DNA of 43,805 nt from an uncultured Prochlorococcus sp. (lineage in GTDB: Bacteria > Cyanobacteriota > Cyanobacteriia > PCC-6307 > Cyanobiaceae). Position numbers and translations under genes: made by a program. The stretch is from positions 1 through 43,805 of the forward strand of contig CACPKH010000010.1 of the NCBI GenBank assembly GCA_902634515.1, read 5' to 3'. The notes under the pieces are model-generated. The model was not told the origin of the DNA and did no database searches. It saw nothing but the letters and a program-made list of their open reading frames with translations. Positions 1-43,805 of the stretch are shown in pieces; positions within the stretch are counted from its first letter, which is position 1; every line of letters starts with the position of its first letter.

Positions 1-1
1 A

Positions 2-1261
2 AGATGGGGAACAATTGTTTTTATGTTCATCATCCATGCTTTAACAATATTTGCTTTGTTACCTAAATTTTGGAGCTGGCAAGCTTTCAGCGCTTTCCTA
101 ATACTTTATTGGGTTACTGCTTGTCTAGGAGTGACACTTGGTTATCACAGGCTGTTATCACATCGTTCATTTAAAGTACCTAGGTGGCTTGAAAGATTTT
201 TTGCTAAGGTTTTAGGGGCTGAGAAAGCAGCTGTAAGAATGCAGTTTGTCAGTGGAACGCATTCTATTGCTGCTTCAATGTTTGGTGCATTAAGACCAGG
301 AGATAATCTGCTATCAATTACAGGAACACCATATGCAACATTGGAAGAAGTGATTGGAATTAGAGGATCTGGGCAAGGCTCTTTGATCGATTTTGGTATA
401 AACTATGATGAGGTATCAATATTCCAGAAAGGATATTTAGATTTAAATGTTTTAGAAAATGCCTTAAAAAGACCTAGGAAAATGATATTTATTCAAAGAA
501 GTTGTGGCTATACTTGGAGACCTTCTTTATCTATTAATGATATAGAGATTGTATGTCAATGTGTCCATGCAATGCAACCTGATTGTGTTTGTTTTGTGGA
601 TAATTGCTATGGAGAGTTTGTTGAAGCTCAGGAACCTACCCAAGTAGGGGCAGATTTGATGGCAGGTTCTTTATTAAAGAATCCAGGAGGAACGATTGTT
701 CCTGTAGGTGGTTATATAGCAGGAAAAATTGATTTAGTGGAGAAAGCTTGTTGCCGACTTACTTCACCAGGGATAGGTAGTCAGGGAGGATCAAATTTAG
801 ATTTGAATAGATTGATTTTGCAAGGATTATTTCTAGCTCCTCAAATGGTTGCAGAATCTTTGATTGGTGCAGAACTTATTTGTTCAGTTTTTTATAAACT
901 TGGATTTGATGTGAATCCTTTACCAGGTAAAAATCGTAGTGATTTAATTCAATCAGTTTGTTTTGGAACTCCTGAAGCTTTGAAAATAGTTTGCACTGCT
1001 TTTCAACTTTCTTCTCCAGTTGGTTCTTATTTAGAACCAACCCCTTCTGGAATGCCAGGTTATAAAGAAGATTTGATAATGGCAGGAGGAACATTTGTTG
1101 ATGGGAGCACTAGTGAGTTTTCTGCGGATGGACCATTAATTTCTCCTTTTAATCTTTATATACAGGGTGGAACGCATCGCTCTCATATTAAAATTGCTAT
1201 TATTAGGGCTCTTGTTTTGCTTATGCAGGCAGACTTAGTTCATGTCCCTAAGACTTTGTAA
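2..1261 (+). CDS. Chimeric ORF: acyl desaturase N-terminus fused to methionine-gamma-lyase-like PLP protein (5' partial)
   Basis: The reading frame is open to the left edge (R-W-G-T-I-V-F before the ATG at 23), so the true start lies outside the window. Residues 1 to about 60, counted from that ATG, match the start of a membrane acyl-CoA/acyl-lipid delta-9 desaturase: hydrophobic helices, then YHRLLSHRSF, which contains the first histidine box (HX4H). The second and third histidine boxes are absent. From about residue 61 (AKVLGAEKAAVRMQFVSGTH) to the end the protein matches the methionine gamma-lyase/'aluminium resistance' fold-type I PLP family. Its likely PLP lysine is K219 in SLLKNPGG. About 60 N-terminal residues of that family are missing, including a segment that usually helps build the neighbouring subunit's active site. 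The desaturase half cannot be functional, and the PLP half is probably impaired. This is a deletion fusion or an assembly chimera. gcvH follows 21 bases later on the same strand. Confidence 0.85.
   Translation, partial: RWGTIVFMFIIHALTIFALLPKFWSWQAFSAFLILYWVTACLGVTLGYHRLLSHRSFKVPRWLERFFAKVLGAEKAAVRMQFVSGTHSIAASMFGALRPGDNLLSITGTPYATLEEVIGIRGSGQGSLIDFGINYDEVSIFQKGYLDLNVLENALKRPRKMIFIQRSCGYTWRPSLSINDIEIVCQCVHAMQPDCVCFVDNCYGEFVEAQEPTQVGADLMAGSLLKNPGGTIVPVGGYIAGKIDLVEKACCRLTSPGIGSQGGSNLDLNRLILQGLFLAPQMVAESLIGAELICSVFYKLGFDVNPLPGKNRSDLIQSVCFGTPEALKIVCTAFQLSSPVGSYLEPTPSGMPGYKEDLIMAGGTFVDGSTSEFSADGPLISPFNLYIQGGTHRSHIKIAIIRALVLLMQADLVHVPKTL
194..208 (+). other. Junction between the desaturase-like and PLP-enzyme-like parts
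   Basis: The change of homology falls in the codons for R-F-F-A-K. Desaturases of this type read W-L-E-R-F-F-A before continuing toward their second histidine box. The PLP family usually reads R-[VI]-F-A-K/R-V-L-G-A-E at this place. The short shared R-x-F-A stretch, AT-rich at DNA level, would serve as a microhomology for a deletion between two neighbouring genes or for a false overlap in assembly. The position is inferred from family memory, not from an alignment. Confidence 0.6.
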
Positions 1262-1282
1262 ACATTATTTGGCCCCTCATTA

Positions 1283-1672
1283 ATGGCCTTCAACTTTCCC
1301 AAACAATTTCGCTTCGCCGACAGTCATGAATATGCTTCGTTTGAAGGAGAATTAGTTCGTATTGGCATTAGTGCATATGCTGTTGATCAGCTTGGCGACA
1401 TAGTTTTTGTTGATCTTCCAGAAGTAGGAACTTCCTTGAATAGAGGGAATCCTTTTGGCTCAGTTGAGTCAGTGAAAGCAGTTGAGGAAATGTTTTTACC
1501 TATCAGTGGCGAAGTAATAGAAAGAAATGAAACAGTCTTGTCTAACCCTGAGGAATTACAAAACGATCCTCACGGGAAGGGATGGTTATTACTTGTGCGT
1601 CCTCTTGAAAATTCAGAAATTAATGAATTGATGGATTCTGAAGCATATTCAACTAAAATTTCAGCAATTTAA
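1283..1672 (+). CDS. gcvH: Glycine cleavage system H protein
   Basis: GcvH is the lipoyl carrier of the glycine cleavage complex. It receives the aminomethyl group from the P protein and passes it to the T and L proteins. At 129 residues it has the normal family length. The lipoylation site is visible as E-S-V-K-A-V, with K65 the modified lysine, preceded by G-D-I-V-F-V-D-L-P, typical of the family. The ATG start gives the usual N-terminus just before F-A-D-S-H-E-Y. It lies 78 bases upstream of gcvP on the same strand, so the two are probably co-transcribed. gcvT and the L-protein gene are not in the window. In a cyanobacterium the complex recycles photorespiratory glycine and feeds one-carbon metabolism. 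Confidence 0.97.
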   Translation: MAFNFPKQFRFADSHEYASFEGELVRIGISAYAVDQLGDIVFVDLPEVGTSLNRGNPFGSVESVKAVEEMFLPISGEVIERNETVLSNPEELQNDPHGKGWLLLVRPLENSEINELMDSEAYSTKISAI

Positions 1673-1750
1673 AAAATGCATTTATCTAGTTTTAACTTTA
1701 AAAAGTTTTTTCCTATCTAAACTATTTCTTTCAAACTTAAAAAAGATTAG

Positions 1751-4651
1751 ATGAACGAAAAAAAAAAGAATTCTGAAGAGTTTATAGGCCGTCATATTGG
1801 AATTAACCAATTTGATCAAGAGTTAATGCTTAAATCTTTAAATTATAAAGATCTAGATAAATTTATCTCTGATGTAATTCCTAATGAAATTTTTGAAACT
1901 AACCTTTCAAATAAGGATATGCCTCAGGGATGCAATGAGATAGAGGCTTTAGAAGAGTTAAATACAATTGCCCGAAAAAATATTATGAATCGTTCTTTAA
2001 TAGGGCTTGGATACTATGGGACCTCAACACCAATAGTAGTTAAGAGAAATGTTTTAGAAAATCCTTGTTGGTATTCATCATATACTCCATATCAGGCTGA
2101 AATTTCTCAAGGTAGATTAGAAGCATTATTTAATTTTCAAACTTTAATAACTGAACTTACTGGCTTACCTGTTGCTAATGCCTCTTTGTTAGATGAGGGA
2201 ACTGCCGCAGCAGAAGCAATGAGTTTGTCGTTTTCGGCTGCAACAAATAAGAACGCAAGAATTTTTATGGTAGATAAATTGGTTTTTCCTCAAACCTTAG
2301 ATGTTTTAGAGACTAGAGCTAAACCTTTGAATATTGTAGTGAAAGAATTCGATATAAATAAATTAGAGATAAATGATGACGTTTTTGGAATTCTTATACA
2401 AATGCCTGGTTCTAATGGAAGAGTTTGTAATCCATTAAATGCAATTTTAAAGGCTCAAAAAGTAGGAGCTTTAGTTACAGTCGCTATAGACCCATTAGCT
2501 CAAGTTTTGTTGAGACCAGTTGGTGAACTTGGTGCGGATATTGCTATTGGTAGTGCTCAGCGCTTTGGGGTTCCAATGGGATTTGGTGGTCCTCATGCAG
2601 CTTTTTTTGCAACAAAAAAAGTTTTTCAAAGACAAGTTCCTGGAAGGATAGTTGGGCAATCGGTTGATAGGAATAAGAATCAAGCCCTGCGCTTGGCTCT
2701 GCAGACTAGAGAACAACATATTCGAAGGGATAAAGCAACGAGCAATATTTGTACAGCTCAAGTTTTATTAGCTGTAATAGCTTCTTTTTATGCTGTTTTC
2801 TTTGGGCCAGATGGTTTAGAAGAAATAGCTAAAAGAGTTTTGAAATACCGTATGAAACTTGAGCATTATTTAAGGCATTTAGATTATCCAATAGACTCAA
2901 TTAGCAGGTTTGATACTATTGAAGTTTATTGCTCTGAGGCGCCTAATATTCATAAGCTTGCAAAATTAGAATCAATTAACCTGCGGATTTTACCTTTAGG
3001 CTCTTCAATTTCACATGCTGGTGGTTTTGGTATTTCTTTAGATGAATTAACAACTGATAATGAACTTAATATTCTTTATAAAATCCTTGCTAGTGCAAAA
3101 GGTAGATCAAGTAACTTGCCTAAAGATATTGATTTGCAATCTGAGTCTTTTTTGAAAGAAGTACCTCTTCGGCAGAAACCTTGGTTGACTCAAAAGGTAT
3201 TTCATAAATATAGATCTGAAACTGAATTATTAAGGTATATAGAGAAATTGGCAAATAAAGATTTTTCTCTCACTAATGGAATGATTCCTTTAGGTAGTTG
3301 CACTATGAAACTAAATTCGGCAGCTGAATTAGTACCTATTAGTTGGAAAGAATTTGCCTCATTGCATCCATTTATTCCTTCTGAACAGTCATATGGCTAT
3401 AAAAAAATAATTAATGATTTGCAAGATTGGCTTGGATACCTGACTGGTTTTCAAGGTGTTTCTTTACAACCAAACGCAGGATCTCAAGGAGAATATGCTG
3501 GACTTCTTGTTATTCGTGCGTGGCATAAATCCAGAGGTGAAGGCAATAGGAATATTTGTTTAATTCCTACTAGTGCTCATGGTACAAATCCAGCTAGTGC
3601 AGTTATGGCTGGTTTCAAAGTAGTAACTGTTAATTGTGATAGTCACGGTAATATCGACATTCATGATTTAAAGAAAAAAGTTGAAAATCATTCTGCAGAA
3701 TTAGCAGCTTTCATGGTCACTTATCCATCAACTCATGGTGTATTTGAACCTAATATTTCTCAGATTGCTTCGTTCGTTCATGAACATGGCGGACAAGTTT
3801 ATTTGGATGGTGCAAATTTAAATGCTCAGGTTGGTCTGTGTAGACCTGGAATGTATGGAGCTGATGTATGTCATTTAAACTTGCATAAAACTTTTTGCAT
3901 TCCTCATGGGGGAGGAGGCCCTGGAGTAGGACCAATTGCCGTCGCTAAACATTTAGTCCCTTATTTACCGGGTCATTGTTTTGAAAATTCTAAAGAAATT
4001 GATCAAATAGGTTCAATTGCATCTGCCCCATTTGGAAGTGCAAGTATTTTGCCTATTAGTTGGATGTATATACGAATGATGGGTTTGCAGGGTTTACGCA
4101 AGGCAAGCTCTATAGCAATTTTGTCTGCAAATTATATTGCGCATCGTCTTAATGATTTTTATCCAGTTTTATTTAAAGGATTAAATCAAAAAGTAGCTCA
4201 TGAGTGCATTTTGGATTTAAGACAAATAAAAACAAAGACAGGTATTGAAGTTGATGATATTGCAAAGAGACTTATGGATTATGGATTTCATGCCCCTACA
4301 GTAAGTTGGCCAGTGGCTGGCACACTAATGGTAGAACCTACAGAGAGTGAAAGTCTTTTAGAATTGGATCGTTTTTGCGATGCCATGATTTCTATATGGC
4401 ATGAAATACATGCTATTGAATTGGGTGAGGTTGATAAATCTAATAATCTTTTGAAAAATGCTCCTCATACTTTAGAGATGATTACTACAGATAGTTGGGA
4501 AAGACCATATTCTCGCCATCAAGCAGCATTTCCATTAGTAGATCAGATTGAAAACAAGTTTTGGCCTGCAGTTGCAAGAATAGATAATGCTTTTGGCGAT
4601 AGAAATTTAGTTTGCACTTGCGATCCAATAGAGGAATATGTTCGTGATTAG
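1751..4651 (+). CDS. gcvP: Glycine dehydrogenase (decarboxylating), P protein
   Basis: GcvP is the PLP-dependent decarboxylase of the glycine cleavage complex. It releases CO2 from glycine and loads the aminomethyl group onto GcvH. At 966 residues it is the long, undivided form typical of cyanobacteria and Proteobacteria. The N-terminal half begins F-I-G-R-H-I-G. The C-terminal half carries the PLP site [15 protein letters not shown], with K713 the expected Schiff-base lysine. The start is poor in ribosome-binding signal. Codons 3-6 contain ten consecutive A bases (1758-1767), an unusually slippery tract at the start of a long essential-type gene. It is downstream of gcvH and probably shares its transcript. 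No glycine riboswitch is recognisable in the 78-base gap. Confidence 0.97.
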
Positions 4652-4727
4652 TTGTGTCTTCCTACTAGCGTGTTTCCGATTTAATAGTTAAGTTTTCAGC
4701 GAATACCATTTTTTGGTTTTAACTTGC

Positions 4728-4760
4728 TGCATTAATTAATCAAAGCATTTTTTTAATGCA
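4728..4760. repeat. Perfect 8-bp inverted repeat upstream of the small hypothetical gene
   Basis: The arms TGCATTAA (4728-4735) and TTAATGCA (4753-4760) are exact reverse complements separated by 17 bases. The second arm directly abuts an in-frame GTG (4761) and lies 24 bases before the preferred ATG of the next gene. It could be an operator-like dyad or a 5'-leader hairpin. There is no T tract of the sort expected for a terminator of gcvP. Function is unproven. Confidence 0.4.
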
Positions 4761-4784
4761 GTGTTTCACATCGCTTGGGGAAAG

Positions 4785-5045
4785 ATGTTGAAAGACATTT
4801 CTGGGACAAAATCATCGGATTTAATTGCCAAAGAAGAGGTCAGCTTACCTTTTGATTCCAATACTATTGATTCTGCTCTTAGTAAGGGTAAGTTGCTTCA
4901 AGTTGATGGTACGAATGTGTTAAGAGTGCCTTTTGGAGTTAGACAACCTAGAAGGAAGAGACCAAATAGGCCAGAAAGATGGGCAACTTTAGTCTTACCT
5001 TTTCAACCTCTGGGATCACCAACTCCTCCTCCTCAGGCAGCTTGA
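4785..5045 (+). CDS. Small hypothetical protein with basic Pro/Arg-rich C-terminal half
   Basis: I do not recognise a named family. From the ATG the product has 86 residues. The N-terminal half is acidic to neutral, followed by a basic core V-R-Q-P-R-R-K-R-P-N-R-P-E-R-W and a proline-rich tail ending P-P-P-Q-A-A. There are no cysteines, no signal peptide and no membrane helix. The basic core could bind nucleic acid, but that is a guess. The ATG at 4785 is preferred because GGGGAAAG lies just before it; an in-frame GTG at 4761 would add eight residues. Codon use resembles the neighbours. Its end faces sqdX with a 4-base gap, and both stop codons sit in one inverted repeat. Confidence 0.7.
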   Translation: MLKDISGTKSSDLIAKEEVSLPFDSNTIDSALSKGKLLQVDGTNVLRVPFGVRQPRRKRPNRPERWATLVLPFQPLGSPTPPPQAA

Positions 5046-5058
5046 GTATCTAAGCTGC
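5037..5058. terminator. Palindrome spanning both stop codons of the hypothetical gene and sqdX
   Basis: GCAGCTT (5037-5043) pairs with AAGCTGC (5052-5058) around an 8-base loop. The + arm encodes Ala-Ala and begins the stop of the small gene. The - arm encodes Ala-Ala and begins the stop of sqdX. It is a plausible bidirectional 3'-end hairpin, though there is no clear T tract. Confidence 0.45.
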
Positions 5059-6201
5059 AACGTTTGAAGATTGTTCTTTAGTCAGTATTTCGCGATAAAA
5101 AGCTCTTAATTGTTCAGTAGCACTAGCCCAACCCCATTTCTCGGCCTCTATTCTTGCTGCATTTCTCATTGATTGACGCTCTATTTCGTTACCTAGAAGT
5201 TTTTTTGTTGCATTGATTAAGCTTTTGGCCCCTTCATCTTCCCCTTCAGGTTCATAAAGGCATCCATTTATTCCGTCATCAATAATATCTGGTATTCCAC
5301 CCTTATTTGCTCCAACAACGGGGCATCCTGCTGCCATTGCTTCGAGGAGTACAAGCCCTAGGGTCTCGGTACTTGAAGGAAATAGAAATGCATCACCGGA
5401 AGCATATGCACTAGCCAGTTCTTCTCCTGAAAGATATCCAACAAAAGTAGTAGCAGTATTTTCAAAGATTTTCTCAAGTTGTTGCCTATATGGACCATCT
5501 CCAACAAGAGCAAGTCTTGTATTAGGCAAAGCTTCTAGGACAGGCTTTATTCGTTCAATTTGTTTCTCTGCTGAAAGTCTTCCAACATAAATTAATACTG
5601 AACCTTGATCATCAAATGTTCCTAGTAATTTTTTTCTCATTGCATCTTTTCTTAAGTCAGGCCTAAAACTTTCAGTGTCTACTCCTCTTTGCCACAATGC
5701 AGTATTTTGTATGCCTTTTTCGCTTAGTTCTCTAACCATTGCAGTTGAAGTACAAAGATTTAAAGTGGCTTGGTTATGAGCAGCTTTTAATAATTCCCAT
5801 AGAAGTGGCTCCAGCATGCCCATTCCATAATGTTCCAGATATTTAGGCAAATGTGTGTGATAGCTAGCCACTAAGGGAATGCCATTGGTTTTTGCAAGCC
5901 AAATTCCACCTAGGCCAAGAACAGCAGGATTTACAACATGAATCAAATCAGGTTTGAATTTCTCTAGCGTCTCTGAAACTGCTGGACCTGGAAGACCAAG
6001 CTTTAATTCAGGATAAAGAGGTAAAGGCATTGCTGGAACGCCAACAACGGTTGCTCCCATATATTCAGAAGGGCAACCTTCTGGACAAAAGACAACAACT
6101 TCATCACCCGCCTTAGTAAGATTTTCTACTGTTTTGGTAAGCCGAGTAACTATTCCATCTACTTTTGGAAGAAAAGTTTCGGTAAAAAAAGCAATCTTCA
6201 C
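5050..6201 (-). CDS. sqdX: Sulfoquinovosyltransferase (SQDG synthase, GT4 family)
   Basis: SqdX transfers sulfoquinovose from UDP-sulfoquinovose to diacylglycerol, the last step in making the sulfolipid SQDG of thylakoid membranes. The 383-residue protein is a GT-B fold, family 4 glycosyltransferase. The N-terminal acceptor domain begins M-K-I-A-F-F-T-E-T-F-L-P and includes S-Y-H-T-H-L-P-K-Y. The C-terminal nucleotide-sugar domain has Y-V-G-R-L-S-A-E-K and the EX7E motif from E279 to E287 in S-T-E-T-L-G-L-V-L-L-E. It follows sqdB on the same strand with a 36-base gap, so the two sulfolipid genes are almost certainly an operon. The neighbour separates it from generic GT4 enzymes. Confidence 0.95.
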   Translation of the reverse strand: MKIAFFTETFLPKVDGIVTRLTKTVENLTKAGDEVVVFCPEGCPSEYMGATVVGVPAMPLPLYPELKLGLPGPAVSETLEKFKPDLIHVVNPAVLGLGGIWLAKTNGIPLVASYHTHLPKYLEHYGMGMLEPLLWELLKAAHNQATLNLCTSTAMVRELSEKGIQNTALWQRGVDTESFRPDLRKDAMRKKLLGTFDDQGSVLIYVGRLSAEKQIERIKPVLEALPNTRLALVGDGPYRQQLEKIFENTATTFVGYLSGEELASAYASGDAFLFPSSTETLGLVLLEAMAAGCPVVGANKGGIPDIIDDGINGCLYEPEGEDEGAKSLINATKKLLGNEIERQSMRNAARIEAEKWGWASATEQLRAFYREILTKEQSSNVAA

Positions 6202-6237
6202 TGGATTTAAGCAATCATTAGATGAGCGGGATAGAGC

Positions 6238-7428
6238 CTAATTTTTAATGGCTTTTGCTTGTGTCGAAGTCCATGCCGATATACATGGAATACGCTTTTT
6301 ATCACATCTATTTGACCATCGACGTGCAACATCAACAACTTCTGTTAATAGCCCATCATCTAGGGTTGTAGGTTTAAGACCTAGCTCAATAAAGCAACGA
6401 TTGTCAACAATAAGATCATTTTCGACAGCTTCGTTACGAGGGTTGGGCAAATAATTAATTTCTGCGCCAGTTAAAGAAGCAACTTTTTTGGCTAATTCTC
6501 CTACTTGATGACTTTCTGTCATTTGATTGAAGATTTTTACTCGTTCGCCTTGTGAAGGTGGGTTTTCTAATGCAAGCTGAACACATTTTACAGAATCACG
6601 AATATGAATAAATGCTCTGGTTTGCCCTCCAGTTCCATGAACAGTCAATGGGTATTGAATTGCTGCTTGCATTAAAAATCTATTTAGGACGGTTCCATAG
6701 TCGCCGTCATAATCAAATCTATTAGTTAGGCGAGGGTCTTTTAAGGTTGCTTCAGTGTTAGTCCCCCAAACAATCCCTTGATGAAGGTCTGTGATTCTTA
6801 TACGGTCGTTTTTGTTGTAATAGAGGAAAAGTAGTTGATCTAGAGTTTTCGTCATGTGATAGACGCTTCCAGGGCTTGCTGGATGAAGAATTTCTTCTTC
6901 AAATCGAGTTCCATCTGGCTGGGGTACTTCAACTTTTAGATAGCCTTCTGGAATTGTTGCCCCTCGATGAGAACCATATCCATATACTCCCATTGTTCCT
7001 AAATGGACAATATGAATATCTAGGCCTGATTCAACAATTGCTGCTAAAAGATTGTGCGTCCCATTTACATTGTTATCAACTGTATATCTCTTTGTAGAGC
7101 TGCTTTTCATTGAATATGGAGCTGCTCTTTGTTCTGCAAAATGAACAATTGAATCAGGTTTCTCTTCAATCAATAGTTCAACCAATCTTTGATATTCCTT
7201 GGAAACATCAAGATTAATAAATTTCATTGGTTTACCACCAACCTCATCCCAAGCCTTTAATCTTTCCCCAATTGATGTAATTGGAGTTAAAGATTCAACT
7301 TCGAGATCAATATCAATTTTGCGGCGGCTTAGATTGTCAATGATGACAACATCATGACCATTGTCGGCCAAATTGACTGAACAGGGCCAGCCACAAAAGC
7401 CATCACCACCAAGAACAAAAACTTTCAC
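6238..7428 (-). CDS. sqdB: UDP-sulfoquinovose synthase
   Basis: SqdB converts UDP-glucose and sulfite into UDP-sulfoquinovose, the donor used by SqdX. The 396-residue protein is an extended short-chain dehydrogenase. The NAD-binding glycine motif G-G-D-G-F-C-G-W lies at residues 7-14. The catalytic triad is visible as T145 (H-L-G-T-M-G), Y190 and K194 (V-Y-H-M-T-K). The characteristic R-R-K-I-D near residue 37 is also present, as in SQD1/SqdB proteins. Length and motifs match the family closely. The gene heads a short minus-strand cluster with sqdX downstream and a small Psb34-like gene 60 bases upstream. SQDG can replace phosphatidylglycerol, which saves phosphate in oligotrophic water. Confidence 0.97.
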   Translation of the reverse strand: MKVFVLGGDGFCGWPCSVNLADNGHDVVIIDNLSRRKIDIDLEVESLTPITSIGERLKAWDEVGGKPMKFINLDVSKEYQRLVELLIEEKPDSIVHFAEQRAAPYSMKSSSTKRYTVDNNVNGTHNLLAAIVESGLDIHIVHLGTMGVYGYGSHRGATIPEGYLKVEVPQPDGTRFEEEILHPASPGSVYHMTKTLDQLLFLYYNKNDRIRITDLHQGIVWGTNTEATLKDPRLTNRFDYDGDYGTVLNRFLMQAAIQYPLTVHGTGGQTRAFIHIRDSVKCVQLALENPPSQGERVKIFNQMTESHQVGELAKKVASLTGAEINYLPNPRNEAVENDLIVDNRCFIELGLKPTTLDDGLLTEVVDVARRWSNRCDKKRIPCISAWTSTQAKAIKN

Positions 7429-7488
7429 CCAAAACTCCCGCAGGAAAGATCAAGACACCCACAATAGTGAAAGCTACTACAAGGGGTT

Positions 7489-7656
7489 TCACTTAGTGCT
7501 CAAATACCATCCAAAAACACTAATTAAAATGATTGGTAACCCAAGTAATAATAGCCGAGAAAGCCTATTAATACTGGGGTTCTCATCAATTATCTGAATC
7601 TCAGGTTCTTTTGCAAATACATTAAGACGGCCTCCACTTTCTTCTGTAACTGTCAT
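7489..7656 (-). CDS. Psb34/ssl1498-like one-helix membrane protein
   Basis: This 55-residue ORF starts M-T-V-T-E-E-S-G-G-R-L-N-V-F-A-K-E-P. That N-terminus is typical of the small cyanobacterial ssl1498 family, called Psb34, a HLIP-like protein that binds photosystem II assembly intermediates. A single hydrophobic helix follows (about residues 34-51, R-L-L-L-L-G-L-P-I-I-L-I-S-V-F-G), then a short polar tail ending S-T-K. The C-terminal helix lacks an obvious chlorophyll-binding ExxNxR motif, so it is not a classical HLIP. It lies upstream of sqdB on the same strand and may share its transcript. The family name rests on motif memory; the existence of the gene is supported by start, length, helix and position between genes. 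Confidence 0.72.
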   Translation of the reverse strand: MTVTEESGGRLNVFAKEPEIQIIDENPSINRLSRLLLLGLPIILISVFGWYLSTK

Positions 7657-7692
7657 TTAATTTGATCATCTTGGGTAAGAATATGGGAATAA

Positions 7693-7710
7693 AAGCATTT
7701 TTTTTTGCTT
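7693..7710 (-). terminator. Weak hairpin with T tract downstream of thiG
   Basis: On the minus strand a 5-bp stem AAGCA/TGCTT encloses an A8 loop and is followed by TTTTATT. It lies about 35 bases past the thiG stop. The stem is short and AT-rich, so it is only a possible intrinsic terminator. Confidence 0.3.
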
Positions 7711-7745
7711 CTCTTAGCTGTCTTGGTTGAAATGAATTTATTTCT

Positions 7746-8546
7746 TCATTTAATAATTCCAGTCATGGGAGAACTAGGAATTGCTTGAGATTTTTCAATT
7801 AAACGCCCAGCTAAGAATGATTTTCTACCTGCACTAACTGCATTGTGCATTGCTTCAGCCATTAAAGGAGGATCGTTGGCTAATGCAATAGCACTATTGA
7901 TCAGTACAGCATCAGCACCTATTTCCATTGCTTGAGCAGCATGGCTTGGTACTCCAATTCCTGCATCAACAATTACAGGTATTTGAGAATTCTCGATAAT
8001 AATTTCAATATTGGCTTTATTGCGAAGCCCTTGTGCGGAGCCGATTGGTGATCCTAATGGCATAACTGTGGAACATCCAATTTCTTCTAATCTTTTAGCT
8101 AGTAATGGATCTGCGTTTATGTATGGGAGCACCTCAAAGTCTTCTTTAATAAGCTTTTCTGCGGCTTTTAGTGTTTCAAAGGGGTCTGGTAATAAATAGT
8201 TTTTATCAGGTATAACTTCTAGTTTGATAAAATTATTATCTTCTTGTCCAGAAATTTTTGCCAGCTCTCTTCCTAAACGAGCTATACGTATTGACTCATC
8301 AGCATTTTCACAACCGGCAGTATTAGGAAGCATCCAATATTTTTGCCAATTAATGGCTTCCATTAGCCCTTGGTGAGAAGATTCAAATGACTTGATTCTT
8401 CTAACTGCGACAGTAATAATTTCGCAATTAGAATTAATCAAACTTTTATTCATTTGATTTATATCCTGATATTTACCAGTACCTATAAGCAGTCTGCTTT
8501 TAAAAATTTTCTTACCTATTTTTAAAGACATTTTATTTAGTTGCAT
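7746..8546 (-). CDS. thiG: Thiazole synthase
   Basis: ThiG builds the thiazole phosphate half of thiamine from deoxyxylulose 5-phosphate, dehydroglycine or iminoglycine, and the sulfur carrier ThiS thiocarboxylate. The 266-residue TIM-barrel protein shows family motifs: [10 protein letters not shown] near the start, L-P-N-T-A-G-C, the strand F-I-K-L-E-V-I carrying the likely catalytic lysine, L-L-P-D-P, and the phosphate site M-P-L-G-S-P-I-G-S. The C-terminal half has [11 protein letters not shown] and [10 protein letters not shown]. Other thiamine genes are not adjacent, and no TPP riboswitch is recognisable upstream. The TPR protein gene ends 23 bases before its start, so the two may be co-transcribed. 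Confidence 0.96.
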
Positions 8547-8569
8547 TTAATTTAGTAGTTTGGTTGAAA

Positions 8570-9127
8570 TTAGAAACCTTTCTTATAAATAATATTAGAA
8601 GAACTATTTTGCTGTCTTTTTTGTACTTTTTCTAGTTGTCTTTTAGCAGTTTTATTTTTAGGATCAAGATTTAATACTTTCTTGTATAGAAGAATAGCTT
8701 CTTCTTCTTGTGATAATTTTTGCTTAGCAAAAGCAAGGTTATTTAGAGCTACTGGATATTCCTCTTTCGCTACAATTGCTTTTTGGTAATGGATAACAGC
8801 TTCTTTAAAGTTATCTTGAGCTGCTAGTGCGAAACCTAAGGCATTTTCAATAATTGCTTTAGCTTCTGTTGGCTCTTCTTTTAGGCTTTTAAGAGCTTCC
8901 TTAAGGGATATGATGGCTTGTGGATAAAGCCTTTTGCGTAATTGAACAGAAGCTAATTCATATAGATTCTCTGCATTTTTTGATTGATTTGAATTAGATT
9001 TTTCTAGCTTGACTAATTCTATTTCATCTTTTCTTACTTTAAAAAACTGTCTACCTACTAAAATTGCTATTATTAATAAAAGGCCACTTAATCCTATAAG
9101 GTATGTTTGGGGTAATGAGAATGACAT
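8570..9127 (-). CDS. Membrane-anchored TPR-repeat protein
   Basis: The product has 185 residues. An N-terminal transmembrane helix (about residues 8-28, L-I-G-L-S-G-L-L-L-I-I-A-I-L-V) is followed by a charged linker. At least two or three tetratricopeptide-type helix pairs follow, between about residues 55 and 160: A-L-G-F-A-L-A-A-Q-D-N-F-K-E-A-V-I-H-Y, then A-L-N-N-L-A-F-A-K, then A-I-L-L-Y-K-K-V-L-N-L-D-P. TPR domains are protein-binding scaffolds. In cyanobacteria such anchored proteins often help assemble photosystems, but nothing here fixes the partner. It lies between rplT and thiG on the minus strand. The tail is basic and rich in Gln and Ser. Confidence 0.85.
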   Translation of the reverse strand: MSFSLPQTYLIGLSGLLLIIAILVGRQFFKVRKDEIELVKLEKSNSNQSKNAENLYELASVQLRKRLYPQAIISLKEALKSLKEEPTEAKAIIENALGFALAAQDNFKEAVIHYQKAIVAKEEYPVALNNLAFAKQKLSQEEEAILLYKKVLNLDPKNKTAKRQLEKVQKRQQNSSSNIIYKKGF

Positions 9128-9267
9128 TTCTATATGTTTAATAATTTCTTAGATATCTAATATAATTTAGATAATTTTCTGCAAAGCATATTGTTTACAT
9201 ATAATTGTGAATAATTATTTTAGGAATCAAAATGCTTCAAAAATTAATGACCGCATGCCAAGAGACC

Positions 9268-9615
9268 TTATCCTTTGGAGGATGATACAACCTTTTCAAA
9301 ACTCTTTGGATCAACCATTGCTAATTGTGCCAGCATTTTTCTATTAATTCTCACGTCTGCTTTTTTTAAACTTCCCATTAACTTGCTATAGGAAACACCA
9401 TTTATTCTTGCTGCTGCATTGATTCGAGCAATCCATAGCCTGCGAAAGTCTCTTTTACGACGTTTTCTATCTCTATAGGCGTTGCAAAGAGCTTTCATTA
9501 CTCTTTGATTCGCAGTTCTAAAAAGACTTCCGCTTCCTCCTTGGTATCCGCGAGCTATTCGAAGAATTTTATTTCTTCTTTTTCTAGCTACATTTCCTCT
9601 TTTGACTCTAGACAT
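9268..9615 (-). CDS. rplT: 50S ribosomal protein L20
   Basis: L20 is an early-assembly protein of the large ribosomal subunit that binds 23S rRNA through a basic N-terminal helix. At 115 residues it has the standard length. The start [16 protein letters not shown] and the segment [18 protein letters not shown] are diagnostic. It lies 57 bases downstream of rpmI on the same strand, the normal pairing. infC, which usually heads this operon in many bacteria, is about 29 kb away here. Confidence 0.98.
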
Positions 9616-9672
9616 AATTCAGAAATTAATGATGGTTAGAAGATTTGAATAAAGTTCTTTGTGGAGATCCTT

Positions 9673-9870
9673 TTAACTATAAGGAAGCATCAGAGCTACG
9701 TTCTCTGCATCTCGATCATCAACCACTGCTTTTGTCGCTAGGTGTCGTTTAAGCTTTGTGCTTTTATGATCAAGCAAATGGTTTCTAAAGGCTCTACGAC
9801 GTAAGAATTTGCCAGTGCCAGTAACTTTGAACCGCTTAGCGGCTGCTTTGCGAGTTTTTAGTTTTGGCAT
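9673..9870 (-). CDS. rpmI: 50S ribosomal protein L35
   Basis: L35 is a small basic protein of the large ribosomal subunit. The 65-residue product starts [17 protein letters not shown] and contains R-R-A-F-R-N-H-L-L, both typical of L35. It heads the rpmI-rplT pair. The 97-base region to the divergent SpoIID-like gene must contain its promoter. I could not recognise an L20-type autoregulatory leader there. Confidence 0.98.
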
Positions 9871-9967
9871 TCTTTTGACAAACTACAAATACAATCCTAT
9901 AGATTACTTCCTCAAGCAACCTATAGCAAAATCAGTCTGCATTTTTTGGTGATTTGGTCATTCAACC

Positions 9968-11503
9968 TTGATTAGGAACTCATTTTTTCAAAAAGTTGGC
10001 TTTCTTGGCCTTTTGTGCGTTTTATCTCCATTTGCCAATGGTTCTAGAGCGAATAATGAGATTAATACTAATTACCAAACTAATCTGGGGGTTCAAACAT
10101 CACCATCTTTATTACCTTCTAAAGAGTTGCTTGTTGGTTTAGAGGCATATCTTGGAAGGGGCCTATTAAATAACTCTCATTCAAAAGATCTTCATTTAAT
10201 TAGTGCTGGAAAACCTTTGATTTTAAGGGATGCATCTGGATTAGTCCATAAATCACGTCAAATTCAAATTGAGTGGATAACAGTTCCATTAAAATCTCCC
10301 GAGAATCTTTATCGACAAGTAGTTGGACCTTTTGCAAGTTATGAATCTGCCCATACATTTTCTAAGAAATTAAATTCTGCAGGAATATCAAATGTCATCG
10401 CGCACCCTTTTGAATGGGAGGTTTGGATCCCAAAAGATATAACCTTACCTCCCAAGATTCAAGCAGATTCTTTTATAAAAAAGAATTTTGATGAAGTAAA
10501 ACCTCTTTTAAAATTAACAACTGGTGAATTTCTTTTATCTGGTCCTATTGAGATTTCTTCACCTGATGGTTTGAAGTGGAATGGAGGACTTTACAAAGGT
10601 CCATTTGTTTTAAAGCCAGATTCATATGGAAGTTGGACATTTATAGAAAAGGTTTCTCTTGAGCAATATTTGCTTGGAGTTGTTCCTCATGAAATTGGTC
10701 CATCATCACCACTGAGCTCTAAGGCAGCTCAAGCAGTATTAGCTAGGACATGGGCAGTTGCTAATAGTTCTCGCTTTGCTATTGATGGATATCATTTATG
10801 TAGTGATACTCAATGTCAGGTTTATAAAGACCCAGATAAGGCAGATCTTGAAGTGCAAAGAGCTATTCGAGAAACTTCCAATAAGATTCTGACTTGGAAG
10901 GGAGAACCCATTCATGCTGTTTATCATGCCACTAATGGAGGCATAATGGCTTCTTCTAATGAAGCTTGGGATATTGAAGCTCTGCCGTATTTGAAGGCCA
11001 ATTTAGATGGCTCGAAAAGATGGATTAAGAAATCCTCAATGCCCTTAAATAGCAATAATGCTTTAATTTCTTTTTTAAGTATGAGAGATGGAGCTTATGG
11101 AAATAACCATTATTTATTTAGGTGGACTAGAAAAGTACATGCAAAAGATTTGGAAGACTATTTGCATTCTTTGGAAATCAGAAAAGAAAAACCTAAAAAA
11201 TTAAAGATTTTAGAAAGAGGTCCTAGTGGAAGAGTATTAGCTTTGGAAATAATTGATGAGAGTAATAACTCCTTAGTTATTTTGCGTCGTGATGCAATTA
11301 GAAGAATTATTAAAAGTTTACCGAGCACCCTTTTTGTTATCAAAGAGCTTGATAAAGGTGTTTGGCAGTTTCAGGGTGGAGGATTTGGACATGGTGCAGG
11401 CATGTCTCAAGCTGGAGCAATTGATTTGGCTTTAAGAGGATGGTCTACAAAAAGGATTCTTCAACATTATTACCCAGGTACAACATATGAATCTTTACGA
11501 TAG
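9968..11503 (+). CDS. SpoIID/LytB-domain secreted protein, probable peptidoglycan amidase-related
   Basis: The 511-residue protein starts at TTG with a hydrophobic signal segment (residues 8-25, G-F-L-G-L-L-C-V-L-S-P-F-A-N-G), so it is probably exported. A SPOR-like piece lies near residues 105-150 (Y-R-Q-V-V-G-P-F-A-S-Y-E-S-A). The SpoIID/LytB domain follows: L-E-Q-Y-L-L-G-V-V-P-H-E-I-G near 238, then Q-A-V-L-A-R-T-W-A, H-A-V-Y-H-A-T-N-G-G near 330 and G-F-G-H-G-A-G-M-S-Q near 480. In Bacillus, SpoIID is a lytic transglycosylase and LytB a modifier of the amidase LytC. Cyanobacteria carry such proteins without sporulating, so a role in cell-wall remodelling is likely. The start is uncertain because no ATG is near. 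The next gene encodes a membrane glycosyltransferase. Confidence 0.88.
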   Translation: MIRNSFFQKVGFLGLLCVLSPFANGSRANNEINTNYQTNLGVQTSPSLLPSKELLVGLEAYLGRGLLNNSHSKDLHLISAGKPLILRDASGLVHKSRQIQIEWITVPLKSPENLYRQVVGPFASYESAHTFSKKLNSAGISNVIAHPFEWEVWIPKDITLPPKIQADSFIKKNFDEVKPLLKLTTGEFLLSGPIEISSPDGLKWNGGLYKGPFVLKPDSYGSWTFIEKVSLEQYLLGVVPHEIGPSSPLSSKAAQAVLARTWAVANSSRFAIDGYHLCSDTQCQVYKDPDKADLEVQRAIRETSNKILTWKGEPIHAVYHATNGGIMASSNEAWDIEALPYLKANLDGSKRWIKKSSMPLNSNNALISFLSMRDGAYGNNHYLFRWTRKVHAKDLEDYLHSLEIRKEKPKKLKILERGPSGRVLALEIIDESNNSLVILRRDAIRRIIKSLPSTLFVIKELDKGVWQFQGGGFGHGAGMSQAGAIDLALRGWSTKRILQHYYPGTTYESLR

Positions 11504-11549
11504 TTCTGTGATTAGAGCTTAGAGTCACTCGGTAAACGTCGTGCTTTCC

Positions 11550-12863
11550 ATGGCATCATCAGCTTTTAATGCTGAAAACCGAAGAAGCAAGGCATTAGTT
11601 TTTTTACTTTGCTGTATTTGTGCTGGCATTGCTCCGCATTTGTTGGAATCAAAGATAAGTTTGTTACCAGGGATAGTCTTAGCTTTGTTATTAGGAGGAT
11701 ATGGTTTAGGCATTGTGATGCAAAATATTGATCAATATTTTGGTGAAACTAATGCTCCAGTTCAAAATAAAACAGAGTATTTTTCATTGCCTTCTGTTGA
11801 TGTTTTAGTTTCAGCAAGAGATGAAGAAAATGTTATAGACAAGCTTGTAAAAAGGCTTTCATCTATTGAATATCCAAAAGACAAGTTAAAAATAGTGATT
11901 ATTAACGATGGTAGTAATGACAATACTTCAAAAATATTAGGGGAGTTAATCAAGGAATTTCCCGATTTAAATATTATTAATCGTGCTAGGAATTCTGGAG
12001 GTGGAAAATCTGGAGCACTGAATTATGCATTACAAAACCTTCAAGGAGAATGGGCTTTAATACTTGATGCAGATGCAAAATTCAATGCAGACATTTTATT
12101 AAAAGTATTGCCTGAGGTTTTGCAAAGAGGTTGGTCAGCTGTTCAATTAAGAAAAGCTGTAATTAATTCAAGAAAAAATATTCTTACTATTTGCCAAGCA
12201 ATGGAAATGGCAATGGATGCCATGATTCAGCAAGGACGCTTAGTAGCTGGCGGTGTTGTTGAACTCCGGGGAAATGGACAATTGATTAAAAGAAAAATTC
12301 TTGATGAATGTGGAGGATTTAATGAGGAAACAGTTACAGATGATTTAGATTTAAGTTTCCGCTTGTTAATAGCTGGAGTGTCTATTGGAATTCTATGGAA
12401 TCCTCCCATTCAGGAAGAAGCAGTAGAGACTTTTCCGGCTTTATGGCATCAACGTAAAAGATGGACTGAAGGAGGATTGCAACGCTTCTTTGACTATTGG
12501 AAGTATTTGATTTCTGGGAAATTATCTTTGATTAAGAAGGTAGACCTTACTTCTTTCTTCCTTTTGCAGTATGTCTTACCAGTTGTATCTTTTGTAGATA
12601 TCACTACTTCTTTATTGCTTCGTACTTTTCCTCTTTATTGGCCTCTTTCTTTAATTGCTTTTGCTGTTTCTGGATTTGCATATTTCCGCGGATGTAGGAG
12701 GAAAGTAGAAGGGCCAGAAATTCCTTTACCTAAATTCTTTACTTTAATAATAGCAATATTATATTTGACTCATTGGTTTATTGTTATTCCTTGGATGACT
12801 GTAAAAATGGCTTTATTCCCTAAGAAACTGATTTGGCTTAAAACCACTCATGTTGGTAATTAA
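11550..12863 (+). CDS. Membrane glycosyltransferase, GT2 family
   Basis: The 437-residue protein has an N-terminal hydrophobic region (about residues 15-55), a cytoplasmic GT2 domain and a cluster of C-terminal helices. The catalytic core is visible: V-D-V-L-V-S-A-R-D-E-E, I-I-N-D-G-S-N-D-N-T, the DXD-like L-D-A-D-A-K, the acceptor-site T-D-D-L-D-L-S, and the processive-type signature Q-R-K-R-W. The cellulose/hyaluronan synthase-like arrangement suggests transfer of sugars into a surface polysaccharide or glycolipid, but the product cannot be read from sequence. ATG 11550 is preferred; an in-frame GTG at 11541 is possible. It follows the SpoIID-like gene and overlaps dnaX by 4 bases at their ends. 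Confidence 0.9.
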   Translation: MASSAFNAENRRSKALVFLLCCICAGIAPHLLESKISLLPGIVLALLLGGYGLGIVMQNIDQYFGETNAPVQNKTEYFSLPSVDVLVSARDEENVIDKLVKRLSSIEYPKDKLKIVIINDGSNDNTSKILGELIKEFPDLNIINRARNSGGGKSGALNYALQNLQGEWALILDADAKFNADILLKVLPEVLQRGWSAVQLRKAVINSRKNILTICQAMEMAMDAMIQQGRLVAGGVVELRGNGQLIKRKILDECGGFNEETVTDDLDLSFRLLIAGVSIGILWNPPIQEEAVETFPALWHQRKRWTEGGLQRFFDYWKYLISGKLSLIKKVDLTSFFLLQYVLPVVSFVDITTSLLLRTFPLYWPLSLIAFAVSGFAYFRGCRRKVEGPEIPLPKFFTLIIAILYLTHWFIVIPWMTVKMALFPKKLIWLKTTHVGN

Positions 12864-14545
12864 GTGTCAATTATTTCTCCATTAAAGAAATCAGCAAATC
12901 TTTGGGTTTTTTCATCTATAGAATGATCATTTTCTAAATTTAGTGTCTTTTTATTGGCAATCTCTTCTATAGATTTATCTTTTTTTTTACTGGAATCTTC
13001 TTTCTTGTTTTCATCTTTTATTTGTTGATCCTTATTACTATATTTGTCTAGAACTTTATTGGATTGAATTCTTTTTTCAGAACTTAAGATTATTTTTCTT
13101 GATTTACCTAGTGTTTTTGTTATTGCTTCTTCAAGAAGATTTTTTCTACTTTGAATCATTCCTATCCAATTAGAAGAAACATGTATTTCTGCGTTCTCTT
13201 TTGTTAGATGAGACAACCTAGCCTGTTGAGACAGGAGCATTCTTGTTGAAGGTAATTCAACCTTAGTAATAATAGTATTCCATATTTCATCTAAATTCAT
13301 ATCTGTAATTTCCTCTTCTATTTTTTTTGGATTTATTTTATTCTCCTCCCTATATGCAACATTATCGATTTGCTTAATATCTATAGACTTAGCTTTTGCG
13401 ATTGAAATTTCTTTCTTTTCTTGAAAGTTTTTGTTCTCAATGATAGTAGTTTTTTTTGCAAGCATTCCTATTAAGAAAACTTCTAGCCATAATCTTGGTT
13501 GATAACTTTGTCTAATTAGATTTTCACTTCCTTTTAAATTTGCTTGCCAAATGAGGATTTTATCTCTATCGACTTCAAGACTTATACGCTCTAGATCTGG
13601 ATGTAAGTCCTCAGAGATACTACATAGATTAGGTTCATTAGGAGCTGATTTTTTAATAACTATATCTCTTAAAATACTTGCCAGACCTTGAATAATTGCT
13701 ATTGGTTCATTCCCATCATCGATAATAGTTCTGCATACCTTAATTAGGTTAATAGGTTCTTCTTTTATTAGTGCCCATACTAACGAGATTATTTCTTTCT
13801 CAGGTACTTCACCTAATAAATCCCAGACAGATTTTAATGCTATTGGTTGGGGAAGAAGACTTAATTGATCAAGCATTCTTTGAGCATCTCTTAATCCACC
13901 TTGAGATCTATTAGCTATTAAGCTCAAAGCATCTTTGTTTATTTTAATATCTTCCTTTTTAGATACTGTTTCTAAATTATCTTCTAATAGGGATAATGAT
14001 ATTCTTCTAAAATCAAAACGTTGGCATCTACTAATAATTGTCGGCAGTAATCTTTGTGGGTCTGTAGTTGCTAAAATAAACACACTTTTATTTGGCGGCT
14101 CTTCTAAAGTTTTTAATAATGCATTGAATGCAGCTGTTGATAACATATGGCATTCATCAATTACGTAAACTTTCCATCTCGCTTGGACTGGAGCGAAACG
14201 TGATTTTTCTATCAAGTCACGAATATTATCAACACCTGTATTAGAAGCCGCATCAATTTCAATAACATCTAGCGCTGTTCCAGTTGATATTGTTTTGCAT
14301 ATTTCACATTTTCCACATGGCTCAGTTGTAGCTTGATTGTTACTAAGACAATTTAATGACCTAGCTAAGATTCTTGCACTTGATGTTTTACCAGTCCCTC
14401 TTGGACCACAAAATAGATAAGCAGGTGCGATTCGATTAGTAATAAGAGCTTGTTTTAGAGTTTTTACAATCATTTCTTGACCTATAAGGTCATCAAAACG
14501 TTGAGGACGATATTTGTGATGAAGTGGCAGGTAATTATTACTCAT
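12860..14545 (-). CDS. dnaX: DNA polymerase III subunits gamma/tau
   Basis: DnaX is the ATPase of the clamp loader, which places the sliding clamp on primed DNA. The 561-residue protein shows Y-R-P-Q-R-F-D-D-L-I-G-Q, Walker A G-P-R-G-T-G-K-T (K53), a zinc site (C66, C77, C80, C83), Walker B V-I-D-E-C-H, sensor-1 A-T-T-D-P and the SRC motif S-R-C-Q. The C-terminal third is lysine-rich and low in complexity, then ends in F-A-D-F-F-N-G-E. A run of nine A bases (mRNA sense, 12988-12980) encodes K520-K522; gain or loss of one A puts a stop within a few codons. No intein is present. It lies downstream of clpX on the same strand. Confidence 0.96.
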   Translation of the reverse strand: MSNNYLPLHHKYRPQRFDDLIGQEMIVKTLKQALITNRIAPAYLFCGPRGTGKTSSARILARSLNCLSNNQATTEPCGKCEICKTISTGTALDVIEIDAASNTGVDNIRDLIEKSRFAPVQARWKVYVIDECHMLSTAAFNALLKTLEEPPNKSVFILATTDPQRLLPTIISRCQRFDFRRISLSLLEDNLETVSKKEDIKINKDALSLIANRSQGGLRDAQRMLDQLSLLPQPIALKSVWDLLGEVPEKEIISLVWALIKEEPINLIKVCRTIIDDGNEPIAIIQGLASILRDIVIKKSAPNEPNLCSISEDLHPDLERISLEVDRDKILIWQANLKGSENLIRQSYQPRLWLEVFLIGMLAKKTTIIENKNFQEKKEISIAKAKSIDIKQIDNVAYREENKINPKKIEEEITDMNLDEIWNTIITKVELPSTRMLLSQQARLSHLTKENAEIHVSSNWIGMIQSRKNLLEEAITKTLGKSRKIILSSEKRIQSNKVLDKYSNKDQQIKDENKKEDSSKKKDKSIEEIANKKTLNLENDHSIDEKTQRFADFFNGEIIDT

Positions 14546-14600
14546 AACTTGTAGATTTAATCAATTCGCTTCTTATTCTTTTTAAGATAATTTTTATTAC

Positions 14601-15962
14601 TTATGCAGACTCTTTTTCTTTTATTTCTTCTTTAGGAGGAAGTGGGACTATTTTCCTTCCATTAATACTTTCTTCAACCATTTTCTTTGTTACAGTACAA
14701 GTTTTAACACTATCATCTGATGGCAATTGATACATTAGATCGAGCATTATCTCTTCAATAATTCCTCGTAATGCTCGTGCCCCAGTTTTTCTTCTATATG
14801 CTTCTTGAGCAATTGATGAAATTGCATTTTCATTAAATTCAAGCTTTACATTATCCATACTCATTAATGTTCTGAATTGTTTGACTAGAGCATCTCTAGG
14901 CTCTTTGAGAATTGCCTCTAAAGCTGAAGCATTGAGAGGTTCTAATACTGCACTAACTGGCATTCTTCCAATGAATTCTGGTATAAGACCATACTTAACT
15001 AAATCATCTGGTTCCAAATTATTTAATATCTCATTTCCTTGGAGATTCCGATTAGTAAGGTTTTTACCTTTAGTGTCTGTTGGCATAAATCCAATACTAT
15101 TTTTTCCAAGTCGTTTTTGAACGATATCGTCTAGCCCTACAAAAGCACCTCCACATATAAATAGGATTTGGCTTGTATCTATTTGAATACAATCATGATA
15201 AGGATGCTTCCTTCCTCCTTGAGGAGGGACATTAGCTATGGTTCCTTCTAGCATTTTTAATAATGCCTGTTGAACCCCTTCTCCAGAGACATCTCTAGTA
15301 ATGGACGGGTTTTCACTTTTTCTTGCAATTTTATCTATTTCATCTATGTAGATGATTCCTCTTTGTGCAAGGTCTACATCCATATCTGATTTTTGTAAGA
15401 GTCTTAAGAGAATATTTTCGACATCTTCTCCTACATAACCTGCTTCAGTGAGAGTTGTTGCATCTGCTACTGCAAAGGGAACATCTAAAAGCTCCGCTAA
15501 GGTTTGAGCAAGAAGAGTTTTTCCACTTCCCGTAGGACCAATAAGCAAGATATTTGATTTATGCAATTTTGTCGCTGTTAAATCTGCTTCACTAGAACTA
15601 TCTCCTTGCCAAGCCAGTCTTTTGTAGTGGTTATATACAGCTACAGAGAGAATTTTTTTTGCTGATTCTTGACCCACCACTTGATTGTCTAAGAAATTCT
15701 TAATTTCGATGGGTTTTGGGATAGAAGCTAGGGTTGGTGCTGGTTTAGAAGGTTTATTTTCAGAAGAATTGCCTTTTAAATTTGGATCATTTGCCGTTCT
15801 AGTTTTTCCTTGACCATCGATTAGCTCCTCATCCAAGATTTCATTACATAAATCAATACATTCATCGCAAATATATACTCCTGGACCAGCAATTAATTTT
15901 CGGACTTGCTCTTGGGATTTACCACAGAAAGAGCATTTTAAATGGGCTTCAAACTTTGCCAT
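14601..15962 (-). CDS. clpX: ATP-dependent Clp protease ATP-binding subunit ClpX
   Basis: ClpX is the AAA+ unfoldase that recognises substrates and feeds them into ClpP. The 453-residue protein starts with a zinc-binding domain (C10, C13, C32, C35), followed by a linker of about 40 residues. The AAA+ core has Walker A G-P-T-G-S-G-K-T (K148), Walker [10 protein letters not shown] and the pore loop G-Y-V-G. The loop that contacts ClpP is I-G-F in N-S-I-G-F-M-P. Length is slightly above the E. coli form because of the linker and a Lys/Glu-rich tail. It is the third gene of the minus-strand tig-clpP-clpX run, the classic proteostasis order. Confidence 0.98.
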
Positions 15963-16073
15963 CGTGCTTAAAACAATGCCGTGTGAATTAAAGGATCTGA
16001 CAAGTGAATTCAGCCCTTATTCATAGGATCGTTCCTAAATGCTGGTTCGTCAGCTTTCCTTAACGATTCCTAT

Positions 16074-16724
16074 TTAGTTGGTGGCTGAAATTATTTTGTC
16101 TATCAGGCCATATTCAACCGCTTCTTGCGGCGAAAGGAAGTGGTCTCTGTCCGTGTCTTCAGAAATTTTCTCAATAGGTTGACCAGTATTTTCTGCGAGA
16201 AGTCCATTTAAGGTTTCTTTTAAGAACAAAATTTCTTTTGCTTGGATTTCTATTTCCACAGCTTGGCCTTGTGCTCCGCCTAGTGGTTGATGAATCATGA
16301 TTCTGGAATTTGGGAGAGCAATTCTTTTGCCTTTTGTTCCTCCAGCTAATAAAAAAGCTCCCATACTTGCCGCAAGTCCATAGCAAATTGTCACAACATC
16401 TGGAGTGACTTGTTGGATGGTGTCATATATAGCTAGTCCTGCTGTGACAGAACCGCCTGGAGAATTTATGTAGAGCTGGATATCTTTTTCAGGATCATCT
16501 GCTTCAAGAAAAAGCATTTGAGCAACTAAGGAATCAGCCACTTGGTCATTAACATCAGTACCTAGAAAAATTATTCTTTCTCTTAAAAGACGGGAATAAA
16601 TATCAAAAGCTCTATCTCCTCTTCCAGATTGCTCAACCACTGTAGGGAGAATAGTAGACATAGATATTGGAAATGTCCCTTCCCAACGATTCTTTATTGG
16701 ATGATTGCAGTTGGCTTGGATCAC
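16074..16724 (-). CDS. clpP: ATP-dependent Clp protease proteolytic subunit
   Basis: ClpP is the serine peptidase that forms the degradation chamber used by ClpX. Numbered from the GTG start, the catalytic triad is S120 (G-L-A-A-S-M-G), H145 (M-I-H-Q-P-L) and D194 (T-D-R-D), with the spacing known from other ClpP proteins. I-N-S-P-G-G-S-V at 86-93 forms the substrate groove. The product is 216 residues from GTG 16724; an ATG at 16661 would remove 21 residues. The longer form resembles what I recall from marine picocyanobacterial ClpP proteins and may include a propeptide. It lies between tig and clpX. Cyanobacteria have several ClpP paralogues; this one is the copy paired with clpX. Confidence 0.97.
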
Positions 16725-16771
16725 AAGAAAGTTTAGGAAGCAATGTTTTTACAATCTAAAAGTTATTAATA

Positions 16772-18181
16772 TCAATTGGGTGATTTTTGACTAGATTTTT
16801 CAGCTTTTGTTTTACTTTTTTTAGCCTTTTCTTGAGTTGAGTTCTTAGAGGGAGATTTCTTTTGGGAGATTTTTTCTAAAACATTATTATTTTCTTCAAG
16901 CCATACAAAGACTTTCTCTTGAAGTAAGTCAGCGTGTATAGCGTCTTTAAGTTTTTCTTGGTCAATATTCTTTTCTTTTGAAAACTCATTTTTTATTTCA
17001 TTGAATTTTTCTTTTATTTCTTTTTCAGTGACTGAGATATCTTCTTTTTCAGCTAGTGCTTTTATAGCAAATTGTTGACGTAAGTTATCTTCAGCTTCTG
17101 GTCGTGAAGATTCCATAAGCTTATTAATTAAATCTGGAGTAAATGTTGATTTAACATCTATTCCTTGTTCTGCAAAATTTCTTGCAGTTTGTTCAATTAA
17201 ATTGCGTATTTCTTGATCAATTAGAGTTTTTGGTAATTCTACTTCTAATTGACTTACAAGGGCTTTTAATAAAGACTCTTGCCTGTTTTTCGTATTACGT
17301 AGCTTTGTATCTTCTTTAAGACGTTCTTCCAGGTCCTCTCTTAGTTCAACCATATTCGATTTATCACTTGTTTGCTTTGCAAATGCATCATCCAGTTTCG
17401 GTAATTCACGAGTCTTTAATTCTTTTAATTTGATTTCAAAGTCAGCTTTGCGCCCTTGAGCTTTTTCTTGCGAATAGTCTTTTGGAAATGTGCATTGAAC
17501 TGTTTTTGTTTCTCCAATTTCCATTCCAATAATGCCTTCTACAAATCCAGGGATCATTTGCCCTTGATTTAGTTCGACATCCATAGACTCGCTACTTCCA
17601 CCTTCTATTTCACTTTTATCATCATTAAAAATTCCTTTAAAGCTGACAACAGCAATATCGTCTTTTTTTGCATTCCTATTTTCTATTGGAATCAGTGTGG
17701 CAAGTTGTTTACGTGATTGTTCAATTAAGTCATCAACTTTTTTAGGGTCAAAAGTTATGGTTTCTACTTCTGCATCTAAGCCTGTAGTGACTTTTAATTT
17801 TGGATTAGGTGGTATATCAGTTTCCAAAGTAATGGTGAGATTTTTTTCAGGGTCAAAGCTTTCTAAAATGCTTTCAAATCCTCCAACTAATTCTGGTTCA
17901 CAAAGGGCTTGAATTGATTCTTGTTTTTGTATTTGATCCCAAGTTGTTCCTAATAATTTTTCTAGTGCAGAAGCTTGAATTCTTTTTTGCCCTAATTGTT
18001 GAATTAAAACCGCTTTAGGGACCTTACCTTTTCTAAATCCTGGCAGATTCGCAGATTTAGTTAATTGAGATAATGCCTCTTCATAACTTGATTTGCATTG
18101 CTTGGCAGGGATCTCTAATTCAATTGTCAAGCGACTGCAAGGCTTGCTATTGGTTTTAACTTTTAATTTTGAAGAACTCAT
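16772..18181 (-). CDS. tig: Trigger factor, ribosome-associated chaperone
   Basis: Trigger factor sits at the ribosome exit tunnel and shields nascent chains; it also has prolyl isomerase activity. The 469-residue protein has the three expected parts. The N-terminal ribosome-binding domain ends its signature with L-P-G-F-R-K-G-K-V-P-K. The FKBP-like domain follows (about residues 165-250, D-I-A-V-V-S-F-K-G with G-F-V-E-G-I-I-G-M). The rest is a helical chaperone C-domain. The extreme C-terminus is a Lys/Ser-rich tail of about 35 residues (K-S-K-T-K-A-E-K-S-S), an extension beyond the usual fold. It heads the tig-clpP-clpX cluster, with clpP 47 bases downstream. The promoter must lie in the 98-base gap shared with asd. 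Confidence 0.97.
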   Translation of the reverse strand: MSSSKLKVKTNSKPCSRLTIELEIPAKQCKSSYEEALSQLTKSANLPGFRKGKVPKAVLIQQLGQKRIQASALEKLLGTTWDQIQKQESIQALCEPELVGGFESILESFDPEKNLTITLETDIPPNPKLKVTTGLDAEVETITFDPKKVDDLIEQSRKQLATLIPIENRNAKKDDIAVVSFKGIFNDDKSEIEGGSSESMDVELNQGQMIPGFVEGIIGMEIGETKTVQCTFPKDYSQEKAQGRKADFEIKLKELKTRELPKLDDAFAKQTSDKSNMVELREDLEERLKEDTKLRNTKNRQESLLKALVSQLEVELPKTLIDQEIRNLIEQTARNFAEQGIDVKSTFTPDLINKLMESSRPEAEDNLRQQFAIKALAEKEDISVTEKEIKEKFNEIKNEFSKEKNIDQEKLKDAIHADLLQEKVFVWLEENNNVLEKISQKKSPSKNSTQEKAKKSKTKAEKSSQKSPN

Positions 18182-18279
18182 TGGATACTAAGGAAATGAA
18201 CCTATTGGCTCATTACATTAAGAAACAGTTAGACAAGCTAACAAAACCTGCTGATCCTTTATAGATTTTTTGGTAATCC

Positions 18280-19371
18280 TTGACTGGATTTTTTAAGAAT
18301 TTCTTCTTCACTTACAAAAAACAAGTTTTTCTCACTGGTTTGGCTTTTAAGAATTATCTCCCAAATAGGCCTTTGAATGTAGCTTTGCTAGGTGCAAGTG
18401 GAGCAGTAGGGAAGGAACTGCTGCAGTTATTGGATGAACGCTCTTTTCCTATTAATAATTTGAGATTACTGGCCTCAGAGAGATCAGCTGGAAGTACTCA
18501 ACAATGGCAAGGCAAAGAATTAAAGCTTCGTGAGGTTTGTGCTGAAGAATTTCAAGATATTGATTTGGTTTTTGCATCTGCTGGAGGGTCAGTAACAAAA
18601 GTATGGAGAGAGGAAATAAATGCAAAAGGAGCATTAATCATTGATAATTCCAATGCTTTTCGAATGGATGGAGATGTTCCTTTAGTCGTTCCAGAAGTTA
18701 ATCCAACCGCTGTTTTTTCTCACAAAGGCTTAATTGCTAACCCGAATTGCACAACAATTTTGTTATCAATAGTTTTAGCTCCTTTAGTATCATTAGCTCC
18801 TCTAAAAAGAATCGTTGTTTCTACATATCAATCTGCTAGTGGTGCTGGTGCTAGGGCTATGGAAGAGTTAAAAAGATTAAGCCATGATGTCCTTATGGGT
18901 AATTCTCCAAAAAGTGAAGTTTTACCTTATTCACTAGCTTTTAATCTATTCCTTCATAATTCACCTCTTCAATCAAACAACTACTGCGAGGAGGAGATGA
19001 AGATGATTAATGAGACTCGTAAGATCATGGATTTACCAGAGTTGGCTTTCACTGCAACTTGTGTAAGAGTTCCTGTATTACGTGCTCATTCAGAGTCTGT
19101 AAATATTGAATTTGTTGAGCCTGTTTTAGTAGAAGATGCTAGAAAAGCTTTGCAGAATTCATCAGGCGTTCAACTCCTTGAAGATTTAGAACTGAATAGA
19201 TTTCCTATGCCTACTGATGTAACTGGTAAAGATGATGTTGCTGTTGGAAGGATTCGTCAAGATATCAGTAATCCTAATTGCTTGGAACTGTGGCTTTGTG
19301 GTGATCAAATCCGCAAAGGTGCTGCTTTAAATGCGATTCAGATTGCTGAATTATTGGTGAGAAGTTCATGA
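18280..19371 (+). CDS. asd: Aspartate-semialdehyde dehydrogenase
   Basis: Asd reduces aspartyl phosphate to aspartate semialdehyde, the branch point to lysine/diaminopimelate, threonine and methionine. The NADP-binding motif G-A-S-G-A-V-G is at residues 38-44, and the active-site cysteine is C157 in N-P-N-C-T-T-I. S-A-S-G-A-G, typical of the bacterial enzyme, is also present. The first roughly 30 residues from the TTG at 18280 look unlike the family. In-frame TTG codons at 18340 or 18373, the latter giving M-N-V-A-L-L-G, are credible starts; no ATG is available. The gene overlaps dapA by four bases (ATGA), so the two pathway enzymes are translationally coupled. Confidence 0.95.
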
Positions 19372-20276
19372 GTTCGTCAGCACACTTATCACCAAATCCT
19401 TTTGGAAGATTAATTACTGCAATGGTTACTCCTTTTGATAGAGAGGGGAATGTAGATCTTGCTTTAGCAGGCCGACTTTCGAGATTTTTAGTAGATGAAG
19501 GTTCTGATGGAATAGTTGTTTGTGGTACAACAGGCGAATCGCCAACTCTGAGTTGGTCTGAGCAACATCAGTTGCTTCAAACAGTTAAAAAGGCTGTTGG
19601 TAATAACGTTAAAGTATTAGCTGGCACTGGTAGCAATAGTACTGCTGAGGCTTCAGAAGCAACTGTAAAGGCAGCTGAAGCAGGAGCAGATGGAGCTTTA
19701 GTGGTTGTTCCTTATTACAACAAACCCCCTCAAGAAGGTTTAGAAGCTCATTTTCGATCTGTAGCTGATTCGGCTCCAGAATTGCCTCTAATGCTTTACA
19801 ACATTCCTGGAAGAACAGGATGTTCATTAAAACCAACTACAGTTAAAAGACTATTAAATTGTAAAAATATTGTTAGTTTCAAAGCTGCCAGTGGAAATAT
19901 TAATGAAGTTACAGAATTAAGAATGCAATGTGGATATGATTTTGCGGTTTATAGCGGTGATGATGGCTTGTTATTGCCAATGTTATCTGTAGGTGCTGTA
20001 GGTGTAGTGAGTGTTGCTAGTCATGTAGTTGGCCGTCGTATTAAGAAAATGATTGAGGCTTATTACAAGGGTCAAATTAGTGAAGCTTTAGGGTATCACG
20101 AACAACTGCAACCTCTTTTTAAAGCTTTATTTGCTACTACAAATCCTATTCCTGTGAAAGCAGCTCTTGAGATCATGGGATGGGAAGTTGGACCTCCTCG
20201 CAGTCCATTGATTTCTCTCAAAAAGGATATGAAAGATGATTTGAAAGATATAATTAATTCATTGCGACAAATTTAA
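19368..20276 (+). CDS. dapA: 4-hydroxy-tetrahydrodipicolinate synthase
   Basis: DapA condenses pyruvate with aspartate semialdehyde in the first committed step to diaminopimelate and lysine. The 302-residue TIM-barrel enzyme shows the pyruvate-binding lysine K172 (V-S-F-K-A-A-S-G), the catalytic tyrosine Y144 in L-Y-N-I-P-G-R-T-G, and the G-T-T-G-E-S-P-T-L motif near 53-61. It begins inside the asd stop (ATGA overlap), so it uses the product of the gene before it. RNase J follows 81 bases later. A 12-base palindrome sits directly after the stop. Confidence 0.97.
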
Positions 20277-20277
20277 T

Positions 20278-20289
20278 AAAAAGCTTTTT
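20278..20289. repeat. 12-base AT-rich palindrome after dapA
   Basis: AAAAAGCTTTTT is a perfect palindrome one base past the dapA stop. It has no natural loop and an RNA hairpin would be weak. It may contribute to 3'-end formation or may be chance in AT-rich DNA. Confidence 0.25.
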
Positions 20290-20357
20290 CTGTTATTGGC
20301 TTTAATAGGTGATTTGTCTATCTGAAAAAAACGTATTTGTTTTCCCATACTTTCCAA

Positions 20358-22340
20358 ATGACTACTAGTTTCTCAAGTTCTTCTTCTGAAAATCAAATTT
20401 CTAAAGATCCAAAAACAAAACAACCAGCCTTACGAGTTATTCCTCTTGGAGGTCTCCATGAGATAGGAAAAAACACTTGTGTTTTTGAATATGGTGATGA
20501 CTTAATGCTTGTTGATGCTGGGCTTGCTTTCCCTAGTGATGGAATGCATGGCGTAAATGTAGTTATGCCAGACACTACTTATTTACGAGAAAATCAGCAC
20601 CGTATTAAAGGAATGATTGTGACTCATGGACATGAGGATCATATTGGTGGCATTTCACATCATTTAAAACATTTCAATATTCCTATAATTTATGGCCCTC
20701 GTTTGGCTATGTCGATGCTTCAAGGGAAAATGGAGGAAGCAGGTGTTGCTGATAGAACTACCATTCAAACGGTTGGTCCAAGGGATCAAGTTAAGGTTGG
20801 CCAGTTTTTTTCCATTGAGTTTATTCGTAACACTCATTCGATGGCCGATAGCTTTTCCTTAGCTATTAAGACCCCTGTAGGAACAATAATTTTTACAGGC
20901 GATTTTAAGTTCGACCATACTCCTGTAGATGGAGAGCATTTTGATCTTGAAAGACTCGCTCATCATGGTAATGAAGGAGTTTTGTGTTTGTTTAGTGATT
21001 CTACTAATGCAGAAGTTCCAGGATGGTGCCCATCTGAACGTACCGTCTTCCCATCATTAGAACGTCATGTAGCAGATGCTCAAGGTCGAGTAATTATTAC
21101 AACTTTTGCAAGTTCTATTCATCGAGTAGCAATGATTCTCGAGCTTGCCTTAAAGCATGGAAGAAAAGTTGGTCTATTAGGAAGATCAATGCTTAATGTT
21201 ATTGCTAAGGCTAGAGAAATTGGATATATGAAGGCTCCTGATGAACTCTTTGTTCCTATTAAACAAATTAGAGATTTACCTGATAGAGAAACACTTTTGT
21301 TGATGACAGGGAGTCAAGGTGAACCTTTGGCTGCATTAAGTCGTATTTCACGTGGTGATCATCAACATGTACAGGTTAAAACCACTGACACCATTATTTT
21401 CTCAGCCAGTCCAATTCCTGGAAACACTATTTCTGTAGTTAATACTATTGATCGTTTAATGAAACTTGGAGCAAAGGTTGTTTATGGAAAAGGAGAAGGA
21501 ATTCATGTATCTGGACATGGTTTTCAAGAAGACCAGAAGTTGATGTTGGCTTTAACAAAACCAAAGTATTTTGTTCCAGTTCATGGAGAGCATAGGATGC
21601 TGATTTGTCATAGTAAAAGTGCTCAGACAATGGGAGTACCAGAAAATAATATTTTGATTTTGGAAAATGGAGATGTTGTTCAATTGACTAAAGATTCCAT
21701 TTCAAGAGGTGATTCGGTTAAAGCAGGGATAGAACTTTTAGATGGTTCGAGAACTGGAATTGTTGATGCTCGCGTTTTAAAAGAAAGACAACAATTAGCA
21801 GAAGATGGCGTGATTACTGTTTTAGCCGCGGTGAGTACAGATGCAGCTATGGTTGCTCCTCCTAGAGTTAATCTTCGTGGCGTAGTCACAACTGCTGAAC
21901 CAAAGAAAATTTCATTATGGACTGAAAAAGAAATTAATTGGGTATTAGAAAATCGTTGGAAACAACTCTCTCGTCAAACTAGTAATACATCTATTGAGGT
22001 TGATTGGATTGGTTTCCAAAGAGAAGTTGAAACTGGCATTGCCAGAAGACTAAGAAGAGAATTTCAGGTTGAACCTTTGATTCTTTGCTTGGTTCAACCA
22101 GCTCCATCTGGTACACCAAAATATAAAGGGAGAGCTGATGAAGAACTCTCTTCAATGCAATCCAATAGAGTTTCTAATCAATCATCTAATAACAAACTTA
22201 GATCAATCAATAAGACGATGAATCCATCTTCAGCCAGTCTTAAAAATAATGATGTTAATTCAACAAAAAATCAAAAAGATGATCGTCATGTAGAAGAACC
22301 TGTTGGAAGAACAAGACGAAGAAGATCAGCTGTTAATTAG
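20358..22340 (+). CDS. rnj: Ribonuclease J
   Basis: RNase J is a metallo-beta-lactamase/beta-CASP nuclease with 5'-3' exonuclease and endonuclease activity in mRNA decay and rRNA maturation. From the ATG at 20358 it has 660 residues; a TTG at 20337 would add seven. The first metal motif is H-G-H-E-D-H in V-T-H-G-H-E-D-H-I-G-G. Further markers are N-T-H-S-M-A-D, F-T-G-D-F-K-F-D, S-D-S-T-N-A and the late H-V-S-G-H-G and V-P-V-H-G-E-H-R-M. A cyanobacterial-style C-terminal extension of about 90 residues, Ser/Asn/Lys-rich, ends R-T-R-R-R-R-S-A-V-N and is probably disordered and RNA- or partner-binding. It follows asd-dapA on the same strand. Confidence 0.95.
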   Translation: MTTSFSSSSSENQISKDPKTKQPALRVIPLGGLHEIGKNTCVFEYGDDLMLVDAGLAFPSDGMHGVNVVMPDTTYLRENQHRIKGMIVTHGHEDHIGGISHHLKHFNIPIIYGPRLAMSMLQGKMEEAGVADRTTIQTVGPRDQVKVGQFFSIEFIRNTHSMADSFSLAIKTPVGTIIFTGDFKFDHTPVDGEHFDLERLAHHGNEGVLCLFSDSTNAEVPGWCPSERTVFPSLERHVADAQGRVIITTFASSIHRVAMILELALKHGRKVGLLGRSMLNVIAKAREIGYMKAPDELFVPIKQIRDLPDRETLLLMTGSQGEPLAALSRISRGDHQHVQVKTTDTIIFSASPIPGNTISVVNTIDRLMKLGAKVVYGKGEGIHVSGHGFQEDQKLMLALTKPKYFVPVHGEHRMLICHSKSAQTMGVPENNILILENGDVVQLTKDSISRGDSVKAGIELLDGSRTGIVDARVLKERQQLAEDGVITVLAAVSTDAAMVAPPRVNLRGVVTTAEPKKISLWTEKEINWVLENRWKQLSRQTSNTSIEVDWIGFQREVETGIARRLRREFQVEPLILCLVQPAPSGTPKYKGRADEELSSMQSNRVSNQSSNNKLRSINKTMNPSSASLKNNDVNSTKNQKDDRHVEEPVGRTRRRRSAVN

Positions 22341-22349
22341 ATCTTTTTT
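22318..22349 (+). terminator. Intrinsic terminator-like hairpin at the rnj/tilS junction
   Basis: GAAGAAGATC (22318-22327) can pair with GATCTTTTTT (22340-22349) around a 12-base loop, with two G-U pairs. The stem core AAGATC/GATCTT is perfect, and the 3' arm is itself a T6 run (22344-22349). The rnj stop lies inside the structure and the tilS stop overlaps its end. Confidence 0.5.
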
Positions 22350-23373
22350 ATGATGTTTCTTTATCAGATTGTCTAAGTAGTTTGATTAATTTTTTGTCCC
22401 AAGATATTTGCCATCCTTTTGAAAGACTTTTCATACTAGGCGGTAAGTTTTTTCCTATAGAATGACTAATTTCTTCTAATTGAGTGGATGAGATATTTGG
22501 CACACCAGAGTCTTTTAACCATCTTTCTAAAATGATTGCTCTTGTTTCCTGAGGGAGCTTTATTATTTCTTCTCTAAATAGATTGTCTTTATTTTTTATT
22601 GTTTCTAAAGCAAGATTCGTTAATGCATCTTGATTCTTTTTTAGTAATGCTAATTTCTCTGCAAGTGAAGAAATTCTTTTACTACTACCGGGATGCATGT
22701 CTTCTAAGACCGGTATAATTTCATGTCTTACTCGGTTACGATGAAATTTTAAGTTGTGATTAGATGGATCAACCCATATTGGTAAATGAAACTCTTTGCA
22801 AATTTGATAAGTTTCTTTTCTACTAAAAATCAGTAAAGGCCTGATGAGATTAATTCTATTTTCAAGTTTTCTAGATTCTTTTAAACTACTTAAGCCTGCT
22901 AAATATGCTCCTCTAGCTAAGTTCATGATTAGTGTTTCTGTTTGATCACTTGCTGTATGACCTGTGAGAATATATTCACAAGGTAAATTGTTGGTTGAAA
23001 TAAGTTTTGCTTTTTCTAGTAATTGTTGATAGCGCCAGTTCCGCCCTGCTTCTTCGGTTGAAACTTTTTCTGTAATTGCGTTTTGATATTCAAAATTAAA
23101 ACCTTGATTGCAACACCATTGTTCTAACTCTTTCGCTATTTTTAGTGATTCTTTGTGCCATCCATGGTTCCCATGCCAAATATGTATTTTCCATTTATAT
23201 AACCTTTGAAGGTCAGTAATTAATTTTAAGAGAACCATAGAATCTTGGCCTCCAGAAATAGAAAGAAGAAGATTTGAGCCAAATGGAAGCAAATCTTTCT
23301 TTATTTTCAGGCTTTTATGAAGCCGATTGTGCCAAGGGCTCCAAGGATTTTCTTTGTTGGTGGATTGTGACAT
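22348..23373 (-). CDS. tilS: tRNA(Ile)-lysidine synthase
   Basis: TilS adds lysine to C34 of the CAU-anticodon tRNA-Ile, changing its codon from AUG to AUA. The 341-residue protein carries the PP-loop S-I-S-G-G-Q-D-S-M near residues 38-46. It also shows H-T-A-S-D-Q-T-E-T-L in the catalytic domain and N-R-V-R-H-E-I-I-P near the domain end. The C-terminal part is a shorter substrate-binding region, as in cyanobacteria and other short TilS proteins. The 84-base region to the divergent ycf23 must hold both promoters. Its 3' end meets rnj with a 7-base gap. Confidence 0.95.
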   Translation of the reverse strand: MSQSTNKENPWSPWHNRLHKSLKIKKDLLPFGSNLLLSISGGQDSMVLLKLITDLQRLYKWKIHIWHGNHGWHKESLKIAKELEQWCCNQGFNFEYQNAITEKVSTEEAGRNWRYQQLLEKAKLISTNNLPCEYILTGHTASDQTETLIMNLARGAYLAGLSSLKESRKLENRINLIRPLLIFSRKETYQICKEFHLPIWVDPSNHNLKFHRNRVRHEIIPVLEDMHPGSSKRISSLAEKLALLKKNQDALTNLALETIKNKDNLFREEIIKLPQETRAIILERWLKDSGVPNISSTQLEEISHSIGKNLPPSMKSLSKGWQISWDKKLIKLLRQSDKETS

Positions 23374-23457
23374 TTCAGCTTCAAAAAGCCACTAGCTTTA
23401 TTTTGATAGTTCTTTTGCAAGAAGGGTGCCAAAATCAGGATATCTTTTATTGATTTG

Positions 23458-24237
23458 ATGTCGCGTTCTAACAATTTTCAAATTGCTCTTCGCCAAAAGT
23501 TTGAGAGTCGTTCTCTACTTAAGGTGATTTCTGGACTTAACAATTTTGACAAAAACTCCGTTGCTCGAATTTCTAAAGCCGCTGGAATTGGAGGAGCAGA
23601 TTTGATTGATGTTGCATGTGATCCTGAATTAGTCGATCTTTCTTTATCATTATCAGGGTTGCCAATCTGTGTGAGTGCGGTTGAACCTGAACTATTTCCA
23701 GATGCAATTAAAGCTGGAGCTTCAATGGTTGAAATAGGAAACTTTGACTCTTTTTATCCGAAAGGTCGTTTTTTTGATGCAAGAGAAGTTCTTGATATAA
23801 CAAATAGAGCTAGAAAGATTATAGGAAATATTCCTTTATCAGTTACTGTCCCTCATGTCTTGCCTTTAGATGAACAAGCTAAACTCGCATTAGATTTAGT
23901 AAATGCTGGTGCTGATATTATTCAGACTGAAGGTGGTGTTGTAGTTACTCCTAAGAAAGCAGGAGTTATTGGCCTAATAGAAAAAGCTGTTCCAACACTA
24001 GCTGCTACTTATGCAATATCTAAAAGTCTTGATGAAGCTGACTATGAAATTCCTTTGATATGTGCATCAGGTTTATCAGAAATTACCGTATCAATGGCAA
24101 TTGGATCTGGTGCATCAGGAGTAGGAGTAGGTTCAGTTATAAATCGTCTCAGTAATGAATTGGAAATGATTGCTATGGTTAGAAGTCTAAGAGATGCAAT
24201 TAATGCTTCAAAGAAGACTTTTCATAAGACAATATAA
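23458..24237 (+). CDS. ycf23: Ycf23/DUF561 family protein, TIM-barrel fold
   Basis: This matches the Ycf23 family found in cyanobacteria and in some algal plastid genomes. Its biochemical role is not established, although it has been linked to regulation and redox partners in some work. The 259-residue product contains the usual strand and loop motifs of a phosphate-binding TIM barrel: [43 protein letters not shown] and C-A-S-G-L-S. It ends with a G-V-G-V-G-S phosphate loop. ATG 23458 is preferred; a TTG three bases earlier is in frame. The gene stands alone between divergent tilS and downstream uvrB. Confidence 0.9.
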
Positions 24238-24305
24238 GTCTAATTACAAAAGAGATTCCTTGGAAAAAGGTATTCGCAAGTGATTCTTTGGTTTGGCTTT
24301 TTTAT

Positions 24306-26339
24306 ATGAATAAATATCAACTTGAAGCTCCTTATTCTCCTAAAGGGGATCAACCAGAAGCAATATTAAATCTAGTTAGGAGTTTGAATTCAGGTAACAA
24401 ATATCAAACTCTTTTGGGTGCTACAGGTACAGGAAAAACATTTACTATAGCTAATGTTATCGCTAAAACTGGAAGACCTACTCTCGTTTTAGCACATAAT
24501 AAAACTTTGGCTGCTCAGCTCTGCAATGAATTAAGAGAGTTTTTCCCAAACAATGCAGTTGAATATTTCATCTCTTATTATGATTATTACCAGCCTGAGG
24601 CATATGTTCCTGTAAGTGATACTTATATTGCGAAGACATCTTCTATAAATGAAGAAATTGATATGCTCAGGCATTCTGCGACAAGATCATTATTTGAGCG
24701 CAAAGATGTTATTGTAGTAGCCTCGATTAGTTGTATCTATGGCTTAGGTATTCCTAGTGAATACTTGAAAGCTTCAGTTCATTTTAAAGTGGGAAATGAT
24801 ATTAATCTTAGGCAATCTTTAAGGGCATTAGTTAATAATCAATACTCGCGTAATGATATTAATATCTCTAGAGGTACTTTTAGATTGAAAGGCGATGTCC
24901 TTGAAATCGGACCTTCTTATGAAGACCGATTAGTACGAATAGAATTGTTTGGCGATGAAGTAGAAGCGATAAGATATGTAGATCCAATTACTGGTGAAAT
25001 CTTAGAAAGTTTGGAATCTATAAATATTTATCCAGCAAAGCATTTTGTTACACCTAAGGATCGTCTTCTCACAGCTATCGAAGCAATTAAGAAAGAAATG
25101 AATAGTCAAATAAATCTTTTTAATAAAGAAGGTAAATTATTAGAAGCTCAGAGATTGGAACAAAGAACAAAGTATGATCTTGAGATGTTAAAAGAAGTTG
25201 GATATTGTAATGGAGTTGAGAACTATGCACTTCATTTAACTGGTAGAGATCCTGGTACACCACCTGAGTGTTTAGTGGACTATTTTCCAGATGATTGGTT
25301 GTTAGTTGTAGATGAAAGTCATGTAACTTGTTCTCAGTTGAAAGCTATGTATAACGGAGATCAATCAAGAAAAAAAGTTCTAATAGAACATGGCTTTAGA
25401 TTGCCAAGTGCCGCAGACAACCGTCCTTTAAAGTCAGAAGAATTTTGGGCTAAAACTAATCAAACAATTTTTATTAGTGCTACTCCAGGTGATTGGGAAT
25501 TAGATATAAGTTCTGGGAAAATTGTTGAACAAGTAATTCGACCAACTGGCGTTTTAGACCCATTAGTTGATGTTCGACCTACTAAAGGTCAGGTTGATGA
25601 TATGTTATGCGAGATACGTACAAGAGTTCTCAAAAGGGAAAGGATATTAGTTACAACATTAACTAAAAGAATGGCTGAAGATCTAAGTGATTATCTAGCA
25701 GATAGCAATATTAAAGTTCGTTACCTTCATTCGGAAATTCATTCCATTGAGAGAATTGAAATTATTCAAGACTTAAGAGTTGGTTTGTATGATGTTTTGG
25801 TAGGTGTAAATCTTTTGCGAGAAGGATTAGACCTTCCAGAAGTGTCTCTTGTAATAATTTTAGATGCTGATAAAGAAGGATTTCTTAGAGCTACAAGATC
25901 TTTAATACAAACTATTGGAAGAGCTGCAAGACATATTGATGGCACTGCTTTGCTATATGCAGATAATTTCACTGACTCTATGAAGAAAGCTATTCAAGAA
26001 ACTGAACGACGTCGATCTATTCAAGAAGAATATAATAAAAATCATGGAATTACTCCTACACCAGCAGGAAAGAAAGCTACAAATTCAATACTTTCTTTTT
26101 TAGAGTTATCTAGAAGATTGCAAAAAGATGGATCTGATAAAGACTTGATTAAGCTTACAGTTAATGCCATAGATGATTTAAAAAATAATAATGATATGAG
26201 TCTTGCAATAGAATCATTACCTGAGGTTATTGATAAATTAGAGCAGAAAATGAAAATAGCAGCCAAGGAGTTAGATTTTGAAAAAGCTGCAAATCTAAGA
26301 GACCGTATTCATCAATTACGTAAAAATTTAGTAAGGTAG
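24306..26339 (+). CDS. uvrB: Excinuclease ABC subunit B
   Basis: UvrB is the damage-verifying helicase-like subunit of nucleotide excision repair, working with UvrA and UvrC. From the ATG at 24306 it is 677 residues; a TTG at 24288 would add six. The Walker A motif G-A-T-G-T-G-K-T is followed by the beta-hairpin region [12 protein letters not shown] that inserts into DNA. The Walker B-like box is V-V-D-E-S-H-V-T. Helicase motifs V and VI are [14 protein letters not shown] and [10 protein letters not shown]-terminal UVR domain ([16 protein letters not shown]) that contacts UvrC is present, so the protein is complete. It ends two bases from the lysC stop. Confidence 0.98.
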
Positions 26340-26349
26340 CCTATCTTAT
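26331..26349. terminator. Dyad spanning both stop codons at the uvrB/lysC junction
   Basis: GTAAGGTAG (26331-26339) and CTATCTTAT (26341-26349) are near-perfect inverted copies around one base. In RNA the two mismatches become G-U pairs. uvrB ends Val-Arg-stop and lysC ends Ile-Arg-stop from the two arms. The loop would need to open to about five bases, and there is no T tract, so termination is uncertain. Confidence 0.35.
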
Positions 26350-28107
26350 TTGCTGATTTAATTTGAAGAGCTCATGTACGACTTGAAGTGCTCTCTTACC
26401 ATCTTTTTCTGGCACAATACAACTTGTCCTGATTTCACTTGTTGCAATCATTTCTATATTAATTCCTGCATTAGCAATAGCTCTAAACATTTTCCCTGCA
26501 GTGCCTAAAGTTTCAGGCATACCAGCTCCCACAGCACTTATTCGAGCTATTGCTTTTCCATCTTTTAAATAAGCTCCATGCCATTCTTTTAGAATTTTTT
26601 CTAAAACTTGGTCTGCATCTTTTCTATCATTTTTATTTAGAGTAAAACTGATAGTTCTTCCAACATTTTTATGTTTCCTTTCTGATTGAATTATAGTGTC
26701 TAAGCTAATACCAGCTTCTGCAAAAGCTTTACAAATAGAAGCTGCTATTCCAGGGATATCAGGTACGTTAATAACACTTACTTGTGTTTGCTCTAAATCT
26801 AAGGCTACACCTCTGACTTCAGGTTCTCCTTTCCCAATAATTGTAGGATTTATTTTAATTTGTTTTTCTTTTAATTCGAAAGTTTCGCTTACAGCTCGTA
26901 GAGCTTTTGCTCCCATCACTGAATCAATGACACAACTTACTTTGACTTCACTAGTTGCTATTAGCCTTAAATTAATGCCTGCCTTAGATAATGTTTCAAA
27001 TAAACTTGCTGCAATTCCTGGCCTACCCATTATGCCAGCACCTCTAATACTTAATTTAGTCATTTCAGCCTGACTGGAAAGTTCACCACCTAAGTTTTTA
27101 ATAAGGTCATTACAGAGTAATTTTGCTTTATTGAGATGCTCTTTCGATACTGTAAAAGTTATATCATTGCTATTACCTTCATGCGTAGATTGAATAATAA
27201 GGTCTACATTTACTCCTCCTTCAGATAGAGTTTCAAATAAATCTGCTGCAATGCCTGGTTTATCAGGTATATGAGATAGTCCAAGAACTGCTTGCATGTC
27301 AACTAATTCTGCACCATTTACAGGTTTATTCAGTTCCAATCCATTAAGACTTTTTGTGGCATTGATTTGACTTGTCAAAGTTGTACCTGGTGCATTATCC
27401 CAACTTGATCTAACAATAAGCTTGACCCCATAATTTCTTGCTATTTCAACTGCTCTTGGATGCAATACAGCTGCTCCTAAACTGGCTAATTCAAGCATTT
27501 CGTCACAGCTTATTTCTCTCATTAATTGTGCGTCAGGGACTATTCGTGGATCAGTTGTCAGTACTCCAGGTACATCAGTGTAAATTTCACATGCATCGGC
27601 ATTAATTGCTGCTGCTAAGGCAACTGCAGAAGTATCTGATCCGCCTCTTCCCAGAGTTGTTATTTCTGCAGTACCACTATTTCCAAGACTAGTTCCCTGA
27701 AATCCTGCAACCACAACGACTTGATCGTCATTTAAGAGATGTGTAATTCTTTCAGTCTTAATTTCAAGAATCCTTGCTTTTCCGTGAGATGATTCTGTGA
27801 CTATTCCAACTTGACTGCCAGTCATAGATTTCGCTGATATACCAAGATCGTTAAGAGCTATTGAAAGTAAAGCGATAGAAACTTGTTCCCCTGTAGAGAG
27901 GAGCATGTCCATTTCTCTTTGAGGTGGCTTTTTGCTAATTGATCTAGCAAGGTTTGTTAAATCATTAGTTGTATTTCCCATTGCGGAAACTACTATCACT
28001 AAGTCATTCCCTTGACTTCGGCTTAGAGCAATTCTTTTTGCAACTAATTTAATACGCTCCACACTACCAACAGAGGTTCCTCCAAATTTTTGAACTAAAA
28101 TAGCCAT
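26341..28107 (-). CDS. lysC: Aspartate kinase with four ACT domains
   Basis: LysC phosphorylates aspartate, the entry step to lysine, threonine and methionine synthesis. The catalytic domain fills about residues 1-245, starting K-F-G-G-T-S-V-G, with G-R-G-G-S-D-T-S-A and Y-T-D-V-P-G-V. Instead of the single ACT pair of many bacterial enzymes (about 400 residues), this 588-residue form has two tandem ACT pairs. The repeats are visible as D-K-P-G-I-A-A, G-R-P-G-I-A-A, D-I-P-G-I-A-A and a fourth around G-T-A-G-K-M-F-R. This is the known cyanobacterial arrangement and allows feedback control by lysine and threonine. Its product feeds asd and dapA, which lie about 7 kb away on the other strand. 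Confidence 0.96.
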   Translation of the reverse strand: MAILVQKFGGTSVGSVERIKLVAKRIALSRSQGNDLVIVVSAMGNTTNDLTNLARSISKKPPQREMDMLLSTGEQVSIALLSIALNDLGISAKSMTGSQVGIVTESSHGKARILEIKTERITHLLNDDQVVVVAGFQGTSLGNSGTAEITTLGRGGSDTSAVALAAAINADACEIYTDVPGVLTTDPRIVPDAQLMREISCDEMLELASLGAAVLHPRAVEIARNYGVKLIVRSSWDNAPGTTLTSQINATKSLNGLELNKPVNGAELVDMQAVLGLSHIPDKPGIAADLFETLSEGGVNVDLIIQSTHEGNSNDITFTVSKEHLNKAKLLCNDLIKNLGGELSSQAEMTKLSIRGAGIMGRPGIAASLFETLSKAGINLRLIATSEVKVSCVIDSVMGAKALRAVSETFELKEKQIKINPTIIGKGEPEVRGVALDLEQTQVSVINVPDIPGIAASICKAFAEAGISLDTIIQSERKHKNVGRTISFTLNKNDRKDADQVLEKILKEWHGAYLKDGKAIARISAVGAGMPETLGTAGKMFRAIANAGINIEMIATSEIRTSCIVPEKDGKRALQVVHELFKLNQQIR

Positions 28108-28165
28108 TTAATTATTGTGAAAACATTGTGAATTTCTTGATGGATAATATAAATAATTCAACATT

Positions 28166-29167
28166 TTAGAAAAGACAGTCTCTAAATGCATTTTTAGGGA
28201 TTGCTCCTTTTTTTAGTAAAGCTTCAATTGCTAAAATCTTACTAAATAAATCAATTAAAAATTTAGTTGATTTTCCTTTTATTTGTTTTCGCATGACATA
28301 AATTCTTTTTGGATTGGCAATTCCTGCTTGCTTTGCAATCAAGTTAACGTCACGTTGCTGTTCACTTTCTAATAAGCTTACCCATAGTAATCCTCTGATT
28401 TGGCTTGATAGTGTTGCAATGATTTTAAGGGCTGGCTCGCCTTTATCCAATAAACTATCAGTTCTTGAAATAGCTTTTGCATAGTTTCCTTCTAATAAAC
28501 AATTCCCAATTTCTAATGAGTTTGTTGTTATGCCTTCAATTAACTCACGCACTGATTTCCCTTTAATGATTATTTTTTCATTTATCCCGATATCTTTTTT
28601 TAGTTTTGATTCTTCTAATAAAGCAAGCTTTTTTAATTCTGAAACAATCCTATTACTATCATTACCAATTGATTCAATTAGGTAATTAATAGCATCTTTT
28701 TCAATTTCTAGATTTAGTGATGCAGCAATTTTTTCTACTAATTTTTGTTGTCCAGTTATATCCCAAATACTGGGCAATTCAAACTTATGTTCAAAAGCTT
28801 TTTGTGATTTAATTAAATCTTGAATTAGCTTTGTAGTTTTTAATCTTTTATCTGGCTTATTATTATTAATTAAAAGTAAATGTGTTTTTTCTGGGATTTG
28901 TTTGGCTATTGATTCAAACTTCGAGGCTAGTTCGATTGAGCATCCATTAAGAAATGGACTTTTTTTTAGGAGAATTAATCTTCCTCCGTTTCCTAAAGGA
29001 GGGGTTAGAGCTTCTTCTAAAGCTTGGTTTGCGAGTGAACTATCTTGACCATCTAGTCTACTAAGATTAATACTTGCCCAGTCTGGATCAATGATTTTTT
29101 TAATTAAAAGATCAATTGCTCTTTCGCTAGATCCATGATCTTCACCCCATATTAAATGTATTGGCAT
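28166..29167 (-). CDS. holA: DNA polymerase III subunit delta
   Basis: HolA is the clamp-loader subunit that opens the sliding clamp. The 333-residue protein is poorly conserved, as usual for this family. It has the expected pattern: I-H-L-I-W-G-E-D at the start, L-L-I-N-N-N-K-P-D near the Walker-B-like position, and the C-terminal helical domain (A-L-K-I-I-A-T-L-S-S-Q-I-R-G-L). L-I-E-S-I-G-N-D in the middle matches the L-x-x-x-x-G-x-D segment typical of HolA. It lies 58 bases upstream of lysC on the same strand. Together with dnaX (12.9 kb) the window has two clamp-loader genes. Confidence 0.88.
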   Translation of the reverse strand: MPIHLIWGEDHGSSERAIDLLIKKIIDPDWASINLSRLDGQDSSLANQALEEALTPPLGNGGRLILLKKSPFLNGCSIELASKFESIAKQIPEKTHLLLINNNKPDKRLKTTKLIQDLIKSQKAFEHKFELPSIWDITGQQKLVEKIAASLNLEIEKDAINYLIESIGNDSNRIVSELKKLALLEESKLKKDIGINEKIIIKGKSVRELIEGITTNSLEIGNCLLEGNYAKAISRTDSLLDKGEPALKIIATLSSQIRGLLWVSLLESEQQRDVNLIAKQAGIANPKRIYVMRKQIKGKSTKFLIDLFSKILAIEALLKKGAIPKNAFRDCLF

Positions 29168-29229
29168 TTCAGTATGATTGTTTACTTGCGGGGTTTATGC
29201 CTTAAACGAATCTTTTATTTGTTGAAAAA

Positions 29230-29868
29230 TTGAAATCAATTGACCATCCAATTTTCAAGGAAAGCATTCGTTATATACAGGATAGGCTTGGTTATACAGG
29301 ATTAGATGATTTACAGCAACAAGTTCTTGAAAGATTGATTCATACCAGTGGTGATTTTGGTATTCAGTCTTTGTTGAAGTTTTCCAATGGTGCTTGTCAG
29401 GCTGGAATATTGGCTCTTAGAGCAGGTGCACCAATTATTACTGATACTTTTATGGCATCTGCAGCAATAACTCCTATGGCTTCTAAAACACTGAATACTT
29501 CAATATATTGTGCTTTGGATTGGGTCTCTAATCAAAATCAGGCTGAAGGAGAAGGCCTTACCAAAACGGCTAGTGGAATGAAAAGTGCTTATATTGAACT
29601 CTCAAATGAATTTAGGGATGCACGATCACCCATAGTTGTTATAGGCAGTGCGCCATCAGCATTAATATCATTACTAGATTTAATTGAGAATGATTGCTTT
29701 TCTCCTAATTTAATTGTTGGAATGCCTGTAGGTTTTATTGGAGTTTTAGAAAGTAAAAGGCGTCTATCTCATGCAAAAGTTAATCAGATAAGTATTAAGA
29801 GTAATCGAGGAGGGGCTGCACTTGCAGCTGCTTCAATAAATGCTTTATTAAGGGCTTCAATTAAATGA
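29230..29868 (+). CDS. cobH: Precorrin-8X methylmutase
   Basis: CobH/CbiC moves the C-11 methyl group of precorrin-8X to C-12, giving hydrogenobyrinate or cobyrinate in corrin synthesis. The 212-residue product has family markers: G-A-P-I-I-T-D-T-F-M after the N-terminal helix, the substrate pocket V-V-I-G-S-A-P-S-A-L, and V-G-M-P-V-G-F-I-G. The catalytic histidine is probably in the early I-H-T-S-G-D segment. The only near start is TTG 29230, since no ATG lies close. It stands alone, away from other cobalamin genes, as is common in picocyanobacteria where these genes are scattered. It is convergent with mutS. Confidence 0.93.
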   Translation: MKSIDHPIFKESIRYIQDRLGYTGLDDLQQQVLERLIHTSGDFGIQSLLKFSNGACQAGILALRAGAPIITDTFMASAAITPMASKTLNTSIYCALDWVSNQNQAEGEGLTKTASGMKSAYIELSNEFRDARSPIVVIGSAPSALISLLDLIENDCFSPNLIVGMPVGFIGVLESKRRLSHAKVNQISIKSNRGGAALAAASINALLRASIK

Positions 29869-29874
29869 TTTAAT
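29860..29874. repeat. 15-base dyad across the cobH stop codon
   Basis: ATTAAAT and ATTTAAT flank a central G, and the cobH stop TGA sits at the centre. It is A/T only apart from that base. It resembles the stop-spanning dyads at other convergent junctions here but covers only one of the two stops. Confidence 0.25.
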
Positions 29875-29885
29875 GCTGCCAATAC

Positions 29886-32660
29886 TTAATCTTTATTTTC
29901 AAGTATTTGGAGAACTGTTTTTGCTTTATTAATTACTTTTTTAGGAACTCCTGCTAAACGTGCGGCCTCTATTCCATAACTTCTGCTAGCTCCACCAGGC
30001 ACTACTTTATGAAGAAAAGAAATATCATCTCCAGTTTCCTCAACAAGAACTTGAAAGTTTGCAATATTTTTTATTGTTTTTGAGAGGCTATTAAGTTCAT
30101 GATAGTGAGTAGCAAATATTGTTCTGCTTTGAATTTCCATGGCAAGAAATTCGCTTACAGCCCATGCAATTGATAATCCATCAAAAGTTGATGTCCCGCG
30201 ACCAATTTCATCTAAGAGAACTAAGGAATTATTAGTAGCTTGGTTAAGTATGTAAGCAGTTTCTGACATCTCAACCATAAAAGTTGACTGCCCTGTTGCC
30301 AGGTCATCAACTGCACCAACTCTAGTAAAAATTCTATCTGCAATACTTATTGATGCTTCTTCAGCTGGAATCCAGCTTCCAATTTGAGCAAGTAACTGTA
30401 TTAATCCAATTTGTCTAAGATAACAACTCTTACCACTTGCATTTGGTCCAGTAAGTATCACTAAATCTATTTTTTCACCAAGATTAATTGAGTTAGGTTC
30501 AAATTTCTTTTCTACTAACATTTGTTCTACAACAGGATGCCGGCAGTTTTTAATATTGATTTTTCTTGAAGAGCCTTTTTCTAAAATTGAGGGTGGAGAA
30601 TAATTATTAGTTGCTGCAACTTCAGCTAGACTTGTAAGAGCATCTAATCCAGAAACAGATCTTGAGGCTTTTCTAATTTCTTGAGCATGATTGCCAACTA
30701 CTTTTCTAAGGTTGCAAAATAAATCATATTCACGTTGAAATGATCTTGCCTGCAATTGAAATATTTTTCCTTCTCTTTCTTTTAAGTCTGGAGTAATAAA
30801 TCTTTCTTCATTTGCTAAAGTTTGCCTTCTTATCCAGTGAGATGGAACATTATTTGCTTTTGATTTACTAACAGCTAAGAAATATCCAAAAGTTCTATGA
30901 TATTGAAGTTTAAGATTTGTATTTCCACTTAACTTTCTTTCAAGAATCTCTTGGCCTTTAAGCCATTCATTTTGATCGTCCAATTTATTTCTTATCCCAT
31001 CTAATAATGCATCCACACCATCATTTATTATGCCTCCTTCAGTAAGACTTAATGGAGGATTATTGATTAATTGACTTCTAATTAATCTTGCTAAATTTAT
31101 TAGCTCTTGATTGATATTACTTAGATCTTTTAGCCATGGAGGATAAATCAAAGGAAGTTTGTTCAGTTTTTGAGCGAGAAGAGGCAATCTTTCTATGCCA
31201 TCAGCTATTGCTATTAAGTCCCTTCCCCCTGCTTGGCCAGCTCCAGCTCTGCCTGATAGACGCTCAAGATCTCCCATTGCTCTCAATAACCTTCTAATGC
31301 TTTGTCTTAGAGCCCTTTGGTCAACTAACATACTTACTATTGATTGTCTTTCAAGAATTTCATTTGAAGTAATTAAAGGATTTTCGATCCAACGTCTTAG
31401 ACATCTTCCTCCCATAGCTGTAAGAGTCCTATCGATTGCCCAAAGCAAGGAACCTTGAAATTGGACATCCCTTTGAGTGCTTGTGATTTCAAGATTTCTC
31501 TTAGTTTGAGCATCAAGAATTAGTGCTTGAGATGACAAGGAGATTTGGGGTAAATCAAGAGGTATTTCCAAATAATCTTTATTGGCTTGATTTTTTGGGC
31601 TTGGATTGGTTTCTTTTAAATACGCTAAGAGTCCTCCAGCAGCCTTTGTTGCCATTACACATTCATTAATGCCAAGACCACTAAGTGTTTGAAGCTTAAA
31701 GTGTTTTTTTAGTGTTGTTTTCGCTTCTAGCAGAGTAAAAGCTGTCTTCTCAATTTGATTTATGTGAACATTTTTTGGCCACCAATCTTTTGGCAAATCT
31801 GGATCTAACGCTTCACAAATAATTTCTGATGCTTCTATTTTCAATAATTCTTGTTCTAAAGAATTAATATCAAAACCTTCTTTTGTTAAAAATTCGCCAG
31901 TACTGATATCTGCATTCGCAAGACCCCATTTAAAGGAATTCTTCTCAGGATTGGATACTATTGATATTGCTGCAAGCCAGTTGTTTTTCCTTGCATCTAG
32001 TAAACCTTCTTCTATTACTGTCCCAGGTGTCAAAATTCTTGTAATACCTCTTTTTAGAAGCTTTCCTTCTTTATTTTGTGAGCTTTCAAGTTGATCACAT
32101 AATGCGATAGAAAAACCTTTTTGGATTAGTGAGGAACAATATTTTTCTGCAGAATGATGAGGAATGCCTGCCATAGGTATTCGGCCAATTTTTTTGCCAG
32201 CCTCCTTACCTGTAAGCGTGAGTTCTAAAAGTTGAGATAAAAGAATTGCATCTTCAAAAAAACATTCAAAGAAATCGCCTAATCGATAAAGAAGAATTCT
32301 TTCTGGATTGGTTATTTTTAGTTCTACATAATGACGCATCACAGGAGTTAATTGATCGAGTTCTATTTGACTGTGATGAGACCAAGGGAGATTGTTTTTA
32401 TTTCGATCAGAATCTATTGATGAGATTGCATCAGATGATTTGGTGACTTCATCTTGTGATTGGACCTTTTTTCTTTCTCGAGGTCTTTGTTTAGCTTCTT
32501 TAGTTAGTTCTGAATCTGTGAAATCATCATTTGTGAAGTTTTTGTTGTTTTTTAATGAATTTTTAATTTCAGGAGTTTCCTGATTTTCTCCAAATAAACT
32601 CCCTTGCAGTGGTTCAGTTTCGGCAGTCATACTGCTTTTCTGACAATTATTAATTGGCAT
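29886..32660 (-). CDS. mutS: DNA mismatch repair protein MutS
   Basis: MutS recognises mismatches and starts repair. The 924-residue protein is long for the family. Residues 1 to about 95 are a polar, Lys/Ser/Asp-rich extension. The usual N-terminal domain then starts with [12 protein letters not shown] and the mismatch-binding stretch ([12 protein letters not shown]), which contains the F-x-E-like element. The ATPase domain has Walker A G-P-N-A-S-G-K-S (738-745), Walker [13 protein letters not shown] and H-Y-H-E-L. An ATG at residue 11 (T-A-E-T-E) is an alternative start. mutL is not in the window. It diverges from psbZ across a 129-base gap. Confidence 0.97.
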
Positions 32661-32789
32661 AGTAAATGCGATCTTGCATTTTGGATGTGAAGCCTCGCGA
32701 CAACCATTGTCATCTTTTTTAGAAAATGTCTTTTTGCATGGGACAATTAGGCAATTGAAAAGAGCTCTTGCTCCATCGCTCCATTCCCT

Positions 32790-32987
32790 ATGCAGTTAAT
32801 TAGTTCTGTCGCCATTAACGCTCTTCTCTTCGCTTCATTATTATTGGTTGTTGGTGTTCCGGTTCTTTATATGACCCAAACCAATCCTCAAGACCGTCGC
32901 AATAGTGAAATTAAAAAGATTGAGATTATTGGTGGTGTTTGGTTTCACCTTGTTCTTGTGAACGGTTTGCTTTCTTACTTTGTTTGA
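32790..32987 (+). CDS. psbZ: Photosystem II protein PsbZ (Ycf9)
   Basis: PsbZ is a two-helix thylakoid membrane subunit of photosystem II near CP43, involved in antenna interaction and photoprotection. The 65-residue product has two hydrophobic helices (about residues 5-28 and 42-62) separated by the polar loop [12 protein letters not shown]. The second helix is preceded by G-G-V-W-F-H-L-V. This matches PsbZ in length and motif. It shows that the source is an oxygenic phototroph. It lies 59 bases upstream of ribH on the same strand, a gap that holds three small inverted repeats. Confidence 0.95.
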
Positions 32988-32991
32988 ATTT

Positions 32992-33038
32992 GCACACTCT
33001 CCGTGCGAAGCTAGAACTAGCTAATTAGGCATTTTGCC
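32992..33038 (+). repeat. Three consecutive small hairpins between psbZ and ribH
   Basis: The gap contains GCAC/GTGC (32992-33006, 7-base loop), AGCTAG-AA-CTAGCT (33009-33022) and GGCA-TTT-TGCC (33028-33038). They follow one another directly, 5 bases after the psbZ stop, and end 8 bases before the ribH ATG. They may protect or attenuate the psbZ transcript or control ribH translation. No poly-T tract follows. Confidence 0.4.
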
Positions 33039-33046
33039 AAGAATAA

Positions 33047-33526
33047 ATGGTTTCAATTGAAGGGCGCTTTACTGATGCGTCTGGTATCAGAGTAGGAATC
33101 GTTGTAGCTAGATTCAACGATTTAATTACCAATAAACTCTTAAGCGGCTGTATTGATTGCCTAGGAAGACATGGTATTGATATATCTGATTCTAGTCCTC
33201 AATTAGATATAGTCTGGGTTCCTGGTTCATTTGAATTACCAGTAATTTGCCAATCACTCGCAAGATCGGGAAAGTATCAAGTTTTAATTACACTGGGAGC
33301 TGTTATCAGAGGCGATACTCCTCATTTTGATGTAGTAGTAGGGGAAACTAGTAAAGGCATTGCCTCAGTTTCAAGAGATACAGGTTTGCCAATAATTTTT
33401 GGTGTTTTGACAACTGATACTATGCAGCAGGCTTTAGAGAGAGCTGGTATAAAAAGTAATCTGGGATGGAGTTATGCATTACAAGCTCTTGAAATGGCTT
33501 CTTTAATGAAAGCACTTAATTCATAA
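33047..33526 (+). CDS. ribH: 6,7-dimethyl-8-ribityllumazine synthase
   Basis: RibH condenses the pyrimidine intermediate with dihydroxybutanone phosphate to make lumazine, the precursor of riboflavin. The 159-residue product has the family motifs R-F-N-D-L-I near 22-27, V-P-G-S-F-E-L-P near 58-65, and [12 protein letters not shown] with the catalytic H93. It ends with the normal helical segment ([11 protein letters not shown]). It stands between psbZ and tRNA-Gly; other riboflavin genes are not here. No FMN riboswitch is visible in the 59-base upstream gap. Confidence 0.96.
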
Positions 33527-33615
33527 ACCATTATTAATTTCAATATTTAATTGACCATTACCCCTTTTTTAAGGCATGCTGCTTTGAACAAGGGTAAATT
33601 CACCTTTTGTATTTT

Positions 33616-33687
33616 GCGGATGTAGCTCAGTGGTAGAGCATCTCCTTGCCAAGGAGAGGGTCGAGAGTTCGAATCTCTTCATCCGCT
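33616..33687 (+). tRNA. tRNA-Gly (anticodon GCC)
   Basis: A 72-base cloverleaf is visible. The acceptor stem GCGGATG pairs with CATCCGC over seven base pairs. The D-loop region reads AGCTCAGTGGTAGAGC. The anticodon stem CTCCT/AGGAG encloses TTGCCAA with GCC at its centre. The T arm is GAGAG-TTCGAAT-CTCTT. The discriminator base is U, as expected for bacterial tRNA-Gly. CCA is not encoded, so it must be added after transcription. It lies 89 bases past ribH. Confidence 0.97.
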
Positions 33688-33841
33688 TTCTTTAATGGGC
33701 TTGTGAATTATTGCTTTTATTATTTTTTAAATCATTTCTAGGATTAGTTTCTTTAGTAATTTCTTCATTCTTCTAATTCTGATATCTCTTTTTCTAAAGC
33801 CTTGGATCAAAAGATTAGTTTGAAAAACTTATAAATCTTAG

Positions 33842-33864
33842 AAAATTCTATTAGTTAAATAGAA
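33842..33864 (-). terminator. Intrinsic terminator of the GNAT gene
   Basis: Read on the minus strand, TTCTATT and AATAGAA form a perfect 7-bp stem with a 5-base loop (33846-33864), followed by TTTT (33845-33842). It starts 8 bases past the acetyltransferase stop. The 185 bases between the tRNA and this gene otherwise hold only AT-rich sequence with no convincing ORF. Confidence 0.45.
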
Positions 33865-33872
33865 CATAATAT

Positions 33873-34367
33873 TTATATACTTTTCAAAAGCGCATTATTT
33901 TTGATTAGCAATTTTTGATCTTCTTTATTTGAAAAACCAATTTGTTTATAAAACTCAGTCCCATGAGTTGTCATGAGATAAACACGCTCAACTTTTTTTA
34001 TTGCTTTCATTGATAAAAGCGCCTCAACGACTTTTCTTCCTAGGCCTTGGCCTTGCACATCATCTGCCACAACGATATCCCATAGCACGGCTCGATAGAT
34101 CTGATCGCTTGTTGCTCTTCCAAAGCCAATCATTCGTTTCCCTCGCCAAAGACTTACAACTACTGTGCTACCAGATAATAATTTTCGAAGATTTTTCAGA
34201 TTTCTTTTTTGAGCCCAGAAAGCATGCTCGTCAAAAAGCTTTTGTAATTTTAATAAGCCTTTTGATGGTAGTAAATTGGGCCCTAGCCCTAAGATTCTTA
34301 AACCAGGGGCTCCTGGAGCATGCTTGATTAGTCTTAGGCGTGTCATTGAACCAGATTTATTAACCAC
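33873..34367 (-). CDS. GNAT family N-acetyltransferase
   Basis: The 164-residue protein has the acetyl-CoA-binding core of the GNAT superfamily. Motif A is V-A-D-D-V-Q-G-Q-G-L-G-R-K-V-V, with the Q-x-x-G-x-G loop that grips the CoA pyrophosphate. The preceding strand is Y-R-A-V-L-W-D-I-V-V, and motif B is Y-L-M-T-T-H-G-T-E-F-Y-K-Q-I-G-F. The N-terminal 60 residues include L-P-S-K-G-L-L-K-L-Q-K-L-F-D-E. This pattern recalls small plastid/cyanobacterial GNATs, but the substrate (protein, amine or metabolite) cannot be read here. It is divergent from secA. Confidence 0.88.
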   Translation of the reverse strand: MVNKSGSMTRLRLIKHAPGAPGLRILGLGPNLLPSKGLLKLQKLFDEHAFWAQKRNLKNLRKLLSGSTVVVSLWRGKRMIGFGRATSDQIYRAVLWDIVVADDVQGQGLGRKVVEALLSMKAIKKVERVYLMTTHGTEFYKQIGFSNKEDQKLLIKNNALLKSI

Positions 34368-34368
34368 A

Positions 34369-34398
34369 TTGATATTTGGATTTTATATAAGAGATAAT
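34369..34398 (+). promoter_or_regulatory. Candidate sigma-70-type promoter of secA
   Basis: TTGATA (34369-34374) and GATAAT (34393-34398) each match five of six consensus bases with an 18-base spacer. They lie in the gap divergent to the GNAT gene and about 87 bases before the secA ATG. In AT-rich DNA such matches also occur by chance. Confidence 0.35.
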
Positions 34399-34484
34399 TG
34401 ATTTATAGCGCTTAATACTAGTTAGACGAACTTTTTTTGTCTCTGTTAGTTAGGCTGAATAAAATTCTTGCTAATTTTGAAATT

Positions 34485-37337
34485 ATGCTCAAGCTTTTGT
34501 TGGGAGATCCCAATGCTCGCAAGCTGAAGCGATATCAGCCAATTGTTACTGATATAAATCTCTTAGAGGACGAAATGATTCCTTTGAGTGATGAAGAACT
34601 TCGATCTAAAACATCAGATTTTCGAAATCTTGTAGAAAAGGCCTCTTCTCTTGAAAAGCAACAAGAATTGTTAGATGAGCTGCTTCCCGAAGCTTTTGCT
34701 GTTGTTCGAGAAGCAAGTAAAAGAGTTTTAGGAATGCGACATTTTGATGTTCAATTAATTGGTGGAATGGTTTTGCATGAAGGTCAGATAGCTGAAATGA
34801 AAACGGGAGAAGGAAAGACATTAGTTGCAACTTTGCCTTGTTTCTTAAATGCACTTACTGGTAGAGGAGTGCATGTAGTGACTGTGAATGATTATCTTGC
34901 AAGACGTGATGCTGAATGGATGGGACAAGTACATAGATTCTTAGGCTTATCAGTTGGTTTAATTCAGCAAGATATGAATCCCCTTCAAAGAGCTAAGAAT
35001 TATGAATGTGATATTACTTATGCTACAAACTCTGAGCTTGGTTTTGATTACTTAAGGGATAATATGGCTAGTGATATCAATGAAATTGTTCAGAGAAAGT
35101 TTCAATTTTGCATAATTGATGAAGTCGATTCCATATTGATAGATGAGGCTAGAACTCCTTTAATTATTTCTGGACAAATTGAACGTCCACAAGAGAAATA
35201 TCAAAAAGCTGCAGAAGTTGTTTCATCTTTAAAAAGAGCAGCTGAAATGGGTAAAGATGGAATTGATCCAGAAGGTGATTATGAAGTAGATGAAAAGCAG
35301 AGAACTTGCACTCTTACAGATGAGGGATTTACAAAATCTGAAGAACTTTTAAGTGTTAGTGATTTATATGATCCTAAGGATCCATGGGCTCATTATATTA
35401 CTAATGCTTTAAAAGCTAAAGAGTTATTTATTAAGGATGTTAATTATATAGTGAGAAATGGAGAAGCAGTAATTGTTGATGAATTTACAGGGCGAGTTAT
35501 GCCTGGTCGTCGATGGAGTGATGGTCAGCATCAAGCTATTGAAGCTAAGGAAGAATTAAATATTCAGTCTGAAACTCAAACTTTAGCTTCAATTACTTAT
35601 CAGAATTTCTTTCTTTTATATCCAAAACTTGCTGGCATGACAGGTACGGCAAAGACAGAAGAAGTTGAATTTGAAAAAACATATAAACTTGAGACAGCAG
35701 TGATACCAACTAATAGGCCCAGATCTAGAAATGATTGGGTTGATCAGGTTTATAAAACTGAATCAGGAAAATGGCGAGCTGTTGCGAATGAAACTGCAGA
35801 TATTCATAAAAAAGGTAGGCCAGTATTAGTTGGCACTACTAGTGTCGAGAAAAGTGAGCTTTTAAGTTCTCTTTTAGAGGAGCAAAAAATTCCTCATAAT
35901 CTTTTAAATGCTAAGCCTGAAAATGTTGAGAGAGAAGCAGAAATAGTCGCTCAGGCTGGTAGAGCTGGTGCTGTCACTATTGCCACTAACATGGCAGGGC
36001 GAGGTACAGATATTATTCTTGGTGGTAATAGTGACTATATGGCTAGGTTAAAGTTAAGGGAAGTCCTTTTGCCAAAATTAGTTAAACCTGAAGATGGACA
36101 TAAACCTCCTGTTCCATTACAACGTCGTAGTGAAGCATCAGGTGGTTTTGGGGATGAGAGTCTTGGCAAGAAAATTGAGAAAATTAATGCAATTAGTAAT
36201 TTATATCCTTGTGTATTGACAGATGATACAGAGAAATTACTTATTGATTTAGAACGACAATTAGTAAAAGATTGGGGAGATAGGAAATTAACTTCTATAG
36301 AGCTTGAAGACCGTATTTCTACAGCAGCAGAAAAAGCTCCTACTGATGACTCATTGATTCAATCTTTGCGAGAAGCTATTAACATAGTTAGATCAGAATA
36401 TGATGTTGTTGTTAAACAAGAAGAAGTTCAAGTTAGAGAAGCCGGTGGATTGCATGTTATAGGTACTGAACGCCATGAATCACGAAGAGTTGATAATCAG
36501 TTACGTGGTCGAGCTGGTAGGCAAGGTGATTTAGGAAGTACGAGATTCTTTTTGTCCTTGGGAGATAATTTGCTTCGTATTTTTGGTGGTGAAAGAGTTG
36601 CTTCGTTAATGAATGCTTTTAGAGTAGATGAGGATATGCCTATTGAGTCAGGAATGTTGACTCGCTCTTTAGAAAGTGCTCAAAAGAAAGTAGAAACTTA
36701 CTATTACGATATTAGGAAACAAGTCTTTGAATATGATGAGGTTATGAATAATCAAAGACGGGCAGTTTATTCAGAAAGAAGAAGAGTTCTGGAAGGAGTT
36801 GGTCTGAAAAAACAGGTAATTAGTTATGGCGAAAAAACTATGCAAGAAATTGTATATGCTTATGTAAATCCTGAGCTACCTTCAGAAGAATGGGATTTAA
36901 AACAATTGTTGTCAAAAGTTAAGGAATTCGTTTATTTGTTAGATGATCTAAAACCAGAAGATTTAGAAGGTTTAGATATTGATGAATTAAAAGTTTTTCT
37001 GCAAGAACAATTACGTAATGCTTATGATATTAAGGAAAATCAAATAGAAGAGCAAAAACCTGGATTAATGAGAGAAGCTGAAAGATTTTTTATTCTTCAG
37101 CAAATTGATACTTTATGGCGTGAACATTTACAAGCAATGGATGCTCTTAGAGAATCCGTTGGTTTACGGGGTTATGGGCAAAAAGATCCATTAATAGAAT
37201 ATAAAAATGAAGGCTATGATATGTTCCTGGAAATGATGACGAATATGAGAAGGAATGTTATATATTCTATGTTCATGTTCCAGCCAGCTCCAGCTCCATC
37301 CTCAGAAGACAATATTAATGAAGATAATGATAACTAA
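34485..37337 (+). CDS. secA: Protein translocase subunit SecA
   Basis: SecA is the ATPase motor that pushes proteins through SecYEG at the plasma and thylakoid membranes. From the ATG at 34485 it has 950 residues and starts [10 protein letters not shown]. An in-frame TTG at 34437 would add 16 unlike residues. Walker A is [11 protein letters not shown], Walker B is [16 protein letters not shown], and motif VI is [11 protein letters not shown]. An insertion of about 80 residues around the second nucleotide-binding fold (G-G-N-S-D-Y-M-A to V-K-Q-E-E-V) is as in cyanobacterial and plastid SecA. The C-terminus lacks the cysteine-rich SecB-binding motif and ends in a short Pro- and Asp/Asn-rich tail, ending D-N. 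Confidence 0.98.
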
Positions 37338-37356
37338 TTAAATAAATTAGTTATCA
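37328..37356. terminator. Bidirectional terminator-like hairpin shared by secA and cysE
   Basis: TGATAACTAATT (37328-37339) and AATTAGTTATCA (37345-37356) form a perfect 12-bp stem with a 5-base AAATA loop. The structure is symmetric about 37342. Reading inward, each strand spells GAT AAC TAA, which is Asp-Asn-stop of SecA on one strand and of CysE on the other. It is the strongest inverted repeat I found in the window. No long T tract follows. Confidence 0.65.
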
Positions 37357-38081
37357 CCTAGGAATTCAATTATTTCTCTATCTTTGAGACTTTGGGCTTC
37401 CCCAGATAATGTCTTATTTAACATTTCTCCTTTTGTGAGAGTTTTTAAGACGTTATTTAATGAATTGACTTGTGTCTCCAGCTCGTCAATCCTTTCCATT
37501 AGGTTTCTAATTACATTCGCCTCTGTATCAGGTAAAGCTGAATGAGCCAAAGGATTAATTCGTACGCCGCTTTGATGGACAACTCTTCCTGGTATACCAA
37601 CTACAGTACTGTTGGCTTCTACATCTCTAACAACCACTGAGCCTGCTCCAATTCTTGTATTTGTACCAACTGTTATAGAACCTAATACTTTTGCTCCAGC
37701 ACCAATTACCACATTTTCTGAGAGAGTGGGATGCCTTTTCCCATGATCTTTTCCAGTGCCTCCAAGGGTGACTCCTTGATAAAGAAGACATCTATTACCT
37801 ATTTCTGTAGTTTCTCCAATAACGACCCCCATCCCATGATCAATAAAAACACCTCTCCCAATCTTTGCTCCTGGATGTATTTCTATACCTGTTAAGGATC
37901 GGGTTAATTGGCTAAGAATTCTTGGAAATAAAGGTAAACCCATATTCCACAATCGATGACTAATTCTATGAAGAACTAGTGCTTGAAACCCTGGATAACA
38001 GAGGATTATCTCAAAAAGGCCTCTTGCTGCAGGGTCTCTTTCTCGAATAATGGCAAAGTCTGATTTAATTGTTTTTAGCAT
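37347..38081 (-). CDS. cysE: Serine O-acetyltransferase
   Basis: CysE acetylates serine with acetyl-CoA to give O-acetylserine, the acceptor for sulfide in cysteine synthesis. The 244-residue protein has the usual N-terminal helical domain (D-P-A-A-R-G-L-F-E-I-I-L-C-Y-P-G-F-Q-A) and then a left-handed beta-helix of hexapeptide repeats. Catalytic and substrate residues lie in I-D-H-G-M-G-V-V-I-G-E-T and G-G-T-G-K-D-H-G-K-R-H-P. After the beta-helix a tail of about 60 residues contains a heptad-like helix (L-M-E-R-I-D-E-L-E-T-Q-V-N-S-L), probably a short coiled coil. It lies 9 bases downstream of the GntR-type gene, so the two are likely an operon. Confidence 0.95.
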   Translation of the reverse strand: MLKTIKSDFAIIRERDPAARGLFEIILCYPGFQALVLHRISHRLWNMGLPLFPRILSQLTRSLTGIEIHPGAKIGRGVFIDHGMGVVIGETTEIGNRCLLYQGVTLGGTGKDHGKRHPTLSENVVIGAGAKVLGSITVGTNTRIGAGSVVVRDVEANSTVVGIPGRVVHQSGVRINPLAHSALPDTEANVIRNLMERIDELETQVNSLNNVLKTLTKGEMLNKTLSGEAQSLKDREIIEFLGDN

Positions 38082-38090
38082 TTCAATTAT

Positions 38091-39077
38091 CTATTTAGTA
38101 AGGCCTATTTCTTTGCGAAGTTGTTTAATTGTAGATTCGCTTAAATAGTTTCCAGCACAGTGTACTTGAGGCATTCGCATTAATTGAGATCTATTTTGCC
38201 TTAATGTATTTTCTATTAATGGGAGACTAGGACTGTCGCATAAAACATAATTTGCTGCTCGCAATAAAGCTAATAAACGACTGCTCACTTCAGGATTCGC
38301 AGTCATTAGAAGTAATTCATTACCTCTCATACTATGCAAAATTACTTCTGCAGCTCTAAGGATGCCTGGACTAATACTGACAATGCCAACGCAGCTACCT
38401 GCTCGGAGCTCTTTAAGCATTGAAAGCTCCTGACTAAAATCGCTTAGATCCACTGCTATGGCTCGAACACCATGTTTTTTTGCTAGTTCTTCAAGTGGTT
38501 GAAGGAAATATCGACTTGTCACTACTGTGCCATTATTTGAATTTGTAAGAATATTTTCTAATTCTTCCATGGGAACCACTTCTACAGGAACATTCAAGTT
38601 GGGCCTTAATTCTTCAGCTATTAACATAGAAGCTCCTATATCTTCCTTTGGAGTACTAACTAACACTCTCGCTCCACATTTCAGCCTCCAGTCAATTTCT
38701 TGAGTAAAAAGCTCTCTTGTTTGCTGCAAAGTGCATCCAGCTTCTAAAAGGCCATCCACACATTTTCTAATTTCGTGATCTATATCAGTGACAGTTTTAG
38801 TGCGGAAATTCGTTGAGGTTTTAATTTCTCTCTGTTTTTGTTGGTCACGCACATATATTCCTGAACCAGCTATTGCTTCTACAACCCCATCGTTTTCTAG
38901 TTGTCGGTAAACCTTGCTTATTGTATTTCTATGCAGACCTGTTTGCATAGCTAGTTGCCTAGTGCTAGGGAGTCTGTGACCAGGAGGATAATGTCTTGCT
39001 GCTATGGCAAAACAAATTTGGTTATAGAGTTGACTCGAAGCAGGAATGTCACTCTCTTGTTGGATATGGAATCTCAC
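38091..39077 (-). CDS. GntR-family transcriptional regulator
   Basis: Residues 1-75 are a GntR winged helix: Q-L-Y-N-Q-I, P-G-H-R-L-P-S-T-R-Q-L-A, H-R-N-T-I-S-K-V-Y-R-Q-L-E-N-D-G and G-S-G-I-Y-V. The remainder, about 230 residues, is neither an aminotransferase domain (MocR type) nor clearly FadR or UTRA. It contains a possible alpha/beta ligand-binding fold (V-R-A-I-A-V-D-L-S-D-F and S-C-V-G-I-V-S-I-S-P-G-I). The effector is unknown. cysE follows by 9 bases, so control of sulfur or cysteine metabolism is an attractive but unproven idea. The 157-base gap downstream of infC would contain its promoter and perhaps its operator. Confidence 0.9.
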   Translation of the reverse strand: MRFHIQQESDIPASSQLYNQICFAIAARHYPPGHRLPSTRQLAMQTGLHRNTISKVYRQLENDGVVEAIAGSGIYVRDQQKQREIKTSTNFRTKTVTDIDHEIRKCVDGLLEAGCTLQQTRELFTQEIDWRLKCGARVLVSTPKEDIGASMLIAEELRPNLNVPVEVVPMEELENILTNSNNGTVVTSRYFLQPLEELAKKHGVRAIAVDLSDFSQELSMLKELRAGSCVGIVSISPGILRAAEVILHSMRGNELLLMTANPEVSSRLLALLRAANYVLCDSPSLPLIENTLRQNRSQLMRMPQVHCAGNYLSESTIKQLRKEIGLTK

Positions 39078-39197
39078 TCCTTTATGCCAGGTTTTAATGT
39101 GACCACAATAGTTTAGTTCGGTTCACAGTGACAATTCATTGTTTGTCATAAGATGATGTGACGGAAATTGGTCTGATTGGGATTTTTAATATCTCCT

Positions 39198-39218
39198 CAA
39201 TTTTTTTGAAGAAAATTG
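39198..39218 (-). terminator. Hairpin downstream of infC
   Basis: CAATTTT and AAAATTG form a 7-bp stem with a 7-base loop, starting 17 bases past the infC stop. It is composed mostly of A/T pairs and lacks a following T tract on the minus strand, so it is a weak terminator candidate. Confidence 0.3.
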
Positions 39219-39234
39219 CTAAATAAAGTGTGTT

Positions 39235-39846
39235 CTACTTACTGATTGTTCTTTCTGCTTTATTTGAGGTGGTTAATTCTTTTTCATTTTTTATTAAAGG
39301 CGTTTTGCGAGGTGTAAGGAACATGATCATGTTTCGTCCTTCACGCTTTGCTGCTTGTTGAATTTCTGCTTGCTCTTCTAAGTCTTTCGCCATTCTTGCA
39401 AGAAGTGTTTCAGCAAGATTTGTGTGCTGAATTTCTCTTCCTCGAAAAATGACTGTGCATTTAACTTTATCTCCAGCTTTTAGAAATCTAGTTGCTTGGC
39501 CAATGCGTACTTGATAGTCATGTTCATCAATTTTGTATCGCATTTTGACTTCTTTCACTTCAGTTTGGTGAGATTTCTTTTTTGCTTCTTTTGCTTTTTT
39601 TTCTTGTTCAAACTTAAATTTTCCATAGTTCATAATTCTGCAGACAGGTGGATCTGCTTTTTCGCTAACCAGAACAAGATCTAGTTCTCTGTCTTTAGAT
39701 ATTTCTAAAGCTTCTTCTCTACTAATGACTCCTAGTTGAGTGCCATCAGCATCAACTACCCTCAACTTTGGATATTTGATACGTTCATTAATGTTTGGAA
39801 GCTCTCTGACTGGAGCGCGACGATCAAAACGAGGACGAGGTGGCAT
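39235..39846 (-). CDS. infC: Translation initiation factor IF-3
   Basis: IF-3 keeps ribosomal subunits apart and checks start-codon pairing. The 203-residue protein has an N-terminal domain ([16 protein letters not shown]), a lysine-rich linker ([12 protein letters not shown]) and a C-terminal domain ([13 protein letters not shown]). It begins with [10 protein letters not shown] and ends with a polar tail of about 20 residues. The start is an ordinary ATG, unlike the autoregulated AUU of E. coli infC. It is separated from rpmI-rplT and lies 62 bases downstream of miaA on the same strand. Confidence 0.97.
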
Positions 39847-39908
39847 TCAGTGATATTAGGGAATAAAGCAGAAGAAAGAAAAATGAACAGATCTTGTCTC
39901 TACCTACT

Positions 39909-40808
39909 TCACCCTATAACGTTTTGGATCAAAGATAGTGCTTCTGAAAGAGTGTTTTTTTCATTTAACCATTTTGCATTGTGCTGCCCTTTGAACCAAG
40001 TTTTTTGTTTTTTAGCAAATTGATTAGTTCTAATCGTTGTCAGTGCAATAGCTTCCTTTATAGATAAAGAACCCTCAATGACATTTAATGCCTCTTTGTA
40101 CCCAATGGTTTTTAGTAAAGAAAGTTCTTTTCCGAATTCTTGGATAAGAGCACTTGTTTCCTCAATGAGGCCATTTTTATAGATATTTTTAGTCCTCTGG
40201 GCAATTCGCTCTTGCAGATTCTTTGGATTGAGACCTAGTTCAAGAAAATTCCAAGGAGGAGGTTTTAAAGATTGGAGAGTGCTGATTGGTTGGCCAGTTG
40301 CATAAAATACTTCTAAAGCTCTAATAGTCCTTGAAGGATCAGAAGGAGAAATCCTTTTAGCAGCAATAGGGTCACATTTTTGCAGTAATTGATGACAGAA
40401 TTCTTGGCCAATTTCTTTGAATTGATTACGAAGCAATGGTTGTGGAGGAATAGCAGGAGGAGCTAGACCATAAATTAAAGCTTTTAAATATAGACCACTC
40501 CCTCCTACAAGAAAGCCAATTTCTTTTTCTTGTAAGTTCTTTTGTAAACTCAATTTTGCTTCTTGTTGGAATTCATGAAGTGTTATTTGTTGATTAGGTT
40601 TTCTAAGATCGATTAAAAAATGTTTGATAAGTTTTTGTTGGTCATATGTAGGTTTTGCTGTTCCTATATCCATACCTTTATAGATTTGACGAGAATCAAT
40701 GTTGTGAATATCTAAGTTGAATTTTTGAGCTATTTCAATTGATAGATCAGTTTTCCCACTAGCTGTAGGACCAAGAAGGACTATTATTAGAGGTTTTTTT
40801 TGCTTCAT
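39909..40808 (-). CDS. miaA: tRNA dimethylallyltransferase
   Basis: MiaA adds a dimethylallyl group to A37 of tRNAs that read UNN codons, improving codon reading. The 299-residue protein has Walker A G-P-T-A-S-G-K-T near residues 13-20, [25 protein letters not shown] and [15 protein letters not shown], all typical. It precedes infC by 62 bases on the same strand and diverges from gyrB across 172 bases. That gap holds no convincing small ORF and should contain both promoters. Confidence 0.97.
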
Positions 40809-40941
40809 TAGGTTGCAAAGGTTTTTTCTAGGAAAAAAGCTTTAAGTAGATTTTTGATTGATTTACAAAGTTTTTTCAGAGCCTTTTTGGTTACTCGGTG
40901 GTAAATTAAGCATGCCAGGTATAGGCTTCTGGCTGATGTAA

Positions 40942-42957
<2,016 letters not shown>

Positions 42958-42961
42958 AGAC

Positions 42962-43291
42962 ATGAAACTTTCTTCTCGTTTGACATTTTTTATATTATTC
43001 CTTGCTTTATTAATTCCAGTTGATTTACCAGCTGGAGGCTCTATTAAGAAAAATTCAACTATTATTCAACATCAAAAATCTAATTCATATTATGCAAGTA
43101 ATAAATGCTTTCTTAGAGCTTCTCCATCTTTAAATGGATTATGCATTCGATTTATTCCAATTGGAACTCCTCTTAGATTTGTTAGAAGTTGGAAGAGTAT
43201 AGATGGCGAGTATTGGATTCAAGTCCAGGTGTCTTCTTTAGATATTCTCGAAAAGAATATTTTGCCAGTGCGCGGTTGGATTAATGTTTGA
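42962..43291 (+). CDS. Secreted SH3-like domain protein
   Basis: The 109-residue product starts with a clear signal peptide (residues 1-26, T-F-F-I-L-F-L-A-L-L-I-P-V then A-G-G). A short bacterial SH3-type domain follows: C-F-L-R-A-S-P-S-L-N-G-L-C near 49-61, P-I-G-T-P-L-R-F-V near 66-74, W-I-Q-V-Q-V near 85-90 and R-G-W-I at the end. SH3b domains often bind cell wall or other surface partners; this one has no attached enzyme. Two cysteines, C49 and C61, could form a disulfide after export. It starts four bases after gyrB and overlaps crcB by eight bases, which suggests translational coupling. The function is unknown. Confidence 0.82.
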   Translation: MKLSSRLTFFILFLALLIPVDLPAGGSIKKNSTIIQHQKSNSYYASNKCFLRASPSLNGLCIRFIPIGTPLRFVRSWKSIDGEYWIQVQVSSLDILEKNILPVRGWINV

Positions 43292-43673
43292 AAGTTTAAT
43301 AAGTGTTTTAATGATATCGCTTGGCTCTGCTTTAGGAGCAACTTTACGAATTGAATTTATTAGACTATTTAATCTCAGATTTATTAAAGATTTTCCAGTT
43401 ACTATTTTGATAAATATAATTGCAACATTTTTGTTAGGCTCTTTAGTTGCCTTTGAAAGGCAAAATATAAATCACTTATTAATAAATAATGACATGTTAT
43501 TCTTTAAAGTTGGAGTTTTGGGAAGCTTTAGCACATTCTCCGCTTTTATATTAGAAGTTTTTCAAAAAATAAAAATAGGAAAAATATTTGATGCTTTTTG
43601 TATAGTTTTTATTTCATTATTCGGTGGACTTCTATCAGCTTTTCTTGGTTATAAAATTTTCTATGCAAGATGA
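43284..43673 (+). CDS. crcB: Fluoride ion channel CrcB (Fluc), first copy
   Basis: CrcB/Fluc proteins are small dual-topology or heterodimeric channels that export fluoride. The 129-residue product has four hydrophobic helices. Family motifs are G-S-A-L-G-A-T-L-R near the start, I-N-I-I-A-T-F-L-L-G-S with the channel Asn in helix 2, and V-G-V-L-G-S-F-S-T-F-S-A-F containing the S-T-F-S ion-pathway segment. All are intact. It overlaps the SH3-like gene by 8 bases and a second crcB by 11 bases. Two adjacent copies usually mean the channel is a heterodimer of oppositely oriented subunits. No fluoride riboswitch is recognisable. Confidence 0.93.
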   Translation: MFESLISVLMISLGSALGATLRIEFIRLFNLRFIKDFPVTILINIIATFLLGSLVAFERQNINHLLINNDMLFFKVGVLGSFSTFSAFILEVFQKIKIGKIFDAFCIVFISLFGGLLSAFLGYKIFYAR

Positions 43674-43805
43674 TTATTATGGCATTCTAAGAAGATTCTT
43701 TCTCGTTTCATCAGGTGCAGTGCCTGGTGCTTTATTTAGATGGTTAATATCACAGGATTTACTTGCTAATCTTTTTGGTGTATTAATTCTTGGTTTTTTT
43801 TCTGG
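43663..43805 (+). CDS. crcB: Fluoride ion channel CrcB (Fluc), second copy, 3' partial
   Basis: The frame opens at ATG 43663, inside the end of the first crcB, and runs off the right edge with no stop. The visible 47 residues start M-Q-D-D-Y-Y-G-I-L-R-R-F-F. They continue with S-S-G-A-V-P-G-A-L-F-R-W-L, which fits the CrcB G-x-x-G-A-x-x-R-[YW] motif, then N-L-F-G-V-L-I-L-G-F-F-S, the helix-2 Asn segment. It differs from the first copy, as expected for a heterodimer partner. Identity rests on these motifs and the tandem position. Confidence 0.85.
   Translation, partial: MQDDYYGILRRFFLVSSGAVPGALFRWLISQDLLANLFGVLILGFFS

Follow-up and report, generated by a model that had tools for sequence, protein, structure and literature searches.

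A reading frame joining a desaturase gene piece to a Met_gamma_lyase-family gene at a Prochlorococcus contig end is very probably an inverted amplification chimera

INTRODUCTION

Does a reading frame that runs from a piece of a membrane desaturase without interruption into a PLP enzyme encode a fusion protein of a Prochlorococcus cell, or was the frame made in the laboratory? It is found at the beginning of the window, the stretch of 43,805 b analyzed here, which is the whole of contig C10 of assembly G000, so that base 1 is a contig end. The assembly has 1.19 Mb in 41 contigs, the smallest of 2,088 b, and is about 66% complete by estimate.

RESULTS

Two genes in one frame at the contig end

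Reading of the window for open reading frames gave a single frame of 419 codons at positions 2 to 1261 (+), which is open from the window edge. A preliminary description of this DNA had reported two unrelated genes joined in frame, and the frame is indeed open across the join and to the edge. The features around the join are as follows.

1..205, +: part of a fatty-acid desaturase gene in inverted orientation, matching residues ~46 to 113 of the 311-residue congener protein (L007/L008, by blastn and tblastn)
198..206, +: breakpoint interval, sequence common to both parents (8 relatives compared base by base)
207..1261, +: Met_gamma_lyase-family (“aluminium resistance”) gene, its C-terminal ~350 codons (PF06838 match; alignment to L007 5371-6666)
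1283-1672, +: gcvH-like gene, normal flank (synteny with relatives)
1751-4651, +: gcvP-like gene, normal flank (synteny with relatives)

Downstream of the lyase gene, the gcvH-like and the gcvP-like genes (1283..4651, +) follow in the order and orientation found in the relatives. The names gcvH, gcvP, dnaB and rplI were assigned by reading the translations. The sole RNA gene found in the window is an ordinary tRNA-Gly (GCC) at 33616-33687.

Residues 1 to about 68 of the frame are 80 to 85% identical to the desaturase of both congeners, G001 and G002, and include the first histidine box (HRLLSH). In the relatives, the full gene matches PF00487 (FA_desaturase). The likeness of the window piece to this Prochlorococcus membrane desaturase ends with these 68 residues, whereas the first ~45 and the last ~200 residues of the 311-residue protein are missing, the second and the third histidine box are absent, and the piece is reversed with respect to the neighboring genes. 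A functional membrane fatty-acid desaturase has three histidine boxes, and the window piece has one, as had been recognized in the preliminary description.

Residues 63 to 404 match PF06838 (Met_gamma_lyase) with an E value of 5.8e-147 at model positions 60 to 401 of 405, and residues 63 to 419 align end to end with the C-terminal ~350 residues of the “aluminium resistance” PLP proteins of this family, which are intact in the relatives as open frames of 426 to 446 aa. The difference lies at the N terminus, which is replaced in the window by the inverted desaturase piece. The preliminary assignment to this PLP family stands, but its loss of about 60 residues is the figure of the Pfam model, and about 80 residues are absent in comparison to the 431-aa congener protein.

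Opposite orientation of the parent genes in the relatives

In congener G002, window positions 1-204 correspond to L007 4430..4227 in reversed orientation and positions 189-6000 to L007 5594..11408 in forward orientation, which leaves a distance of ~1.37 kb skipped between the two breakpoints in L007. Congener G001 (L008) has the same layout. The desaturase and the lyase occur together in 63 loci of the relatives (46 distinct lyase sequences, closed genomes among them), and in each of these loci they are encoded on opposite strands. The usual order is dnaB, rplI and the desaturase on one strand and a gene of ~240 aa, the lyase, gcvH and gcvP on the other. The fused gene was absent among the matches listed from 201 family genomes and from 41 loci examined. 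Relatives have two separate genes, just as had been expected at the outset.

With this opposite orientation in every relative examined, a simple deletion is excluded as the source of the fused frame; judged from these alignments, an inversion of the first ~200 bases together with the skip of ~1.37 kb is required. This also means that the long-read test initially put forward, a search for 0.8 to 1 kb of extra sequence at the join, was the wrong test.

The ~240-aa gene between desaturase and lyase (L007 4632-5357 and relatives) has no Pfam match and is 58 to 87% identical across the family loci. In several Prochlorococcus and Synechococcus relatives, a second desaturase, 48 to 60% identical to that of the congener, adjoins the lyase on the opposite strand. 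It is located between the lyase and the ~240-aa gene, about 140 to 270 b from the lyase match (L014, L019, L021-L028, L030-L033, and L035). In other relatives, the gap between the lyase and the main desaturase is ~1.85 kb.

Bases shared at the breakpoint

The per-base comparison with 8 relatives placed the breakpoint between base 197, which is specific for the desaturase (8 of 8 desaturase but 0 of 8 lyase relatives), and base 207, which is specific for the lyase (0 of 8 desaturase but 7 of 8 lyase relatives). The bases in between, 198-206 (TTTTTGCTA), fit both parents, with TTTTTGC as the surest part and base 205 leaning to the desaturase (3 of 8 versus 0 of 8). The length of the shared stretch, ~7 to 9 bases, is that deduced from these relatives in place of the sequence of the true parents. 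A short shared sequence at the join had already been proposed, and the alignment of both halves bears this out. At 35.5% G+C, a shared run of at least 7 bases would be expected at a random join with a frequency of ~7e-4, and this rarity indicates that homology at 198-206 probably guided the join.

The remainder of the contig and of the assembly

The contig is collinear with the closed genome G078 from ~1,627 kb down to 1,584 kb, in a comparison that covered the reference on either side of 1,600-1,620.5 kb, and only window positions 1-205 run in the opposite direction. Window positions 16086-16655 have their best G078 match (70% identity) far off at ~737.5 kb; the collinear G078 stretch is outside the comparison, and the distant match may be just a paralogue.

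The whole assembly was searched with the fused region and with the congener stretch from dnaB through rplI, desaturase and intervening gene to the lyase; dnaB, rplI, the intervening gene and the rest of the desaturase were not found. A search of the genome for an intact copy of either gene had been recommended in the preliminary description; run on this assembly, it returned only the known piece. Neither a reciprocal inversion joint nor further inverted sequence was found in the assembly. Such a gap would be expected where an incomplete genome is poorly covered, and it does not show that genes were lost.

In a comparison of 81 contig ends with ~95% of the closed relative G078, no second clear inverted join of close segments was found. 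Contig G000:C34 (5.7 kb; L117, L244, and L156) has a head and a tail in opposite orientations, located ~2.5 to 4.5 kb apart in G078. This contig was not counted as an inverted join, because its head belongs to a multicopy gene family with three reference placements; its layout may stem from a rearrangement, from a paralogue, or from another chimera.

DISCUSSION

Origin of the join during amplification of a single cell

The two congeners, AG-363-M21 and AG-363-N16, are single-cell amplified genomes of Prochlorococcus. For the AG-363 set, DNA was amplified by multiple displacement amplification (MDA) or WGA-X and assembled with SPAdes, and contigs of >2,000 b were kept (PMC6122165). Judged from these congeners, the completeness of the assembly, and the contig cutoff, with 2,088 b as the smallest contig, we infer that the window also comes from a single-cell genome. 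Benchmark cultures in the same workflow had 1.5 misassemblies per 100 kb (PMC6122165), which corresponds to ~18 for 1.19 Mb.

Among 475 chimeras from MDA of a single Escherichia coli cell, 406 were inverted, and the segments of 337 of these 406 were <10 kb apart (PMC1855051). The joins usually have 2 to 21 complementary nucleotides and an intervening deletion (Lasken and Stockwell 2007, PMC1855051). The window join resembles these chimeras. Its segments are in opposite relative orientation, the second one being inverted, they are located <10 kb apart (~1.37 kb), the intervening sequence including its gene is absent from the assembly, and a priming stretch of 7 to 9 shared bases within the range of 2 to 21 can be deduced from the 8 relatives at 198-206. 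The join differs in the way it became known, from an assembly compared with relatives instead of reads compared with the genome of the same cell.

The fused frame is very probably an inverted chimera that came from MDA or WGA-X of a single Prochlorococcus cell and was assembled as a contig end. A strand made by phi29, reading leftward through the lyase gene, would have been displaced near codon 80. Through the shared bases, its 3' end may have reannealed to another displaced strand close by, which carried the desaturase gene ~1.37 kb away, and synthesis would have continued in the opposite direction, yielding the inverted desaturase segment and the intervening deletion, with the assembly ending ~200 bases past the join. 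A chimeric assembly had been named as one option in the preliminary description; the inverted layout, the skipped length, the shared bases, the position at the contig end and the absence of the true neighborhood from the assembly favor an origin by amplification. The lack of a second clear chimera of this type at the other contig ends speaks against it.

A real inversion plus deletion in the chromosome of the cell, which fused both genes and removed the intervening gene, appears improbable. In its favor, the frame runs unbroken through the join, and some biological end-joining leaves microhomology, too, but the open frame is weak evidence because the genes point in the same direction after the inversion and one join in three keeps the frame. 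Moreover, the fusion is absent among the matches listed from the 201 family genomes, the divergent layout is standard in 63 of 63 loci, and the assembly has no reciprocal joint or further inverted sequence. A natural breakpoint would also seldom be expected ~200 b from a contig end, since the outermost 206 b of the contigs add up to ~1.4% of the assembly. It is very improbable that such a cell-specific event made a membrane-anchored PLP lyase with a replaced N terminus and removed a housekeeping desaturase and the neighboring gene in one Prochlorococcus lineage.

If the chimera arose in library preparation or in the assembly instead of in MDA, a short stretch of foreign sequence would equally be left at the end of a contig; this origin is extremely improbable, as the inverted form, the proximity of <10 kb and the shared bases are a specific MDA signature, and an assembly error occurring at random would rarely involve a segment from the opposite strand 1.4 kb away. 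A direct deletion mediated by microhomology between two genes of one operon, which had been suggested initially and would account for the short shared stretch, has a negligible probability, since a tandem layout of the genes occurs in none of the relatives tested.

Consequences for Prochlorococcus gene content and annotation

The preliminary description had considered that, if the join were real, this desaturase would be lost from the cell and the PLP protein would be anchored in the membrane. With a genome that is ~66% complete, a region that is not covered, and a join shaped as an amplification chimera, this is unsupported, and no conclusion on the loss of a desaturase or on a new protein is warranted. 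The join is almost certainly a laboratory artefact, and the cell is not expected to make a fused protein. When a single-cell contig ends in an in-frame “fusion gene”, automatic annotation can take it for a chimeric protein, which calls for caution. The orientation of the parent genes in the relatives provides a quick test that distinguishes inverted amplification chimeras from deletions.
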